This document shows positions 1-64,000 of a DNA stretch of 64,000 bases, piece after piece (position 1 is the first letter of the stretch; the number at the start of each line of letters is the position of its first letter). A model generated the notes under the pieces. It searched no databases, was not told where the DNA came from, and saw only the letters and a program-made list of their open reading frames with translations. Both the position numbers and the translations under genes were made by a program. The stretch comes from Aristaeella hokkaidonensis (lineage in GTDB: Bacteria; Bacillota; Clostridia; Christensenellales; Aristaeellaceae): the NCBI RefSeq assembly GCF_018128945.1, contig NZ_CP068393.1:1736001-1800000 (forward strand), given 5' to 3'.

Positions 1-755
<755 letters not shown>

Positions 756-775
756 TTATGTTCTGATAGAACAAA

Positions 776-804
776 GCGCCTTTAACACACACTGTTAAAG
801 ACGC
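776..804 (-). promoter_or_regulatory. 12-bp hairpin in the gdhA leader
   Basis: Arms 776-787 and 793-804 pair over 12 bp (one G-T wobble) around a 5-nt loop; the inner eight bases, CTTTAACA/TGTTAAAG, are a perfect inverted repeat. It lies between the promoter and the ribosome binding site and is followed on the minus strand by a weak U-rich run (TTTGTTC). It could be a leaky attenuator, an mRNA-stabilising hairpin or a DNA operator; the sequence alone does not decide. Confidence 0.5.
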
Positions 805-823
805 CCTTGCCTTTACGGGAGAA

Positions 824-852
824 AGTGTATGCCTGCCCGGCGCCTTTGTCAA
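824..852 (-). promoter_or_regulatory. sigma-A promoter of gdhA
   Basis: On the minus strand TTGACA (847-852) is followed after 17 nt by TACACT (824-829). This near-consensus promoter points at gdhA and leaves an untranslated leader of about 90 nt. Confidence 0.75.
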
Positions 853-893
853 TGCGCCGGAAGGTCGTTTTCCGTATTAATCCTGTTTTTTTG

Positions 894-2591
894 TCATTCA
901 GCTTTTTCCGCTGAAGGCGTGTACTCCGCATCCATCCAGGCTGTGCGTTCAGCAATCCACTTCTTCAGGTAGACCACCGCCCTCTCAAAGCTCCCTCCGG
1001 ATCCGGGACCTGTCGCGTCCCGGCTGACGTTCCATCTGGTATAGTTCATCTTCACTGAAGCGTCGATCCGATCCGCGTACTCATCCAGGGAACGGACTTC
1101 CCCTTCCGTTTCGGCCTCTTTATCGCCCAGCAACACCGCAGTTGCGGAACGGAAGGTCTTCGCCCAGATCTCCCCGACCTTCTGCCTGAAAGCCATGTGA
1201 TTGTACAGCAGCCAGTACAGATTGCCGTTTCTCCGGTAAGCCGTCAGGTACTTTCCTGTCGGAGGGTATCCCCTGTCATTCATATTACCGAAGCAAAGGT
1301 CATAGTCCCAGGAAGGCCCTGCGTAAATCAGCGGATCATTCAGGTCCGAATCCTTGTACAGGAACTGGCTTCCGCCGGTAAAGTCATAGTTCTTGGTCCA
1401 TTCCTCAATCAGGAACCGCTGGGCAAAAGAGGTTACATCCAGGTATTCCTCATAGGACTTTCCAGTTTCTGGTTCAATCCCGTCCTTTGCCAGGAGGGCC
1501 TTGTGCATTTCTGTTATCCGTGCAAACAGGTATTCCGCCTGACCCCGGCTGGGATAAGTCGGTTCCTTGATCCGGATGTTCAGTTCTTCCTTTGTCCGGA
1601 ACCCAGCCAGCACGTAATTCTTCATCCTGGCCTTTTTTTCAATGGTCAGGATGTATCCGCCGGTAACATCCTCCGGATCCTTTATGTCGGGATAGCTCCG
1701 GATCAGCGGATACGCGGATGACTTTTCCGTGATGATCGGTCCGGCGTTGAACGGTTCACTGTTAACCTTTTCCGTCGCCTTTTCCAGGTTGGCGATGTCA
1801 ATCCTGTCCCCGCCGATCTGGATCTTTTCCGTGATCAGATATAGTCCCTGATAGTTCCCGTTGATCCATACGTCTGCCTGGACGCAGTCCACAGCATTCT
1901 TCAGCCCGATTTCCCGGCTCATATCCAGCACGATCTGATTCCGCAGCAGGCTGACGTCCACCCAGTTGGCAAGCAGCACCCAGGTTTTCCCTTTCCCCAT
2001 GCCACTGAGGGATGCCTTTTCTCCCAGTTTGATTTGATACGGTTTCTTGCTGTACCGGAATGAATTGTTTCCCCGGCCCTTCAGCTGTTCCAGCGTACCG
2101 TCATAGGTAACCGTTCCGTCTGCTTCTATATAGGCGGCATGACCTTCCGTGATCACGTTTTTCTTGCTGTTATTGACTTTTTTCAGTTTCTCTCCGTCAA
2201 CCTGAAGCAGCAGTGCGGGAATGTCCGATCCCTGCATGATGGTCAGCATGCCGCGGTTTTCACCGCCGCCGTCCAGCACCTGGATCTTCTGTCCGTTCAG
2301 CCCGGACAGGTCGGTTTCCCGCCCTGCCACTGCTTCTGTTCGATCATCACCCAGCAGGATGGTTTCCGAGCCTTCCAGCTCCAGCGATATCTTTGTCAGG
2401 TCCCAGCATCCCGGCAGGAAAAGCGTCATCTCTCCCCGCTTCCACCGGGCCGTCACCTTTTCACCGCTCACAGACGGACAGCTTGCTGTCAGCGTTCTTT
2501 CCCGCACAGCAAAAGCGTTCCCAGTGAATAGCAGCAGAAACAGGATCCCCGTCACGGCGATCCTGACAATTTTTCTGATGGTATTCTTCAT
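894..2591 (-). CDS. CotH-like kinase family protein, secreted
   Basis: A 565-residue exported protein of the CotH family (spore coat protein H-like atypical kinases, also common on clostridial cell surfaces). An N-terminal signal peptide (hydrophobic stretch ending GNAFA) precedes the CotH fold: GRGNNSFRYSKKPYQIKL, WVLLANWVDVSLLRNQI and the acidic active-site-like segment SWDYDLCFGNMNDRGYPP. The start at 2591 is chosen because AGGAAGGAATGAAGGT precedes it and the promoter's -10 (2626-2631) lies downstream of the longer possible start at 2642. It is separated from the upstream ABC operon by a terminator. Its substrate is unknown. Confidence 0.85.
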   Translation of the reverse strand: MKNTIRKIVRIAVTGILFLLLFTGNAFAVRERTLTASCPSVSGEKVTARWKRGEMTLFLPGCWDLTKISLELEGSETILLGDDRTEAVAGRETDLSGLNGQKIQVLDGGGENRGMLTIMQGSDIPALLLQVDGEKLKKVNNSKKNVITEGHAAYIEADGTVTYDGTLEQLKGRGNNSFRYSKKPYQIKLGEKASLSGMGKGKTWVLLANWVDVSLLRNQIVLDMSREIGLKNAVDCVQADVWINGNYQGLYLITEKIQIGGDRIDIANLEKATEKVNSEPFNAGPIITEKSSAYPLIRSYPDIKDPEDVTGGYILTIEKKARMKNYVLAGFRTKEELNIRIKEPTYPSRGQAEYLFARITEMHKALLAKDGIEPETGKSYEEYLDVTSFAQRFLIEEWTKNYDFTGGSQFLYKDSDLNDPLIYAGPSWDYDLCFGNMNDRGYPPTGKYLTAYRRNGNLYWLLYNHMAFRQKVGEIWAKTFRSATAVLLGDKEAETEGEVRSLDEYADRIDASVKMNYTRWNVSRDATGPGSGGSFERAVVYLKKWIAERTAWMDAEYTPSAEKAE

Positions 2592-2625
2592 ACCTTCATT
2601 CCTTCCTGCTGCTTCCTGCCTGGAC

Positions 2626-2654
2626 ATTATATCATTATTCATCCTTCACTAAAA
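2626..2654 (-). promoter_or_regulatory. putative promoter of the CotH-like gene
   Basis: TATAAT (minus strand, 2626-2631) with a weak TTTTAG -35 (2649-2654) at 17-nt spacing. It starts just after the operon terminator and supports the shorter CotH start. Confidence 0.45.
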
Positions 2655-2685
2655 GAAAATACAGAATCATAGATTCTGTATTTTC
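2655..2685 (-). terminator. intrinsic terminator of the trx-ABC operon
   Basis: A perfect 14-bp stem (GAAAATACAGAATC, 3-nt loop, complement) followed on the minus strand by CTTTTAG. The last codons and the stop of the ABC ATPase gene lie inside the stem. Confidence 0.75.
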
Positions 2686-3407
2686 CTTATAAACTCTTTC
2701 ACCCGTTCTTCCTCCGGGTTTTCAAAGAATTGTTTTGACGGAGCGGTTTCCACAACCTTCCCGCCTTCCATAAACATGACCTTGTTGGACACATTCCGGG
2801 CGAAATCCATTTCGTGGGTGACCACCAGCATCGTCATCCCGTCCTCCGCCAGTTTCCGCATCACAGCCAGCACCTCGCCGATCAGTTCAGGATCCAGCGC
2901 GCTGGTCGGCTCGTCAAAGTAGATGATTTCGGGATTCGTCGCCATTGCACGGGCAATCGCCACCCGCTGCTGCTGTCCGCCGGAAAGCTGGTTGGGATAA
3001 TTCTGCAGCTTATCCGCCATGCCCACCTTTTCCAGCATTTCCAGGGCAACAGCCTCTGCTTTCTTCTTATCCATTCCCATTCCGGAGGTCAGTCCCAGCG
3101 TCACATTCTGCAGCACCGTCTTATTCAGGAACAGATTGTAATTCTGGAAAACAAAGGCCGTTTTCCTTCTCAGCCGGGCTATATCCCTTTTTCCCGTGCT
3201 GTGCAGGTCAAACTTTTCCCCGTCAAACGTCATGCTCCCGCTGTCCGCGGTTTCCAGATAATTCAGGCAGCGCAGGAAAGTAGTCTTTCCTGAGCCGCTG
3301 GGGCCGAGAATGGCTACTACGTCACCTTTCTCCACGTCCAGGCTGATACCGTCAAGTACCGTCAGTCCGCCGAAGCTTTTCTTCACATCTCTGATTTCCA
3401 GCATCAT
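2667..3407 (-). CDS. polar amino acid ABC transporter, ATP-binding protein
   Basis: A 246-residue ATPase of the GlnQ/TcyC family that powers uptake of a polar amino acid. It has Walker A GPSGSGKTT, Q-loop FVFQNYNLF, signature LSGGQQQRVAIARA, Walker B IIYFDEPTSALDP and the switch histidine in VVTHEMDFA. The ATG pair at 3407/3404 overlaps the end of the permease gene, indicating translational coupling; GGAGGTG lies just upstream. Co-transcription with a thioredoxin system and an OhrR-type regulator suggests a sulphur amino acid such as cystine as substrate; this is inference. Confidence 0.93.
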   Translation of the reverse strand: MMLEIRDVKKSFGGLTVLDGISLDVEKGDVVAILGPSGSGKTTFLRCLNYLETADSGSMTFDGEKFDLHSTGKRDIARLRRKTAFVFQNYNLFLNKTVLQNVTLGLTSGMGMDKKKAEAVALEMLEKVGMADKLQNYPNQLSGGQQQRVAIARAMATNPEIIYFDEPTSALDPELIGEVLAVMRKLAEDGMTMLVVTHEMDFARNVSNKVMFMEGGKVVETAPSKQFFENPEEERVKEFIRKIQNL

Positions 3408-4078
3408 GCGCGGACACCTCCATAGCTGCCGAGCTTTTTCTCTCCACGGTGTTGCAGCCAGGTCAGGATCGTGCAGAAGATCAGGTAAATCAACGCTGCT
3501 TCAATGTACAGCGCCAGCGGCTCATAAACCCGCCCGTTAATCACCTGTGCCTGACGGAAAAGTTCCATGACCGTGATCGTCGCTGCCATGGATGTTTCCT
3601 TCAGCATGGCAATCATAGAGTTGGACAAAGCCGGGAAGGCGGTCCGCATTGCCTGGGGTAGCACCACATGCCACATAATCTTCGGCCAGCTCATTCCCAC
3701 GCAGTAGCCGGCTTCCAGCTGGCCTGCGCTCACGCTTTCCAGGGTCCCGCGGATCGTTTCAGCCATGTATGCGGCTTCATTCAGTCCCAGGACAATAACC
3801 GCCGACGGAAACGCGTCCAGCACAATACCGATCTTGGGCAGTCCGTAGAAAACAATATAAAGCTGCACCAGCAGCGGTGTGCCGCGGGTAATCCAGATGT
3901 AAAACCGGCAGAGCTGGCGGATTCCCTTCACCCTGGCATACTGAATCAGGGCCACGCCCAGCGCCACTGTCAGTGCAAGTGCAAAAGACAGGATGGTCAG
4001 CGGAATGGTCACCTTGATTCCGTATTCCAGCATTTTCGGAAAGGAATCCGTTAGAATGCCCCAAAGTCTTTCAGTCAT
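3404..4078 (-). CDS. polar amino acid ABC transporter, permease
   Basis: A 224-residue inner-membrane permease of the HisM/TcyB type with several hydrophobic segments and the EAA loop (GLNEAAYMAETIRGTLESV) that contacts the ATPase. One permease presumably forms a homodimer, as in the glutamine and cystine systems. It overlaps the ATPase gene by 4 nt and follows the binding-protein gene by 26 nt. Confidence 0.93.
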   Translation of the reverse strand: MTERLWGILTDSFPKMLEYGIKVTIPLTILSFALALTVALGVALIQYARVKGIRQLCRFYIWITRGTPLLVQLYIVFYGLPKIGIVLDAFPSAVIVLGLNEAAYMAETIRGTLESVSAGQLEAGYCVGMSWPKIMWHVVLPQAMRTAFPALSNSMIAMLKETSMAATITVMELFRQAQVINGRVYEPLALYIEAALIYLIFCTILTWLQHRGEKKLGSYGGVRA

Positions 4079-4104
4079 TGATTATCACCTGTATCGGCGT
4101 ATGA

Positions 4105-4881
4105 TTATTCTTCCTTTGTCAGGTCCCTGCCGAAATACTTGTTGCTCAGTTCTGCCAGCTTTCCGTTCTGCCGTGCCTCTTCCAGGATCCGGTTGATCTC
4201 CTCCATCAGGGTTTCGGTCCGTTCGCCCTTCTGCATGGGGATCGCCACCGGTTCACCGGCAACGCTCAGCACAACCTTGATCTGTGCTTCCGGATGTTCC
4301 GCCAGATAGGCATCCACGGAATCCTTCGCGTTCAGCGTAGCTTCCACGCGGCCCTGCTGCAGCATTTCCATGGTTTCACCCAGGGTGTCCACATAGACCA
4401 CCTCGGCACCGGCTGCTTCAGAACGCATGGCATAAGTGGAGTTCGGGGAATTTGCGGTCTTCTTTCCTTTCAGATCGTCCAGGGACTTGATGTCCTCATT
4501 GTCCGCCCTGACTACCAGCACCATTTCTGTATAAACGTAAGGGGTGCTGAAGTTATAGCTTTCCGCCCGTTTTTCCGTATAACCCACACCGTTGCAGGCA
4601 ATGTCAAAGCGTCCGGAATCCACACCGGCCAGGATGCCGTCCCATGCGGTTTCCATGTATTCCGGGGTTACGCCCAGTCCTTCCGCGATCAGGGCGCCGA
4701 CCTCCACGTCAAAGCCGGTCAGTGTGCCGCTTTCATCGTGGTAGGTCCAGGGCTGCCAGGCACCTTCCATGGCGATCGTCAGGGTTCCCCTCGCCTGGAT
4801 TTCCTCCAGGGCAGTTTCCGCCATTGCGGCAGAAGCAGTCAGCATAAACAGGGCCATCAATACAGCTACCAGCTTCTTCAT
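4105..4881 (-). CDS. amino acid ABC transporter, substrate-binding protein
   Basis: A 258-residue family-3 solute-binding protein. The signal peptide (KKLVAVLMALFMLTASAAMA) ends in an AMA-E type I cleavage site; there is no lipobox cysteine, unusual for a Gram-positive binding protein, so anchoring may be weak or by the uncleaved peptide. Family features include GFDVEVGALIAEGLG, WDGILAGVDSGRFDIACNGV and Y.FSTPYVY. The start at 4881 is chosen because AAGGAG sits 8 nt upstream; the ATG at 4899 overlaps that ribosome binding site. It follows the MarR gene directly. Confidence 0.92.
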   Translation of the reverse strand: MKKLVAVLMALFMLTASAAMAETALEEIQARGTLTIAMEGAWQPWTYHDESGTLTGFDVEVGALIAEGLGVTPEYMETAWDGILAGVDSGRFDIACNGVGYTEKRAESYNFSTPYVYTEMVLVVRADNEDIKSLDDLKGKKTANSPNSTYAMRSEAAGAEVVYVDTLGETMEMLQQGRVEATLNAKDSVDAYLAEHPEAQIKVVLSVAGEPVAIPMQKGERTETLMEEINRILEEARQNGKLAELSNKYFGRDLTKEE

Positions 4882-4898
4882 TTTCGTTTTCTCCTTCA

Positions 4899-5360
4899 TT
4901 ATTCTTCTATGTTGTCCAGCAGCTTATGCAGCAGCCGGTACAGTTCATAGGTTTCCTCCTGCGGAAGGGTGATGCATCCTCCGATCTTTTCCGGAATGTC
5001 CTTCACCTGTTCACGCAGAGCCCAGCCCTTTTCTGTCAGGCAGATTGACACGCAGCGCTCGTCATCTTTGCAGCGGCACCGGGTCAGCAGGCCGCTCTCT
5101 TCCATCTTCTTGAGCATCGGGGTCATTGTGCCGCAGTCCAGGTACAGCCTGCTGCACAGTTCTCCGACTTTCTCCTTACCGGTTTCCCACAGAGCCAGCA
5201 TCACGATGTACTGAGTATAGGTCAGGCCCAGCGGCTTCAGCAGCGGGCCGTAAGCATTGGTCACCTTCCGGGCGCAGGCATACAGCGGAAAACAGAGCTG
5301 GCTGTCCAGCTTCAGCTGGGGGTATTCTTCCCCGGGCTGCTTCCTGTTCTGATCGCTCAT
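4899..5360 (-). CDS. MarR-family regulator, OhrR type (peroxide-sensing)
   Basis: A 153-residue winged-helix repressor. QLCFPLYACARKVTNAYGPL and LGLTYTQYIVMLALWE match the OhrR subfamily, in which the N-terminal cysteine (C23 here) is oxidised by organic hydroperoxides and releases DNA. It has additional cysteines, including a C.C....C cluster in the wing region (TRCRCKDDERC). The ATG at 5360 with GGAGG 8 nt upstream is preferred over 5381, which overlaps trxA. It probably autoregulates the thioredoxin/ABC operon through the inverted repeat at 6602-6648. Confidence 0.88.
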   Translation of the reverse strand: MSDQNRKQPGEEYPQLKLDSQLCFPLYACARKVTNAYGPLLKPLGLTYTQYIVMLALWETGKEKVGELCSRLYLDCGTMTPMLKKMEESGLLTRCRCKDDERCVSICLTEKGWALREQVKDIPEKIGGCITLPQEETYELYRLLHKLLDNIEE

Positions 5361-5377
5361 GGCTGTTGTTCCCTCCA

Positions 5378-5692
5378 TCAAAGATTACCGTCGATCCACG
5401 CAGTCAGCTGCGGTTCCGGACGGAAGCCGATGCTCTGGTCAACAAACTCTCCGTTCTTCAGCAGCACGAGGCAGGGTACGGAATTCACCCGGTACTGCAT
5501 CGCCAGCATCGGACTTTCATCCACGTCCACGCTGTAGAAACTGACCTTGTCGGCATACTTTTCGGAAATGTCTTCCAGTACCGGTGCCAGCATCCGGCAG
5601 GGTCCGCACCAGGTTGCGTTGAAATCCACTACAGCCACGGGTGCCTTCATTGCTTCGTTCTGGAACTCTTCAGTATTAACCTTCTTAACCAT
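5378..5692 (-). CDS. trxA: thioredoxin
   Basis: A 104-residue thioredoxin with the canonical WCGPC redox site (C29/C32), the buried Asp in VVDFNATWC and the cis-Pro segment NSVPCLVL, which carries an extra cysteine. The start at 5692 has AAGGAGG upstream; the longer frame to 5758 would run into the reductase gene. It lies 13 nt after the reductase gene and is its probable substrate. Confidence 0.96.
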   Translation of the reverse strand: MVKKVNTEEFQNEAMKAPVAVVDFNATWCGPCRMLAPVLEDISEKYADKVSFYSVDVDESPMLAMQYRVNSVPCLVLLKNGEFVDQSIGFRPEPQLTAWIDGNL

Positions 5693-5705
5693 TGTTTTAT
5701 CCTCC

Positions 5706-6569
5706 TTATTCTTTTGCTTTCTTATCGATATAGGCTGCCGCGCTGATGGCGGCAACATTTCCTTCTCCCGCCGCCTTCACATACTGGTAAGGTGTTCCGG
5801 TCAGGTCTCCGCAGGCAAACAGTCCCGGGAGATTGGTTTCCATCCGGCGGTTCACTTTCACATGCGTTCCGTCTGTTTCCAGCCCTGGCACCAGCTGGGA
5901 CGGCGCCACTGCTTCCCGCAGCACGAATACCCCGTCGGTAGCGTACTCTCCGGCTGCTGTCTTTACCGCAAGGCCGGTCTCCCGCTTCAGGATTTCCTCC
6001 GGTGTTTCGCGGATGACCTCCACGCTTTCCGGAAGGTCTGTCTCATCCTTATACATCGGGAAATATGTCACCCTGCTGCATACGCCTGCCAGGAAAGCGG
6101 CTTCCGCTTCTTCCCGGGGGCTGTAGCCGATCACCACAGCGGTTCGGCTACGGTACAGCGGTGCGTCACAGGTTGCACAGTAGCTCACGCCCCGGCCCAG
6201 GTATTGTTCTTCTCCCGGCAGGGTTTTAGCCATCACCACGCCCGTGGCAAGGATCACCGTCCTGGCCTCCAGCATTTCCTCCCCCGCCTGCAGTGCGAAG
6301 TAATCACCCATCGCATAAACGGCGCCGATTCTCTGCTCCGTCACTGGGATTTCCATCTGCTCCAGCTGATTGCGGAAAGCGGTTGCCAGGTCTTCTCCTT
6401 TTACAAAAGGCAGTCCCGGATAATTCCGGATTTCGTGAGCCTTGGCTACCTTTTCACTCATCTGCCGGCTGCCCAGCAGCAGGATGCTTTTGTTCCGGTT
6501 CTTCGCCGTCAGCGCCGCCGAAACCCCTGCAGGTCCGGTACCGATTATGGCGATATCATAGCGTTCCAC
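5706..6569 (-). CDS. thioredoxin reductase-like flavoprotein without NADPH motifs
   Basis: A 287-residue low-molecular-weight thioredoxin reductase homologue: FAD motif IIGTGPAGVSAA near residue 10, redox disulfide YCATCD (C131/C134) and the C-terminal FACGDLTGTPYQYVKAAGEG FAD segment. The second nucleotide site is atypical: GxGxxA is replaced by VVIGYSPREEAEA and the HRRxxxR phosphate-binding motif is absent (TYFPMYKDETD). This is the pattern described for ferredoxin-dependent (FFTR) or other NADPH-independent clostridial reductases. The GTG start at 6569 follows AAGGAGGGG at proper spacing and is preferred over the ATG at 6599. First gene of the operon. Confidence 0.88.
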   Translation of the reverse strand: MERYDIAIIGTGPAGVSAALTAKNRNKSILLLGSRQMSEKVAKAHEIRNYPGLPFVKGEDLATAFRNQLEQMEIPVTEQRIGAVYAMGDYFALQAGEEMLEARTVILATGVVMAKTLPGEEQYLGRGVSYCATCDAPLYRSRTAVVIGYSPREEAEAAFLAGVCSRVTYFPMYKDETDLPESVEVIRETPEEILKRETGLAVKTAAGEYATDGVFVLREAVAPSQLVPGLETDGTHVKVNRRMETNLPGLFACGDLTGTPYQYVKAAGEGNVAAISAAAYIDKKAKE

Positions 6570-6601
6570 CGCATCCCCTCCTTGAAATCCTTTTTGCATT
6601 T

Positions 6602-6648
6602 ATATTTTATCAAATATATTTACTCTGTCAATACCTTTGATAAAATAT
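6602..6648 (-). promoter_or_regulatory. operon promoter framed by a perfect inverted repeat
   Basis: The minus strand carries TTGACA (6626-6631), 16 nt, TAAAAT (6604-6609). A perfect 13-bp inverted repeat, ATATTTTATCAAA at 6602-6614 and its complement at 6636-6648, brackets the -35 and covers the -10. This is a plausible operator for the OhrR-like regulator encoded in the operon. Confidence 0.6.
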
Positions 6649-6684
6649 TTTTAAAGTTCAAGTAAACGAAGATGCCAACCCATA

Positions 6685-6725
6685 TGTCATTCCGACCAAG
6701 CGTCAGCGCGTGGAGGAATCCCTTT
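6685..6725. repeat. dispersed intergenic repeat, copy 1
   Basis: A GTCATTCCGA...GAGGAATCCCTTTATA element. Diverged copies occur at 7661-7704 and 41447-41482, always between genes. Part of the 6,600-6,978 gene-free stretch, which otherwise holds the promoter above and the hairpin array below. Confidence 0.5.
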
Positions 6726-6813
6726 ATATAGTTTGTACTTGTTTATACATAATACCAGTATTGATTCAGCAAAAGGCGCCTGAATCCTTTATAGGCAAAC
6801 AGTATATTACAAC

Positions 6814-6944
6814 ATTCGCCGCCAGGCGAATATATCACATTGAGCCGCAGGCTCAATATATCATATTCTACTGAAAGCAGAATATATCATGTTTGCCTTT
6901 GGCAAACATATCATTCACAATTCGGAATGTGTTCCGAATTGTGA
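6814..6944. repeat. array of five hairpins joined by ATATC linkers
   Basis: Five consecutive inverted repeats with different stems: 6814-6831 (7-bp stem, 4-nt loop), 6839-6857 (8 bp, 3-nt loop), 6863-6885 (7 bp), 6889-6909 (9 bp, 3-nt loop) and 6915-6944 (13 bp, 4-nt loop). All but the last are followed by ATATCA; the last is followed by TATAAT at 6945-6950, a possible -10 for the HAD gene. Stem sequence is not conserved while symmetry is. Confidence 0.7.
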
Positions 6945-6978
6945 TATAATGTCTCCATCCTTTTAAGGAGGAGACATT

Positions 6979-7626
6979 ATGAAGGTGAAGGATACCCTGC
7001 TCTTATTTGATCTGGATGGTACTCTCTGGGATTCCGCCGCGCCCGTTGCTGAAGCCTGGAATGAAGTTTTCCAGCGGGAATGCCCCGGCCTGCCCCTGCT
7101 CACAAACGACGATATTCACAGCGTTATGGGGCTGACCATGAAGGAAATCGGCCAGACGCTTTACGCAGACCTGGAGATTCCCCGCCGGGATGAGATCTTT
7201 GATATCTGCTGCGTCTATGAAGTGGAGTATCTCCATTCCCATTGCGGCACCCTCTATCCGGATTTCCGTGCGACCATGGAAGCCCTGAAAGCGGAAGGCT
7301 ATCAGCTGGCTGTGGTCAGCAATTGTCAGCGGGGCTATATCGACGCTTTCCTCGCCTCTTCCGGTGCCGGCGATCTCTTCCTCGATTATGAGGAATGGGA
7401 GCGCACCGGCCTGACCAAAGGCGAGAACATCCGTCTCGTCATGGAACGCAACGGTTACAAAAAAGGCGTCTATATCGGAGACACGAAAAAAGACCAGGAG
7501 GCTTCCCTCCAGGCCGGTATTCCCTTCATCCACGCCGCCTATGGCTTCGGCAAAGCCGAAAACCCCGACGGCGTCATCAACGCCTTAACCGAACTCCCCG
7601 CGGCTCTCAAAAAACTGCTTAAGTAA
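6979..7626 (+). CDS. HAD-superfamily hydrolase, phosphoglycolate phosphatase-like
   Basis: A 215-residue cytoplasmic HAD phosphatase: motif I FDLDGTLWDS (D11, D13), motif II VVSNC, motif III lysine in GLTKGENI and motif IV YIGDTKKDQEAS. A helical cap lies between motifs I and II (subfamily IA). The ATG at 6979 follows AAGGAGG. It stands alone, with its own terminator at 7732-7762. Substrate unknown. Confidence 0.9.
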   Translation: MKVKDTLLLFDLDGTLWDSAAPVAEAWNEVFQRECPGLPLLTNDDIHSVMGLTMKEIGQTLYADLEIPRRDEIFDICCVYEVEYLHSHCGTLYPDFRATMEALKAEGYQLAVVSNCQRGYIDAFLASSGAGDLFLDYEEWERTGLTKGENIRLVMERNGYKKGVYIGDTKKDQEASLQAGIPFIHAAYGFGKAENPDGVINALTELPAALKKLLK

Positions 7627-7660
7627 ACCTTTTTTAGCATTCCTTTAACTGACCATCGTT

Positions 7661-7704
7661 GTCATTTCGAGCAACGCCGCAGGCGGCGTCGAGAAATCCC
7701 TTTC
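7661..7704. repeat. dispersed intergenic repeat, copy 2
   Basis: GTCATTTCGAGCAACGCC followed by an internal GCCGCAGGCGGC palindrome and GTCGAGAAATCCC; related to the elements at 6685 and 41447. Confidence 0.5.
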
Positions 7705-7731
7705 TATGCCCGAAGGGCACATATTATCAAG

Positions 7732-7762
7732 AAAACTCCTGCGATGTCGCAGGAGTTTTTTC
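7732..7762 (+). terminator. intrinsic terminator after the HAD gene
   Basis: A 13-bp stem, AAAACTCCTGCGA with a 2-nt loop, ending in a run of T. The flanking A-tract would also let it act on the minus strand, against DUF4037 read-through. Confidence 0.85.
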
Positions 7763-7768
7763 CACCAT

Positions 7769-7815
7769 TATTCATTCTTAAGTTTTAAGTCTTAAGTATT
7801 CATTATAATTCATTA
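7769..7815. repeat. AT-rich repeat at the DUF4037 stop
   Basis: ATTCATTCTTAAG-type short repeats that run into the 3' end of the DUF4037 gene. Comparable AT-rich elements lie at 9614, 36868 and 38473, each at the stop of a minus-strand gene. Confidence 0.45.
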
Positions 7816-8757
7816 CTCTACACAATAGAGTATATGCAAATTCCTCACTTCCCCATCCTTAATTCCGTCATTCACCGAATACGCATGCTTCTCCAGATCT
7901 CCGCAGGTTGCTTCCGTCAGTCCTTGTTCCTGCAGAAGATCAATCACCTGGGAAGCGATCCCCTCCATGCAGAAGTATTTGTCCTCCGCGATGGTTTCCC
8001 CGTTATCGGTGGTCAGCAGCCATTCCAGGCTCCTGCCCAGGTCCTCGCCTCCCGGCAGTGCCTTCAGTGCCCGGAAGCTCCACTTGTAATACGGCATATA
8101 CGCCCTGTTCAGCAGGAATACTGCGGACAGGGTGTTTTTCACAAATTCACCCACTGCCAGCTGTGCCGCACCGGTTTCTCCGTGCTTCAGGCACCGCTGA
8201 TAATTGTACTGTCCGCTCTGAGCCATCAGCAGCAGCCGGCCGGCCAGCCGCTTCCGGCGGATGTCCTCCGGCATATTCTTCAGGAGGGTCCGGCAGTCCG
8301 TCAGCAGCCCGGCCGGATCCCGGAACACTTCGCCGTTCACAGCCTCCGCCAGCGCGTATTCCGGCAGCCGCAGCCACTGTTCCGTTGTCAGCTGCTCCGC
8401 CGGGCACCCGATCTTCTCCGTAAAATATTCATCAATCCGAAAAACGCCATGCCGCTGTCCGCCCACCGGCTGCAGCTTTTGCCGCCGGTATCCTTCGAAT
8501 TCGGCGGGCAGCTTCGCATATGCCCGTTCCATCAGGAATGCCGTCCGCCGGTCCACAATTTCCTCTCCGGGGATAAACAGGCAGAAACCTGGTTCAAAGT
8601 CATGATCCCGGGAAATGTCGTCGTCAAACCCGTAGCATTCTGAACCGCTTCCGGTCAGTGCCGCGGCAGCAATTTCCTCATATTCGGGAAACTGTTCCCG
8701 GATCATCGGCACCCCGTACGTTTCCCAGTAGGCCCGTGCCAGTTCAAGACCTGTCAT
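7813..8757 (-). CDS. DUF4037 domain protein, nucleotidyltransferase-like
   Basis: A 314-residue soluble protein recognised as DUF4037. The segment GSGSECYGFDDDISRDHDF (residues ~36-54) resembles a nucleotidyltransferase-fold active site with a GS pair and acidic residues, followed by an all-helical region. It overlaps the upstream TPR gene by 14 nt, so the two are translationally coupled. DUF4037 and TPR genes are often neighbours in clostridia; their joint function is not known to me. Confidence 0.8.
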   Translation of the reverse strand: MTGLELARAYWETYGVPMIREQFPEYEEIAAAALTGSGSECYGFDDDISRDHDFEPGFCLFIPGEEIVDRRTAFLMERAYAKLPAEFEGYRRQKLQPVGGQRHGVFRIDEYFTEKIGCPAEQLTTEQWLRLPEYALAEAVNGEVFRDPAGLLTDCRTLLKNMPEDIRRKRLAGRLLLMAQSGQYNYQRCLKHGETGAAQLAVGEFVKNTLSAVFLLNRAYMPYYKWSFRALKALPGGEDLGRSLEWLLTTDNGETIAEDKYFCMEGIASQVIDLLQEQGLTEATCGDLEKHAYSVNDGIKDGEVRNLHILYCVE

Positions 8758-9568
8758 TGATCTCTTCCGCTCTCTTTCTCAGTTCCGCTTCCGTAGCGAA
8801 CCAGCCGTAGTGGCCGAATACCGGCGCACACTTTTCACATACAAAGGCATAGTATCCGTTCCGCGGCAGGCTCTTCGTGTTCAGCAGTTCCTCCGCCGTT
8901 TCCAGGTATTCTTCCACGGTCGCATCCGCGTTTTCAGCTCCCATCGCTGCTTCCGCCGCATCCGCCATGTTGAGCCAGGTAATCGCCTGTTCCAGTTCTC
9001 CGTGTTCCTGGGTTTTCATTACACAGATGGCCTTGCGGAACATTTCCATGGCTTCGTCATACTGTCCGCAGACCGCCAGGGAAAGTGCCATGTTGTTATA
9101 CAAACCGCCAAGCCTTCCGTCGTTCAGCGGCAGGTTCTTTTCATAGTTGGCCCGGGCCCGTTCAAAGTATGCCAGTCCGCCGGCGGGATCCCCGAAGGCT
9201 TCCCGCACCGTACCCGCGTTCACCCAGGTCGTCCCGGCCGTTACCGTATCCTGCATGCCCAGCTTTTCCACCAGTGCAGCTGCCTGCTCAGCATTCCGGA
9301 GGGCAGGTTCCTGTTTTCCCTGTTTCCGGTAATAGCCCATCAGCTCGTTATGCAGCATCAGCTGGCCACGCTCGTCCCGGTTGGCTTCTGCCTCTGCCAG
9401 CCAGTACTTCAGGTGCCGTTCCACGGCAGGCCAGTCATTCCGGTCCTCATACTCCCGGAGCTTATCCATGATCCGTCCCACAGGCACCGGCTGCACACTT
9501 TCCTCTTCGCCCGGTTTTCCGCACAGCACGCATCTCGGATCCACATAATCTTCTCTATTCAGATTCAT
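8744..9568 (-). CDS. tetratricopeptide-repeat protein with terminal CxxC motifs
   Basis: A 274-residue helical-repeat protein. At least four TPR-like units are readable (for example AWTLNMA-type and YNNMALSLAVCGQYDEAMEM segments). CVLC (C13/C16) near the N-terminus and CEKC near the C-terminus could bind a metal together. The start at 9568 is chosen over 9598 because AGGAGG precedes only the former, at a rather long 12-nt spacing. It overlaps the DUF4037 gene, its probable partner. Confidence 0.78.
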   Translation of the reverse strand: MNLNREDYVDPRCVLCGKPGEEESVQPVPVGRIMDKLREYEDRNDWPAVERHLKYWLAEAEANRDERGQLMLHNELMGYYRKQGKQEPALRNAEQAAALVEKLGMQDTVTAGTTWVNAGTVREAFGDPAGGLAYFERARANYEKNLPLNDGRLGGLYNNMALSLAVCGQYDEAMEMFRKAICVMKTQEHGELEQAITWLNMADAAEAAMGAENADATVEEYLETAEELLNTKSLPRNGYYAFVCEKCAPVFGHYGWFATEAELRKRAEEINDRS

Positions 9569-9613
9569 CCCGATCCACAACCTCCTCTCCTGTATCATCC
9601 CGTATGTAAAGAA

Positions 9614-9650
9614 GTATTAATTCTTAATTCTGAATTCTTAATTCTTAATT
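9614..9650. repeat. AT-rich TTAATTCT repeat at the phosphatase stop
   Basis: Near-tandem TTAATTCTTAATTCTGAATTC units between the TPR start and the LMW phosphatase stop; the repeat supplies the phosphatase stop codon. Nearly identical to 38473-38502. Confidence 0.55.
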
Positions 9651-10100
9651 TGATCTGATGCTCCGCATCATTCCCCTGACTCCTTCTTCTATCTGCTTCA
9701 GCACGCCGTTAAAGTCCCGGGTATACCAGGGATCGTCAATCTCCTGTCCGGGCTTTCCCGCCCAGTCCAGCAGCATGGACAGTTTCCCTTCCGGGTCCCC
9801 GCCGTAGATATGCCTCATATCCCACATGTTCTCATCGTCCATTCCGACGATATAATCCCACTGTGAATATTCTGCCCGTGTGGTCTGCCTGGCCGCATGC
9901 CGTTCACACTGGTATCCGGCCGCAGCCAGGGCTTTTTTCATCGGCGGATAGATGTCGTTTCCAATCTCTTCCCGCGTTGCCGCCGCGGAAGCAATCTGCA
10001 GGTCTTTCCTCCCCTGCTCCCGCGCCATTTGCTTCATCACCATTTCCGCCGCAGCACTTCGACAAATGTTCCCGTGGCAGATAAAAAGCACTTTGATCAT
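9645..10100 (-). CDS. low-molecular-weight protein tyrosine phosphatase
   Basis: A 151-residue LMW-PTP. The P-loop ICHGNICRSAAAE (CxGNxCRS) is at residues 8-20 and the general-acid Asp is in IDDPWYTRDF. Family members dephosphorylate tyrosine or arginine residues; the sequence does not choose between these. Full length for the family. Confidence 0.92.
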   Translation of the reverse strand: MIKVLFICHGNICRSAAAEMVMKQMAREQGRKDLQIASAAATREEIGNDIYPPMKKALAAAGYQCERHAARQTTRAEYSQWDYIVGMDDENMWDMRHIYGGDPEGKLSMLLDWAGKPGQEIDDPWYTRDFNGVLKQIEEGVRGMMRSIRSN

Positions 10101-10151
10101 TCTTTCGAAAAACCTTTCATCACTTGCCGGTGCTTGATATTATGCACCGTT

Positions 10152-11381
10152 TTATGCCATAAATGCTTCGATCTCATCAGGATCTTTAATGATATCCTTC
10201 GAAAGGACTTCGCACCCGTCCTCAGTAATCAGGAGATCATCCTCGATACGGATACCGATTGCTTCTTCATCGATGTATAATCCCGGCTCATTGCTGATAA
10301 TCCAGCCGGGCGCAAGCACATCCCCGGCCAGGGAGATGTCGTGCACATCAATCCCGATAGGGTGGCTCACGCTGTGCATGTAATACTTGTTTACCTCTGA
10401 GACCTCCTGGATCATCCCCAGGGCAATCAGACCTTCCCCGAGGGTCCGACTTGCGACATCGTTCAGGTCTTTTATGGTCATACCAGGCTTCGCGGCCGCA
10501 GCAACCGCCTCATTCGCTTTAAGGACCAGCTCATAGATCTCGCGCTGTCTCGGGCTGAACTTTCCGTTAGCCGGATAGGTCCTCGTAATATCGCTGCAGT
10601 AGTTTTCATATTTTACGCCCAGGTCTAGCAGGACCAGTGAGCCATCCTTCACTTCACAGTGGTTTGTCTCGTAGTGCATCATGCATCCGTTAATGCCTGA
10701 ACCGGCGATCGTGGGGAATGCCTGGCGCTTCACGCCCAGCCGTCTGCATGTATACTCAAAGTCCGCCTGTACCTGATATTCCATCATACCCGGTTTCAGG
10801 TTTTTCATCACATATTCCAGTCCCTGGCGGGTAATGTCCACCGCTTTGCGGATGCTTTCCACCTCCTGCGCATCCTTCTGTTCCCTGAGCGGCACGCAAG
10901 CCGTATGCAAATCCTTCAGGATCACATGCGGATAGGCCTGCCTGAACCGTTCTGCCATTACCAGATTGTAATCCGGCAGATCGTTCATCTGGCAGCGGTA
11001 CAGGTCGAAGTACGCCTGTTCCACATGGAACCGCCCCATAAAGCTGCTGATCGCACCTTCCAGGCTGTCCGTATAGCGTACGTCCTCAATCCCGGAGATT
11101 GCCCGGGCTTCCTCCACAGTAGGCATTTTTCCGGTCCACCGTTCAGAAAGCGGATCCGGCTCTTCAATGAACAGAAACTCCCGTGTCTTTTCCGCCGTCT
11201 TATATGCCAGGAACGCTGTATTTTCCCGTTCCAGTCCTGTTAAGTAGAAATACTGGCTGTTGACCACGAAATCAAAATAATCATCCTCATTGGTATGAAT
11301 GGGGATACCGGCATAGGAAACTACCAATGTGTTTTCCGCCAAAGATTGATAAAGTCTTTCCCTGTGTTCTGCAAATGACAT
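10152..11381 (-). CDS. pepP: Xaa-Pro aminopeptidase (M24B)
   Basis: A 409-residue metallopeptidase releasing N-terminal residues before proline. It has an N-terminal creatinase-like domain and a C-terminal pita-bread domain with all five metal ligands: Asp in LLDLGVKYENYCSDITRTYP (two), His in SHPIGIDVHD, Glu in NEPGLYI and Glu in IRIEDDLL. The start at 11381 (MSFAEHRERL) is preferred because AAAGGAT precedes it; the frame is open to 11450. Confidence 0.93.
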   Translation of the reverse strand: MSFAEHRERLYQSLAENTLVVSYAGIPIHTNEDDYFDFVVNSQYFYLTGLERENTAFLAYKTAEKTREFLFIEEPDPLSERWTGKMPTVEEARAISGIEDVRYTDSLEGAISSFMGRFHVEQAYFDLYRCQMNDLPDYNLVMAERFRQAYPHVILKDLHTACVPLREQKDAQEVESIRKAVDITRQGLEYVMKNLKPGMMEYQVQADFEYTCRRLGVKRQAFPTIAGSGINGCMMHYETNHCEVKDGSLVLLDLGVKYENYCSDITRTYPANGKFSPRQREIYELVLKANEAVAAAAKPGMTIKDLNDVASRTLGEGLIALGMIQEVSEVNKYYMHSVSHPIGIDVHDISLAGDVLAPGWIISNEPGLYIDEEAIGIRIEDDLLITEDGCEVLSKDIIKDPDEIEAFMA

Positions 11382-11502
11382 GATGTTTTTATCCTTTCTT
11401 TGATTCCGCAAAACTTCACGAGATAATAGTTTGTTATTGCCTGCGGGCATGTCCCGTTATCCCTTCAGTCAGTGCTGACGTGGCGGACAAACAGGATTTT
11501 GA

Positions 11503-12534
11503 TCATATGTAAATCATCGCCAGCAGTAAGGCCAAACAGCAGAGCCATCCCAGGACAAACAGGATCAGATGCTTCTTTTCGGCGTGGATCGCAATGTATT
11601 CCCGAATCATGGCGTTCGGCCAATAGTAGAAAGTCACATGACTGCCGATGCCGGTACACTTCAGGCGGATCTCACGGCAGTACCGGAGAGCCCTGTACAC
11701 ATGGTAATTGCTGGAGACGAGTGCCGTATACTTTCTTCCGGGAAAACTGTTGATGATTTCCTGGGAATAGCGCAGGTTTTCAAGAGTTGTTGTGGACCGC
11801 TCTTCCGGAAGAATGTCCTCCTCCGGGATGCCTTTCGAAAGCAGATACCGTTTCATTGCTTCCGCTTCCGGAATGCTTTCATCAGAGCCCTGTCCGCCGG
11901 AAGGAATCAGTTTGGGCGGTGTCGGATCCTGCCTGTATACCTCAATCGCCTTATCCAGGCGATCCTGCAGCAGTTTCGGAACCCTGTCCCCTTCCAGCAG
12001 GCCTGAACCGTGGATAATCACATAATCGAAGTCTTTTTTCCGGGGGATGATCTGAAGGAACAGCGTATAAATCATGAAAATCAGGAAAGATACTGATCCG
12101 TAAATGACGGTCATGCAGAAAACAGCACCCAGCACCGGCCATATAGTGCGTTGAATCAGAAAAGGCGTTTTGTTTCCGACGTAGGCATAGTATAGTACGC
12201 CTGCCGCCAGGATGGCTTCACCCGCCAGGATAGCAATTCCGAGGCCCAAGGAAAGCAGCTGGGAAAGATGCCTACCTTCTTTCCGCATCATCACAAATCC
12301 GTTATAAATCAGGAAAAAAGGAACAATCAGAATACTCAGCAGGAAAGCCATTATGATCACAATCATAGGCTCCTGCCAGTTGTTCCCCGAGATACATATA
12401 ATCAAAGGAAACAAAGAAAGGATAGCAAACGTCAGGACATAACAGTTCCGGTATCTGCTCCGGTCTTTATGGAACAGGTAGAGAAATACTCCCCAGCATA
12501 CAAGAGAAAACCCGAGTGTTGCAGCTACATTCAC
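11503..12534 (-). CDS. YdcF/DUF218 family membrane protein
   Basis: A 343-residue protein with about five N-terminal membrane segments, then a DUF218 domain beginning DYVIIHGSGL and including GGQGSDESIPEAEAMKRYL and STTTLENLRYSQEI. One more hydrophobic segment lies at the C-terminus. DUF218 proteins (YdcF, SanA, ElyC) are envelope-associated, with nucleotide or lipid-linked substrates suggested. The start is GTG at 12534 with AGAAGG upstream. Confidence 0.85.
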   Translation of the reverse strand: MNVAATLGFSLVCWGVFLYLFHKDRSRYRNCYVLTFAILSLFPLIICISGNNWQEPMIVIIMAFLLSILIVPFFLIYNGFVMMRKEGRHLSQLLSLGLGIAILAGEAILAAGVLYYAYVGNKTPFLIQRTIWPVLGAVFCMTVIYGSVSFLIFMIYTLFLQIIPRKKDFDYVIIHGSGLLEGDRVPKLLQDRLDKAIEVYRQDPTPPKLIPSGGQGSDESIPEAEAMKRYLLSKGIPEEDILPEERSTTTLENLRYSQEIINSFPGRKYTALVSSNYHVYRALRYCREIRLKCTGIGSHVTFYYWPNAMIREYIAIHAEKKHLILFVLGWLCCLALLLAMIYI

Positions 12535-12700
12535 GCAAATAACCTTCTTCTCTGAAAGGAATCCTGATCAGCCATATCTGACAAATCCTTCCCGGATCTT
12601 TTGTCTTTTCGTAAAGAACAGTTATTCTTTTTCGATAGAGTATGGCATCAATTTCCCGATCATTTTATAGGATATCATATTGAACTCCTCACGGGCAACA

Positions 12701-12731
12701 AAAAGCCGGCTGAATCATCAGCCGATTTTTT
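12701..12731 (-). terminator. terminator after the inositol monophosphatase gene
   Basis: A 7-bp stem CGGCTGA/TCAGCCG with a 4-nt loop; A and T runs on both sides make it usable in either direction. The remainder of 12,535-12,800 shows no gene. Confidence 0.65.
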
Positions 12732-12801
12732 ATGGTATATCCTTTTTTCCTGTTCCTTTTCAAAAACCAATACTGGATTCCACCGAACCGTTTCCGGAAA
12801 T

Positions 12802-13587
12802 TTACTTCTGTCCCAGGTGCGGTACGGTTTTGCGGAATACTTCCAAAGCCATCGGCATGCACAGGGGATTGGCTGAAAGGATAGCCGTGGAAAGGTCGTA
12901 ATCCATTTCTCCGCCTGCCAGCGGCATCTGTACCTGTCCGCCCGCCTCCTGTACGATCAGGCTGCCTGCGGCATAATCCCACGGTTTCAGCCTCAGTTCG
13001 AAGAATATATCATGCCTTCCGTAGGCCAGGTATGCCAGGTCCAGCGCCGCTGAGCCGCTCCTGCGGATATCCGCGCATTGATGGAGATATTCACTTGCCA
13101 GCTTCATGCCGATATCTTCCAGTTCCTCATAATAAGGCGCCGTTCCGAAAGCAACCAACGCATTCCGGAAAGGCGTATCAGACACATGGATCGGGCGGTC
13201 ATTGAGGAATGCCCCCGCTCCTTCTTCAGCATAGAACAGTTCCTGCGTAAAGGGCTGCCAGATCACGCCGATCACCGGCTTTTTGTTCCGGCACAACGCA
13301 ATGGATACTGCTGACATGCGGTAATCATGGATCATATTGGTCGTGCCGTCCAGCGGATCCACAATCCATGTCGGCACGTCCGTCAGGGCCTGGTTTTCTT
13401 TCTCCTCCCCGATAAACTCAGAACCGGGCAGCAGCTGCAGAAGCTCTTTCTCCAGAAACTCCTGAACCTTGCAGTCGATGTTTGTCACATAATTCGCGTG
13501 GCCTTCCTTGCTGACCACGTCTGTCAGCGCATCCCGCCGGAAAAAGGCACCTGCTTCCTGTGCGATCTGTATCAGCCTGTTCTTCAC
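12802..13587 (-). CDS. inositol monophosphatase family protein
   Basis: A 261-residue Mg2+/Li+-sensitive phosphatase family member. Metal-site motifs are GEEK at ~63, WIVDPLDGTTNMIHDY at ~82 and the C-terminal WDYAAGSLIVQEAGG. Substrates could be inositol-1-phosphate, 3'-phosphoadenosine phosphate or a sugar phosphate. The start is GTG at 13587 with GGAGGAGAAATT directly upstream. Confidence 0.92.
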   Translation of the reverse strand: MKNRLIQIAQEAGAFFRRDALTDVVSKEGHANYVTNIDCKVQEFLEKELLQLLPGSEFIGEEKENQALTDVPTWIVDPLDGTTNMIHDYRMSAVSIALCRNKKPVIGVIWQPFTQELFYAEEGAGAFLNDRPIHVSDTPFRNALVAFGTAPYYEELEDIGMKLASEYLHQCADIRRSGSAALDLAYLAYGRHDIFFELRLKPWDYAAGSLIVQEAGGQVQMPLAGGEMDYDLSTAILSANPLCMPMALEVFRKTVPHLGQK

Positions 13588-13698
13588 AATTTCTCCTCCG
13601 GTCTTTCCTGATTCTTCCTTATTACCTGCTTGATCAGCATATCACAGATAGGTATCTCGAACAACAATCATTCGGCCCGGACGCTTTCCGGTCGGTAT

Positions 13699-13730
13699 AA
13701 AAATCGGGGTTCCGCCGAAGCGGAACCCCT
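13699..13730 (-). terminator. terminator of the Tat-exported flavoprotein gene
   Basis: A 10-bp GGGGTTCCGC stem closed by a UUCG tetraloop, followed on the minus strand by GATTTTTAT. Confidence 0.88.
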
Positions 13731-13762
13731 TAACCCTGGTTATGAAGAAGATCCTGTCAAAA

Positions 13763-15799
13763 TCACTTTACGGCCTTGGACAGGGCGTCGTTGACAGCTT
13801 CCTTGTAGCCGTTCATGGAAACGGTCACGCCGGAAACCACGTCGATGTCCAGGCTCTGCTTTTCAACAGTCTGGGCAGCATACTGCGGGAGCGCAACACC
13901 GCCGAGACCTTCGGTCTCAGCATGCTCAAGGATTTCAACATTGTCAATCTTTCCATCCTTGATGATGACCTTAACCTTGATCTTGCCGTTGATGCCGTTG
14001 CCTTCGCCTTCGTATTCACCGTCAGCGAAAGTACCGGTAACGTCGGCGGACGCCGCAGCGATAGCACTGGCGGGTCTGGTAGTGCCGGGCGCGTAGATCT
14101 CACCAACGAAGGTGGTCACAGGGGTTTCTTCGCTCTTGAATTCGCCCTTGGCGCGCTTGGCGGCGTTGGTACCGGAAATGCGGCCGAAGACCATGGTCTC
14201 GCCCAGGTTGCCGGAGCCGTTGTACATGTCGCAGAAGATGGAGCCCATTTCACCGGCTTCGAACAGACCTTCGATCGGCAGTCCGTCAGTGTTGATGACC
14301 TGGCCGAACTTGTTCTTGCGGGGACCGCCCTGGGTGTTGAAGTAGGTCGGGCCGATCTTGGTGGCGTAGAAGGGGCCCTTCTTGACGGGCACCATGGTGC
14401 TGAAGGGACGGCCGTAGTCGGCATCCTCACCGGCATCATAACGCTTGTTGTAGGCATTGACCGCAGCCACGAAACGCTCGGTGCTGAAGTCGGGAGCATC
14501 CTTGCCGCCCTCGGACTGCCGGATCGCTTCGGCCAGGTCTTCCAGCGTTTCGCCCATCAGGACTTCGCCGGTGGCCAGCTCGTCAACATATCCGTCAGAG
14601 AAAGCGCTTACCAGCTTCTTGCCATTGGCCAGCTGGTCGGAATCCTGCACCAGGTAGGCCGGCAGGGGCATGGGAGTGGAGATCCAGCGGCCGCCGATGT
14701 AGATACGGCCATGGCGGGTAGCACCGGATTCATCCATGAAGCGGTCGCCGCCCAGGCCAACGTAGATACCGCTGGTGGCATTGGGGCCGCTGAACAGGCT
14801 CACAGCGTCCAGGTGGGGCCGCTTGTGGGTCCAGGTGAAGCCGGCGGAGTTAGACATATGCCACAGGTCGGCACCAGCTCCCAGCGCCATCTTGATGCCG
14901 TCGCCGTCGTTGTACAGACCACCCTGCTGATGGACATAGGGCATCTGCAGATAGCTGGAAACCATTTCCTGGTTGTGTTCGAAACCGCCGCAGGCCAGAA
15001 CCACACCGCCGTTGACCTTGATCTTCACGTCAGTGCCGTCCTTGTTGATGATCACACCGATCACAGCGCCTTCAGCGTCGGTAATCAGCTTCTTACCGGG
15101 AGCGGAGAACCACACGTCGATGGGACGGGCTTTCACAGCTTCCTGGCACAGGTTGTAGTAGCCGCGGTCGAAGCGGGAACCGGTAGCAGTCAGGCACAGG
15201 CAGTGCTTGCTGGCGGGGATTTCCGGGAACTCAGCCCAGTTGTAATACCAGTAATCGGTACGGCCCAGCTTGTAGGGGTCGGTCAGGTTGCCTTCGCTGC
15301 CGTCAGCATATTTCCAGTCCTTGTTGGTGGCTTCCATGCCGGCAGAGGGATGATCGGTAGGAGAAATGATCGCAGCATCGCCGCCCATGGGGCCGGTCAT
15401 CCAGGCATAGTTCTCAACGCAGCCTTCGCAGTAAGCGCGGACAGCGTCGGGATCCCAGTTCTGGAACTTGCCCATCAGGGTGGTCAGGTACTCATACAGT
15501 CCGTCAGCATCATCGGTAGCCATAACGAACTGACCGGAAACTGCGGTGTTTCCGCCTTCAGCGCCTTCGGGGGCTTTTTCAGCCAGCAGCACCTTCGCGC
15601 CCTGCTCAAAAGCAGCAACAGCAGCGTTGGCACCGGCTCCGCCGTAACCCAGCACAACTACGTCATACTCCGCGTCCCACGCGATTTCTTCATCAGCCTT
15701 TGCGTCACGCAGGTTCAGTCCGGCACTGGCAACAGTCAGCCCTGCGGCACCAATGGCAGCGCCCTTCAGGAATGAACGGCGGGAAATGTTTTTTTCCAT
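13763..15799 (-). CDS. Tat-exported FAD-dependent oxidoreductase with FMN-binding domain
   Basis: A 678-residue flavocytochrome-c/fumarate-reductase-type protein. The N-terminus SRRSFLKGAAIGAAGLTVAS is a twin-arginine signal (RR at 7-8). The FAD-binding motif VVVLGYGGAGANAAVAA follows at ~45, and the C-terminal FAD segment is EGLFEAGEMGSIF. The last ~90 residues are an FMN_bind domain ending in DVVSGVTVSMNG, equivalent to the SGATxT/S site where FMN is attached through a Thr/Ser by ApbE-type transferases. Likely an extracytoplasmic reductase of an organic acceptor (fumarate-, urocanate- or cinnamate-like); the substrate is not readable. The start at 15799 has AGGAGT at correct spacing. Confidence 0.92.
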   Translation of the reverse strand: MEKNISRRSFLKGAAIGAAGLTVASAGLNLRDAKADEEIAWDAEYDVVVLGYGGAGANAAVAAFEQGAKVLLAEKAPEGAEGGNTAVSGQFVMATDDADGLYEYLTTLMGKFQNWDPDAVRAYCEGCVENYAWMTGPMGGDAAIISPTDHPSAGMEATNKDWKYADGSEGNLTDPYKLGRTDYWYYNWAEFPEIPASKHCLCLTATGSRFDRGYYNLCQEAVKARPIDVWFSAPGKKLITDAEGAVIGVIINKDGTDVKIKVNGGVVLACGGFEHNQEMVSSYLQMPYVHQQGGLYNDGDGIKMALGAGADLWHMSNSAGFTWTHKRPHLDAVSLFSGPNATSGIYVGLGGDRFMDESGATRHGRIYIGGRWISTPMPLPAYLVQDSDQLANGKKLVSAFSDGYVDELATGEVLMGETLEDLAEAIRQSEGGKDAPDFSTERFVAAVNAYNKRYDAGEDADYGRPFSTMVPVKKGPFYATKIGPTYFNTQGGPRKNKFGQVINTDGLPIEGLFEAGEMGSIFCDMYNGSGNLGETMVFGRISGTNAAKRAKGEFKSEETPVTTFVGEIYAPGTTRPASAIAAASADVTGTFADGEYEGEGNGINGKIKVKVIIKDGKIDNVEILEHAETEGLGGVALPQYAAQTVEKQSLDIDVVSGVTVSMNGYKEAVNDALSKAVK

Positions 15800-15853
15800 G
15801 GCAAAAGACTCCTTCCTTGTATAGCCACTCATCTGGCTTTTATTTGTATCAAA

Positions 15854-15900
15854 ATTATAGTATCTTTGCTCTTGCATTAGAAGAAGATTTCTTGTATAAA
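15854..15900. promoter_or_regulatory. overlapping divergent promoters, flavoprotein and LysR gene
   Basis: Minus strand: TTCTAA (15877-15882), 17 nt, TATAAT (15854-15859) towards the flavoprotein gene. Plus strand: TTGCAT (15872-15877), 17 nt, TATAAA (15895-15900) towards the LysR gene. The two -35 boxes overlap, the usual layout for a LysR protein that represses itself and activates its neighbour. Confidence 0.6.
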
Positions 15901-15946
15901 GGTGAAAAGGGAAACCTTTTTACTCAGCAAACACCCGAGGCGCATT

Positions 15947-16825
15947 ATGAACACAAAGAACCTGGACACCTTTATTACCCTCACAAAGTACAACAGCATC
16001 AACGCAGCCGCAGACGCCTTATTTATTTCATCTCCGGCGCTGCAGCAGCAAATCAACCGTTTGGAATCAGAAATTGGTTTCAAGCTTTTTGAAAGAGGAG
16101 CCGCCGGCATTCGCCTGACCCCGGCAGGGGAAACCTTTCTGGACGGCGTCATCAAGCTCCGGTCTGACACGGAATCCCTGCTTGCCCGCTGTCGGGAAAC
16201 CGACTCCCTGAACAAGTCACTGCGGGTGGGTGCCATTCTTGGCCTTCAGCCCGATCTGTTCCCCCGGGTCAGCGGACCCTTTTACCAGAAGTATCCCCAT
16301 ATTGTCCAGAAACCGGTCATGGAGAGTGAAGAACAGCTTTTCAGTGACCTTGACCGTGGTGCACTGGACGTGATTGAATACTTTGACTGTCCCAGGGCAC
16401 ATGCCGCCGGGCGCAATTTTGAACCGCTGTTCTGGGAAGGCCGCGACTGTATGATGTCCCCCAATCACCCCCTGGCCTCCCATGATATCCTGACCCTGGA
16501 CGACCTGGCGGGACAGCATATCATTGTCTATCGGTTTGACCGGCTGCCCGGTCTTCGGGAGTATGTGGAAAAATCGTATCCGGACATCCGTATCAGCGAA
16601 GATCCCCGCGTGATGGATCTGTACACCGTTGTCCGCTCCTTTGAGGATGGACATATCGGCCTGGTTCCTCCCCATGTGGGCAGCCAGTTCCATCCGCTCC
16701 GGACCATTCCGCTGAAAATGGACATGAGCTGGCCCATCGGGCTGGTATACCGGGAGCCCCGCTCCGCCGTTGTCAGTCAGTTCATCGAAGTGGCCAAACA
16801 GGTTTTCAGCCAGTACACCAAATAA
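15947..16825 (+). CDS. LysR-family transcriptional regulator
   Basis: A 292-residue regulator. The N-terminal winged HTH (FITLTKYNSINAAADALFI, then SPALQQQINRLESEIG) is followed by a periplasmic-binding-protein-like effector domain. The start at 15947 has GAGG 6 nt upstream and gives the normal LysR N-terminus. Divergent from the Tat-exported flavoprotein gene, which it presumably controls in response to that enzyme's substrate. Confidence 0.92.
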   Translation: MNTKNLDTFITLTKYNSINAAADALFISSPALQQQINRLESEIGFKLFERGAAGIRLTPAGETFLDGVIKLRSDTESLLARCRETDSLNKSLRVGAILGLQPDLFPRVSGPFYQKYPHIVQKPVMESEEQLFSDLDRGALDVIEYFDCPRAHAAGRNFEPLFWEGRDCMMSPNHPLASHDILTLDDLAGQHIIVYRFDRLPGLREYVEKSYPDIRISEDPRVMDLYTVVRSFEDGHIGLVPPHVGSQFHPLRTIPLKMDMSWPIGLVYREPRSAVVSQFIEVAKQVFSQYTK

Positions 16826-16829
16826 AACC

Positions 16830-16866
16830 AAACGACCGTCTGCATAACGCAGACGGTCGTTTTTTG
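16830..16866 (+). terminator. bidirectional terminator between lysR and tatC
   Basis: A 13-bp stem AACGACCGTCTGC around loop ATAAC with TTTTTT on the plus side and a T-rich run on the minus side, between convergent genes. Confidence 0.88.
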
Positions 16867-16876
16867 TCTCAATGTT

Positions 16877-17671
16877 TTATTCTCTTTCCCTCGGCTTGGT
16901 CAGGCGGCAGGCCTGGATGCCGATCTCATACAACAGGATCATCGGCAGTCCCAGTGCCAGCTGGGATACCACATCCGGAGGTGTCAGAATGGCGGCAATG
17001 ACAAAAATGCCAAGCACCACAAACTTCCGTTTGGAAGCCAGCATCTTGTAGTTGGTCCATCCGATCCGGGTGGTCAGGTACAGTGCCACCGGCAGCTGAA
17101 ACGCCAGTCCGAAGGGAACAATAAAGCCGAACAGGAAGCTGACGTATTTGTCGATGGACAGCATCGGTGTTGCCAGGTTGTCGCCCGCCACCAAGAAGAA
17201 ATCCACTGCCAGCATGTATACTGCCATGTAGCAGAAGACCACGCCCAGCAGGAACAGGAACAGGGCAATCAGGAACAGGATGCGGAACGCCTTTTTCTCT
17301 TTGGGGAAAAGGGCGGGTTTGATAAAGCTCCAGATCTGCCAGATGATCACCGGCGAAGCCAGGATCAACGCCGCGATAATCGCGACCTTGAATTTGGTCA
17401 CCAGTGCTTCAGACATGGCTGTGTAGATGATTTCAATCCCGCGCTCCGCAATAGGTCCAATAATCCAGGCCATCAGCGTTTCGATTGCGAGATAGAACAC
17501 CAGGAAAAACGCAACAGCCACTGCCGCGGCGGATACGATCAGCACGCGCCGCAGGGCCTGCAGGTGAACCAGCAGCGGCGCTCCGCCGCCGTCCGGCATC
17601 TGCTGCTCCGTTTCTTCCAGCTCCGTCTGATTGTCTCCCTTCCGAAGCTCTTTGCTATTCTTTTTGCTCAT
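16877..17671 (-). CDS. tatC: Sec-independent translocase subunit TatC
   Basis: A 264-residue polytopic membrane protein with six hydrophobic segments. TatC landmarks are the cytoplasmic HLQALRRVLI near residue 37, IWSFIKPALFPKEKKAF, and ILTPPDVVSQLALGLPMILLYE. The extra ~30 polar residues at the N-terminus are longer than usual. TatC binds the twin-arginine signal; a Tat substrate is encoded 1 kb away. It follows tatA by 18 nt. Confidence 0.96.
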   Translation of the reverse strand: MSKKNSKELRKGDNQTELEETEQQMPDGGGAPLLVHLQALRRVLIVSAAAVAVAFFLVFYLAIETLMAWIIGPIAERGIEIIYTAMSEALVTKFKVAIIAALILASPVIIWQIWSFIKPALFPKEKKAFRILFLIALFLFLLGVVFCYMAVYMLAVDFFLVAGDNLATPMLSIDKYVSFLFGFIVPFGLAFQLPVALYLTTRIGWTNYKMLASKRKFVVLGIFVIAAILTPPDVVSQLALGLPMILLYEIGIQACRLTKPRERE

Positions 17672-17689
17672 ACGATCACGGCAGCCCTG

Positions 17690-17890
17690 TTACTTCTTTG
17701 CTTTGGTGCTCTTGGCGGGCTTTTCGTCCTCATCCTCATCGGATGTGTTGTCGTCATCTTCCTTCACTTCATGCTTGAAGTCCTTGATGCTCTTTCCCAG
17801 GGCTTTGCCAACGCCGGCCAGTTTGCCGCCGCCGAACAGTACCAGTGCAAGCACCACAATTAAGATGATTTCCGTAGTTCCCAGACGCAT
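17690..17890 (-). CDS. tatA: twin-arginine translocase subunit TatA
   Basis: A 66-residue protein: one N-terminal membrane helix (IILIVVLALVLFGGGKLAG), the FGGGKL hinge, an amphipathic helix (GVGKALGKSIKDFKHEV) and an acidic then lysine-rich tail. It forms the variable-size Tat pore and sits between tatB-like and tatC genes. Confidence 0.94.
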   Translation of the reverse strand: MRLGTTEIILIVVLALVLFGGGKLAGVGKALGKSIKDFKHEVKEDDDNTSDEDEDEKPAKSTKAKK

Positions 17891-17923
17891 GTTTGTATCC
17901 TCCTTATGCCTGACGCTGCAGGC

Positions 17924-18292
17924 TTATTTTTTCATCGTCTCTTCCTTGATCTCTTTGGTTTCTTCCTGAATCTCTTTTCCGGTCTGATGAAGCTCATCCT
18001 TCACACTGTTCAGGCTCTTGTTCAGATCAGCGGAGGCGCCCTTCAGTTCAGACGTGATATCCAGGTCCTTTTTCAGGTCCTTCACGGACTTGTTGAGATC
18101 CGTCTTCGTATCGTTGATCTCTTTTTCCAGATCAGCCCAGCCGGTCTCTTTCTTCACTTCGTTGATCATCTGCTTCAGTTTTTTGACCATGCGGCCCAGC
18201 CAGCGTGCCACCTTGGGAAGATCCTTCGGGCCGACAACCAGAAAAGCGATCAGCAGCACAATGATCAGTTCAGAAAACCCGATATTGAACAC
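17924..18292 (-). CDS. TatA/TatB-family translocase protein
   Basis: A 122-residue protein with an N-terminal helix (FSELIIVLLIAFLVVGPKDLPKV) whose GPKDLP hinge is the TatB form, then a long charged amphipathic/coiled region. Presence beside a separate TatA and TatC suggests a three-component Tat system, less common in Firmicutes. GTG start at 18292 with AAGAGGTG upstream. Confidence 0.88.
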   Translation of the reverse strand: MFNIGFSELIIVLLIAFLVVGPKDLPKVARWLGRMVKKLKQMINEVKKETGWADLEKEINDTKTDLNKSVKDLKKDLDITSELKGASADLNKSLNSVKDELHQTGKEIQEETKEIKEETMKK

Positions 18293-18324
18293 GCTGCTTC
18301 ACCTCTTCCGCAAACTGTTTTTTG

Positions 18325-18353
18325 ATTATATGCTGTTTGTTCGGTTTTTTCAA
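18325..18353 (-). promoter_or_regulatory. promoter of the tat operon
   Basis: TTGAAA (18348-18353), 17 nt, TATAAT (18325-18330) on the minus strand, about 30 nt before the tatB-like start. Confidence 0.7.
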
Positions 18354-18373
18354 GACTTCTCCCCGGCGAATAT

Positions 18374-18387
18374 TTGACGGCCGTCAA
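18374..18387. promoter_or_regulatory. 14-bp perfect palindrome between divergent promoters
   Basis: TTGACGGCCGTCAA is a perfect palindrome between the tat promoter and the plus-strand promoter at 18406. Its TTGACG half (18374-18379) with TATAAG at 18398-18403 (18-nt spacing) could also be a second plus-strand promoter. Confidence 0.4.
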
Positions 18388-18405
18388 GTGCCCGGAATAT
18401 AAGGC

Positions 18406-18435
18406 TTGACAAAGTTTTTTCGTCCGGTTTATAAT
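18406..18435 (+). promoter_or_regulatory. strong promoter of the structured RNA / mutS2-like unit
   Basis: TTGACA (18406-18411), 18 nt, TATAAT (18430-18435), both hexamers consensus. Confidence 0.8.
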
Positions 18436-18593
18436 GTGCCCGACAGCGATCCCGACGAGAGCGGGCAATCCTGTGGAGGTGTGTTTGGAGACTGTTCAGT
18501 AACAGGGAACATGGCAATTGAAATGAAGCGATGACATGATCGCTTGTTTGCTTATGCCATGGCGCGGTTCTGACAGTTACCGGGCACTTTTTT
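18436..18593 (+). ncRNA. structured RNA candidate, possibly 6S-like
   Basis: An untranslated region of ~158 nt rich in nested pairings: GTGCCCG (18436-18442) with CGGGCAC (18581-18587); ACTGTTCAG (18491-18499) with CTGACAGT (18570-18577); CATGGCA (18510-18516) with TGCCATG (18555-18561); AAGCGAT (18526-18532) with ATCGCTT (18539-18545). A separate 5' hairpin CCCG..CGGG is framed by ACAG/CTGT. A T6 run follows the last arm, as in 6S genes where the closing stem doubles as terminator. The outer arm starts only 1 nt after the -10, so it would be transcribed only from the upstream promoter. The alternative is a leader controlling the mutS2-like gene. Confidence 0.5.
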
Positions 18594-18665
18594 GTTTGCC
18601 TTTTTGTTGTGTCGCATTCCCTGATCTTCGCTCATGTCAATCAAATACGGATAAGGGGAATCCAC

Positions 18666-20576
18666 ATGATACAGGATATGCTTACGTTAGGTTTTGACCA
18701 AATCATTGAACAACTGAAAGAACAGGCCGTTTCACAGGCCGCGCGCCGCCTGCTGGCGGAAACAGAACCCATCCTGAATGAGGGGCTTTGCTATGCCCGT
18801 ATGGAGGAAACGACTGCCGCCCGCCGCGTCATTGAAAACACCGGCACCCCGCCCCTGGCGGAAACCGAAGGCACAGATACAGGCCTGACTGAAGCACTGC
18901 AGGGCGGCATGCTGCTGCCCGCGCAGCTGACGTCCATCGCCCGCTTCTGTGCGGCTGTACGCCGCCTGCGCCGCTACCTGCAGAACGCCCAGGTCCACAG
19001 TGCCGGCATCGCCTCCTGGTATACAGAGCTGCCTGACCTGGCGAGCCTGGAGGATGAAATTGAACATTCCGTCCGGGAGGAAGAAGTCCTGGATGACGCC
19101 TCCCCTGCCCTCCGGAATCTCCGGCGCCAGCGGGAGCATACCGAGCAGGGCATCCGGGAAAAGCTCAACCAGATTATCTTTCATCATAAAGCCGAATTGG
19201 CAGACAACTATATCACCCAGCGCGGCGGAACCTTCGTCCTGCCGGTGCTGAAGCGTTTCCAGAATCAGTTCCCCGGCCGTGTTGTGGATACCTCCGGCAA
19301 AGGAAGCACCGTCTTTATGGAGCCCTCCGCCGTTCAGTCAATGCGCCAGGCCCTGGATCAGCTGATGATCGATATTGATACGGAGGAGAGACGCATCCTC
19401 TGGGAACTCAGCGACCGGGTAGCCTCCCAGGCCGAACCATTGCGGGAAGCCGTTCGTGTCATGACAGACCTGGATATGCTCTTTGCCCGGGCCAAACTGA
19501 GCCTGGAGATGGATGCCCGCCCGGCCGAACTGACCGCCGAACGCAGGATATGCCTGGTCAATGCCCGACATCCACTCCTGGATCGTCAGGCCTGCGTCCC
19601 CCTCAGTCTGGAGCTTGCCTTCCCCGACTCCGGCATTGCCGTCACCGGTCCGAACACCGGTGGAAAAACAGTCTGCCTGAAAACCGTCGGCCTGCTGACC
19701 CTCATGGCCCAGTGCGGGCTGCATATTCCCTGTGCGGAGGGTACCGTCATCGGCATGATGGATGCCGTATTCTGCGATATCGGGGACAGCCAGAGCATCA
19801 GCCAGAACCTGTCCACCTTCTCCGGCCATATGACCAATATCATCCGCATCCTGCGTCATTGTTCCCGGGACAGCCTGGTCCTTCTGGACGAACTGGGCAG
19901 CGGCACGGATCCGGCTGAAGGTTCCGGCCTTGCCGCCGCGATTCTGGAGGAACTGCTGCGCCGCGGATGCTTCTTCATGGTTACCACCCACGATCCCCAG
20001 ATCAAGCAATGGGCGGAGCAAACCGATCAGGTCGTTCCGGGACGGATGGCTTTCGACCGGGTGTCCCTGAAGCCGCTGTATCATCTGGAGCTTGGCAAGA
20101 GCGGAAAAAGCTGCGCCATTGAAATTGCCCGCCGCCTTGGTATGGATGAAGGGCTCCTGTCCCGTGCGAAACTGGTTGCGGAGCATGGGCCGGAAACCAT
20201 ACCGGAGCCGGTGCAGCATCCCATGCACATTCCCTCCACCCGCCTGCAGCGCCTGGTCCGGAAAACGGACAGCAGCTTTGAACGTTTCTGCATGGGGGAC
20301 AGCGTCCTGCTCCTGCCGGACAAGAAGAACGCTATCGTATACCGCCCGGCCGATGACGACGGCAACGTCATCATCCAGCTGCAGGGGCAGAAGCTGACTG
20401 TACGCCACAACCGGCTGCAGCTGCTTGTCCCGGCCTCCCAGCTCTACCCGCCGGACTATGATTTTTCAATTATCTTTGATACCGTCGCCAACCGGAAAGC
20501 CGCCCATACCATGTCGCGCAAGTTTGATCCGGATGCGGTGATTGTGATCAAAGAAGGCAAACAGAATGAAGAATGA
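18666..20576 (+). CDS. MutS2-like ATPase lacking the Smr domain
   Basis: A 636-residue MutS-family protein. The MutS2-type core helices lead to the ATPase: Walker A GPNTGGKTVCLKT near residue 327, DIGDSQSISQNLSTFSGHM, and Walker B LVLLDELGSGTDPAEGSG near 403. MutS2 proteins are usually ~780 residues with a C-terminal Smr nuclease; here the protein ends ~100 residues after the ATPase without Smr, so it may bind DNA or RNA structures or ribosomes without cutting. The start at 18666 (MIQDMLTLGFDQI) has AAGGGG upstream; the frame is open from 18609. Confidence 0.88.
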   Translation: MIQDMLTLGFDQIIEQLKEQAVSQAARRLLAETEPILNEGLCYARMEETTAARRVIENTGTPPLAETEGTDTGLTEALQGGMLLPAQLTSIARFCAAVRRLRRYLQNAQVHSAGIASWYTELPDLASLEDEIEHSVREEEVLDDASPALRNLRRQREHTEQGIREKLNQIIFHHKAELADNYITQRGGTFVLPVLKRFQNQFPGRVVDTSGKGSTVFMEPSAVQSMRQALDQLMIDIDTEERRILWELSDRVASQAEPLREAVRVMTDLDMLFARAKLSLEMDARPAELTAERRICLVNARHPLLDRQACVPLSLELAFPDSGIAVTGPNTGGKTVCLKTVGLLTLMAQCGLHIPCAEGTVIGMMDAVFCDIGDSQSISQNLSTFSGHMTNIIRILRHCSRDSLVLLDELGSGTDPAEGSGLAAAILEELLRRGCFFMVTTHDPQIKQWAEQTDQVVPGRMAFDRVSLKPLYHLELGKSGKSCAIEIARRLGMDEGLLSRAKLVAEHGPETIPEPVQHPMHIPSTRLQRLVRKTDSSFERFCMGDSVLLLPDKKNAIVYRPADDDGNVIIQLQGQKLTVRHNRLQLLVPASQLYPPDYDFSIIFDTVANRKAAHTMSRKFDPDAVIVIKEGKQNEE

Positions 20577-20592
20577 AAGGAAGAACAAACAC

Positions 20593-21312
20593 ATGAACAG
20601 AATGGATAAATATACTCAGTACTTCACAAAGGATTACCTCATGGGTCCCAACTCTTTCCTCCTGCTGGATGAACTGCTCCGCAGGAGTCCGTCCGATGTA
20701 TGCTATGACCGCACCCTCGATTTGGGCTGCGGTATGGCGCTGACTTCAGTCTTCCTCGCCAATGAAACGCCTGCGAAGTCTGTATACGCCTTCGATCTCT
20801 GGGTGGACGCGGCGGATAACCTGAAGCGGATCCGCTCCCTGGACCTGGAAGATAAGATCATCCCGATCCACGGAGACGCGCTGGATATGCCTTTTGCCCG
20901 CGGATACTTTGACGCGGTTGTCAGCGTGGATTCCTATCATTATTTCGGCTGTAAGGAAGGGATCTTTGCGGATAAAATCCTGCCCTTTGTCCGGCCCGGC
21001 GGCACCGTCATGATCGCGGTTCCAGGTCTAAGTGAGGAGCCCTGCGGCGACCTGCGCACCCTGTTCGAAACCTGGGCGGAAGGAGACGACTCCCTGTGTT
21101 TCAAAACGGTGGATTGGTGGAAGGCGCTGCTTGAAAAGGAATGCGGGAACCGGTGCGATATTGAGGTTAAGGAGGCTGAATGTTATGACCGGGCCTGGGA
21201 GGACTGGTTCAATTCCGGTCATGAATTCGGCATCCGGGACAGGGAGTTCCTTTCAAAAGGACTTTATCAGGTCCTGAACTTCGTCCTCATGTACATCCAC
21301 AGAAAACAGTGA
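20593..21312 (+). CDS. class I SAM-dependent methyltransferase
   Basis: A 239-residue methyltransferase with SAM motif I LDLGCGMALTSVFLA, motif II acidic YAFDLWVDAA, and GDALDMPFARGYFDAVVSVD. Methyltransf_11-like; the acceptor is unknown. Start uncertain: ATGs at 20566, 20593 and 20602; 20593 best fits the upstream AAGGAAG. It follows the mutS2-like gene closely and shares its transcript. Confidence 0.85.
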   Translation: MNRMDKYTQYFTKDYLMGPNSFLLLDELLRRSPSDVCYDRTLDLGCGMALTSVFLANETPAKSVYAFDLWVDAADNLKRIRSLDLEDKIIPIHGDALDMPFARGYFDAVVSVDSYHYFGCKEGIFADKILPFVRPGGTVMIAVPGLSEEPCGDLRTLFETWAEGDDSLCFKTVDWWKALLEKECGNRCDIEVKEAECYDRAWEDWFNSGHEFGIRDREFLSKGLYQVLNFVLMYIHRKQ

Positions 21313-21327
21313 TATTCATCTAAAAAG

Positions 21328-21361
21328 GAAGTACCGGCATGAACAGCCGGTACTTCTTTCT
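21328..21361 (+). terminator. bidirectional terminator, methyltransferase / surface protein
   Basis: An 11-bp stem GAAGTACCGGC with a 7-nt loop; TTTCTTT follows on plus and CTTTTTAG on minus, serving both convergent genes. Confidence 0.85.
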
Positions 21362-21378
21362 TTGATCATTCTGTACGT

Positions 21379-24300
21379 TTATTTCTTTTTCCGGTATTTA
21401 CCGTATGCCAGGCCGCCGATACCAATCAGTCCGATCAGGATCAATCCCACCCACAGCATCGGGTTGTCCGTATCTCCGGTCTTCGGAACCGGCTGCGGTT
21501 TGGAGGTATCTGTCGGAGCAGGCGCAGCGGTAGGTGTGGCCTTCGGAGTCTCTGTGGGTTTCACGGTTGTCCCCTCTGTAGGCTTCACTGTGGATACGTC
21601 TGTCGGCTTCGCGGTCGACGCGTCTGTGGGCTTTGCTGTTGGTGTGGCCACAGGTTTCACCGTGGACTCATCTGTGGGCTTTGCTGTCGATGTAGCCGTG
21701 GGTTTCACAGTGGGCTCATCTGTAGGTTTATCAGAAGGCGTCGGTTCTGCGGAAGGCTTCGGTTGTTCCGATGTCGGCGCCGGTTCTTCTCCTTCTTCTC
21801 CCTTGTAGTTGTTTTCGAAGGTAGCCTTGCTCACCTGACCTGCCCGGATGGTTCCCGTAGTACCTTCCGCGCTGCCCTGGCTGTAGCCCTTGGGCATGCT
21901 GTCTGCCGGCTGGGAAGCCTCATAGGTCACGCCGTCCGGCAGTCCCGTAATCGTGGCGACGCTTCCGCCCTCGATCAGGATTGTCCCGCGGCCTTCGCTG
22001 TCCGTCACATTCCCCGTCGTGCTTTCTGCCCGGGTCATGACGTCTGAAACCGTCAGCATACCGTTCCCTGCCTTGGCGGAAACCTTCACCTTCTGCGTTG
22101 ATGTAGGAAGCGGATATCCTGCCAGCGGCCTGCCTTCACAGTCCTTCAGCACCACGTTTACAGGGAATTTTGGGGGGTGCCACCAGGGCCAGTGCGGGAT
22201 ATGTCCGCCGGTTTTGACTTCAATTTCCAGTGTTCCGCCCTTGTAGGTATTCCGGAACACGCCATCACCGGACATCAGTTTCTTGTCAACAACAGGAATC
22301 CCGTCGTCATCCAGGCTGACCGTCACCTTGTAGATATCCTCACCGGTGTCATACGCAATCGTTCTGTTCTCCGCGTCTGCCACTTCGCGGACGATATAAT
22401 AATACGTTTTGGGAGTAGCCGGATTCAGCGCAATTGGTTCAAAAGCGATCTTTCCGTCCGTTCCGTTCTGCGTCCGTGCGATCTCTGTCTCTGTTCTTCT
22501 CTCCTCGTCGGTTTCCAGCAAAACAAACGTAAACGGTTCTGATGCAGGCTGCCCCTCCAGTGTTTTTTCTGCTGTAAAGGAAACCTCAGTATTCAGATAG
22601 TTTACCAGCTGTACAGGCAGCGCATCGCCGTCGATATACGGGCCACCAGGTATAACCTTGTTTCCGTTGCAAACCGGACAAGTGTTATTCGTTCCGCCAT
22701 CCACGAGATAGACAATGGCAGCTCTGTCAATTAGCTCCGTAAAATGCACATAATCAGGATTCTTTGTTATTGCATCCCAATGCTCCTCTGTAAAAAGATA
22801 GGCAATCATCACGTAGCGTGAAGCAGAAGCAGGGAAACCTGCCGGATCCATTTCGTTTTTAGCACAGATTTGTGCTAGGGTAAAGGGGCCACCATACGGG
22901 AAAATCAATAACACATTGCCGTCAGAAAGATGGATCCCCTTCATATCGATAAAGTTATAGATGCAGTCTGGACAATAATTTCCTTCCATGTTGAAGTTAG
23001 GATGGGTACATGCCTTGAACGTGGCTCCTGCCCCGTTGCACTTTGTACATGAACCTCCCGTGCCGTCCGAAGCATATCCCGTTCCGCCGCAATTGGAGCA
23101 GATATCCATATATTCAGCATTGAAAAAGCTGTTCAGGTTGATTATCTCTCCAGCGGCTTTCTCTCCCACGTCTACAATCACCGCTGAAAAGCCACCAGCC
23201 TCTCCTGTACCGCCGCAGGCGTTACAGAGGATTTCCGGGCGTTTAATTGTCTGCCCGGGCATCGCAACAAGCAGTTTGCCGTCCTCCGTCTGCGCGATCT
23301 GCACCTTCGCTTCCCTCGGCGTGGTCATATACGCCACCGTCGGATCCGTTCCCTGCACCTCGCTGATAAGGAACGTGAGATCGCCGATACCGGTCTGTGA
23401 TGAGATGGCGTCCAGATCCCTTTCCGTCAGAATGATGTCCGGCGTGAAGGTGACATTGCCTTCCGCATCGTTCTTTCCCGTTGCAATCGGAGCAGAGTCT
23501 GCCGGAGCACCCTTCCGCCGGACCTCAAAGGAGAATTCCTCCGGCTGCAGCGTCCGCCCGACCAGTTCCTTATGGGCAGTCAGGGTGATGTTCCTTTTGA
23601 AAGCGTATGTATTCGTGAAGGACAGCGGATCGCCCGTCGCTGTGGTCACCGTCGCCTTCAGGGTACCGTCCTTATTATCCGTAAATATGATGGCCACTTC
23701 GATCTCGCGCGTGTCGTAGGTCACGTCGTCGTACACCGGGACACCGTTCACCGTCTGCGCGCCTTCCGGGACTTTTTCCCGGAACTTGTAGTGCAGCGTT
23801 TTTGTTCCGCCGTATTCGTAGATCGGATAGTATTCTTCGTTGCCGAACTCAGGTGTAAAGGTAAACATCGCCAGACCGGTCACTGTGCCGTCGCCGCCGG
23901 TCACTGTCCCGCGGCTTGCGCCCGTCTTCACCGTATCGATCACCTGGCCATAGTTCTCGTTTTCATCACCCCCGCGGGTCCGTTGGTTTTCGTCCAGTAC
24001 TTCGAAGGAGAATTCCCCCGCCCGCTGTTCTCTTCCCAGCAGCCGTTTCGTTCCGCTGATTTCAGCATAGCCTTCGGCCGTGTAGTCATTTATGACGTTA
24101 AACTTTACGGTTTCCGCTGATCTGATTACATATGTATCATTACCGCCCCGCGTACTCCAGCCCGCGGGCGGCTGTTTCTCTATTTTGCACTTGCTCCCGG
24201 CCGGCAGTCCAATGACCTTGGCGCATTGTTTATCCTCAAGTGTGATGGTTCCGTTATTGCAGACCGTACCGCTGCCGACCACCACCGCATCTGCTGGGAT

Positions 24301-27300
24301 TGTCGTGTCATTGGTGCCATTCGGTCCTTTGTTATAGATGAGGTATTCGTACTCACCGTCCAGTGGTTCATCTCCGTTTGTCAGTTTCAAAATGAAATCA
24401 AAGGACGGCAGAACGGTATTGTTGCCTTCAGCCGGTCTGGAATCATCGGTCACATAAGTGTAGATCATGGCATAGCCGAAGTCCGGATTTTTGAAGTTGC
24501 GGAAGGTGGTGAGATCGTCCGGATCGTACTCCGCCGTCACCGTAACGCCTGCAGGAACCGCGTCATTCTGGGAGAACCAGCCACTTGGCGTGTTTTCCAC
24601 AAGAACATATTTGTACTCATATCCACCCGGTGCATAACGCTCATAACCTGAGAAGGTATAGGTCCACGAATTATCCTTCGATGGATTTGTGTTCTTGTGA
24701 TAGTCCTTGAAGGGTATCTGTTCAGTCTCGCCCTTCTCGTTCACCCGCCGCAGGTTCATTTGGGCCTTGTCAACGTCCGGCTCCGCAGGCGAACCGTCCG
24801 GGTACAGCCAGAGCTTTCTGCCGGTGATGGTTACCTGTTCCCTCTCATGCTTGTTGACGATCTCGTAGGAGCGGTTATCGTCCTTGTAGACCGCCGTGGA
24901 GTAGCCCGGCACCGGGTCTTCCGTCACGGTATAGGCATACGGAACCCCGTACCGGTCCAGCGCCGGGGCGCTCCGGAAGATGCCCTGCCAGCCGTCGTCC
25001 GCCGTCAGGACCAGGGTGTCCTCAAAGGTCGTGTTATTCTCTGCGGTCAGCGCGGTTCCGGAGGGCAGCTTTGGCACGCCCTTCAGCTTCACCGTTACCT
25101 GGTCCGGGCGCAACCCGTCGTGATTCTCCATGTATCCGACGTTGGTCACCCAGGCCTTGTCGACCCATGTCTTCCGCACCAGGATCGTCTCGGGCACGAT
25201 GCCCAGCCGGGTGTACTCAAAATCCAGCACCGACCGGTCCCGGGCATACCCGTGGGACGCCTGGGCGTTGGGCGTGGAGAACCGGAGATAGACAGCTGCC
25301 GCCTGGTTGTACGCGTACATGTTGCTGGCCGGGTCCATTGCCGCGATCCAGTCGACATCGTCCGGCGAGGAAGCGTTGTCCGTTTTATGGGCATACGCGC
25401 CTTTCGCGTTCCATTTGCTGTCGCTGCCGCCGTCCGACGGCGCCTTCATGTTCAGGTAAACAGAAACCTTGTCCCCCGGCGACAGCAGGCATATCGTGCG
25501 GGGATTCGTTCCCCGCTGCGCGTCCACGGCGATGGCCGCCACTTTGGTTCCCTCCGGCACGGTCCACACGCCGTTCACGATGGCCCCCTCGGGCACCCGC
25601 TTCCAGAGGTCCTGGTTAAACAGGTTATAGTCACTGTTCCATCCGCTGAAGGATTGCAGGATTCCGTGCGTGTCCGTCGTGTCGATCGAACCTTGCGCGC
25701 CGAACTTCAGCCCGGGCTTCTCCGTGTAATACACCCACGGCCCGAAACCCTTGCTGATCAGTTCTGTCAGGTCCACGGACACGAGCGTTCCCTTCCACTG
25801 GCCTTTTCCCTGCCATTCCCCGGACCATGCCTTTTTCGCGGCCAGGCCGGGCTCCGCATCGTCGGCGGGGGCAAACTCCTCGATCGCGTCGTAGAACATG
25901 ATGCCGCCGATATAGCTGTCGTTTTTGGCAGCCACGGTCATGCGGTAGGTATAGCTGCCGCCCTCGGTCACGGTCACCTGGGTCTCGCCCGCGGTGCCCT
26001 TTGCCCAGGCGCCTGTGCTCCCCGCGCGCACGTCCTTCCGGAATTCCACCTGGTTCATGATATTGATGTTGCCGAGGCCAAGACTGCCGTACAGGTAGAC
26101 GAAACGCGCTTCGTCCGTGTCCGGATCCAGGTCCGTCATGGCATCCCTGATCTCCGTGGAATTGATGTTCAGCCAGGTGCCCGAAATATTCGGCCACGCG
26201 TCCGGATAGCCGATACTCTGGTAATAGTTGCTGGTCGACGGAAGGTTGCCCAGCGTGCCGGGATTGCCCGACTCGAAGGCCGCGTAATATTTCACATATT
26301 TGTTGCCTTCCAGGTCCGCGTAGTCCTCCCAGGGCATGTACGCGTCCAGGGACAGGAAGATCCGGTCCGTAAAATATCCTTTCGCCCCGGAATAGCTGTC
26401 ACTAACGTCCGGCGACAGCGTACCGCGGACCACCAGCAGGGCCCGTCCGCTGCCCCGGAAGTTTTCGTAAACCTCCTTTTCGATGATCCGGTCGCCGCTC
26501 CGCAGGCTGACGCTGCTCATGACCGGGGTCATGTTCTCCGGCAGCAGGAGATACCATGTGCCGGAGGTCTCCGGAATCACCGCGCCCGCCGCGACCGCCG
26601 CGTTGTATTCCTCCAGGGTCGACAGGTTGCTCTTCTCGTCGACGTACATGTACATGCTCGCCTTGATCCGGCGGTTCACCGTATCGTTCTTCGGCGGGTC
26701 CGGCTCAATTCCCGCGTTTCCGTATACGCTGAAGCCGGCGACGGCCAGCGTCGCGCTGCTGCTGTCGCTCGTCTCCTGGAAGCTTCCGGCGGCCGCCGCC
26801 TGCAGCCAGGCCTCCTGGGACGGCTGGACCTCCTCCGGCCGGGTTGCACTGTAATAGTAAGTCGTTTTCAGCTCGGCGTCGTTATCCACGACGACGTTTG
26901 TATGGCTCCGGAGGACCGTCTCCACGATGTCCTTCAGATGATCGCTCGGGAGCAGTTTCACCGTCGGCCATACGGCCACCTTGCAGGCCGCCTGGTTGGT
27001 CGCGAAGCGGGTTTTGTAGCCGATGACGCCTTCCGGGAAGGTGATCTTTTTCGTCCCGCTCCGCAGAGACACCGTTTCCAGCAGCGCCCAGCTGCCGTCC
27101 GCGTACTTGACCCAGACCTCCACGTCCGGCTTCGGCAGGCTGTTGTCCGGCTTGTAGCCAAAGGTCGAATTCTCCATCATGTACTGGGACTGGGAGGGCT
27201 GCAGGTACCCGTAGCTGAACATTTCCGGCGCGCCGACGGTGATCCCGGTGAAGCAGTAGTCGCCGGGCTGCAGGGCGCCGGAGACATTCTGGACGGTCAG

Positions 27301-28788
27301 CGTGTCGTCCGTGGTCTCCATCAGGTAGTTCCAGTTCAGGTAATGGGCTGGATCGTATTCCCATCCCTCCGGGAGATCCGGGACCTCGCTGGTCGGGCCC
27401 GCGGTATACTTGTAGCCGTACCCGGCGGTCAGCACCTCGTATTCAATCGTCACGGGCTGGTTGTTCCGCAGCGCGCCGACCGCCATGGCGTACGTATGGT
27501 TTTTATTGTGGTAGGTGTTCTCGCTGCCGTCCGGCACGTCTTTCGCTATCGTCGGGTGCGTATGATCCGGATGGGAATCCGTGTACTTGTAAACGCCGAA
27601 TCTTCCCGCCGGATACTCCCATCCCGAGTGCGTATAGTTCACCGAGGCGTCCACGCTCTTCTCCGTGACCTCCTGCGGGTCGTTTCCCCGCGCCGGGTCT
27701 GCCTCGGTCATCTTCCACGCCGCGGCGGCGCGGATCGTGTAGGTCTTGTTCGCCTGCATCTGGGCGGTCGGATAGGCGACCCAGATATTCTGCATGCGGT
27801 TTCCGTTTTGAGTACCCTTGTCGTCCCAGTCGTAGGTCGTGACCGTCCGGCTGTAGTGTTCTCCGGCCTGCGCGCCGGAATCCTGCGTGGTGACCGTACC
27901 GCCGCCGGCGGTCCTGCCCAGGACGATCCCGGGAATCGCCGCCTCGTTTCCGGCGGCCTCCCCGGCCCACAGGTCCATGTCCAGGCGGAAATACTGCGAC
28001 GCGTCGTAGTAAGGCCGGGTCTTCCAGCATACAAAGACATAGCCGTTCGCCGTTTCCGCGCCGCCTGGCAGGTTGCTGAGGACATTCGGGGAGATGTTGT
28101 CCGATGAATTGTAGACCGTCCCGGTCAGGGACGCGCCGGGCGTCGATCCGTAAGTGGTCAGCGCGGCCCTGGTGTCGATCACGGCCGTCAATTCCTGCGT
28201 GTCCATCGTGTCCTTCGTGCCGTCCCGGGCGGTGACTTCCACCGTCACCTTCAGGGGATCGCTCGGCAGCATGTCCACGAGCCTGTTCGGCTGCAGGCCG
28301 GTGATCGTGCACTGGAACATGAGGGAGGCGGCCGCGTCGATCGTCGCGTCGTTGACAATCACATACCGGCCGTCGCCCGTGTCCTCCCTGTGCCAGGAGG
28401 ATCCTTCGGCCGGCGCTGCCGGGACCGAATAGGTCATGTTTCCGTATCCGGCGGCCTGGACGCTTCCGTCCGGCCGCGAGCTCCGCTGGTGGAAGATCTG
28501 CTTCGGCGCCGTGATCCGGACCGTTCCCGGTGCGTGCGCTTCCGCGCCTGTCAGCACGATGTCCATCTGGTACTGGACGGAGAACGTGCCGTTGTCGTAC
28601 TCTTTTTTGAGCAGCAGGCGTTCGGGGATCCCGTCGTAGTCGGTCGTCACCCACTTCAGCTTCGCGTCCCGGATCTGAACGGTACCCGCTGCGTACCCGA
28701 CGGATAAAGACAATGCACCGTTCAACGCAATGAACAGCGCAAGCAGAATGAGCAGGAGAACCACCGGGCGTCTTATGCTTCTGAACAT
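21379..28788 (-). CDS. giant wall-anchored surface protein, Cna-B and pilin isopeptide domains
   Basis: A 2,469-residue predicted adhesin. The N-terminal signal peptide is followed by ~1,150 residues without a family I recognise. Then come two Cna_B-like repeats (from ~1200 LVRKTWVDK and ~1320 ITGRKLW), pilin/FctA-type isopeptide domains (from ~1570 EISGTKRLLGREQ, ~1735 LTAHKELVGRTLQPEEF, ~2070 FTAEKTLEGQ), a Thr/Pro/Lys wall-spanning repeat and a C-terminal VPKTGD sorting motif with membrane helix and KYRKKK tail. A DnaJ-like cysteine-rich block of ~190 residues interrupts the second isopeptide domain. GC varies along the gene: my count is 62% in 25381-25440 but 33% in 22741-22800, suggesting mosaic origin. 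No sortase lies in the window. The ATG at 28788 (GGAG 8 nt upstream) is preferred over 28794. Confidence 0.92.
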   Translation of the reverse strand: MFRSIRRPVVLLLILLALFIALNGALSLSVGYAAGTVQIRDAKLKWVTTDYDGIPERLLLKKEYDNGTFSVQYQMDIVLTGAEAHAPGTVRITAPKQIFHQRSSRPDGSVQAAGYGNMTYSVPAAPAEGSSWHREDTGDGRYVIVNDATIDAAASLMFQCTITGLQPNRLVDMLPSDPLKVTVEVTARDGTKDTMDTQELTAVIDTRAALTTYGSTPGASLTGTVYNSSDNISPNVLSNLPGGAETANGYVFVCWKTRPYYDASQYFRLDMDLWAGEAAGNEAAIPGIVLGRTAGGGTVTTQDSGAQAGEHYSRTVTTYDWDDKGTQNGNRMQNIWVAYPTAQMQANKTYTIRAAAAWKMTEADPARGNDPQEVTEKSVDASVNYTHSGWEYPAGRFGVYKYTDSHPDHTHPTIAKDVPDGSENTYHNKNHTYAMAVGALRNNQPVTIEYEVLTAGYGYKYTAGPTSEVPDLPEGWEYDPAHYLNWNYLMETTDDTLTVQNVSGALQPGDYCFTGITVGAPEMFSYGYLQPSQSQYMMENSTFGYKPDNSLPKPDVEVWVKYADGSWALLETVSLRSGTKKITFPEGVIGYKTRFATNQAACKVAVWPTVKLLPSDHLKDIVETVLRSHTNVVVDNDAELKTTYYYSATRPEEVQPSQEAWLQAAAAGSFQETSDSSSATLAVAGFSVYGNAGIEPDPPKNDTVNRRIKASMYMYVDEKSNLSTLEEYNAAVAAGAVIPETSGTWYLLLPENMTPVMSSVSLRSGDRIIEKEVYENFRGSGRALLVVRGTLSPDVSDSYSGAKGYFTDRIFLSLDAYMPWEDYADLEGNKYVKYYAAFESGNPGTLGNLPSTSNYYQSIGYPDAWPNISGTWLNINSTEIRDAMTDLDPDTDEARFVYLYGSLGLGNINIMNQVEFRKDVRAGSTGAWAKGTAGETQVTVTEGGSYTYRMTVAAKNDSYIGGIMFYDAIEEFAPADDAEPGLAAKKAWSGEWQGKGQWKGTLVSVDLTELISKGFGPWVYYTEKPGLKFGAQGSIDTTDTHGILQSFSGWNSDYNLFNQDLWKRVPEGAIVNGVWTVPEGTKVAAIAVDAQRGTNPRTICLLSPGDKVSVYLNMKAPSDGGSDSKWNAKGAYAHKTDNASSPDDVDWIAAMDPASNMYAYNQAAAVYLRFSTPNAQASHGYARDRSVLDFEYTRLGIVPETILVRKTWVDKAWVTNVGYMENHDGLRPDQVTVKLKGVPKLPSGTALTAENNTTFEDTLVLTADDGWQGIFRSAPALDRYGVPYAYTVTEDPVPGYSTAVYKDDNRSYEIVNKHEREQVTITGRKLWLYPDGSPAEPDVDKAQMNLRRVNEKGETEQIPFKDYHKNTNPSKDNSWTYTFSGYERYAPGGYEYKYVLVENTPSGWFSQNDAVPAGVTVTAEYDPDDLTTFRNFKNPDFGYAMIYTYVTDDSRPAEGNNTVLPSFDFILKLTNGDEPLDGEYEYLIYNKGPNGTNDTTIPADAVVVGSGTVCNNGTITLEDKQCAKVIGLPAGSKCKIEKQPPAGWSTRGGNDTYVIRSAETVKFNVINDYTAEGYAEISGTKRLLGREQRAGEFSFEVLDENQRTRGGDENENYGQVIDTVKTGASRGTVTGGDGTVTGLAMFTFTPEFGNEEYYPIYEYGGTKTLHYKFREKVPEGAQTVNGVPVYDDVTYDTREIEVAIIFTDNKDGTLKATVTTATGDPLSFTNTYAFKRNITLTAHKELVGRTLQPEEFSFEVRRKGAPADSAPIATGKNDAEGNVTFTPDIILTERDLDAISSQTGIGDLTFLISEVQGTDPTVAYMTTPREAKVQIAQTEDGKLLVAMPGQTIKRPEILCNACGGTGEAGGFSAVIVDVGEKAAGEIINLNSFFNAEYMDICSNCGGTGYASDGTGGSCTKCNGAGATFKACTHPNFNMEGNYCPDCIYNFIDMKGIHLSDGNVLLIFPYGGPFTLAQICAKNEMDPAGFPASASRYVMIAYLFTEEHWDAITKNPDYVHFTELIDRAAIVYLVDGGTNNTCPVCNGNKVIPGGPYIDGDALPVQLVNYLNTEVSFTAEKTLEGQPASEPFTFVLLETDEERRTETEIARTQNGTDGKIAFEPIALNPATPKTYYYIVREVADAENRTIAYDTGEDIYKVTVSLDDDGIPVVDKKLMSGDGVFRNTYKGGTLEIEVKTGGHIPHWPWWHPPKFPVNVVLKDCEGRPLAGYPLPTSTQKVKVSAKAGNGMLTVSDVMTRAESTTGNVTDSEGRGTILIEGGSVATITGLPDGVTYEASQPADSMPKGYSQGSAEGTTGTIRAGQVSKATFENNYKGEEGEEPAPTSEQPKPSAEPTPSDKPTDEPTVKPTATSTAKPTDESTVKPVATPTAKPTDASTAKPTDVSTVKPTEGTTVKPTETPKATPTAAPAPTDTSKPQPVPKTGDTDNPMLWVGLILIGLIGIGGLAYGKYRKKK
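21500..21785 (-). repeat. KPT-rich wall-spanning repeats in the surface protein
   Basis: DNA-level degenerate tandem repeats encode roughly 95 residues dominated by KPTD.STVKPT and TAKPTDAST units, as expected for a segment crossing peptidoglycan before the VPKTG motif. Confidence 0.8.
22660..23230 (-). other. DnaJ-like cysteine-rich insertion in the surface protein
   Basis: In-frame residues ~1857-2045 contain CNACGGTG, CSNCGGTG and CTKCNGAG (all CxxCxGxG, as in DnaJ zinc centres), then CPDC and CPVCNGNK. The block begins after the GKLLVAMPGQTIKRPEIL strand of an isopeptide domain and ends just before VQLVNYLNTEVSF, where the domain would resume. Its DNA is locally AT-richer than the flanks. 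Confidence 0.75.
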
Positions 28789-28891
28789 AGTCATCTCTCC
28801 GTCGGCTATAATGTAACATTTCTATGGATGCAGGTTTCTGAACAAGGAGGGTAAGAAGCTGTCCGTACTTCTTTCTTGCCATTTGGTTAAT

Positions 28892-28921
28892 AATACCATA
28901 TTGTTTGCGGGCCCTACAATC
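28892..28921 (-). promoter_or_regulatory. putative promoter of the surface-protein gene
   Basis: TTGTAG (28916-28921), 18 nt, TATTAT (28892-28897) on the minus strand, giving a ~95-nt leader. The rest of 28,789-29,095 is AT-rich and shows only this and the copA terminator. Confidence 0.5.
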
Positions 28922-29044
28922 TGTATTTACAATCAATTGTTACATTTTTGCAGTATTTTCATTACAATTTGGATTTTCCTTCATTATTTTGTGTAACTGT
29001 TTGTTTTCCCTTGTCTGCAAGGTGTTTCCTGCCTTTCCGGAGCA

Positions 29045-29074
29045 TCAGAAAACCCGGCTGTTTCCAGCCGGGTT
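29045..29074 (-). terminator. terminator of the csoR-copA operon
   Basis: A 10-bp stem AACCCGGCTG with a GAAA loop (minus strand) followed by TTCTG; the U-tract is short. Confidence 0.65.
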
Positions 29075-29095
29075 ACATGCCCCGTCAATATGCTT

Positions 29096-29305
29096 TTATT
29101 TTATCCCTTCGAAGGTGAAATCCTTGGCTTCCACGGCAGCCTTCACCGCTGCTTCATCCAGCTCTCCGGACAGGGTGATTACCGCGGTTCCCGCGTCATG
29201 GCTGACCACCGCTTCTGCAATAAAGGGAAGCGCCTCCAGCGCCTTCTTCACGGACGCCTCGCAGTGCCCGCACATCATTCCTTTGATTTTTACTGTCTTT
29301 GTCAT
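29096..29305 (-). other. possible internal start producing a free CopZ-like chaperone
   Basis: In frame with copA, AGAGAGG lies 9 nt before an ATG at 29305 that would yield a 69-residue HMA protein (MTKTVKIKGMMCGHCEAS...), the normal size of CopZ. Whether it is used is not known; the sequence also reads through as one protein. Confidence 0.45.
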
Positions 29306-31654
29306 GGTACCGATCCTCTCTTTCTTTTGTTCCTCTTTGATTGTTTCTGTAATGGTAAGGGGTATATTCGCCGCCTTCAGCGGTTTATCCTTTCCCGGAT
29401 CCTTCAGCCTGAACAGGTTCAGCCGCAGGGCGTTCATGCAAACCGTAAAGCTGGAAAGGCTCATGGCCGCCGCCCCGATCATCGGGCTCATCTTCCATCC
29501 GAAGAGGCCTGCCGCCAGTGGAATGCAAATCAGGTTATAGAAGAAGGCCCAGAACAAGTTTTCATGGATGTTCCGCAGCGTTGCCCGGCTCAGCCGGATC
29601 GCTGCCGCCACATCAGTCAGGGCGGAATTCATCAGCACAATATCCGCGCTGTCGATCGCTACGTCCGTTCCGGCGCCGATGGCAATTCCGGTATCCGCCC
29701 GGGTCAGTGCCGGCGCGTCGTTGATTCCGTCACCCACCATGGCAACCCGGCCGTATTCCTGCAGTTTCCGGATCACTTCCTCCTTGCCTTCCGGCAGGAC
29801 CCCGGCCACCCATTCATCCACACCGGCCTGGGCCGCGATGGCCTGCGCTGTCCGCTCGTTGTCCCCCGTCAGCATCACTACCCGCAGGCCCTGGTTTTTC
29901 AGCTGCCGGATTCCCTCCCGGGAATCTTCCCGGATCCGGTCCGCCACAGCGATCACGCCCAGCATCTGCCCGTCTTCCTCAAAGAACAGCGGAGTCTTGC
30001 CCTGTTCCGCCAGCTTTTCAGCCTGCCGGTTCATCTCCTCCGGTACCTTCACCAGGCTGCCGATGTAGCTGCCGCTGCCGCCGTGGAGGCGTTTCCCGCC
30101 TGCTGTACCCTCCAGTCCGTTTCCCGGCAGGGCCCGGAAATCGGATATGCTTTCCGGTTTCAGCTGCTGCTCTTCCGCCGCCCGCAGGATGGCTTTGGCT
30201 AGCGGATGCTCGCTCCCCTGCTCCAGGGCGACTGCCCCGGCCAGCAATTCTGCTTCTGTCCTGCCTTCCGCGGGAATCAGGTCCGTTACGCCCGGTTCTC
30301 CGGAAGTAATCGTGCCGGTCTTGTCCAGGGCGATAATCTGTGCTTTCCCCGCCGTTTCGAGTGCTTCACCCGTCTTGAACAGGATGCCGTTCTTCGCTCC
30401 CAGGCCGTTGCCCACCATGATAGCCACCGGTGTAGCCAGTCCCAGTGCGCAGGGGCAGGAGATCACCAGCACGGAAATGCCCCTGGCCACCGCGTCCCCT
30501 GCGGACGCGCCGGCAATCATCCAGCCCGTAGTTACGATCAGGGCAATCCCGATCACGGCAGGCACAAAGACGCCGGATACCTTGTCCGCGATCCGCACTA
30601 TCGGTGCCTTGGTAGCCGCCGCGTCTGAAACCATCCGGATAATCTGGCTCAGGGTGGTATCCTCTCCCACCCTTGTCGCCCGGCAGGTCAGGAATCCGGA
30701 CTGGTTGATGGTAGCTGCGCTGACCTTGTCGCCTTCCGCCTTGTCCACGAGAATGCTTTCCCCGGTCAGGGTGGATTCATTCACCGCGCCCGCTCCGGAA
30801 ACCACAATACCGTCCACCGGGATGCTGTCTCCCGGACGTACCACAAACAGATCCCCTGTTTTGACCTCCGCAATCGGCACTTCAGTTTCCGTACCTTCCC
30901 GGAGCAGCACTGCCGTCTGCGGTGCCAGCTTCATCAGGCTCTTCAATGCGTTCGTTGTCTTGCCCTTGGACCGGGCTTCCAGCATCTTGCCCACAGTAAT
31001 CAGGGCCGGAATCATCGCCGCGGATTCAAAGTACAGCTGCTGATGATACAGGTCCATCAGCTCACTGTTGGACGCTCCGGCTGTAATCATCCCGCACATC
31101 CGGTAGAACACAAACAGGCTCCAGCCAAAGGATACCGAAGATCCCAGCGCCACCAGCGTATCCATGTTCGGTGCGCCGTGAACCAGGGAACGGAATCCGC
31201 TGGTAAAGAATTTCCCGTTGATGATCATCACAGTCAGGGCCAGCAGCATCTGGGTCAGCGTCAGCGCCAGGTGATTATGCGTCAGGAAAGCCGGCAGCGG
31301 CCATCCCGCCATGTGATGACCCATCGTAATGTACATCAGCACCGCCAGGAAGCCGACTGACAACAGGAGCCTGCGCTTCAGCTTCGGGGTTTCCCGGTCC
31401 TGCAGCGCTTTCTCCTGTGCGGCCAGGTAATCCGCCTTAGTCTCTCCGGCAGTTGCCCCCTTCGGGCTCGCACCGTATCCTGCCGCCTCCACCGCGCGGA
31501 TGATTTCCTCCTGCGATGCGCTGCCCTCAACGCCCATGGAGTTGGTCAGCAGGCTGACAGATACCGAGCAGACGCCCGGCACCTGCCCCACGGCTTTCTC
31601 CACCCGTGCCTGGCAGGCCGCGCAGCTCATACCGGTCACAATGTATTGTTCCAT
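29096..31654 (-). CDS. copA: Cu+-exporting P1B-ATPase with C-terminal CopZ-like domain
   Basis: An 852-residue copper-exporting ATPase. The N-terminal HMA domain has GMSCAACQA (metal CxxC). Membrane helices carry the transport motif SCPCALGLATP; phosphorylation motif DKTGTITSGEPG; hinge VGDGINDAPAL. Unusually, ~25 residues after the last membrane helix a second complete HMA domain (GMMCGHCEA) forms the C-terminus, resembling a fused CopZ chaperone. The start at 31654 has AGAGG upstream. It follows csoR closely and shares its copper-regulated promoter. Confidence 0.94.
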   Translation of the reverse strand: MEQYIVTGMSCAACQARVEKAVGQVPGVCSVSVSLLTNSMGVEGSASQEEIIRAVEAAGYGASPKGATAGETKADYLAAQEKALQDRETPKLKRRLLLSVGFLAVLMYITMGHHMAGWPLPAFLTHNHLALTLTQMLLALTVMIINGKFFTSGFRSLVHGAPNMDTLVALGSSVSFGWSLFVFYRMCGMITAGASNSELMDLYHQQLYFESAAMIPALITVGKMLEARSKGKTTNALKSLMKLAPQTAVLLREGTETEVPIAEVKTGDLFVVRPGDSIPVDGIVVSGAGAVNESTLTGESILVDKAEGDKVSAATINQSGFLTCRATRVGEDTTLSQIIRMVSDAAATKAPIVRIADKVSGVFVPAVIGIALIVTTGWMIAGASAGDAVARGISVLVISCPCALGLATPVAIMVGNGLGAKNGILFKTGEALETAGKAQIIALDKTGTITSGEPGVTDLIPAEGRTEAELLAGAVALEQGSEHPLAKAILRAAEEQQLKPESISDFRALPGNGLEGTAGGKRLHGGSGSYIGSLVKVPEEMNRQAEKLAEQGKTPLFFEEDGQMLGVIAVADRIREDSREGIRQLKNQGLRVVMLTGDNERTAQAIAAQAGVDEWVAGVLPEGKEEVIRKLQEYGRVAMVGDGINDAPALTRADTGIAIGAGTDVAIDSADIVLMNSALTDVAAAIRLSRATLRNIHENLFWAFFYNLICIPLAAGLFGWKMSPMIGAAAMSLSSFTVCMNALRLNLFRLKDPGKDKPLKAANIPLTITETIKEEQKKERIGTMTKTVKIKGMMCGHCEASVKKALEALPFIAEAVVSHDAGTAVITLSGELDEAAVKAAVEAKDFTFEGIK

Positions 31655-31668
31655 GGTTTCCTCTCTTC

Positions 31669-31980
<312 letters not shown>

Positions 31981-32008
31981 CTGCTTCTCCTCATTTCCCG
32001 CATGTGAT

Positions 32009-32058
32009 ATACCCCCGTGGGGTATTATGATCATATACCCTCCCGGGGTATTTGTCAA
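32009..32058 (-). promoter_or_regulatory. csoR-copA promoter with twin CsoR operators
   Basis: TTGACA (32053-32058), 17 nt, TATGAT (32030-32035). Operator 2 (32035-32051, ATACCCT-CCC-GGGGTAT) lies in the spacer, and operator 1 (32009-32025, ATACCCC-CGT-GGGGTAT, perfect) just downstream of the -10. Both match the GC-tract-flanked-by-TA pattern of CsoR boxes; centres are 26 bp apart. Confidence 0.85.
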
Positions 32059-32144
32059 CACTGTTCTTTTCCTGCCCTTTCCTTGACCGGGCAGGGGCTT
32101 TGTGCTACGATCTGGAATTGACGCAAGGAAAGGAGTTTGTGAAT

Positions 32145-33323
32145 ATGAAAGACCGTAAAATCTTTTGTCTGAATAATATCGCGAAGATCGGCACGGACGG
32201 TTTCCGCTCCGGCTATACGCTGATTGATTCCATCGACGAGGCTGCCGGCGTGCTGGTTCGCTCCGCCGACATGAAGGAAATGTCCTTCCCCGCCGGCCTC
32301 CGGGCCATCGCCCGCGCGGGTGCAGGCGTCAACAACATCCCGCTGGACCGCTGCGCGGAAGAGGGCATCGTGGTGTTCAACACTCCCGGTGCCAACGCCA
32401 ATTCCGTCAAGGAGCTGGTGCTCTGCGGCATGTTCCTGGCTTCCCGTGACATCGCCGGCGGCATCAACTGGGTCCGGGAAAACGCGGATGATGAAAACAT
32501 CGCCAAGACCACTGAGAAGGCCAAGAAAGCCTTCGCCGGCACAGAGCTCAAGGGCAAGACCCTGGGCGTCATCGGTCTGGGTGCCATCGGCGTCCTGGTT
32601 GCCAATGCCGCCATCTCCCTGGGCATGAAGGTCTATGGTTTCGACCCCTACCTGTCCGTCAATTCCGCCTGGAATCTTTCCCCCATGGTCATCCATGCGG
32701 AGAAGATCGAAGAAGTCTACGCGGCCAGCGACTATATCACCATCCACGTGCCTGCCACCGCAAGCACAAAAGGCATGATCAGTGCCGAAGCGATCGCCCA
32801 GATGAAGAATGGCGTCGTCCTGCTGAACTTCGCCCGGGATACCCTGGTGGATGAAAAAGCCCTGGCCAGCGCCCTGGAAGCCGGTATGGTCAAACGTTAT
32901 GTGTCCGACTTCCCCACGCCCGCCAGCGCCCATATGAAAAATGCCATTGTCATCCCGCACCTGGGTGCCTCCACGGAGGAAGCGGAAGACAACTGTGCGG
33001 TCATGGCCGTGAAGCAGCTGCAGGATTACCTGGACAACGGCAACATCCGCAATTCCGTCAACTATCCGGAAATCAACCTCGGCTTCTGCGAAACGGAAGC
33101 CCGCGTTGCCATCCTGCACCGGAACATCCCGAACATGCTCAGCCAGATCACCAACTTCTTCGGCAACCAGGGACTGAACATCGAAAACCTGGCCAACAAG
33201 AGCCGCGGTGATTACGCCTACACCCTGCTGGATCTCAGCCATCCCATGCCCCATGACACCGTGGAACGGCTGAAGGAAATCGACGGCGTCATTCGCGTCC
33301 GCCGCATCGTTGAAAACAAATAA
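32145..33323 (+). CDS. serA: D-3-phosphoglycerate dehydrogenase
   Basis: A 392-residue enzyme for the first step of serine synthesis (3-phosphoglycerate to 3-phosphohydroxypyruvate). It has an N-terminal substrate domain, NAD Rossmann motif LGVIGLGAIGVLVANAA and C-terminal ACT domain (IPNMLSQITNFFGNQGLNIE), likely for serine feedback. The catalytic His is expected in VIPHLGASTEEAEDNCA. The start at 32145 follows AAAGGAG. Confidence 0.93.
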   Translation: MKDRKIFCLNNIAKIGTDGFRSGYTLIDSIDEAAGVLVRSADMKEMSFPAGLRAIARAGAGVNNIPLDRCAEEGIVVFNTPGANANSVKELVLCGMFLASRDIAGGINWVRENADDENIAKTTEKAKKAFAGTELKGKTLGVIGLGAIGVLVANAAISLGMKVYGFDPYLSVNSAWNLSPMVIHAEKIEEVYAASDYITIHVPATASTKGMISAEAIAQMKNGVVLLNFARDTLVDEKALASALEAGMVKRYVSDFPTPASAHMKNAIVIPHLGASTEEAEDNCAVMAVKQLQDYLDNGNIRNSVNYPEINLGFCETEARVAILHRNIPNMLSQITNFFGNQGLNIENLANKSRGDYAYTLLDLSHPMPHDTVERLKEIDGVIRVRRIVENK

Positions 33324-33334
33324 GGTACACATAA

Positions 33335-33371
33335 AAAATCCCGCTTCCGGCCAGTCCGGAAGCGGGATTTT
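33335..33371 (+). terminator. bidirectional terminator, serA / L,D-transpeptidase
   Basis: A 16-bp stem AAAATCCCGCTTCCGG with a 5-nt loop; A and T tracts on both sides. Confidence 0.9.
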
Positions 33372-33379
33372 CATTTCCA

Positions 33380-34600
33380 CTACTTTTTCTTTTTCCCGTT
33401 GATTATCTCGTTGTAAACGCTCATCACTTCTCCGGGAGAGGATTCCATGTGAACCTTGTTGATCTCCTCCAGCACCGCCTTCCGGGGACTGGGCACGCAG
33501 TAGGGACAGGGCGTCAGCTTGTTGTAGGGCGCTTCATCCAGTTCGCCGTAGGGGAACTCGGTCAGCGGCAGGTACCGCTTTTTGATGTTCACGCAGTTGT
33601 CCTGCGAATGGTATTTGCTTCCACCCTTGGGGTTGTAGTACAGCGGAGTATCATCGTCCGGAATCTTCACCTGCCGTCCCTGGTAGTCTTCCCAGATCAC
33701 CAGTTTGACGCAGTTTTTATCCTGCCGCTTTTTGATCAGGTTGGACAACACGGACATGCTGTACCCTGCCCGGTTCTGTTTCGCCTGTACCCGGATGCAG
33801 CCATGACTGGCGCGGCTGCCGAGGATTTCCTCAAATCCGCGGTAATTCTTGGAGCCGTCGTTGTTCTTCCGGTGAGGCACCTCGTGAATGTAATCCGCCG
33901 CGTTGAACTTCAGGGCATAGTTGCAGACCATGCCGGACTCGTCGTCTATCAGGGCACCGGTCTTGGTATAAATAATCAGGTATTCACCGGAACGGGTTTC
34001 ATTATAGGGCTGCTGCTTCTTCGCGCTGGGATTGTACTTGCCCGTTGACACCGCCAGCGATGTCTCCAGGTGGCCGTCCTTGAAGAGGTACAGCCGCTGT
34101 GTCAGCTTGTCGATCACGATACCATAGTTCTGGTTCACTTCCACGGTTTTCAGCTTCTTGGTCGGCACATAGCCTGTCACAAAGGCGTTGAAGTTCTTTA
34201 CCTTGCTGTCGTGGAAACTGGTAGAATATGTTTCAATCTTGGTCCATCCGTTATCCAGCGTTTCCAGCACATGCACGCCCTGGCTCTGGCCGGTCAGCAT
34301 ACCGATGCCTTCGCTGCTCTCATCCGGTTGGGAATAGATCACCATCTGCTTGTTCATGTCGATATCTGCCACGGTGATGGGCAGGGTCAGCATCTTCCAG
34401 ATGGCTTCCTCGTCATCCAGGTTCATGGGGGTATCCCAGTAGCTGTCATCCGGTTCCCCGTCCCGGGGTTCCTCTGACCGGAAGGAAGGCGTTATATCGG
34501 ATGGTTCAGGAGCGACGCCCAGCAGAAAATCCTCCGCCGGCGCGCTGGCCGCGGAGAACAGCAGAATCATAAGCAAAAGCACTGCTGTTATTCTGCGCAT
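33380..34600 (-). CDS. secreted L,D-transpeptidase with C-terminal zinc-like motif
   Basis: A 406-residue exported YkuD-family enzyme that forms or remodels 3-3 peptidoglycan crosslinks. A signal peptide (LLLMILLFSAASAPA) is followed by an SH3-like region (IYSQPDESSEGIGML) and the YkuD domain with SHGCIRVQ (catalytic C268). After it, residues 329-368 hold H331, C336, C365 and C368 in the order GSKYHSQDNC...TPCPYC, resembling the small H-x4-C...CxxC zinc module found at the ends of some secreted nucleases. The start has GGAGG 7 nt upstream. Confidence 0.9.
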   Translation of the reverse strand: MRRITAVLLLMILLFSAASAPAEDFLLGVAPEPSDITPSFRSEEPRDGEPDDSYWDTPMNLDDEEAIWKMLTLPITVADIDMNKQMVIYSQPDESSEGIGMLTGQSQGVHVLETLDNGWTKIETYSTSFHDSKVKNFNAFVTGYVPTKKLKTVEVNQNYGIVIDKLTQRLYLFKDGHLETSLAVSTGKYNPSAKKQQPYNETRSGEYLIIYTKTGALIDDESGMVCNYALKFNAADYIHEVPHRKNNDGSKNYRGFEEILGSRASHGCIRVQAKQNRAGYSMSVLSNLIKKRQDKNCVKLVIWEDYQGRQVKIPDDDTPLYYNPKGGSKYHSQDNCVNIKKRYLPLTEFPYGELDEAPYNKLTPCPYCVPSPRKAVLEEINKVHMESSPGEVMSVYNEIINGKKKK

Positions 34601-34723
34601 GCTATTCCTCCATCCTTTGTGTTTCAGGACTGAAGAATCATACCATATATGGGAAAAAGTGTCAAAGTTCTTTCTCCTTGTTTTCAGGCGTTCAGCGCAG
34701 ATTTTGGGAAATACAGAAAAGGC

Positions 34724-34752
34724 TTGATTTTCATCCCCGAAGGGGGTATACT
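34724..34752 (+). promoter_or_regulatory. promoter of the thrS T-box leader
   Basis: TTGATT (34724-34729), 17 nt, TATACT (34747-34752); transcription would begin near 34759. Confidence 0.7.
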
Positions 34753-34758
34753 GCCTGT

Positions 34759-34983
34759 ATCCTTTTCAGATGAAGGGAAACACGCGGTCAGGAAACCGGT
34801 TCACAGAGAGCGGGAGAAGGTGCAAGCCCGCAGCAAGGCCCTGATACGATACCATTCCCGGATGAGAAGCGGCTGCCGACCGATAAAGCGGCTCAATGAG
34901 TGGTTTTACAACAAGCAGGGTGGAACCGCGAATGCTTTTTCAGCATCCGTCCCGGCACAAGAATGCAGGGCGGATGCTTTTTT
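34759..34983 (+). ncRNA. T-box riboswitch (threonine specifier)
   Basis: A tRNA-sensing leader. The AGAGAG stem-I motif is at ~34805; a candidate specifier ACC (Thr) at 34851-34853 is followed by A; the T-box sequence AGGGTGGAACCGCG is at 34917-34930. The terminator pairs 34942-34953 with 34968-34978 before a T run ending at 34983. Uncharged tRNA-Thr should pair with specifier and T-box and prevent termination before thrS. Confidence 0.93.
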
Positions 34984-35017
34984 GTACACAGACGCCCGGA
35001 AAAAAGGAGGGTATTCC

Positions 35018-36802
<1,785 letters not shown>

Positions 36803-36822
36803 TCAACCTAAACCTGATAATC

Positions 36823-36854
36823 AAAAGAGTGTCCTTCACAGGACACTCTTTTTT
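36823..36854 (+). terminator. terminator of thrS
   Basis: A 13-bp stem AAAAGAGTGTCCT, 4-nt loop, complement and T6. Confidence 0.9.
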
Positions 36855-36867
36855 CATGCGTTTTGAG

Positions 36868-36898
36868 TATTAATTATGCATTGTGCATTATGCATTGA
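36868..36898. repeat. AT-rich TGCATTA repeat at the fucosidase stop
   Basis: TTAATTATGCATTGTGCATTATGCATTG: three TGCATT units that provide the last codons and the stop of the fucosidase gene. Confidence 0.5.
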
Positions 36899-38345
36899 TT
36901 CCAAGTTTCAGCGTGTTAGCACAGAAACTTGGAAGTCTCTCCGGCAGTTTCACGACTACTACCCCGTAGTCCTTCCTGAACTCCACCGGTCCGTATCCCA
37001 GCAGCTCCACGCTCTTCACCTCATCCTCCGCGAAGCTGCGCAGCGTTAATGTTTCTCCTCCCTTTGCACCCAGCAGGAAGGCATAAACCGCGCCCTCCTT
37101 CTGCACATAGCGAACGTCACTCAGGTTCCAGTCCGTCTTTTCCTCGGTAAAGCCGTCAATCTTCACCCGCGTTTCACCCTCGCCGAAGGTCCGCCACGGC
37201 CTTGTACCGTAAACCGCCTCGCTGTTGATGGCGAACCACTCCGCCAGCCTGTCCAGGATGTATTCCGCGTCTTCGTCGATGGTGCCGTCCGGCCGCTGGA
37301 GAATATTCAGCAGCATTACGCCGTTTTTGGAGATAATGTCCACCAGCATCTCCACAATCTGTTCCGGACTCTTGTAGGGATGATGCACGTCATAGAACCA
37401 GTTGCCGATACAGGTATCTGTATGCCACGGTTCCGGCATGATACCGGGCAGCTGGCTCTTTTCAATATCCAGCACACCCACGCTGAAGATTTCTTCCCGA
37501 CGGTCCTTCTGCAGGTACACCGCCTGGTTTTCTCCGTGTTTGTCAATGGACGTGTTATAGAGCCTGGCCACCGCCTGCAGGCCGCGGTTATATACAGACA
37601 GATCCGTCAGTTTGCCCTGTTCCGCCATCCAGTGATCACCGAATGGCAGCACGCCGTCGGTATACAGCAGGTCAGGCTTGAACTTATCAATCATCTCATT
37701 CACGCACTTCAGCCAGTAATCCCGGAACTGCTCGTTATCGGTATACCAGGGCGTCAGGTCCTCCCCTGTGCCATGCTCCTGGTTCGCGTGGTAGAAGTCC
37801 TGATACGCCGGATCGTTGCCGTCATAGGGCACACCCGCATAAGGACCGGTCTTGTCACAGCCTTTGTTCACCCGCCACCAGGAGAAGGAAGCCCCCAGGT
37901 GCTCGCTGATGCCGAAAGGCAGCTGATACTTGTCTGCCGCGGCTTTCCACAGCGCCAGGATATCCTTGTGGGGCCCCACATTCATGCTGTTCATGCGGTT
38001 GATTTGGGAATCATAGTTGAAGAAGTGATCATGATGGGTCGCCTGGGTCATCAGATACCGGGCGCCTGCCTTGTAATACTTTGCGATCAGCGCGTCCGGA
38101 TCGAACTTTTCCGCCTTCCACAGGGCACAGATATCCTTGTAGCCGAACTTGGAAGGGTGGCCGTAGTGACGCAGGTGATACTCATATTGCGGCTGGCCCT
38201 GGATATACATGTTCCGGGCATACCAGTCACCGAACATCGGCACGCTCTGGGGACCCCAGTGGCTCCAGATTCCGAATTTGGCGTCCCGGAACCATTCCGG
38301 TGCGGAATACTGTCTCAGTGATTCAAACGTCGGCTCAAATCTCAT
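36888..38345 (-). CDS. alpha-L-fucosidase family protein (GH29), cytoplasmic
   Basis: A 485-residue GH29 protein: WFRDAKFGIWSHWGPQSVP near the N-terminus, THHDHFFNYDSQ and FKPDLLYTDGVLPFG, the aspartate of LLYTDG being at the nucleophile position (~D226). It then carries a small C-terminal beta domain. There is no signal peptide, so it should act on imported fucosylated oligosaccharides. Monocistronic, with a weak ribosome binding site and a LacI-type operator in its promoter. Confidence 0.9.
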   Translation of the reverse strand: MRFEPTFESLRQYSAPEWFRDAKFGIWSHWGPQSVPMFGDWYARNMYIQGQPQYEYHLRHYGHPSKFGYKDICALWKAEKFDPDALIAKYYKAGARYLMTQATHHDHFFNYDSQINRMNSMNVGPHKDILALWKAAADKYQLPFGISEHLGASFSWWRVNKGCDKTGPYAGVPYDGNDPAYQDFYHANQEHGTGEDLTPWYTDNEQFRDYWLKCVNEMIDKFKPDLLYTDGVLPFGDHWMAEQGKLTDLSVYNRGLQAVARLYNTSIDKHGENQAVYLQKDRREEIFSVGVLDIEKSQLPGIMPEPWHTDTCIGNWFYDVHHPYKSPEQIVEMLVDIISKNGVMLLNILQRPDGTIDEDAEYILDRLAEWFAINSEAVYGTRPWRTFGEGETRVKIDGFTEEKTDWNLSDVRYVQKEGAVYAFLLGAKGGETLTLRSFAEDEVKSVELLGYGPVEFRKDYGVVVVKLPERLPSFCANTLKLGINA

Positions 38346-38388
38346 ACTTCAACCCGCTCTTTCTTCGCTTTGTTGATTACTCCTATAC

Positions 38389-38417
38389 ATTATACACGAA
38401 ACGTTTCTATTTTCTAC
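38389..38417 (-). promoter_or_regulatory. fucosidase promoter with LacI-type operator
   Basis: TATAAT (38389-38394, minus) with a poor -35; the perfect palindrome GAAACGTTTC (38398-38407) lies in the spacer, in the style of LacI/GalR-family operators with a central CG. Confidence 0.5.
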
Positions 38418-38437
38418 TGTTGTTTTCCTTCTCCGCA

Positions 38438-38469
38438 GAAAAAAAACGTGTACGGTTCCCGCACACGTT
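38438..38469 (-). terminator. terminator of the birA-bioY operon
   Basis: An 11-bp stem (one G-U pair) with a 3-nt loop followed by eight T on the minus strand. Confidence 0.85.
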
Positions 38470-38472
38470 CAG

Positions 38473-38502
38473 GTATTAATTCTGAATTCTTAATTCTTAA
38501 TT
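38473..38502. repeat. AT-rich TTAATTCT repeat at the bioY stop
   Basis: Nearly identical to 9614-9650. It encodes the last residues (LIKN) and the stop of bioY. Confidence 0.55.
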
Positions 38503-39032
38503 AGTTTAACCGCTTTCCTCACCGGTACTGTCAGCAGTGCCGCCGCAGCAATCTTAACTGCGTCACCGATCAGGAATGGCACCACGCACAGGGCCAGTGC
38601 CGCGCCCAGGCCGTTTCCTGTGTGGAGCATAAAATTCACCGTGCCCACCAGGTACAGCAGCGCCGTCCCTGCGATCATCATCAGCGGATGATACCACCAG
38701 CCGATCTGTTCTCTCTTCTCCGCGCCTTCGCCGGACATATACGCGCAGGGCAGGTAACCGATCAGATACCCGCCGGTCACCCCGGCCAGCTTCTGGAATC
38801 CCCCGCTGAAGCCGCTGAACACCGGAACCCCGATGATACCGATCAGCAGATAGAGCCCCACCGCAATAGTTCCTTTTTTTCGTCCCAGCACAGATCCGGC
38901 CAGGTAAACCGCGAAAGTCGCCAGGGACAGCGGAATCGGTCCTGCGGGAATCGTCAGCGGTCCCGCCACGCAGATCAATGCCGCCATCACAGCGATCGTT
39001 GTCATATCCAATGTCTTCATTTTCCTACTCAT
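38490..39032 (-). CDS. bioY: biotin ECF transporter S component BioY
   Basis: A 180-residue membrane protein with about six helices. ICVAGPLTIPAGPIPLSLAT and GFSGGFQKLAGVTGGYLIGY are BioY signatures for high-affinity biotin binding. No EcfA/EcfT genes are nearby, so it either uses a shared energising module or works alone. Its ATG overlaps the birA stop by 4 nt. Confidence 0.94.
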   Translation of the reverse strand: MSRKMKTLDMTTIAVMAALICVAGPLTIPAGPIPLSLATFAVYLAGSVLGRKKGTIAVGLYLLIGIIGVPVFSGFSGGFQKLAGVTGGYLIGYLPCAYMSGEGAEKREQIGWWYHPLMMIAGTALLYLVGTVNFMLHTGNGLGAALALCVVPFLIGDAVKIAAAALLTVPVRKAVKLIKN

Positions 39033-40012
39033 TTTCCCTCTGCTCCATTGTCTGTCAGTTTCAGGCTTACTTCACCGTAGTTCAGGCAGGTGCGTCCGTC
39101 CTCGGTTTCAATCACCAGCCGGCCCTGGTCATCTATATCCACTGCCTTGGCCGGATATCTCTTGTCTCCTTCGATGACCGTCACCGTCCGGCCAATCACG
39201 TTGGACCGTTTCCGGCTTTCCTCCAGGAAATGTCCTGTCTTCAGGTCTCCCAGCAGGGCCTCTGTCTCGTTCAGGATCTCGGCAATCAGCCGGTTCCGTT
39301 CCGGGGCTTCGCCGCACTCATTGCCAATGGAGGTTGCAATCTCCTGCAGTTCCGGCGGAAACTGCATCCGCGCCGTATTCACACCGATCCCGGCCACGGC
39401 ATATTCCAGCTTTCCGGCTTCCATGCCCAGGCCTGCCTCGCACAGGATGCCGCAGATCTTCCTGCCGCTGATATACAGGTCGTTCACCCATTTGATATCC
39501 GCCTTCACATCCGCGGTCTTCTCCACAGCCCGCGCCGTTGCCACAGCCGCCAGGGAGGTCAGCAATCCTGCCTGGTCCGGTGCGCAGTCGGGTCTCAGGA
39601 TCATTGTCATATATACGCCGCTGTGATCTGGAGAGAAAAAGCTGCGTCCCTGCCGGCCCCGGCCGCCGCTCTGGCTGTCGGCAATGATCACCGTGCCATG
39701 CTTTGCCCCGGCTGCAGCCAGCATCTTGGCCCGGTTGTTTGTGGAATCAAGCCGGTCATGGATTTCGAGCTCCCTGCCCAGCTCCCGGGTCTTCAGCCAT
39801 TTGCGGATTCCGGCCTCGCTCAGCACATCCGGGGCAGAAACCAGCCGATATCCACGGTTTGTCACCGCTTCAATCTCATAGCCGTCTTCCCGCAGGCGTT
39901 TCATCACCTTCCACACCGCGTTCCGGCTTACACCCAGCTCCTTCGCGAGCTGTTCACCGGATACCGTTTCTCCGGTTTCCAGCAGTGCCAGCGCCTTTTC
40001 CCTGATATACAT
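39029..40012 (-). CDS. birA: bifunctional biotin-protein ligase / repressor BirA
   Basis: A 327-residue protein. An N-terminal winged HTH (EQLAKELGVSRNAVWKVMKRL) is followed by the ligase domain with SQSGGRGRQGRSFFSP (biotinyl-AMP loop) and KWVNDLYI, and a C-terminal SH3-like domain. The start at 40012 has GGAGGG upstream. Co-transcription with bioY fits biotin homeostasis, but I found no canonical BirA operator upstream. Confidence 0.93.
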   Translation of the reverse strand: MYIREKALALLETGETVSGEQLAKELGVSRNAVWKVMKRLREDGYEIEAVTNRGYRLVSAPDVLSEAGIRKWLKTRELGRELEIHDRLDSTNNRAKMLAAAGAKHGTVIIADSQSGGRGRQGRSFFSPDHSGVYMTMILRPDCAPDQAGLLTSLAAVATARAVEKTADVKADIKWVNDLYISGRKICGILCEAGLGMEAGKLEYAVAGIGVNTARMQFPPELQEIATSIGNECGEAPERNRLIAEILNETEALLGDLKTGHFLEESRKRSNVIGRTVTVIEGDKRYPAKAVDIDDQGRLVIETEDGRTCLNYGEVSLKLTDNGAEGK

Positions 40013-40106
40013 ACAGGCCGTCCCTCCGTTTCTTCCGGGTGATGATATCATTATCGTCTCCTGATCGTCAACCTTTTCAGTCTCTTTTGGGTGACAATTT
40101 GCCTCG

Positions 40107-40136
40107 TGGACATTTTCCTTTTCCCTGTGCTAAAAT
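40107..40136 (+). promoter_or_regulatory. putative promoter of the DUF2130 gene
   Basis: TGGACA (40107-40112), 18 nt, TAAAAT (40131-40136). Confidence 0.55.
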
Positions 40137-40189
40137 AGGGCATTCAGAAAACCAGATCAGATTGCCGGTTTTTTCCGGGGAGGTTATCC

Positions 40190-41377
40190 ATGAACGAGAT
40201 CAAATGTCCCAATTGCGGGAAGGTTTTTCAGGTGGATGAGGCCGGTTATGCCTCCATCGTTTCACAGGTTCGCAACGCGCTGTTTGAAAAAGAAGTGGAG
40301 GACCGGGTCAATTCCGTCCGCCGTGAAAGCGCCGCTGTCCAGGAAAAGGCACTGGCCGAGCTGAACGCAAAGCATAGGCAGGCTCTTACCGAAAAAGACC
40401 TGGAAATCAACCATCTGAAAGACAGCGCCCGTGCGGCGGAAACAGAGAAACAGCTTGCCGTCCGGACAGCCATTCAGGAAAAAGAAAACGAGATTACTGA
40501 ATTGCGCGGAAAAGTGATTCAGGAAAAGCAGGCAGCCGAAATCCGCGAGCAGAGCCTGAAGGAAGCGCATAAAACCGAGGTGGCGCGTCTGGAGGCGGAA
40601 GTGGAACAGTACCGGGACTTCAAGCTTCGCCAGTCCACCAAGATGATCGGTGAAAGCCTGGAGCAGCACTGCCTGACCACTTTCAACCAGGTCCGGATGA
40701 TGGCCTTCCCCCGCGCCTATTTTGAAAAGGATAATGAGGTCATCGAGGGCACCAAGGGCGACTTCGTTTACCGGGAGGAAACGGAGGACGGGCTTCCCCT
40801 CCTCTCCATCCTCTTCGAAATGAAGAATGAGGCGGACGCCACCGAGAAAAAGCATAAGAACGATGACTTCATCGACAAGCTGGACAAGGATCGCAAAAAG
40901 AAAAACTGCGAGTACGCGGTGCTGGTCACCATGCTGGAGCCTGACAGCGACCTGTACAATGCGGGCATTGTCACCGAGTACCGGTATGAGAAGATGTATA
41001 TCGTCCGTCCCCAGTTCTTCCTGCCCCTCATCTCCCTTCTGCGCAACGCCGCGCTTTCCAACACGCAGGTCCGCCGGGAGCTGGAAACCGTACGCCGCCA
41101 GAGCCTGGATGTCCAGCAGTTTGACCAGGCGCTGCTGGAGTTCCGGGACAAGTTCGGCAAGAACTATCAGATTGCCCAGTCTCATTTTGATAAGGCCATC
41201 AGCGAGATTGATGAAACCATCAAGCACCTGGAAAAGGTCAAGGAATCCCTCACCAAGTCCGGCAACCAGCTGCGGCTGGCCAATGATAAGGCCCAGGATC
41301 TTACGATCAAAAAGCTTACGAAAGGCAACCCCACCATGCGGGACAAGTTCGAAGAAGCCGGGATCAGCATTGACTGA
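40190..41377 (+). CDS. DUF2130 domain protein with zinc knuckle and coiled coil
   Basis: A 395-residue protein. The N-terminal CPNCGKVFQVDE is one CxxC knuckle; residues ~20-150 are a charged coiled coil; the rest is the DUF2130 domain, including GESLEQHCLTTFNQVRM, GDFVYRE and LFEMKNE, which resembles a PD-(D/E)xK-like core (inference). Function unknown. GGGGAGG lies upstream of the ATG. Confidence 0.85.
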   Translation: MNEIKCPNCGKVFQVDEAGYASIVSQVRNALFEKEVEDRVNSVRRESAAVQEKALAELNAKHRQALTEKDLEINHLKDSARAAETEKQLAVRTAIQEKENEITELRGKVIQEKQAAEIREQSLKEAHKTEVARLEAEVEQYRDFKLRQSTKMIGESLEQHCLTTFNQVRMMAFPRAYFEKDNEVIEGTKGDFVYREETEDGLPLLSILFEMKNEADATEKKHKNDDFIDKLDKDRKKKNCEYAVLVTMLEPDSDLYNAGIVTEYRYEKMYIVRPQFFLPLISLLRNAALSNTQVRRELETVRRQSLDVQQFDQALLEFRDKFGKNYQIAQSHFDKAISEIDETIKHLEKVKESLTKSGNQLRLANDKAQDLTIKKLTKGNPTMRDKFEEAGISID

Positions 41378-41394
41378 TCCCGGCTTCTCTGTTT
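41354..41394 (+). terminator. terminator overlapping the DUF2130 stop codon
   Basis: A perfect 14-bp stem (41354-41367 with 41374-41387) followed by TCTGTTTTC; the TGA stop at 41375-41377 is inside the 3' arm. Confidence 0.75.
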
Positions 41395-41446
41395 TCAGAC
41401 ATTTCTAATTTCACTTTGTTCCTGGAATGGGATGACGTGCATCAGG

Positions 41447-41482
41447 TGTCATTCCGAGCGAAGTCGAGGAATCCCTTGATAT
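41447..41482. repeat. dispersed intergenic repeat, copy 3
   Basis: TGTCATTCCGAGCGAAGTCG followed by AGGAATCCCTTGATATA; the cleanest of the three copies in this window. Confidence 0.55.
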
Positions 41483-41483
41483 A

Positions 41484-42248
41484 TCAGCTGCGTGTCCACA
41501 GCCTGGCCAGTGTCCGGGCCACGCCGTCGTCATCATTGCTCTCCGCCACTTCATCCGCTACAGCTTTGACGCAGTCCAGCGCGTTGCTCACCGCCACACC
41601 GTATCCGCATCTCCGGATCGGCTCCACATCGTCGTTGTCATCGCCGAAATACACGGCCTGTTCTGCCTCCAGTTTCACACTGTCCAGCAGTTGCTGAATC
41701 CCCCGCCACTTGGTTGCGGTACCGCCCATATACTGGCGCAGTTTTTTATCTGCCACGGTACTGTATACCGTTTCCGGCAGGTCAATCAGGATCTGCTCCG
41801 GCGGACAGTCCGGATGACTGGCCAGGACCTTATAGATCTTTTCCCGCCGGGGAAGCTCTCCGATATTTTCAATCACCCGGGGACTCCAGATGGGAATGTC
41901 CTGGTTGGCGTAAATGCCGTTCTCGGCCTCCACGGAGATCACCACGCCTTCCATCCCGGAAAGCTGTTTAAGGATGGACAGGGCGTCCTCCGTTGCAATG
42001 GTATTCTCATACACCCTGTCCGGCGTAATGGTCCGCGCCCCGTTCAGCGTGGTTACCGCCTGGAAGTCAATAATCCTTCGGTAATCCATGATGGCTCTTT
42101 CCGGCCTCGCAGTTGCGGCAAACAGATAGGCGCCTGCCTGCTGCCAGTCTCGCAGCACATCAAGGGTATAGTCTGAAATGGTTTTGTCCGTCCGCAGCAG
42201 CGTCCGGTCAAGGTCAACAATCACCGCAAGATAGGGCAGCTGGTTCAT
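41484..42248 (-). CDS. HAD hydrolase, Cof subfamily
   Basis: A 254-residue Cof-type (IIB) sugar-phosphatase-like protein: motif I VDLDRTLLRTD, motif II ATARPE, motif III lysine ATKWRGI and motif IV YFGDDNDDVEPI. End of the long minus-strand island; 27 nt after the DUF3592-like gene. Confidence 0.9.
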   Translation of the reverse strand: MNQLPYLAVIVDLDRTLLRTDKTISDYTLDVLRDWQQAGAYLFAATARPERAIMDYRRIIDFQAVTTLNGARTITPDRVYENTIATEDALSILKQLSGMEGVVISVEAENGIYANQDIPIWSPRVIENIGELPRREKIYKVLASHPDCPPEQILIDLPETVYSTVADKKLRQYMGGTATKWRGIQQLLDSVKLEAEQAVYFGDDNDDVEPIRRCGYGVAVSNALDCVKAVADEVAESNDDDGVARTLARLWTRS

Positions 42249-42275
42249 CGACTTTCCTCCGTCAGTTTTATGTTT

Positions 42276-42782
42276 TTAACCATGAACACGGATTTCCGGA
42301 AGGATCGCGTCAACATCTACAAAGCCGACGCTGTAATCATACCGGTCCGTATAAACCGGCACTTCATCCGACTTCAACAGGTCCGTCACATCCGTATACA
42401 GATACCGGCTGTACCACACATGCGCGACGCCGGAATCCGGATCGGTATAGTGGCATTCCAGCATATACGGATTCCCGTGCGCACCGTTCACGTTCCGGTT
42501 CGCCTTCACGCCGGCAATTTTAGCCATCACGTAGTACCCGCCCTCATAGGCACGGCGCTGGCGGGCCCTGCGCCGGATATCCTTTCCCAGGCACAGCAGG
42601 CCGATCAGCAGGAAAATGGCGCCAACCCCTCCGAAAACTGCCAGGAATATGATAGGATCTTCCGGTTTTTGTCCGGCGCCTGCAGACCACAAAGCCACAC
42701 CCAGCACAAGAAACAGCAGCCCCATCGGTGCAAAGATGAGTCCGAGGATTCCATAGACTGTCCATCCGTATTTCTTCTTCAC
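42276..42782 (-). CDS. small membrane protein, DUF3592-like
   Basis: A 168-residue protein with two N-terminal membrane helices (IFAPMGLLFLVLGVALW and FLAVFGGVGAIFLLIGLLCL) and a C-terminal soluble beta domain with Y.LECHYTDPDSG, the usual DUF3592 feature. GTG start at 42782 behind AGGAGGG. Function unknown. Confidence 0.75.
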   Translation of the reverse strand: MKKKYGWTVYGILGLIFAPMGLLFLVLGVALWSAGAGQKPEDPIIFLAVFGGVGAIFLLIGLLCLGKDIRRRARQRRAYEGGYYVMAKIAGVKANRNVNGAHGNPYMLECHYTDPDSGVAHVWYSRYLYTDVTDLLKSDEVPVYTDRYDYSVGFVDVDAILPEIRVHG

Positions 42783-42881
42783 AGGCGTTTCCCTCCTGAA
42801 AAAATATTAGCGGGATTATACATCAGTATCCCGGTAAAATCAATCACAAGTTTGCCATATTTTTCCTTGTCAGTTCCGGAC

Positions 42882-42910
42882 AAAAAAACAGGCGGATTTA
42901 TTCCGCCTGT
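42882..42910 (-). terminator. terminator at the 3' end of the kinase-like gene
   Basis: A 9-bp stem ACAGGCGGA, 5-nt loop, then T7 on the minus strand; the gene's stop codon lies in the loop/stem. Confidence 0.8.
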
Positions 42911-43443
42911 CCGTGTTCTTTCAGATATGCCAGGAACTCCGGTGTCCGGGACCAGTATCTGATTCCCCAGTTCTCAAAATTCCACTCATCCATGTACTCG
43001 TTGCACTCGTAATCCACATACCAGATCAGGCCGTCCCGGATCACAAAATTCGCCGGAAAATAATCGATGTTCAGTCCCGCTGATCTGGCTTTTGCTGCCA
43101 TTTCCCGCACCTGTTCCAGATAGGGATCGGCGGATTTCCCGTCCTTCACCAGGTCGAATATGGTTTCGCCGGCAATATATTCCTTGACCACCCGTTCAGC
43201 TTCCTCATCGATGGCAATCATCTCCGGAATCCTGATCCCGGCCTGCCGCAGCCGTTCATAGTCCCGGCGTTCCGCCTCGATCTTGTTGCCGAAATGGTAA
43301 TACTCACAGGGCTCGTGATGGATCTGCTTGAGCACGACCTGCCGGCCGTCCTTTTCCGCCAGATAGGAATACCCGCCCTTACCGTGCCCCAGCAGCCGGA
43401 TAATCCGGTAGGTTTCCCCGCACACCTGCACTTCCTTGTCCAT
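42898..43443 (-). CDS. small protein-kinase-like protein
   Basis: A 181-residue kinase-fold protein: glycine-rich LLGHGKGGYSYLAE, lysine in QVVLKQIHHE, and a catalytic-loop-like NIDYFPANFVI followed by WYVDYE in the metal-binding position. The short length and Asp-x4-Asn arrangement resemble RIO/Bud32-type kinases rather than Hanks kinases. The start at 43443 has AGGAGGG upstream. Substrate unknown. Confidence 0.78.
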   Translation of the reverse strand: MDKEVQVCGETYRIIRLLGHGKGGYSYLAEKDGRQVVLKQIHHEPCEYYHFGNKIEAERRDYERLRQAGIRIPEMIAIDEEAERVVKEYIAGETIFDLVKDGKSADPYLEQVREMAAKARSAGLNIDYFPANFVIRDGLIWYVDYECNEYMDEWNFENWGIRYWSRTPEFLAYLKEHGQAE

Positions 43444-43463
43444 TTTTCCCTCCTGAATCCCTG

Positions 43464-43913
43464 TCACAGTTCCTTGTCCAGGCATACGGCGTCCACTTCG
43501 TTCTCATAGGGCGGATAATTTTCGCAGACCTGGTATCCGTTCTTCTTATAGAATTCAATGGCGTGGGGATTGCCTTCCCGACACTCCAGCACCAGCCGCC
43601 TGTAGCCGGTCTTCCCGGCCAGTTTTTCCATGGCCTTCATCAATGCGGCGCCGATGCCTTTGCGGTTCTTTCTGGCATACACGCGCTTGATTTCCCCGGT
43701 TTCGTCGTCCAACTGACGCAGCCCGGCACAGCACACAGGAGTACCGTCATCATATCCCACCAGGAAGAAGCCTTTGTCCTGGCTGAAGTCGTCAAAGCAA
43801 ACATGTGCCATTCCGTTATGGCCCAGAATACCCATCAGGGTTTCGTTCAGCTCCCGCAGGAGCGTTTGTGCGTCCGGGTTCTCCACACCGGTCTGGACAA
43901 ACGCAAGACTCAT
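43464..43913 (-). CDS. GNAT-family N-acetyltransferase
   Basis: A 149-residue GNAT: beta4 with VCCAGLRQLDDETGEIKRVYA, the acetyl-CoA loop RKNRKGIGAALM and C-terminal GNPHAIEFYKKNGY. It overlaps the upstream HAD gene by 4 nt. Acceptor unknown. Confidence 0.9.
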   Translation of the reverse strand: MSLAFVQTGVENPDAQTLLRELNETLMGILGHNGMAHVCFDDFSQDKGFFLVGYDDGTPVCCAGLRQLDDETGEIKRVYARKNRKGIGAALMKAMEKLAGKTGYRRLVLECREGNPHAIEFYKKNGYQVCENYPPYENEVDAVCLDKEL

Positions 43914-44629
43914 TCGCCTACCTCCGTTTCATCAGACCGGATCAGTTCCCTCAGGTCATGTATTTTCAGATAGGATGTTTCCACATCCGCTGCCGGATTG
44001 GCCGCGATCAGGATGGGGGTGATTCCCAGTTCAGCCGCTCCTTCCAGGTTGCGTACACTGTCGTCGATAAAAACCGTCTCTTCAGGCGCTGCGCCGCATT
44101 TGCCCAATGCGTCCAGGAACATGTGCCTGTCCGGCTTGAACACGCCCACAAAACAGCTGTAGGTCTGGAAGGAAAAGTATCGGGAAACACCGATGTACTC
44201 CAGCTGCTGTTCAATGCTCGGCCACGTGTCAGAGATGATCCCCAGCTTATGCGTCCTGCTCAGGGTTTCCAGCACCTCTTGAATCCCGGGATATGGAATA
44301 TAGTTTTCCATATTGAAGGTGCGGTCCCGGGCCGCCTGTTCCAGTTCGTCTGTTGTCAGTCCCAGGCCCAGCTGTTCTGAAACAATCGAATAGTACCGGT
44401 AAAACTGCTTCTGTTCCTCCTCAACAGAGGTCACCAGGTGGTTCTCCGCCAGATAACGCAGTCCTGCATCCCTGGCCGCGTTGATTTCCGCCTCACTGTG
44501 CTGTTTCAGTTTCTCCCCGGCCAGCTCCAGGAACTTTCCGGTAAACATCCAGTCGCCTGATGCCGGCCTGTCCAGTGTATAGCCTACGTCGAAGAAAATA
44601 ACCTTCTTGTCCTTTATCTGATTGATCAT
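43910..44629 (-). CDS. HAD-family hydrolase
   Basis: A 239-residue HAD protein: motif I VIFFDVGYTLDRP (the second Asp of DxD is replaced by Gly, so FDVGYT rather than FDVDxT), motif II IISDTWPS and motif III-IV VFKPDRHMF then VFIDDSVRNLEGA. The missing general-acid Asp suggests altered or lost phosphatase chemistry, as in some YjjG/haloacid-like members. Coupled to the downstream GNAT gene. Confidence 0.85.
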   Translation of the reverse strand: MINQIKDKKVIFFDVGYTLDRPASGDWMFTGKFLELAGEKLKQHSEAEINAARDAGLRYLAENHLVTSVEEEQKQFYRYYSIVSEQLGLGLTTDELEQAARDRTFNMENYIPYPGIQEVLETLSRTHKLGIISDTWPSIEQQLEYIGVSRYFSFQTYSCFVGVFKPDRHMFLDALGKCGAAPEETVFIDDSVRNLEGAAELGITPILIAANPAADVETSYLKIHDLRELIRSDETEVGE

Positions 44630-44655
44630 AATACTCTCCGGTCATTGTATCCCGG

Positions 44656-45165
44656 TCAGCCAATTTCCAGCTGATCCAGGTAGGGTTTATACCTCGCATA
44701 CTGTTTTTTCAGCACCGGTTCTTTGGGAATCAGGCCAAAGAATGTTTCCGGCTCTGTCCACTGATAATCCACCGTTTCTCCCTCCTGGAGCCGGACAGCG
44801 TCTTTCGCGCAGTCCACCACCGCCAGGTAGGCATAAACTACCGACCTTGTCTTCGGGTTCCGGGTAATCCCGATCAGCTCCAGCATTTCCGCCTCCAGTC
44901 CGGTTTCTTCCCGCATTTCCCTCCGTGCCGCTTCCTCCGGGTTTTCGCCGGCCTGGGCGGCTCCTCCGGCGCTGGCTTCCCAGCAGCCGGGGAACGCTTC
45001 CTTACGGTCGTCCCGGAGGGTCAGGAGAAACGTCCCGTCCCGGTGCCGGATCAGGACATCACAGACCAGATGATATCTCCCTTCGGGAATTTCCTGCATC
45101 CTGCCCCGTTCCCATGTTTCTCCGGTCTTTCTTCCCTGTTCATCATACAAATCCCAGATTTCCAT
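44656..45165 (-). CDS. Nudix hydrolase, YfcD/IPP-isomerase-like
   Basis: A 169-residue Nudix protein. The Nudix box reads GGAAQAGENPEEAARREMRE followed by ETGLEAE, with all consensus acidic residues. The N-terminal MEIWDLYDEQGRKTGETW resembles the IPP-isomerase-like Nudix branch. Nucleoside-diphosphate-type substrate unknown. Confidence 0.92.
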   Translation of the reverse strand: MEIWDLYDEQGRKTGETWERGRMQEIPEGRYHLVCDVLIRHRDGTFLLTLRDDRKEAFPGCWEASAGGAAQAGENPEEAARREMREETGLEAEMLELIGITRNPKTRSVVYAYLAVVDCAKDAVRLQEGETVDYQWTEPETFFGLIPKEPVLKKQYARYKPYLDQLEIG

Positions 45166-45178
45166 TTCTGAACTCCCG

Positions 45179-45787
45179 TCATTCCAGGACGTTCACCGTC
45201 CTGTCTGTTTTCTGTCTGAATAACCCGTGCTGGTTACAGTAGTAATACAGCCATCCGCTTCTGCGGAAAAAGAACCGCGTTTCCGCATTTCCTTCCGGAT
45301 ACAGTGCTTTGATCTCGCAGCTGTCCGGTGTCATATAGGCGATAAAGGACAGGTAATGCTCCTTGCTCATGGGATGTTCTGCGGATACATAAATCTCATC
45401 CTCCACCATCTGCACTTCCAGCCTGTGTGCCGGATCCGGCTCTTCCGTTTCCAGTGCCGGCAGCTGAATCCCGCAGCAGGAAATCATCGCGTCCCCTCTC
45501 GCGAAGAGCACATTTCCGCACACAGGGCATACATAAAACCGGCTTTTCAGCATATTGGATGCCCGGTTGGTATTCACAACAGCCTGCCCGCACAGCAGCT
45601 CCGCCACGGATATATGCAGTGCCTTTCCCAGCGGTTCCAGCAGGGATACGTCCGGAAATCCCCTTCCGTTTTCCCATTTGGATACGGTCTTATCGCTGAC
45701 GCAGAGTTTTTCCGCCAGCTCTGCCTGTGTCATCCGTTGTTTCTCCCGCAGCGCCTTGATCGTTGCTCCGGTTACATAGTGATCCAT
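45179..45787 (-). CDS. XRE HTH regulator fused to a desulfoferrodoxin-like domain
   Basis: A 202-residue fusion. Residues ~8-62 are an XRE HTH (MTQAELAEKLCVSDKTVSKW). Residues ~84-110 match desulfoferrodoxin centre I: CPVCGN (C87, C90) and SCCG (C104, C105). Residues 115-190 match a superoxide reductase centre II with all five expected ligands: H121, H138 and H144 (EHPMSKEHY), C184 and H187 (YCNQHGLF). The Glu-Lys pair that precedes the first His in active reductases is absent (PAH). A redox- or iron-sensing regulator is the likely role. Own promoter at 45811-45839. Confidence 0.9.
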   Translation of the reverse strand: MDHYVTGATIKALREKQRMTQAELAEKLCVSDKTVSKWENGRGFPDVSLLEPLGKALHISVAELLCGQAVVNTNRASNMLKSRFYVCPVCGNVLFARGDAMISCCGIQLPALETEEPDPAHRLEVQMVEDEIYVSAEHPMSKEHYLSFIAYMTPDSCEIKALYPEGNAETRFFFRRSGWLYYYCNQHGLFRQKTDRTVNVLE

Positions 45788-45810
45788 TTCTTATCACTCC
45801 TTTCCGGATG

Positions 45811-45839
45811 AGCATAGCGCCGCCGACCGCTGCCTGCAA
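45811..45839 (-). promoter_or_regulatory. promoter of the XRE-desulfoferrodoxin gene
   Basis: TTGCAG (45834-45839), 17 nt, TATGCT (45811-45816). A CTACG..CGTAG inverted repeat at 45841-45853 adjoins the -35 and could be an autoregulatory site. Confidence 0.5.
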
Positions 45840-45857
45840 CCTACGCTTCGTAGAGTG

Positions 45858-46757
45858 TCAGTTGCCTGTCAGCGCCTTTACCTCTTCAAGTTTCGGTGGA
45901 TTCAGCGGCAGCGGGAACCGGGAAATAGCGATTGCAGAGCAAGCGCTGGCAAACCGCACCAGTTCTTCATCCTGCATACCCTGCATCAGTCCGTATACGC
46001 AGCCCGCCTTGAAGGTATCACCGGCGCCCAGCGTGCTCCGGACTGTCACAGGGAACGGCTTCATCCGGTGTATGGGTTCTCCCTTCCGGGCATAGAGCAT
46101 GTCTCCCCCGCCCTGGGTGATAATGGTCAGCCCGTCCGTTTCCTGCTGCATCTTTTCCATAACAGCTTCCGGCGCCATGCCCGCGTAATACTCCGGTACA
46201 CATTCTTTGGAAACCACATTCACCGCCGCCATCTGATGCAGCCGGGAATCATGCGGACTGTCAATCGTCACAAAGGGTACGCCGTTCCTCCGGCAGAGTT
46301 CAGCTGCCAGCAGGGATTCATCCCGGAAATAGGGATCCACTGCCGCTGCTTTGCAGCCTGCGATATCTTCTTCCTTCGGAATGTTCCACCAGCGTTCTCC
46401 CGTGGAAAACAGCGTCTGGAACCGGCCCATGGGAGACCGAACCAACCCGGCAATCACCACATAGTCCATCACACCGGGATCTTCTGTAAAGCACATGGAA
46501 GACAGGTCCACCTGCTTGTCCGCGTAAAACGCCTTCAGCATCGGGGCGACCTCTGTGCCGATCCATGTCCCGTCCATTTTGACGGACACCCCAAGAGAAT
46601 CCAGTACTGTTGCCGCCGTCCCGGTTTCACCACCCGGCAGGAAATACTGGTCCTTGATTTCCGCGTATTCATCCGGCTGGAGGAATCCGTCCCTCAGCAG
46701 GAAAGAATGGGTACCCAGGATCTGTCCAAAGAGATACACGTCATGTTGCTGCGCCAT
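45858..46757 (-). CDS. PfkB-family carbohydrate kinase
   Basis: A 299-residue ribokinase-fold kinase: N-terminal FGQILGTHSFLL, GGETGTAATVLDSLG for substrate binding, and the PfkB signature TLGAGDTFKAGCVYGL with the catalytic Asp. Sugar or nucleoside substrate not determined. GGGAGGG upstream. Confidence 0.9.
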   Translation of the reverse strand: MAQQHDVYLFGQILGTHSFLLRDGFLQPDEYAEIKDQYFLPGGETGTAATVLDSLGVSVKMDGTWIGTEVAPMLKAFYADKQVDLSSMCFTEDPGVMDYVVIAGLVRSPMGRFQTLFSTGERWWNIPKEEDIAGCKAAAVDPYFRDESLLAAELCRRNGVPFVTIDSPHDSRLHQMAAVNVVSKECVPEYYAGMAPEAVMEKMQQETDGLTIITQGGGDMLYARKGEPIHRMKPFPVTVRSTLGAGDTFKAGCVYGLMQGMQDEELVRFASACSAIAISRFPLPLNPPKLEEVKALTGN

Positions 46758-46789
46758 ATACCGTTTTCCCTCCCGGCTTTCTCCCTGCC

Positions 46790-47299
46790 TTATTCAGGCC
46801 TGTCCATTTCAAGCTCCAGGCATTTCCAGGCTTCGTTCCCAAAGTGATAGTATTCCGTTTCTCCGGTATCCTTATCCCGGAATCCGACAGCCCGGTAGCA
46901 CCGGTATGCCGGCTCGTTGTTTTCAAAAACACCCAGGGTGATCCTGTCCGCCTTCAAAATATCGAAAGCATACCGGATAGCCAGCTGAAGCATTTCCCTG
47001 CCGTATCCGTATCCGCGCTTCCCGTCGTCCACGATCACAAAGCCGAACCGGAGAATGGTTTTCTTTTCATCCGTGAATCGCATGATCAGATGTCCCGCCA
47101 CGCCGGTCTCATCGAAGGCTGTCATTTCATAAAAGGAGTCCGAATCAGCCATCCTGTCATAGTGCCGGTTCAGGTCCTCCGCTGTAATCGGATAGGACTC
47201 AAACCGGTCCGCGCTCCATTTCCGGAACATGGTTTCGTCCCCGATCCAGGAAACAATCGTTTGTGCGTCACAGGCCTTGTAAGGTCTCAGTCTCAGCAT
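46790..47299 (-). CDS. GNAT-family N-acetyltransferase, RimJ-like
   Basis: A 169-residue GNAT beginning MLRLRPYKACDAQTIVSWIG, with FVIVDDGKRGYGYGREMLQL as the acetyl-CoA loop and VFENNEPAYRCYRAVGF at the C-terminus. The start at 47299 has AAGGG upstream; the frame extends to 47350 but would overlap the preceding gene. Confidence 0.88.
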   Translation of the reverse strand: MLRLRPYKACDAQTIVSWIGDETMFRKWSADRFESYPITAEDLNRHYDRMADSDSFYEMTAFDETGVAGHLIMRFTDEKKTILRFGFVIVDDGKRGYGYGREMLQLAIRYAFDILKADRITLGVFENNEPAYRCYRAVGFRDKDTGETEYYHFGNEAWKCLELEMDRPE

Positions 47300-47309
47300 A
47301 TATTTCCCT

Positions 47310-47663
47310 TCAGGGTTCCTTCCAGAACCCGCCTTTATGGAAATTCTCATTCCCCAGCGGCTTTGCGGTCAGCCTGAACATCACGCAGCCGTCCGGGCAC
47401 ACAATCGTTTTGGTATATTTGCTGTCTCCGCCCAGGTTCTCCAGGTCTCCGCCGCTGCGCACAGCCTCCATCAGCGGATAGAGAATCATCATCGTCTTGG
47501 AGCAGATTCCCTGTCCGTCCTGGTTCACCGGGCAGCCGTAGGTGCAGGTGTATTTGTCGCCAGGTTCTTCCCCGTTCCGGCAGTAGCGTTCCGTATGATC
47601 TCCCCGCAGGAATCCTGTCACTTCAACCGTGAACTCATATTCCTCGTCATACCACTTTTTCAT
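47310..47663 (-). CDS. TIGR04076 family protein
   Basis: A 117-residue cysteine-containing protein of the TIGR04076 type (EFTVEV.G...C, YGCPVNQDGQGICSKTMMILYPLM, VCPDGCVMFRL). Five cysteines suggest metal or cluster binding. Function unknown. First gene after the internal promoter at 47716. Confidence 0.75.
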   Translation of the reverse strand: MKKWYDEEYEFTVEVTGFLRGDHTERYCRNGEEPGDKYTCTYGCPVNQDGQGICSKTMMILYPLMEAVRSGGDLENLGGDSKYTKTIVCPDGCVMFRLTAKPLGNENFHKGGFWKEP

Positions 47664-47715
47664 ACAGACCTCCCGTACGTTTACATCTTTTTACAGTTCT
47701 TTCCGTCTGCTTTTG

Positions 47716-47744
47716 ATTATAGAGATCTTGTCTGAAAGTTGCAA
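47716..47744 (-). promoter_or_regulatory. internal promoter of the island
   Basis: TTGCAA (47739-47744), 17 nt, TATAAT (47716-47721) upstream of the TIGR04076 gene; splits the island into at least two transcripts. Confidence 0.65.
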
Positions 47745-47766
47745 TCCGGAATCACGGAATGCTCTT

Positions 47767-48549
47767 TCAGTTTTTCCGGAGGATATCCAGGGTATGATGG
47801 GATGCCCCGATCAGATCCTGCCGTTCGCAGATTGCGAAGTGGTACTCCAGCCATTTCCTGAAGGTCTCATCGTCCATTTCGTCAACCATCGCCCTTTGGT
47901 AATTGGTCGCGCCGTCCGTGGCAATCAGCTTCACCCGTTCCACCGGTATTTCAGCGTCCAGCGAAGCAATCTCCTCTGTCCTGATCAGGTCGAATACTTC
48001 CGCCGGGTCGCTGCCCAGGTGCCAGTCCGGCGAAAGCATGTTCCGCTCCAGCAGGTCCTGCACATGTTTGGATCCGAACGCGTAATTGATCACCGTCGGC
48101 TCGTTCATACAGTAAGCTGCCAGGATATATCCGCCCGGTTTCGTCACCCGGACCGCTTCCCTTAACGCCCGGAGTTTATCCTCCCGGGTATACAGGTGAT
48201 ACATCGGTCCCAGCAGCATAGTTAAGTCAAAGGCGTTGTCCGGCAGGAAGGACAGGTCCAGCACATTCCCCTGCAGGGCCCGGATCGGTTCCGTTCCGTC
48301 CAGCTTTGATTTCAGCACTTCCAGGTTGTGTTTCACCAGTTCCACGGCAGTCATCCGGTAGTCTTCCTTCGCCAGGGTCACGCTGTATCTTCCTGTTCCC
48401 GCTCCGACCTCCAGGATGGAGGGATCGTCCATCCCGTCTATACATTCATGAATGTATTTCATGGTGGTCAGGTACTCTACCTGGCCGTGCCGGGAAAGGA
48501 GCCGGTTTTCTTCATCACAGACACTGTAGAATTCATCCAGATAATTCAT
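47767..48549 (-). CDS. class I SAM-dependent methyltransferase
   Basis: A 260-residue methyltransferase: motif I ILEVGAGTGRYSVTLA, LSFLPDNAFDLTMLLGPMYH in the motif II-III region, and a C-terminal helical cap. The LGPMYHL segment is shared with the other methyltransferase at 49077. Overlaps the upstream GNAT by 4 nt. Confidence 0.9.
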   Translation of the reverse strand: MNYLDEFYSVCDEENRLLSRHGQVEYLTTMKYIHECIDGMDDPSILEVGAGTGRYSVTLAKEDYRMTAVELVKHNLEVLKSKLDGTEPIRALQGNVLDLSFLPDNAFDLTMLLGPMYHLYTREDKLRALREAVRVTKPGGYILAAYCMNEPTVINYAFGSKHVQDLLERNMLSPDWHLGSDPAEVFDLIRTEEIASLDAEIPVERVKLIATDGATNYQRAMVDEMDDETFRKWLEYHFAICERQDLIGASHHTLDILRKN

Positions 48550-49064
48550 CGGAACAACCTCCTGTATTCTTCACCCGGATAGCTGCTGCTTCCGTCCAGC
48601 TTGGTCAGGATCACGTCTTTTTCATAGGTCATGCCCAGCTTTTCCATCACCCGGCGGCTTCGGTTGTTTTCCCTGGCAAACGTTCCCCGGATTCCCCGGA
48701 CATCCCTCTGGCTCCGGACCAGTTCCAGTACCGCCCGGATCATTTCCGCAGCATATCCGTTTCCCCACTGATCTTTCCGCAGGTTGTACCCGATCGTCCA
48801 GAGGTCCTCTTCTTCCCAGTAATACAGGCCGCCGCTTCCGATCAGATCTCCGGTTTCTTTCAGCACGATGCCCGCGTCATAATCGTCCGGACTGTCCGGA
48901 TCCAGTGTCTCCAGCCACGCTTTCACGTCCTCCGCCTTCGTGTATACGGGATAAACCATATAGCGCGCCACGTCCGGATCCCCGCACCATTTGAATACTT
49001 CCCGGTAATCATCCGGGGTCAGGTTCCGCAGGATCAGCCGTTCCGTCTCCAGGTTAATGTTCAT
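48546..49064 (-). CDS. GNAT-family N-acetyltransferase, RimJ/RimL type
   Basis: A 172-residue GNAT: ERLILRNLTPDDYREVFKW at the N-terminus, YNLRKDQWGNGYAAEMIRAV as CoA loop, and ARENNRSRRVMEKLGM. Acts on N-terminal residues or small amines in its family. AAGGAG upstream. Confidence 0.9.
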   Translation of the reverse strand: MNINLETERLILRNLTPDDYREVFKWCGDPDVARYMVYPVYTKAEDVKAWLETLDPDSPDDYDAGIVLKETGDLIGSGGLYYWEEEDLWTIGYNLRKDQWGNGYAAEMIRAVLELVRSQRDVRGIRGTFARENNRSRRVMEKLGMTYEKDVILTKLDGSSSYPGEEYRRLFR

Positions 49065-49076
49065 CTTCTTCTCTCC

Positions 49077-49889
49077 TTATGCTTCCTTCCGGGACACAAT
49101 CATCAGGTGCTCCGAATGTGCCAGGTACTCTTCCTTCTCGCAGAACCGCAGTGCGTAGTCGCACCAGGCTTTCCTGATCTTCCTCGGGCTCTTGCTGAGC
49201 ACCCGCTTGTAGGGTGCCAGGATTCCTTCCTGGCTGAAAGCGGTCTCTGTCTTCAGGCCGGGGATGGAAGCCAGCAGCTTCTTCGCGTCTTCGACGGTGA
49301 TCATATACGCGTAGGTGAAGGACTCTCCGGAAAAACTTTCCCCCTTTGCGGCCAGTTCATAGAATTCCTCTTCTTCCGGCATCAGGATCGTTTCCTGGAT
49401 TTCCCGCATGCCGTAGACAACCCCGCCGAAGGTCAGGATAAAGCTGCTGAACAGGTATCCGCCGGGTTTCAGGACCCGTTTAGCTTCCTGGATGGCCCGG
49501 ATCCTGCTTTCCTCTGTCAGCAGGTGATACAGCGGTCCCATCAGGAAAACCGTATCAAAGGAATTGTCAGGGAACCGGGACAGATCCGTTGCGTCTCCCT
49601 GCACCGCCGTGATCTTCACCCCGTACTGCCGTGCTTTCTTTTTTGCGAAGCGCACGTTCTCGTCGCTCAGGTCCAGCAGCGTCATCGTATGCCCCTGCCT
49701 CGCGTAGTGGATGGAATACTGTCCCGGGCCTCCGCCGATATCCAGGATCCTGCTGCCGGGCTGGATATACCGGTCCATCATATGGGTCGTAATATACTTT
49801 TCATAAGGAGTCCTTTTCTGCAGTCGGTCCCATTCCTTCAGGGGATCCGCGTCATAATGGGAGCGGATCGCTTCTTTCTCTTCGCGCAT
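49077..49889 (-). CDS. class I SAM-dependent methyltransferase
   Basis: A 270-residue methyltransferase: ILDIGGGPGQYSIHYARQGH (motif I), LLDLSDENV, and LSRFPDNSFDTVFLMGPLYH. It begins SHYDADPLKEWDRL, an entry seen in small-molecule methyltransferases. The start at 49889 has AGGAGG at 8 nt; the ATG at 49907 overlaps the upstream gene. Confidence 0.9.
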   Translation of the reverse strand: MREEKEAIRSHYDADPLKEWDRLQKRTPYEKYITTHMMDRYIQPGSRILDIGGGPGQYSIHYARQGHTMTLLDLSDENVRFAKKKARQYGVKITAVQGDATDLSRFPDNSFDTVFLMGPLYHLLTEESRIRAIQEAKRVLKPGGYLFSSFILTFGGVVYGMREIQETILMPEEEEFYELAAKGESFSGESFTYAYMITVEDAKKLLASIPGLKTETAFSQEGILAPYKRVLSKSPRKIRKAWCDYALRFCEKEEYLAHSEHLMIVSRKEA

Positions 49890-49903
49890 TTTTCCATCCT
49901 CCT

Positions 49904-50452
49904 TCACAGTTCTTTATACATCAGGATCTCGTCGTGATAGCTTCCGTCGTCAAACTTCATCCCGTGATAATACCGGCCGCTTTCGATAAATCCGCATTTG
50001 CGGTACAGACCCTGCGCCCGGGTATTGTCCGCCACCACGATCAGTTCCATCAGCTCGTAGCCCATCTGCTTAGCCATCTCGATCAGCATATTGAGCATGG
50101 CCGTGCCCAGGCCCTGTTCGCAGTATTCCTCCAGCAGGCCTATCCCCATGGAACACCGGTGGCGGATCTTCCGTTTCTCCTGGTTACTGAATACGGAGCA
50201 GCTCCCGACTACCTTCCCGTCTGCTTCAGCCACGATCATCACAGCTTTCGGATCCTCCAGCGTCCTGTTGAGAAATGCCCGTTCGTCTTCCGCTTCTTTC
50301 CTGATCTCATCCGGATAGCGCGACATAAACTGGGTTTCGCCGGCGATCTGCTTCAGGTAGCTGATCATTTCCTCCGCTTTTTCCGGAACAGGCGGCTTCA
50401 GGATACAGTTTCGTCCGTCCTTCAGTGTGATGGTTTTTTCCGTGAAAATCAT
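49904..50452 (-). CDS. GNAT-family N-acetyltransferase behind an attenuator
   Basis: A 182-residue GNAT: VGSCSVFSNQEKRKIRHRCSM, acetyl-CoA loop GLLEEYCEQGLGTAMLNMLI, and VVADNTRAQGLYRKCGFIE. The ATG at 50452 follows AAGGAG and lies 30 nt after an intrinsic terminator preceded by a leader peptide. That arrangement is used by antibiotic-inducible resistance genes, so modification of a toxic amine is a reasonable guess. Substrate not readable. Confidence 0.9.
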   Translation of the reverse strand: MIFTEKTITLKDGRNCILKPPVPEKAEEMISYLKQIAGETQFMSRYPDEIRKEAEDERAFLNRTLEDPKAVMIVAEADGKVVGSCSVFSNQEKRKIRHRCSMGIGLLEEYCEQGLGTAMLNMLIEMAKQMGYELMELIVVADNTRAQGLYRKCGFIESGRYYHGMKFDDGSYHDEILMYKEL

Positions 50453-50481
50453 GGCCTCATTCTCCTTCCGGGATGTAAACT

Positions 50482-50677
50482 AAAAAGCCGCTTATCATCA
50501 GAGATAAGCGGCTTGATAAACCTTGTCCGGATCTGCCGGGGCTACGCTTCTCTGATGTGTGCTTGAGGGTACGTAAAATGAACGCGGACCAGCCATTCAA
50601 CGTTCGCGACGACAGCATAATTATTCAGTTCACACACGTACCGTTTCACAGAGAAGCGCTCCTTTCCGAAAAATATT
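50482..50677 (-). promoter_or_regulatory. ribosome-mediated attenuator, leader RNA
   Basis: The transcript from ~50677 contains four interacting segments: 1 (50649-50658, CGCTTCTCTG, between the leader ribosome binding site and its start codon), 2 (50545-50554, CAGAGAAGCG, last codons of the leader ORF), 3 (50500-50511, CGCTTATCTCTG, 5' arm and loop of the terminator) and 4 (50486-50497). 1:2 is a perfect 10-bp pair; 2:3 is the same 10 bp with a 2-nt bulge; 3:4 is a 12-bp terminator stem followed by TTTTTAG. A ribosome held on segment 1 would free 2 to pair with 3 and allow read-through. An additional pair, 50568-50574 with 50636-50642, lies inside 1:2. Confidence 0.8.
50542..50649 (-). CDS. 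35-residue leader peptide of the attenuator
   Basis: A GTG start at 50649 lies 9 nt after AAAGGAG (50659-50665). The frame begins MKRYVCELNNYAVV and ends ..AHIREA before TAG at 50542-50544. Its first codons overlap attenuator segment 1 and its last four codons are segment 2. No protein function is expected; translation of it is the signal. It contains no run of one amino-acid codon that would mark an amino-acid biosynthesis attenuator. Confidence 0.72.
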   Translation of the reverse strand: MKRYVCELNNYAVVANVEWLVRVHFTYPQAHIREA

Positions 50678-50683
50678 GGGATG

Positions 50684-50713
50684 ACTATACTACGGAACAA
50701 ACGCCCGTGTCAA
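50684..50713 (-). promoter_or_regulatory. promoter of the attenuator and GNAT operon
   Basis: TTGACA (50708-50713), 18 nt, TATAGT (50684-50689) on the minus strand. Confidence 0.75.
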
Positions 50714-50730
50714 GAACAAATTTCAGGGTT

Positions 50731-53367
50731 TTATTTGCGGTTTTTCCGCATCGTCCAGCGCCGGATCGCCTTTTCAATCTCCACAATCGGGATCACGACC
50801 AGGGCCAGCGCCATCGCTGTCAGGTATTCAGCAAGCGTGATCGGCGTAAAGGAGAAAGCCTTGTTCAGGAACGGCACAAAGATGACCGCGGCTGTAATCA
50901 GCAGCGAGAAGGCCAGCGTTCCCCACAGCCACATGTTCTGCTTCTTCAGGCTGAACAAGGAAGCATGCCTGGACCGCATATTGAAGGAATGGAAAATTTC
51001 GACCATGCTCAGCGTCAGGAAAGCCATGGTCATGCCGGCCGGGGATTCCGCAATCCCCCAGGCTCCGCTTTCCATCCGGTGTCCGATAAAGTAGCTGAAC
51101 ACTGTCACGGCGGCGATAATCAGCCCCTGGAAGGCGATACCGAAGCCCAGCCCGTCTGCGAAGATGCTTTCCTTCCGGTGCCGCGGCGGACGCTGCATCA
51201 CGTCTTTTTCCGCATCCTCCATGCCCAGCGCGATTGCCGGCAGCGTATCTGTGATCAGGTTGATCCACAGGATGTGGACCGGTTTGAGAATGGTAAAGCC
51301 CATCAGCGTGGCGGAAAACACCGCCAGCACCTCCGCCAGGTTGGCGGACAGCAGGAACTGGATGGCCTTGCGGATGTTGTCATAGATCCGGCGGCCTTCG
51401 CCGACCGCGGAAACGATGGTGGCAAAGTTGTCATCCGTCAGGATCATATCCGCCACGGACTTGGTCACGTCGGTACCGGTAATGCCCATGCCCACGCCGA
51501 TATCCGCGCTCTTGATGGAGGGGGCGTCATTGACACCGTCTCCGGTCATGGCTGTCACCATGCCCAGCGCCTTCCAGGCGTTCACGATGCGCACCTTATT
51601 CTCCGGCTGCACCCTGGCATAGACGGAATAGCGCCTTACGTCATGCGCAAACACTTCGTCCGGGATCGCGTCCAGTTCCGCGCCGGTGATCGCCATCTGG
51701 CCGGGCTGCAGGATGCCCAGTTCCCGGGCAATAGCCGTAGCTGTATCCTTGTGGTCGCCGGTGATCATGATGGGCCGGATGCCGGCGCTGCGGCACTTTT
51801 GTATGGCGTCCTTCACTTCGGGCCGGATGGGATCGATCATGCCGCACATGCCGATCCAGGTCAGATCCTGCTCCAGATCCTCAGCGGCGTTGGAAGCAGG
51901 ACGCTCGTCATAAATCCGCTGGGCAGCGCCCAGCACCCGCAGGGCCTGGTCCGCCATCCCTTTGTTTTCAGCAAGAATCTGCTCCCGCTGTTCTTTGGTG
52001 ATCGGAACCGCCTGGCCGCCCTGCCAGATCTTCGTACAGCGGCGCAGCACCTCATCCGGGGCGCCCTTGGTAAATTGAATAAATCCATGCCCGGCACCCA
52101 TCCGGTGCAGGGTGGTCATCATTTTGCGCAGAGAATCAAAGGGGGCTTCATCCACCCGCGGCAGGTCTGCCGCCAGCTCTTCCTTGGGCATGCCGTTCCG
52201 GTTGGCGTCGTTGACCAGCGCGCATTCGGTCGCTTCGCCCACAGCCTCCCCTTCCTCCAGCTCCGCGTCGGAACACAGGGCCATGGCGGACATCAGCAGT
52301 TTCTCATCGTCAGTCACTTTCCGGACCACGGTCATTTTGTTCTGGGTCAGGGTACCGGTTTTATCCGAGCAGATAATCTGGGTGCAGCCCAGGGTCTCCA
52401 CAGCCGTCAGCTTCCGGATAATGGCATGGTTCTTGCTCATCTTGGTCACGCCGATGGAGAGCAGCACCGTTACCACCGCGCTCAGGCCTTCCGGAATGGC
52501 CGCCACGGCCAGGGAAACCGCGATCATGAAGGTGTCCAGGACGGCCTTTCCGCCGTTCCGCACCAGGTTGACGATAAACACAAAGGCGCAGATCACCAGG
52601 ATCATGGCGGACAGTTTCCGGGACAGTTCCTTCAGCTTGATCTGCAGGGGTGTCTCCTCGTCCTTCGCGTTGGTCAGGGCATCCGCAATGGCGCCCATTT
52701 CCGTATCCATGCCTGTGCCGGTCACAACGGCGTGTCCCCGTCCATAGGTGACGATGGAGCCCATGTACACCATGTTCTTCCGGTCGCCCAGGGAGACTTC
52801 CCCGTTCTCGGCGGCTGCCAGCGCTTCGCTCTGCTTCTCCACATCCGTGGATTCACCGGTCAGGGCCGCTTCCTGCGTCTTCATGGACGCGCATTCCACA
52901 ATCCGGGCGTCCGCGGGCACAGCATCCCCGGCCTCCAGGATCAGCATATCGCCCCGGACCACTTCGTCCGCGTGGATGGTTTTCAGGTGGCCGCCGCGGA
53001 TTACCTTCGCGGTAGCTGCCGCCACTTGCTGCAGCGCCTCAATTGCGGCCTCCGCCTTGCTCTCCTGGTAAACGCCCAGGCAGGCGTTGATCAGCACCAC
53101 CGCCAGGATGATGATGGTATCGGTCAGGCTCTCACCGGCATACAATGCCGTGATGGCGCTTACCACCGCAGCGATAATCAGGACGATGGTCATGGGATCC
53201 TTCAGTTCCCCGAGGAACTTCCTGATCAGGCTTTCCTTTTCGCCTTCCTTCAGCTTGTTGTGTCCATCCCGGACAAGCCGTACCGCAGCCTCTTCGTCGC
53301 TCAGGCCTTCCATGGAGGAACCCGCCTCTGCCAGTACAGCCTCTTTTTCCTCAAGATACGGTTTCAA
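50731..53367 (-). CDS. Ca2+-type P2 ATPase
   Basis: An 878-residue cation-translocating ATPase. N-terminal cation-ATPase domain, A-domain motif LTGES, PEGLSAV in helix M4 (calcium-pump type), phosphorylation motif SDKTGTLTQNKMT, hinge MTGDGVNDAPSIKSADIGVG and six C-terminal helices. Exports or sequesters Ca2+ (possibly Mn2+). The start is an unusual TTG at 53367 with GGAGGG 8 nt upstream; no ATG gives a full N-terminus. Confidence 0.93.
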   Translation of the reverse strand: MKPYLEEKEAVLAEAGSSMEGLSDEEAAVRLVRDGHNKLKEGEKESLIRKFLGELKDPMTIVLIIAAVVSAITALYAGESLTDTIIILAVVLINACLGVYQESKAEAAIEALQQVAAATAKVIRGGHLKTIHADEVVRGDMLILEAGDAVPADARIVECASMKTQEAALTGESTDVEKQSEALAAAENGEVSLGDRKNMVYMGSIVTYGRGHAVVTGTGMDTEMGAIADALTNAKDEETPLQIKLKELSRKLSAMILVICAFVFIVNLVRNGGKAVLDTFMIAVSLAVAAIPEGLSAVVTVLLSIGVTKMSKNHAIIRKLTAVETLGCTQIICSDKTGTLTQNKMTVVRKVTDDEKLLMSAMALCSDAELEEGEAVGEATECALVNDANRNGMPKEELAADLPRVDEAPFDSLRKMMTTLHRMGAGHGFIQFTKGAPDEVLRRCTKIWQGGQAVPITKEQREQILAENKGMADQALRVLGAAQRIYDERPASNAAEDLEQDLTWIGMCGMIDPIRPEVKDAIQKCRSAGIRPIMITGDHKDTATAIARELGILQPGQMAITGAELDAIPDEVFAHDVRRYSVYARVQPENKVRIVNAWKALGMVTAMTGDGVNDAPSIKSADIGVGMGITGTDVTKSVADMILTDDNFATIVSAVGEGRRIYDNIRKAIQFLLSANLAEVLAVFSATLMGFTILKPVHILWINLITDTLPAIALGMEDAEKDVMQRPPRHRKESIFADGLGFGIAFQGLIIAAVTVFSYFIGHRMESGAWGIAESPAGMTMAFLTLSMVEIFHSFNMRSRHASLFSLKKQNMWLWGTLAFSLLITAAVIFVPFLNKAFSFTPITLAEYLTAMALALVVIPIVEIEKAIRRWTMRKNRK

Positions 53368-53427
53368 TCGTTTTGCCCTCCTCTGCTTGATGCAGTATCA
53401 CCTACGAATGAATATCCTGTTTTTGCC

Positions 53428-53457
53428 ATTGTATACCGGACCGGCCGCACAATTCAA
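53428..53457 (-). promoter_or_regulatory. putative promoter of the Ca2+ ATPase gene
   Basis: TTGAAT (53452-53457), 18 nt, TACAAT (53428-53433), about 60 nt before the TTG start. Confidence 0.5.
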
Positions 53458-53469
53458 GCGCCGGCTGCA

Positions 53470-54585
53470 TTACCGCTGTTCATTTTCCTGTCTGACAGCC
53501 GCCTCAATATGCGTTTCCGGCGCTTCCATGATATTCCAGCATAACGCGGCGCCTTCAAATCCGTGACGCCTGACCGCAGCCAGGGATTCCGCTATATAGT
53601 CCGGATCCGTCCTGACAATTTCCTTATCATAATTGATCTCAATCCCCGGATATTTCCCGCATGCAACCTTCCCCACCGCATCCAGCTGGGTTTCCAGCAG
53701 GGTGATGCCTTCCGGAAGGCTGACGCGGCCTCGGGCCTTGGGGGCATGCTGTTCAAACAGCGCGTATTCATATCCGATTCCCGCGGGAGCGTCTGTCCTC
53801 CGGTAAAGCATCGGCTTGATGAAGTCAGCGTACTTCGTGATCATCCCGTAGTTCTGGCCCACAAACCGGCTGACAACCGGAGCAAACAGATCCAGCCCGA
53901 CAATCAGGCCTTTCTCCTTGAAAAACCGGCTGAGATCCCAGACTGACTCGGCTATGATTTCTTCCTTTGCCTCAAAAAAGCGCTGGGCCAGCGGATCTTC
54001 CAGGACAAACTGCCCGTCCGTCGGATAAGCCGACATGTCAAAAAAGGAATCCTTTTTCAGCTCATATTGTTCCCGGACAGCATCTGTATTCACGCCTTTT
54101 TGCCGGAAAACCTGCCTGCAGTTTTCACACCCGCAGCTTAAAACGCCGGACGCACCGGTCACAAAGGACTGGCTCCTGACCCTGTCCAGGAATACCCCGT
54201 CAAAGCCGCATTCAGCAAAATAACGCTCATATACGTCCTTCACAGCCTGGATATTCCGCCGGGACGACGGGCAGGAAAATACGAATGCCTTCCCTTCCTG
54301 CTCGACGGGAGTTTCAATCGGTCTCCCGAAAAGGTCCACCGCCGGCTCGGTCTCCGCCACGTCGCTGATCTCCGTAAAGACCGGAAGCCAGAGCACCATC
54401 TGGATGCCCTTTTCGTGAAGATACGTCCCCAGCGTCCTGTAAACTGCCGCATCCGTATTCCAGCCGATAATCACCTTTTCAACCGGAATCCGGGCGGAAA
54501 TCTCTTCAATTTTGCGGATCATGTCCTCCGGCTTGTCATGTTCCGCGTGCCATGATCCCGCAAATATCTGCAGTATGTATTTCAT
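53470..54585 (-). CDS. putative TIM-barrel protein, glycosidase-like
   Basis: A 371-residue cytoplasmic protein that I do not assign to a named family. Alternating beta/alpha segments such as VEKVIIGWNTDAAVY, IQMVLWLPVFTEI, FDGVFLDRVRSQSFV, LIVGLDLFAPVVSRF and YADFIKPMLYRR suggest a TIM barrel like the putative glycoside hydrolases that carry D-GVFLDRVR. A CGCENC motif near residue 152 could bind a metal. Monocistronic, AAAGGAA upstream. Confidence 0.7.
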   Translation of the reverse strand: MKYILQIFAGSWHAEHDKPEDMIRKIEEISARIPVEKVIIGWNTDAAVYRTLGTYLHEKGIQMVLWLPVFTEISDVAETEPAVDLFGRPIETPVEQEGKAFVFSCPSSRRNIQAVKDVYERYFAECGFDGVFLDRVRSQSFVTGASGVLSCGCENCRQVFRQKGVNTDAVREQYELKKDSFFDMSAYPTDGQFVLEDPLAQRFFEAKEEIIAESVWDLSRFFKEKGLIVGLDLFAPVVSRFVGQNYGMITKYADFIKPMLYRRTDAPAGIGYEYALFEQHAPKARGRVSLPEGITLLETQLDAVGKVACGKYPGIEINYDKEIVRTDPDYIAESLAAVRRHGFEGAALCWNIMEAPETHIEAAVRQENEQR

Positions 54586-54674
54586 GGGTGCTTCTTTCCT
54601 TTTCTGTTATGAGTTCCAGATCTGCTCTAGTATATCATCTGCACACGCAAAAAAACAGCGGATCTGATACAGAA

Positions 54675-54705
54675 CGCGGCCCCGGTGACAAACACCGGGG
54701 CCGCG
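54675..54705 (-). terminator. GC-rich hairpin after the ArsR-DUF2087 gene
   Basis: A perfect 13-bp stem CGCGGCCCCGGTG with a 5-nt loop; it lacks an immediate U-run (a T7 occurs ~30 nt later), so it may stabilise the 3' end rather than terminate alone. Confidence 0.5.
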
Positions 54706-54719
54706 CTGCACATACTGGA

Positions 54720-55280
54720 TTATTTCTGCGGTTTAATCCGCCAGTATCCTTGGGAATTCCGGTCCAGAAGGCCTTCCGAGATCAGGTCCCGGCGGATTGT
54801 GCAGAAATCGTCATGAAAATCCGCAATGATGATATTCACTTCCCGTTCCGGATAAATCCGGTCATACTCGAAGGCGTCGGCAATCACTTCCAGCACGATC
54901 CGTTCCTTCTTCTGCTGGGCAGGGATGGCTTTCAGCTTTCCGTATTCAAAGAAGGCATTGATGACCTTCTGGCGGTATTCTTCGTCCCGCTTCGCCTGCT
55001 CCCGGGCCTCGTCAGACTCTTCCTGGATAATCTTCAGGATGCTAACCTCAAACACAGCCTTGTTCAGCGAGTACATCATATAGTACTGGCTTTTGTAGGA
55101 TGTTACAGCCCCGGCATCCGCCAGCTTCTTGAGATGGAAGGATACCGTCGGTGCGGAAATCCCCAGTCTTTCGGCCAGGCGTTCCACATACATATCCTCA
55201 ATCGCCAGCGATTTCAGGATCTGTAGCCGGGATTTATCCGACAGGCATTTGAAAAGCCGGATAGCTTCGGTTTCTGTCAT
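54720..55280 (-). CDS. ArsR-type HTH regulator with DUF2087 domain
   Basis: A 186-residue protein: ArsR winged HTH (FKCLSDKSRLQILKSL, then GISAPTVSFHLKKLADAG) and C-terminal DUF2087 (FEYGKLKAIPAQQKKERIV, EVNIIIADFHDDFCTIRRDL). No metal-binding ELCVCDL-type motif is visible, so the sensed signal is unknown. The ATG at 55280 overlaps the upstream gene's stop by 4 nt and has GGAGGG upstream. Confidence 0.9.
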   Translation of the reverse strand: MTETEAIRLFKCLSDKSRLQILKSLAIEDMYVERLAERLGISAPTVSFHLKKLADAGAVTSYKSQYYMMYSLNKAVFEVSILKIIQEESDEAREQAKRDEEYRQKVINAFFEYGKLKAIPAQQKKERIVLEVIADAFEYDRIYPEREVNIIIADFHDDFCTIRRDLISEGLLDRNSQGYWRIKPQK

Positions 55281-55648
55281 TCTGCTCCCTCCCATACCTT
55301 TTCAAACTGTTCACGGATTTCATGAACCACGTCCAGTTTGACCTGCTCTGTCTGCATCCTGGCCAGGTCGTCGTGTTCCTTCGCCTTTTCATACGCGGTC
55401 TTCCAGCTGGCCGGAATGGTCTCCGTCCACCCGATAAAGAACTGCTTCACCGCGGCGGGATCTCCCCTGCCGATCCGCACGCCCGCCCCCAGCATAGTAC
55501 GGTAATTGTCATAGATATTGCCCTTCACTTTTTCAAAAACTGCTTCATCCTGCCGGTCATCCGCAGTCAGTTCCCGGTCGCGCTGTCCGCACGCCGCAAT
55601 CTTTTCATCAAACCATTTGTTCATTTCAGATACTTTCTGTTCAATCAT
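55277..55648 (-). CDS. conserved hypothetical protein, TipAS-like helical
   Basis: A 123-residue acidic helical protein (EMNKWFDEKIAACGQRDREL; GDPAAVKQFFIGWTETIPAS). It may be related to antibiotic-binding TipAS/globin-like domains, but I cannot assign it firmly. Start at 55648 with GGAGG upstream; the longer frame would begin at the promoter. Translationally coupled to the ArsR-DUF2087 regulator. Confidence 0.65.
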   Translation of the reverse strand: MIEQKVSEMNKWFDEKIAACGQRDRELTADDRQDEAVFEKVKGNIYDNYRTMLGAGVRIGRGDPAAVKQFFIGWTETIPASWKTAYEKAKEHDDLARMQTEQVKLDVVHEIREQFEKVWEGAE

Positions 55649-55742
55649 ACTGTTACCTCCATTTATCCGCATCCGGTATAATCGATGTAGCCGGCGCTTG
55701 AAGTCCATTTCGAAATACACATCATTACCCTGGCGCATTTTT

Positions 55743-55793
55743 ATCATATCATAGTCTAATCGGATTTGCAATACTATTTAGATGTTTATCTAA
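55743..55793 (-). promoter_or_regulatory. promoter with ArsR-like palindrome
   Basis: TTGCAA (55766-55771), 17 nt, TATGAT (55743-55748). Directly upstream TTAGAT-GTTT-ATCTAA (55778-55793) is a perfect 6-4-6 inverted repeat, a likely site for the co-encoded ArsR-family protein. Confidence 0.55.
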
Positions 55794-55821
55794 TCATTTA
55801 TTCGAACAGCAAGGGAAATGA

Positions 55822-55851
55822 GAAAAAGAGCCCCTGATTCCTCAGGGGCTC
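55822..55851 (-). terminator. terminator of the adhE-hydrogenase gene run
   Basis: A 10-bp stem GAGCCCCTGA with a GGAA loop followed by TTTTTCTC on the minus strand. Confidence 0.88.
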
Positions 55852-55868
55852 CCGCATTCTGAAACTGT

Positions 55869-57290
55869 TTATTTCAGCATGGATACCGCGTCCGCGATGG
55901 TCTTTTCCAGCGCTTCATGACCGTACTGGTCCACCGCCGCCTTGTTCTTTTCACCGTGGGTCAGGTTGCCTGCCCCGCCGATACAGCCACTGATGCAGGC
56001 CATGCCTTCGATGAAGTTCGCGTCCAGGGCATTCCGGCTCTTGCGCATCAGGGCAGCCTTGCACTCTTCAATACCGTCGCAGGTGCAGGCCTTCAGTTCA
56101 AACTCGTCCAGCTGCTGTTCCTTCAGCGCTTCGGCAACCGCGTCGGACAGTCCGCCGCTCCGGGCAAAAATCCGGCCGAAGTAGGAGGCATTGTCCAGCG
56201 TTGCCTCCTCCAGGGTGGTCAGGTCAATATCCCGGCTGTCAAACAACGCCTGCAGTTCCTCAAAGGTGATTGCCGCGTCCACATAGGGCTTCACGCTGTC
56301 CAGCTGCACCTCCGCCTTCTTGGCCGTGCAGGGCCCGATGAAGACGATCTTCACGTTTTCCTCATGTTCCTTGATATACTTGGCCAGGGTTGCCATCGGG
56401 GACATATTGTGGGAGATGTAGGGAGCCAGTGCCGGGAAAGCGGTTTTGACGTAGCGCACAAACGCCGGGCAGCAGGAGCTGGTCAGGAATCCCTTCTCCA
56501 CCAGTTCCCTGGATTCCGTCTGCGCCACCATGTCACCGCCCAGGGCCACTTCCACCACCGTATAGAAGCCCAGCTTCTTGATGCCGGTGATCACCTGTCC
56601 CAGTTTCACGTAGTTCATCTGGCTGCCGATGGCGGGCGCCACCAGCGCGTACACCTTATACTTGCTGTTGTCCCGGCTCCGCTTCAGCATATCGATTACA
56701 TTGATGATAAAGGACTTGTCAGAGATGGCGCCGAAGGGGCACTGATATACGCACGCACCGCACTGGATGCACTTCTCGTCGTCAATCTTCGCCGCGTTAT
56801 CCTCGTTGATCGAGATGGCTTTGATCTTGCAGGCATTCTGGCAGGGCCGCTTGCGGTTCACAATGGCGCTGTAGGGGCATACCTTGGCGCACATGCCGCA
56901 TTCCACGCACTTGGTTTTGTCAATGTGCGCCTCGTGCTTGTGGTCGAAGGAAATCGCGCCGCGCTTGCACACGTCCTCGCAGCGGTGGGCCAGGCAGCCC
57001 CGGCAGGATTCCGTAACCTGGTATCCCACCGCGGGGCAGTCGTCGCAGGCAATGTCGATCACCTGGATGATGTTGTCCGAGTTTCCACCGCCCATAGCCA
57101 GCTTGACCCGTTCTCCCAGGATCGCCCGCTCCTTGTATACGCAGCAGCGCATAGTCGGCACCTTGCCGGGCACAATGGCCTTCGGGATGTCCATCACGTT
57201 TTCCATCAGCGTATCATTCCAGGCGTGGCGCGCCACTTCCCGCAGCACTTTGTATTTCAGATGTTGAACCTTCGTATCAAACTTATGCAT
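55869..57290 (-). CDS. [FeFe] hydrogenase catalytic protein, group-B-like
   Basis: A 473-residue iron-sulphur protein. Cysteine sets for [4Fe-4S] clusters (CDDCPAVGYQVTESCRGC, CVECGMCAKVCP, CIQCGACVYQCP) precede the H-cluster domain: L1 TSSCCPAFVRYV, SHNMSPMATLAKYI, FIGPCTAKKAE and L3 EGMACISGCIGGAG. All four H-cluster cysteines are present, so H2 turnover is plausible. It ends the gene run downstream of HydS-like and phosphatase genes. Confidence 0.9.
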   Translation of the reverse strand: MHKFDTKVQHLKYKVLREVARHAWNDTLMENVMDIPKAIVPGKVPTMRCCVYKERAILGERVKLAMGGGNSDNIIQVIDIACDDCPAVGYQVTESCRGCLAHRCEDVCKRGAISFDHKHEAHIDKTKCVECGMCAKVCPYSAIVNRKRPCQNACKIKAISINEDNAAKIDDEKCIQCGACVYQCPFGAISDKSFIINVIDMLKRSRDNSKYKVYALVAPAIGSQMNYVKLGQVITGIKKLGFYTVVEVALGGDMVAQTESRELVEKGFLTSSCCPAFVRYVKTAFPALAPYISHNMSPMATLAKYIKEHEENVKIVFIGPCTAKKAEVQLDSVKPYVDAAITFEELQALFDSRDIDLTTLEEATLDNASYFGRIFARSGGLSDAVAEALKEQQLDEFELKACTCDGIEECKAALMRKSRNALDANFIEGMACISGCIGGAGNLTHGEKNKAAVDQYGHEALEKTIADAVSMLK

Positions 57291-57299
57291 GCTCTCACC

Positions 57300-58469
57300 T
57301 CAAAAATAACTGACCTTGATCCGTTTGCCCATCTTCTGCAGTGCCGCGCTCAATTCCTGGACCAGGTTCATCTTAATGCTGAAATTGATCGGCAGGTCCG
57401 GGTTCTGATGCGCCGGATTGATTGCCCGGCCTACATAGAAGTTGATATCCGTCGCTTCCTCAAACAGCAGCTGGCTGATCAGGGAAGCCCCGTCCTTGCG
57501 ATTGCTCCATTCGTCGTAGCAGGTATTGTCCCCGATGAAATCCTGGGCGTACTGCACCACCCGGTTCACCGTGATCACGCCTTCGGTCACCAGGTCCACA
57601 CCTTCCAGCTTCGCGATGGGCGGAATGTCTCCCTCGTAGTTCAGGGAAGGCCGCAGCGGCTTGTTCAGCCACTTTGCCGCCAGGGAGGATGTGGTTCCGC
57701 CGCAGATGATATGCTTCCCTTCCTTGGCAAAGAACAGGCTCATCATCCGGTCCGTATCGTCCCGGTTTCCGGGCGGGCCGAAGAGCATATTCATCGGCAC
57801 CCGCCTGCGCATCCGCACCACACAGGACGTGGCGTCATCGCCGGGCTTCCCGCCGTACAGCCGGTCGCACTCGTCCACCAGCATGGTGGACAGCAGCTTT
57901 GCGGAATACCCGCACAGGTTCATGGCCTCCATGTAGGAGATGATATCTTCCCGCTTCCAGCCGAAGTTGTATCCTACGCCGATGCCGGCATGGGGACAGC
58001 CGTCGCTCATGGCAATGAACACGTCGTTTTCCTGCAGCCGGATCACCGAGCGGTAAATCTGCTTCCCGCCGATGGACATCTCTTGCCGGGGATAGTCCCA
58101 GTTGGCGCCGTCCCGCAGCAGGATCACATGGGGATTGTCATACTGGATCACTTCCGCCATACGGTTCTGGATGATCCGCAGGATGGTAAAGGTGGAATAG
58201 GCCACGCCCCGCACCGAGCAGACCGGCAGGGTGGCGGCGATGGTTTCCACGCACTCTTCCAGCGAAAGGCCCGCCGCCAGCATGGTGGAAATGATCTTGC
58301 TGGTCAGGGTGGACAGGATGCTGGCCTTCACGCCGCTGCCCAGTCCGTCCGCCAGCACGATCACCGTGGAGCCATCCTCCTGCTCGGCGATATCCACATG
58401 ATCGCCGCACAGCTGTTCGCCTGTATGGTTAATGCTTTTGAAGCCGATATCGCAGCAAAGATCATTCAT
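57300..58469 (-). CDS. SpoIIE/PP2C-type serine phosphatase
   Basis: A 389-residue protein. The N-terminal ~200 residues are a SpoIIE-type phosphatase (GDHVDIAEQEDGSTVIVLAD, then GLGSGVKAS; later FIAMSDGCPHAGIG, GDDATSCVVRM) with metal-binding aspartates conserved. The C-terminal ~180 residues (HIICGGTTSSLAAKWL...) are of unknown type and typical of the phosphatase that accompanies HydS. It overlaps the HydS gene by 8 nt. Confidence 0.9.
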   Translation of the reverse strand: MNDLCCDIGFKSINHTGEQLCGDHVDIAEQEDGSTVIVLADGLGSGVKASILSTLTSKIISTMLAAGLSLEECVETIAATLPVCSVRGVAYSTFTILRIIQNRMAEVIQYDNPHVILLRDGANWDYPRQEMSIGGKQIYRSVIRLQENDVFIAMSDGCPHAGIGVGYNFGWKREDIISYMEAMNLCGYSAKLLSTMLVDECDRLYGGKPGDDATSCVVRMRRRVPMNMLFGPPGNRDDTDRMMSLFFAKEGKHIICGGTTSSLAAKWLNKPLRPSLNYEGDIPPIAKLEGVDLVTEGVITVNRVVQYAQDFIGDNTCYDEWSNRKDGASLISQLLFEEATDINFYVGRAINPAHQNPDLPINFSIKMNLVQELSAALQKMGKRIKVSYF

Positions 58470-60138
58470 TGGTAATCGACTCCTTCAGCTTGGACAGCGC
58501 AATCTTGGTTTCCGCAGCGGTCTCGCCCAGCATGGAAGCAATCTCCTGCACAATGCGCATCTGCTTCTCCACCACCTTGTCTGCCACTTCCACCGTCTGC
58601 CGGCTGATCTCTTCCTTCTCTCTGCGCGTTTCCTCTTCCATGGTCACGTCGCGCATGATGCACAGGATCATCCGGCCTTCCTCCGCGGGCACCACGGTCT
58701 GCTCCACATAGCAGCCGTATTCGGTCAGGTATACCCGCTCGTTGAAAATCCCCCTGTGGGTCTTCTGCACCTTCATGAAGGGCAGCGGATCCAGGATGCG
58801 CACCACCTGGTCGCCCAGCACCGCGCCGGCATCATGGATATTCAGCAGCTTCATCATCATGGGGTTGATCTGCTGAACCTCCAGCCGGTCATTGAGCATC
58901 AGGATGCCGTTGGGGGAATTGCGGGAAATGGCGTCCGTCATGTTCTCCGCCTTGTTCATCAGGAAAGGCAGGCACATGGAGATTTCGGCCTTTCCCTGGT
59001 AGATGGCAATCGCCTTTTCCCGGCACGTATCGTATCCGCAGGAGCCGCAGTTCAGCTCCTGGCTGGGCTTGAACTTGCCCATTTCCCGCAGGATCTCCGT
59101 GATTTCCGCTTCTGACGGCATGGCCGCCTTCAGGTCAATGGGCTCAAAGAACTTCCGCATCTGCCGGTTCTCCGGCTGCCGGATTTCAAAATCGCTGTCC
59201 CCTGCGAAGGAAGACACCGCAAGGTAATCCTGCACGGGGCTGCACCGGTTCTTTTCCATCACCGGGCCGCCCAGGCAGCTGCCCTTGCACGCGCTCATCT
59301 CTATAAAGCAGTGGTGGATCCTTCCGCTCTCGATGTCCTTCAGGGCCGCGATGCAGTTTTCCACGCCGTCCACTGCCAGGTAGGTATAATCCGGTGCGTC
59401 GCAGTCCATGGTCTTCAGGATGCCGCCGGTTGTAGGAAAGAACCGTGTCCGGCTGTTGGGTTCAGGGGTGATATCCTGCCGCAGGCCGATCTTCTCCGCC
59501 CGCAGCCAGCTGGTCAGTTCCTCAAAGGTCAGCACGGCGTCCACGATTCCCTCGTAGTATTCCGCCTCATCCTTCTTGGCCAGGCAGGGTCCGATGAACA
59601 CCGTCTTCGCGTTGGGAATCCGCTTTTTGATGTCCTGGCAGTGGGCCTGCATGGGCGAAACCACGTCCGCCAGGTACTTCAGCTCCCGCGGGAAGAACTT
59701 CTGGATCAGTAGGTTGACGCTGTGGCAGCAGGAAGAGATGACGATATCGCGGTCATCCTCCCGCAGCATACGGTCGTATTCCCGCTTCACCTGGGTAGCT
59801 CCCAGGGCGGTTTCCTCCGCGTCCCGGAAGCCCAGTCTCTGCAGGGCTTCCCGCATGCTTTCAATACCCACGCCGGGATAGTTTGCGATAAAGGAAGGCG
59901 CCAGGGAGGCCACAACGGGCTCCCCGCTCTGGATCATTACCTTCACCTTTTCCGTCTCGTCCACAATCTGCTTGGCATTTTGCGGACAGACAACAAAACA
60001 GGTACCGCACAGGATGCACTCATTGCCGATAATATGGGCCTGGTTTCCCGAAAAGCGGATGGATTTCACCGGGCAGTGCCGGATACATTTATAACAGTTT
60101 TTACAGTTTGTTTTTTTCAGTGTCAGGCCGTGCGGCAT
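58462..60138 (-). CDS. hydS: PAS-containing sensory [FeFe] hydrogenase, HydS-like
   Basis: A 558-residue protein. Two ferredoxin-type clusters (NCKNCYKCIRHCP, CILCGTCFVVCP), then a hydrogenase-like domain with modified H-cluster motifs (SSCCHSV instead of TSCCP; SPMQAHC; FIGPCLAKKDE; EMSACKGSCLGG), an Fe-S domain (CGSCGYDTC..16..C), a PAS domain (~370-480) and a C-terminal coiled coil. This is the architecture of group C sensory hydrogenases thought to detect H2 or redox state. The start at 60138 has AGGAGG upstream. Confidence 0.9.
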   Translation of the reverse strand: MPHGLTLKKTNCKNCYKCIRHCPVKSIRFSGNQAHIIGNECILCGTCFVVCPQNAKQIVDETEKVKVMIQSGEPVVASLAPSFIANYPGVGIESMREALQRLGFRDAEETALGATQVKREYDRMLREDDRDIVISSCCHSVNLLIQKFFPRELKYLADVVSPMQAHCQDIKKRIPNAKTVFIGPCLAKKDEAEYYEGIVDAVLTFEELTSWLRAEKIGLRQDITPEPNSRTRFFPTTGGILKTMDCDAPDYTYLAVDGVENCIAALKDIESGRIHHCFIEMSACKGSCLGGPVMEKNRCSPVQDYLAVSSFAGDSDFEIRQPENRQMRKFFEPIDLKAAMPSEAEITEILREMGKFKPSQELNCGSCGYDTCREKAIAIYQGKAEISMCLPFLMNKAENMTDAISRNSPNGILMLNDRLEVQQINPMMMKLLNIHDAGAVLGDQVVRILDPLPFMKVQKTHRGIFNERVYLTEYGCYVEQTVVPAEEGRMILCIMRDVTMEEETRREKEEISRQTVEVADKVVEKQMRIVQEIASMLGETAAETKIALSKLKESITNE

Positions 60139-60198
60139 GCGGCTTCCTCCTTGCAAAAAGGCGCCGGGCGGTGTTTCCTCCGCCCGGTGCGTATTGAT

Positions 60199-60441
60199 TT
60201 ACGCCAGCTTCGCCTTCACTTGTTTCTCAAAAAATTCCTTTACGCTTTCAGGTGAAACGGAGAACAGTGCCCCGTCCACGGTCACGCACACACCCTGCTG
60301 GCATTTGCCCATGCAGAAGGTGCCGCCCAGTTCGATCCGGTCTCCCAGATCATTCTCCGCGATCAGGGCCTGCAGCTGTTCAACTACCGGCCGTGATCCC
60401 TTGATGTGGCAGGAAGACCCGATACACACTGTGATTTTCAT
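60199..60441 (-). CDS. thioredoxin-fold [2Fe-2S] ferredoxin-like protein
   Basis: An 80-residue protein of the NuoE/HydC C-terminal type: CIGSSCHIKGS near the N-terminus and FCMGKCQQGVCV later provide the four cluster ligands. Likely carries electrons to or from the neighbouring hydrogenase-like proteins. GGAGG upstream. Confidence 0.9.
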   Translation of the reverse strand: MKITVCIGSSCHIKGSRPVVEQLQALIAENDLGDRIELGGTFCMGKCQQGVCVTVDGALFSVSPESVKEFFEKQVKAKLA

Positions 60442-60459
60442 ATGCTTTATCCTCCGTTC

Positions 60460-61209
60460 TTATTCGTACTCCACCACGTTGACCCATCTGAGCAGGAATT
60501 CCCGCTCCTGTTCGTTGCCCTTCACCGACTGGCTGGCCGCCACAATCGGCATCCACTTCTGGACGTACCGCCTGTCCGTGTTGCTCTTTTCACAGAACAG
60601 GTCCAGGTACTTTTCAGCGCCTTCGGTATCGCCCTTCAGGCAGAACAGCAGGTAGGTCCGGGCCGCGTCGGCGGAGGCATTGCCCTGGGTCACATGGCTC
60701 CAGTCCAGGATGTAGGGCGTTCCGTCGTTCGCGATGATGATATTGGAGGGACGGAAGTCGCCGTGGCACACCTTGTTGTGCTTCGGCATTCCCTCCAGCC
60801 GGGTATGAAGATCATACCGGATGGTGGCGTCCAGGCTGGCCTGGCTGATCTTGCGGTTCATCTTGTCCTTCAGCTTGTTCAGCAGCGGGCAGGTTTTGCT
60901 CTGCACTTCCAGCTGCAGGTCCACCATCTGCCCGATGTATTTGTCCTTATCGTCGGGGTTTTCTTTCATCAGCTGGCTCAGGGTTTTTCCGGCAATAAAT
61001 TCGGACACGATGGTCCATTTTCCGTCCAGCACGGTCACTTCCAGAACCTTGGGGATATGCAGTCCGGTTTCCTCGATGCGGGCCTGGTTCAGCGCTTCAT
61101 TCAGCACGTCTGCCTTGGAATATTCAGCGTTGAACACCTTCAGGCACCGGTCTCCGTCCCGGTAAATCGTCTTGGCGTTCCGTACGGCAATTACTCGATC
61201 CTGATTCAT
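60460..61209 (-). CDS. APH/choline-kinase-family phosphotransferase
   Basis: A 249-residue kinase-fold protein: Brenner-type catalytic loop VCHGDFRPSNIII and metal-binding LDWSH, with IVSEFIAGKTLSQLM as hinge. The family phosphorylates small molecules or proteins; in this context, beside a PP2C phosphatase and a sensory hydrogenase, it may be the opposing kinase of a regulatory pair (inference). The start at 61209 has GGGGGAAGG upstream and lies 14 nt after adhE. Confidence 0.85.
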   Translation of the reverse strand: MNQDRVIAVRNAKTIYRDGDRCLKVFNAEYSKADVLNEALNQARIEETGLHIPKVLEVTVLDGKWTIVSEFIAGKTLSQLMKENPDDKDKYIGQMVDLQLEVQSKTCPLLNKLKDKMNRKISQASLDATIRYDLHTRLEGMPKHNKVCHGDFRPSNIIIANDGTPYILDWSHVTQGNASADAARTYLLFCLKGDTEGAEKYLDLFCEKSNTDRRYVQKWMPIVAASQSVKGNEQEREFLLRWVNVVEYE

Positions 61210-61223
61210 TGTCCTTCCCCCTT

Positions 61224-63926
61224 TCACAGCTTATGTCCGGGACGATAGGCTTTCTTGGCCGCGTCATCCTCGTAGGTGGCAATGTCATACTCAGTGGGCT
61301 TGGCCGTTTCGGTGAAGTGCTTCCCGCCGTAGTAGGCATTCAGGTACATCTGCTTGATTTCGCTCATCAGCGGATACCGGGGATTGGCGCCGGTGCACTG
61401 ATCGTCGAAGGCCTGCTCTGTCATGGCGTCCAGCCGGTCCAGGAAGTCCTTCTCATCCGGCACATAATCCCGGATCGTGGACTTGATGCCCACATAGGCT
61501 TTCAGGTCATTGATCTTCTTGATCAGCGCTTCCAGCTTGTCTTCGTCGGTACCTTCCGTAATGCCCAGTGCTTCCGCCACTTCAGCGTACCGCCGCATGG
61601 TGTGGGGATATTCATACTGGGGGAAGGTCCCCATCTTGGCCGGGGTTTCCGCGGCGTTGAACCGCAGCACCTCTTCAATCATCAGTGCATTGGCCACGCC
61701 GTGGGCAATGTGATGGAAGGCGCCCAGCTTGTGCGCCATGGAGTGGCACACACCCAGGAAAGCGTTGGCGAAAGCCATACCAGCCATGGTGGCGGCGTTG
61801 GCCATCTTCTCACGGGCTTCCACGTCCGTCATGCCGTCATCGTAAGCCCGGGGCAGGTAGGTGAAGATGTTCTTCAGTGCCTGGATGGCCAGTCCGTCCG
61901 TATAGTCGGTTGCCAGCATGGAAGCGTAGGCTTCCAGCGCGTGCGTCACCGCGTCGATACCGCTGGCCGCGGTCAGGCCCTTGGGGGCGGTCATATGGAA
62001 ATCCGTGTCAATGATTGCCATATTTGGCAGCAGCTCGTAATCCGCCAGCGGATACTTTACGCCGCTCTGTTCATCGGTGATAACCGCGAAGGGAGTCACT
62101 TCGCTGCCGGTTCCGGCGGAAGTGGGGATCGCGACAAAGTACGCCTTTTCGCCCATCTTCGGGAAGGTATATACCCGCTTGCGGATATCCATGAAGCGCA
62201 TGGCCATGTCCATGAAGTCAACCTCGGGATGCTCATACAGCACCCACATGATCTTTGCCGCGTCCATGGCGCTTCCGCCGCCCAGGGCGATGATCACGTC
62301 CGGCTGGAACAGGCGCATCTGCTCGGCGCCGGCTTTGGCGCAGGCCAGGGTCGGATCGGGCGCTACGTCGAAGAAGGTGGCATGGCTGATTCCCATCTCA
62401 TCCAGCTTGTCGGTAATCGGCTTGGTGTTGCCGTTGTGGTAAAGGAAACTGTCTGTTACCACGAAGGCCTTTTTCTTTCCCATCACGGTTTTCAGTTCGC
62501 TCAGGGCCACCGGCAGGCAGCCTTTCTTGATGTATACCTTTTCAGGAGCGCGGAACCAGAGCATGTTTTCCCTTCTTTCCGTCACGGTTTTGATATTCAG
62601 CAGGTGCTTCACACCCACGTTTTCAGACACGGAGTTTCCGCCCCAGCTGCCGCAGCCCAGCGTCAGAGAAGGCATCATCCGGAAATTGTACAGGTCACCG
62701 ATGCCGCCCTGGGAGGATGGGGTGTTCACCACAATGCGGCAGGTCTTCATCCGGGCCGCGAAAGCATCCAGCACTTCCTGCTTCTTCTGGGTATTGATAT
62801 ACAGGGAAGCGGTGTGGCCGTAACCGCCGTCCGCGATCAGCCTGTCAGCCTTCGCAAACGCGTCTTCCAGATCCTGTGCCCGGTACATTGCCAGCACCGG
62901 GGATAGCTTCTCATGGGCGAATTCCTCGGAGATATCCACGGATTCAACCTCACCGATCAGCACCTTCGTGCCTTCCGGAACGGTCACACCCGCAAGCTCG
63001 GCAATCCTGTATGCGCTCTGTCCCACAATCTTTGCGTTCAGGGCGCCGTTGATCAGGATGGTCTTCCGGACCTTGTTCAGCTCTTCTCCCTTCAGGAACC
63101 AGCAGCCCCGGGCAGCGAATTCAGCCTTCACGCTGTCATAGACGCTGTCCACGACGATCACGCTCTGTTCAGAAGCGCAGATCATGCCGTTATCGAAGGT
63201 CTTGGAATGGATGATGCTGTTGACTGCCAGCAGGATATCCGCACTTTCGTCGATCACCGCGGGCACGTTGCCGGCGCCCACGCCCAGGGCTGGCTTGCCG
63301 CTGGAGTAGGCCGCCTTCACCATGCCGGGACCGCCGGTCGCCAGGATAATGTCCGCTTCCTTCATCACGGTGTTGGTCATTTCAAGGCTGGGCACGTCAA
63401 TCCAGGAGATGATGCCTTCCGGTGCGCCGGCTTTGACCGCTGCTTCCAGCACTACCTTCGCGGCAGCGATCGTGGCCTGTTTGGCACGGGGATGGGGGCT
63501 GATGATAATACCGTTGCGGGTCTTCAGACAGATCAGGGATTTGAAAATGGCAGTGGATGTTGGGTTTGTGGTCGGAATCACGGCGGCCACCACACCGATG
63601 GGCTCCGCAATCTTCTTCATACCGCCGGCTTTGTCTTCTTCAATCACACCGCAGGTTTTGGTGTCCCGGTAGGCATTGTAGATATATTCGCTGGCATAGT
63701 GGTTTTTGATCACTTTGTCTTCCACCACACCCATGCCGGTTTCCTCAACAGCCATCCTGGCCAGGGGAATGCGGGCCTGATTGGCGGCGGTTGCCGCTGC
63801 CAGGAAAATCCTGTCCACCTGTTCCTGGGTGTAGGAGGCGTACTGGCGCTGTGCTTCCCGCACCCGGGCTATGGCAGCCTCCAGTGTTTCCGGGCTGTCC
63901 ACCGTTTCATAGGTCTTCTGATCCAT
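61224..63926 (-). CDS. adhE: bifunctional acetaldehyde/alcohol dehydrogenase AdhE
   Basis: A 900-residue enzyme reducing acetyl-CoA to ethanol with two NADH. The N-terminal aldehyde dehydrogenase has its catalytic Cys in NGMICASEQSV (~250); the linker RAPEKVYIKKGCL leads to the iron alcohol dehydrogenase with GGGSAMDAAK and metal ligands in SMAHKLGAFHHIAHG. Full length. The start at 63926 has GGAGGAGG upstream. First gene of the run ending in the hydrogenase. Confidence 0.97.
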   Translation of the reverse strand: MDQKTYETVDSPETLEAAIARVREAQRQYASYTQEQVDRIFLAAATAANQARIPLARMAVEETGMGVVEDKVIKNHYASEYIYNAYRDTKTCGVIEEDKAGGMKKIAEPIGVVAAVIPTTNPTSTAIFKSLICLKTRNGIIISPHPRAKQATIAAAKVVLEAAVKAGAPEGIISWIDVPSLEMTNTVMKEADIILATGGPGMVKAAYSSGKPALGVGAGNVPAVIDESADILLAVNSIIHSKTFDNGMICASEQSVIVVDSVYDSVKAEFAARGCWFLKGEELNKVRKTILINGALNAKIVGQSAYRIAELAGVTVPEGTKVLIGEVESVDISEEFAHEKLSPVLAMYRAQDLEDAFAKADRLIADGGYGHTASLYINTQKKQEVLDAFAARMKTCRIVVNTPSSQGGIGDLYNFRMMPSLTLGCGSWGGNSVSENVGVKHLLNIKTVTERRENMLWFRAPEKVYIKKGCLPVALSELKTVMGKKKAFVVTDSFLYHNGNTKPITDKLDEMGISHATFFDVAPDPTLACAKAGAEQMRLFQPDVIIALGGGSAMDAAKIMWVLYEHPEVDFMDMAMRFMDIRKRVYTFPKMGEKAYFVAIPTSAGTGSEVTPFAVITDEQSGVKYPLADYELLPNMAIIDTDFHMTAPKGLTAASGIDAVTHALEAYASMLATDYTDGLAIQALKNIFTYLPRAYDDGMTDVEAREKMANAATMAGMAFANAFLGVCHSMAHKLGAFHHIAHGVANALMIEEVLRFNAAETPAKMGTFPQYEYPHTMRRYAEVAEALGITEGTDEDKLEALIKKINDLKAYVGIKSTIRDYVPDEKDFLDRLDAMTEQAFDDQCTGANPRYPLMSEIKQMYLNAYYGGKHFTETAKPTEYDIATYEDDAAKKAYRPGHKL

Positions 63927-64000
63927 GTGAATCCTCCTCCGTTGTTTCATTGGACATGCCTGCTACGATCTTCAGGCAGGCAAGGGATAACGCAATGTTT
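63927..64000 (-). other. start of the adhE upstream region
   Basis: 74 nt of adhE leader with the ribosome binding site. A GCCTGCC..GGCAGGC inverted repeat (~63957-63980) is visible. No Rex-type TTGTTAA..TTAACAA site is seen before the window ends. Confidence 0.4.

Follow-up and report, generated by a model that had tools for sequence, protein, structure and literature searches.

The leader of a GNAT/methyltransferase operon in Aristaeella hokkaidonensis is probably (about 78%) a transcription attenuator that senses ribosome position. It was found in a 64,000-nucleotide stretch of the genome, referred to here as the window. Its pairings are backed by sequence comparison, and its switching is predicted from folding. 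Judged by sequence, this genome contains at least seven such related switches, the present one included.

Anatomy of the window leader

All parts of the leader were located on the minus strand between 50713 and 50485, by direct reading and by scan:

50684..50713 (-): sigma-70-type promoter TTGACA-18-TATAGT, 11/12 consensus matches (-35 TTGACA at 50713-50708, 18-nt spacer, -10 TATAGT at 50689-50684)
50659..50665 (-): Shine-Dalgarno (SD) sequence AAAGGAG of the uORF, read directly and from alignment A1
50542..50649 (-): uORF VKRYVCELNNYAVVANVEWLVRVHFTYPQAHIREA, GTG start at 50649, 35 codons, TAG stop
50649..50658 (-): segment 1, CGCTTCTCTG, 5' arm of the putative anti-antiterminator; it ends on the G of GTG
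50584..50607 (-): uORF-internal hairpin GCGAAC...GTCCGC (codons AN...VR), two-sided changes in 6/6 pairs
50545..50554 (-): segment 2, CAGAGAAGCG, in the final uORF codons; predicted partner of segment 1 in the off state and of segment 3 in the on state
50499..50510 (-): segment 3, CGCTTATCTCTG, inside the terminator's 5' arm and loop
50485..50514 (-): intrinsic terminator stem-loop of 12 bp followed by a T run, found by scan; helix paired in 98.9% of alignment cells

A preliminary description of this DNA had noted a near-consensus promoter and an AAAGGAG motif plus GTG opening a 35-codon ORF, and both were confirmed. It also described segment 2 as pairing perfectly with two partners. This was true of segment 1, as the two segments are exact 10-base complements, but in the 2:3 pairing two 5-bp stretches flank a 2-nt bulge (AU) of segment 3, and AT/AT lengthens the duplex. 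Segment 1, whose ten bases run from just past the SD through the G of GTG, does lie just upstream of the start codon as described, but overlaps its first base. The GNAT ATG, at 50452, is 32 nt past the terminator stem.

The promoter of the window leader was the top-scoring of 10 promoter-like sites in a 10 kb scan, and promoters with at least 10/12 matches were present in 77/81 leaders that had enough upstream sequence (best site within 75 nt). Most columns of the uORF SD were nearly invariant in alignment A1. The window leader folded better than 200/200 dinucleotide shuffles (z -3.73), and the bases of the inner hairpin were partly engaged in another, longer hairpin in its own free minimum-energy fold. 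Generic scans are weak evidence by themselves (11 terminators found vs 10.1 expected; 10 promoters vs 6.2), and the claim therefore rests on comparative evidence.

Two observations concern the surroundings. The stretch from the -10 element to the SD (50680-50659, minus strand), containing CCAAT, a T run and CGGAAAGGAG, was similar across leaders and could fold into a small hairpin reaching the SD. Directly upstream of the leader is a calcium-type P-type ATPase gene (50731-53367, minus strand); similar sequence was seen by eye ahead of leaders L009-L013, so the neighbourhood of the window copy is conserved.

A multi-copy leader family with covarying segments

A DNA search detected three other places in the window's own genome, with four partial matches between them, and matched 20/100 genomes (own included), all of one genus. 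It yielded 26 distinct leaders, 23 of which were aligned (A1) after three near-duplicates were left out. A covariance model built from this alignment, R1, matched 26/45 genomes of the own genus, again including the own genome. We used 98 of the 99 whole-model rows, leaving out one in G010:C3 (21.5 bits) that was antisense to another match. Seven copies were present in the window's genome, and the maximum was nine, in G008. R1 had no match in 19/45 genomes of the genus. A second model, R2, built from 86 matches, matched weakly in two of these, G019 and G030, and a further weak R2 match was found in G006:C20.

Outside the genus, the family was sparse. At the family level R2 matched 11/150 genomes, of which five belong to the own genus and six do not, and credible copies outside the genus were present in three genomes of two sister genera. 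At the order level 6/297 genomes were matched, four of them of the own genus, with G240 among the order-level matches. At the class level 6/391 were matched, including the own genome, beyond which only two genomes of one genus, belonging to another family and order, had credible matches. In the other-order genus, R2 matched 8/39 genomes at 11 places, one of which (L205) was spurious, as it sits inside a long gene. Weak matches L181, L198, L199 and L200 were rejected after inspection, and L179 and L180 were judged doubtful and not accepted. These last two, in other genera of the family (G130 and G175), have SD-led uORFs of 43 and 41 codons, respectively, and a terminator, and the start of the following gene resembles a helix-turn-helix regulator by eye. 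One copy in the own genus, L105 (G024:C92:10008-10144), has segments 1 and 2, lacks a matching terminator or uORF stop, and is followed by a called gene on the opposite strand; it is apparently decayed or rearranged.

The whole window had no Rfam match at the gathering score (best sub-threshold match, E 0.22). The window leader had no match in plasmid or phage collections by distant blastn, the exact leader pattern was absent from the viral contigs searched, and a limited search of open-licence PMC literature found no description of the leader family. The family is thus absent from the catalogues searched, and its mechanism, as far as its sequence tells, is like that of the vmlR and bmrB attenuators.

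The preliminary description had proposed looking for conservation and covariation of the segments. Both were found, with the 98 covariance-model matches in the genus. In the 23-leader alignment, compensatory changes back all four helices, including the uORF-internal hairpin. The 2:3 helix was paired in 94.7% of cells, with two-sided changes in 3/10 pairs; the 1:2 helix in 82.6%, with 3/8; the mid-uORF hairpin in 92.8%, with 6/6; and the terminator helix in 98.9%, with 5/12. When partner columns were slid, pairing fell to 37-60%. The observed covariation score was reached by 0/500 shuffles and the 2:3 two-sided pair count by 2/500, a significance that is overstated because the leaders are related.

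Swapping segments among 77 distinct leaders (of 93) gave the same picture for each duplex. Cognate 2:3 duplexes had a mean of -14.6 kcal/mol vs -11.6 kcal/mol when swapped, and beat the mean swap in 68/77 leaders; for 1:2 the values were -15.2 vs -12.1 kcal/mol and 61/77. The 1:2 duplex was weak in several members (L094, -4.9; L109, -1.6 kcal/mol), and on sequence grounds segment 1 appears plainly less constrained than the other segments. Read from the alignment, the anti-antiterminator, antiterminator and terminator are mutually exclusive.

The many copies per genome and the conserved promoter could also reflect a dispersed promoter-terminator cassette, that is, mobile element debris without regulatory switching. 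We consider this extremely unlikely, because the segments coevolve within copies and the window leader is unmatched in plasmid or phage collections. Also against it, the first called gene was on the same strand in 95/98 rows, according to a simple codon-usage script; it lay within 60 nt in 72 of these 95, was opposite in one row, and was not called in two.

Predicted uORF translation and the position of the ribosome

A uORF of 27-39 codons was present in 93/98 family rows, and an SD-like motif in 93/95. These uORFs open just past the SD region and end before the terminator, mostly at segment 2. R1 demands no reading frame, and its 23 seed leaders were picked for having one. L151 is counted among the 93 uORFs, with a 5' half unlike the family, and L155, the sole R1 row of G006, is without a uORF. 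Seven rows (L091, L096, L105, L132, L151, L155 and L162) were left out of the frame, synonymy, masked-folding and composition tests, leaving 82 distinct uORFs of 91.

The other two frames were stop-free in just 15 and 19 of the 82 distinct leaders. Single-base codon changes were synonymous in 188/433 cases in frame vs 101/427 and 92/449 off frame, counted over 70 ungapped pairs of 80-99% identity that are not independent of one another. Interior gap lengths were also tried as a frame test and were uninformative, since all compared ORFs are multiples of three. No shared arrest motif was noticed in the uORF peptides, and both the peptides and the interior sequence diverge widely between branches.

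The residues AN..VR hardly vary in one branch. Because the codons are near-fixed as well (GCG for Ala in 30/30 leaders, GTC in 27/30) and L011 has both hairpin arms altered together (GTAAAC/GTTTAC), the RNA hairpin, not the peptide, seems to be under selection in this branch. At a guess, and by analogy with the vmlR pause hairpin (PMC9226507), the inner hairpin may time the polymerase. Across all 82 leaders, the uORF core showed no excess of structure over synonymous resamplings (mean z +0.24), which counts against a general hairpin requirement.

The hairpin, which in one branch has compensatory changes and codons that are almost fixed, is what would be expected if the leader were a structured RNA, either a riboswitch or a protein-binding leader, whose reading frame is incidental. 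However, a uORF of similar length with an SD in 93/98 rows and the in-frame synonymous bias argue for translation, the peptides and interior vary widely between branches, and no Rfam family was matched. We therefore regard a structured RNA as very unlikely.

We folded, in silico, the nascent RNA of the 82 leaders, ending before the 3' arm of the terminator, with a ribosome-sized mask at various positions. The numbers of leaders forming each pairing were as follows:

No ribosome: 2:3 in 29/82, 1:2 in 49/82
Mask at start codon: 2:3 in 55/82, 1:2 in 8/82
Mask at codon 3: 2:3 in 51/82, 1:2 in 10/82
Mask at codon 5: 2:3 in 46/82, 1:2 in 13/82
Mask at codon 7: 2:3 in 36/82, 1:2 in 38/82
Mask at codon 10: 2:3 in 29/82, 1:2 in 48/82
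Mask at codon 15: 2:3 in 28/82, 1:2 in 52/82
Mask at codon 20: 2:3 in 30/82, 1:2 in 39/82
Mask at codon 10 plus a second, queued ribosome on the start: 2:3 in 52/82, 1:2 in 11/82
Mask at stop codon: 2:3 in 0/82, 1:2 in 0/82

In the window leader, 11 bases of segment 2 were paired with segment 1 in the free RNA, and 11 with segment 3 when the mask was at codon 1 or 3 or a second ribosome was queued. The mask at codon 5 gave neither pairing, and masks at codons 7-20 left 1:2 intact. These two results speak against the switch, as does the preference for 2:3 in 29/82 leaders even in the absence of a ribosome. From this pattern, the anatomy would report ribosomes held near the start of the uORF. 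The logic put forward in the preliminary description, in which 1:2 plus 3:4 (off) excludes 2:3 (on), is borne out by the covariation, the cognate duplexes and the 2:3 pairing obtained with the start mask.

The switch may work as follows. With no ribosome, segment 1 would pair with segment 2, leaving segment 3 free, and the terminator (3:4) would halt RNA polymerase. A ribosome held at or just past the uORF start would mask segment 1; by folding, this would apply at codons 1-3 in the window leader and at about codons 1-5 in the family. A ribosome held further along the uORF could act alike if a second one were queued on the start. With segment 1 masked, segment 2 would pair with the new segment 3 before the 3' arm of the terminator is made, and the GNAT/methyltransferase operon would be transcribed. 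A ribosome that reached the stop codon would cover segment 2, so that the terminator would form again. In the full-length RNA at equilibrium, the terminator was kept in 70/82 leaders despite a ribosome at the start. Since the terminator is favoured at equilibrium, the on state must be kinetic, that is, set by the order of synthesis, on which trp attenuation likewise depends. Three steps of this scheme are inferred: the response of the polymerase, a translation-blocking compound as inducer, and its neutralisation by the enzymes.

Cargo genes, possibly tuned leaders and known attenuators

The window operon comprises the following genes:

49904..50452 (-): GNAT acetyltransferase, first gene of the operon (PF00583, E 5e-18)
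49077..49907 (-): class I SAM methyltransferase (PF13649, E 4e-24)
48546..49064 (-): GNAT acetyltransferase (PF13302)
47767..48549 (-): class I SAM methyltransferase (PF08241)
46790..47350 (-): third GNAT (PF13302), probably a later part of the same-strand run

The third GNAT is assigned to the operon as probable, from strand and gene order. The operon proteins belong to generic Pfam families, and their solved relatives are generic too. Six operon proteins were below the cut-off of every NCBIfam family among the matches listed (the best 25 families for the two methyltransferases). N-terminal lookalikes of the second and third genes have their own leaders elsewhere; for the GNAT at 48546..49064, proteins with a similar N-terminus directly follow leaders L079, L080 and L082.

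Across the family, 24/30 representative first or later genes had a Pfam match and six had none. The classes were class I methyltransferases, GNATs, GNAT-nitroreductase fusions, nitroreductase, phosphodiesterase/pyrophosphatases, a 2'-5' RNA ligase-type protein, HAD hydrolase, PNP-type phosphorylase, alpha/beta hydrolase and an RsgA GTPase with an APH-type kinase, with a PTS EIIC and a GGDEF protein as later genes. Many of these classes include drug-modifying enzymes.

Some individual copies are of interest. In the window's own genome, L154 (G000:C1:33493-33670) precedes the RsgA-type ribosome GTPase and APH-type kinase, and in related species, at L113 and L128, a methyltransferase-type gene separates the leader from the RsgA-like gene. 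L143 (G000:C1:2552127-2552297) has an unusual cargo: it lies 373 nt ahead of a 104-aa protein without a Pfam match, which is followed by a GGDEF protein.

The composition of the uORFs bears on whether the leader is an amino-acid attenuator, in which the uORF would signal that one charged tRNA is scarce, like the trp, thr or his leaders. Attenuators of the thr/trp type use 1:2, 2:3, 3:4 logic, which the family shares, and its Thr-rich branch resembles the thr leader. Upstream of the MDLHD methyltransferase, leaders are rich in Thr in the own genus and in the other-order genus alike, so in two orders; Thr accounts for 61/232 residues in 8 leader clusters (p 3.3e-13 against a background pooled from the leaders themselves; Bonferroni limit 1e-4). 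In the other-order genus, the methyltransferase is 72-78% identical and occurs in 5/85 genomes. One leader, L214, came from a protein search, in a genome that the model search did not cover; it has a promoter-like sequence, a Thr-rich uORF (8/24 Thr) and a terminator. In that genus, a weak match, L207 (G857:C39:23277-23454, 32.8 bits), also has a uORF of the same layout, also Thr-rich (6/31), and a terminator before a threonyl-tRNA synthetase (ThrRS) gene. Apart from these, only the cargo family of L089/L107, two Leu-rich leaders that form a single cluster, was beyond the limit. Met in one GNAT family (1.9e-4) and Val in the family of the window GNAT (2.7e-3) were below significance.

Against a family-wide amino-acid attenuator, the share of the top amino acid across the 82 leaders was 0.166 in frame and higher, 0.185, off frame, and on this basis the family-wide form was rejected. 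No regulatory codon is repeated in a run or significantly over-represented in the window uORF, and the Val value of its cargo family is over the limit of 1e-4. The window leader also differs from thr/trp attenuators in lacking regulatory codons and in having segment 1 at the uORF start. An amino-acid attenuator is therefore unlikely. The preliminary description had noted that no run of one regulatory codon is present, which is correct for the window leader, and had argued from this against an amino-acid attenuator. That argument stands for the window leader, but its MDLHD methyltransferase relatives are Thr-rich, so an amino-acid (aminoacyl-tRNA) signal may operate within the wider family.

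In folding of four Thr-rich leaders, 2:3 formed at most mask positions except the stop, which suggests that these leaders rely less on segment 1. Their composition indicates that the MDLHD methyltransferase branch may sense a specific tRNA shortage. As the window leader has no significant bias and the Thr branch does, the most fitting reading of the former is a start-proximal sensor that lacks codon specificity, and the family may contain codon-tuned members. Borrelidin inhibits ThrRS and halts ribosomes at Thr codons (PMC13410324).

More tentatively, the family could form a regulon whose sensors of blocked translation were duplicated and separately tuned, in which the uORF codons report the kind of arrest and the cargo neutralises the compound behind it, so that the toxin could be predicted from the codons. 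We hold this with low confidence, and equally its parts: that the signal would, for example, be threonyl-tRNA shortage under a ThrRS inhibitor for the MDLHD methyltransferase and leucine for L089/L107, and that cargo and switch could have moved together between orders while the leader sequence was rewritten.

We compared the leader with known uORF attenuators. In Bacillus subtilis, vmlR has a uORF in an anti-antiterminator hairpin, a pause hairpin, an antiterminator and an intrinsic terminator; its reported inducers are drugs that trap initiating ribosomes, and also ribosome assembly defects, and it tolerates uORF sequence variants (PMC9226507). The window family shares these elements (uORF, anti-antiterminator, further hairpin, antiterminator, intrinsic terminator), here known from sequence and folding. 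However, vmlR has a 3-codon uORF and a single ABC-F ATPase target, whereas the family has uORFs of 27-39 codons in many related copies, segment 2 inside the uORF, and cargo drawn mostly from small-molecule-modifying enzyme families. Clostridioides difficile cplR, induced by retapamulin and lincomycin (PMC10201436), similarly combines a 5' hairpin containing the uORF with a terminator hairpin, but its uORF has 3 codons (MRI), its terminator stem includes the SD of the main gene, and it serves a single ABC-F target.

bmrB-bmrCD of Bacillus subtilis has a 53-aa uORF and is induced by several 50S drugs (PMC4191407). It and the window family have a long uORF, three alternative stem-loops and ribosome-mediated transcription attenuation, predicted here by sequence and folding. 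In contrast, bmrB-bmrCD is a single locus with ABC transporter cargo and a terminator inside the bmrB coding sequence. The role of an anti-antiterminator was called unclear for bmrB, whereas covariation backs one here. tlrB (yxjB), in which RNA polymerase pausing times translation, also places attenuation ahead of a methyltransferase; unlike the window family, it has a 9-codon peptide with an RYR arrest motif, and is not known to have an antiterminator (PMC6851288). The toiL uORF of Escherichia coli answers several classes of translation stress (PMC12121999), but acts through RBS occlusion and Rho-dependent termination, whereas the window family has an intrinsic terminator. An attenuator survey is also available (PMC2965389).

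The window family may be induced by ribosome-targeting drugs as well. The multi-copy family, the conserved uORF hairpin in the window leader's branch and the Thr-rich relatives go beyond the preliminary description, because they are invisible from one window. In the papers compared, attenuators with a uORF ahead of resistance genes are treated locus by locus; in the present family, a single Clostridia genus uses one architecture for as many as nine loci in a genome. This recurrence suggests a shared alarm, in which held-up ribosomes turn on small-molecule-modifying enzymes. If this is true, the switch would flag enzymes that are unstudied and possibly detoxifying, and biased uORF codons would offer a guess at an enzyme's substrate. 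The family also makes testable whether a long uORF encoding an arbitrary peptide may sense ribosome position only.
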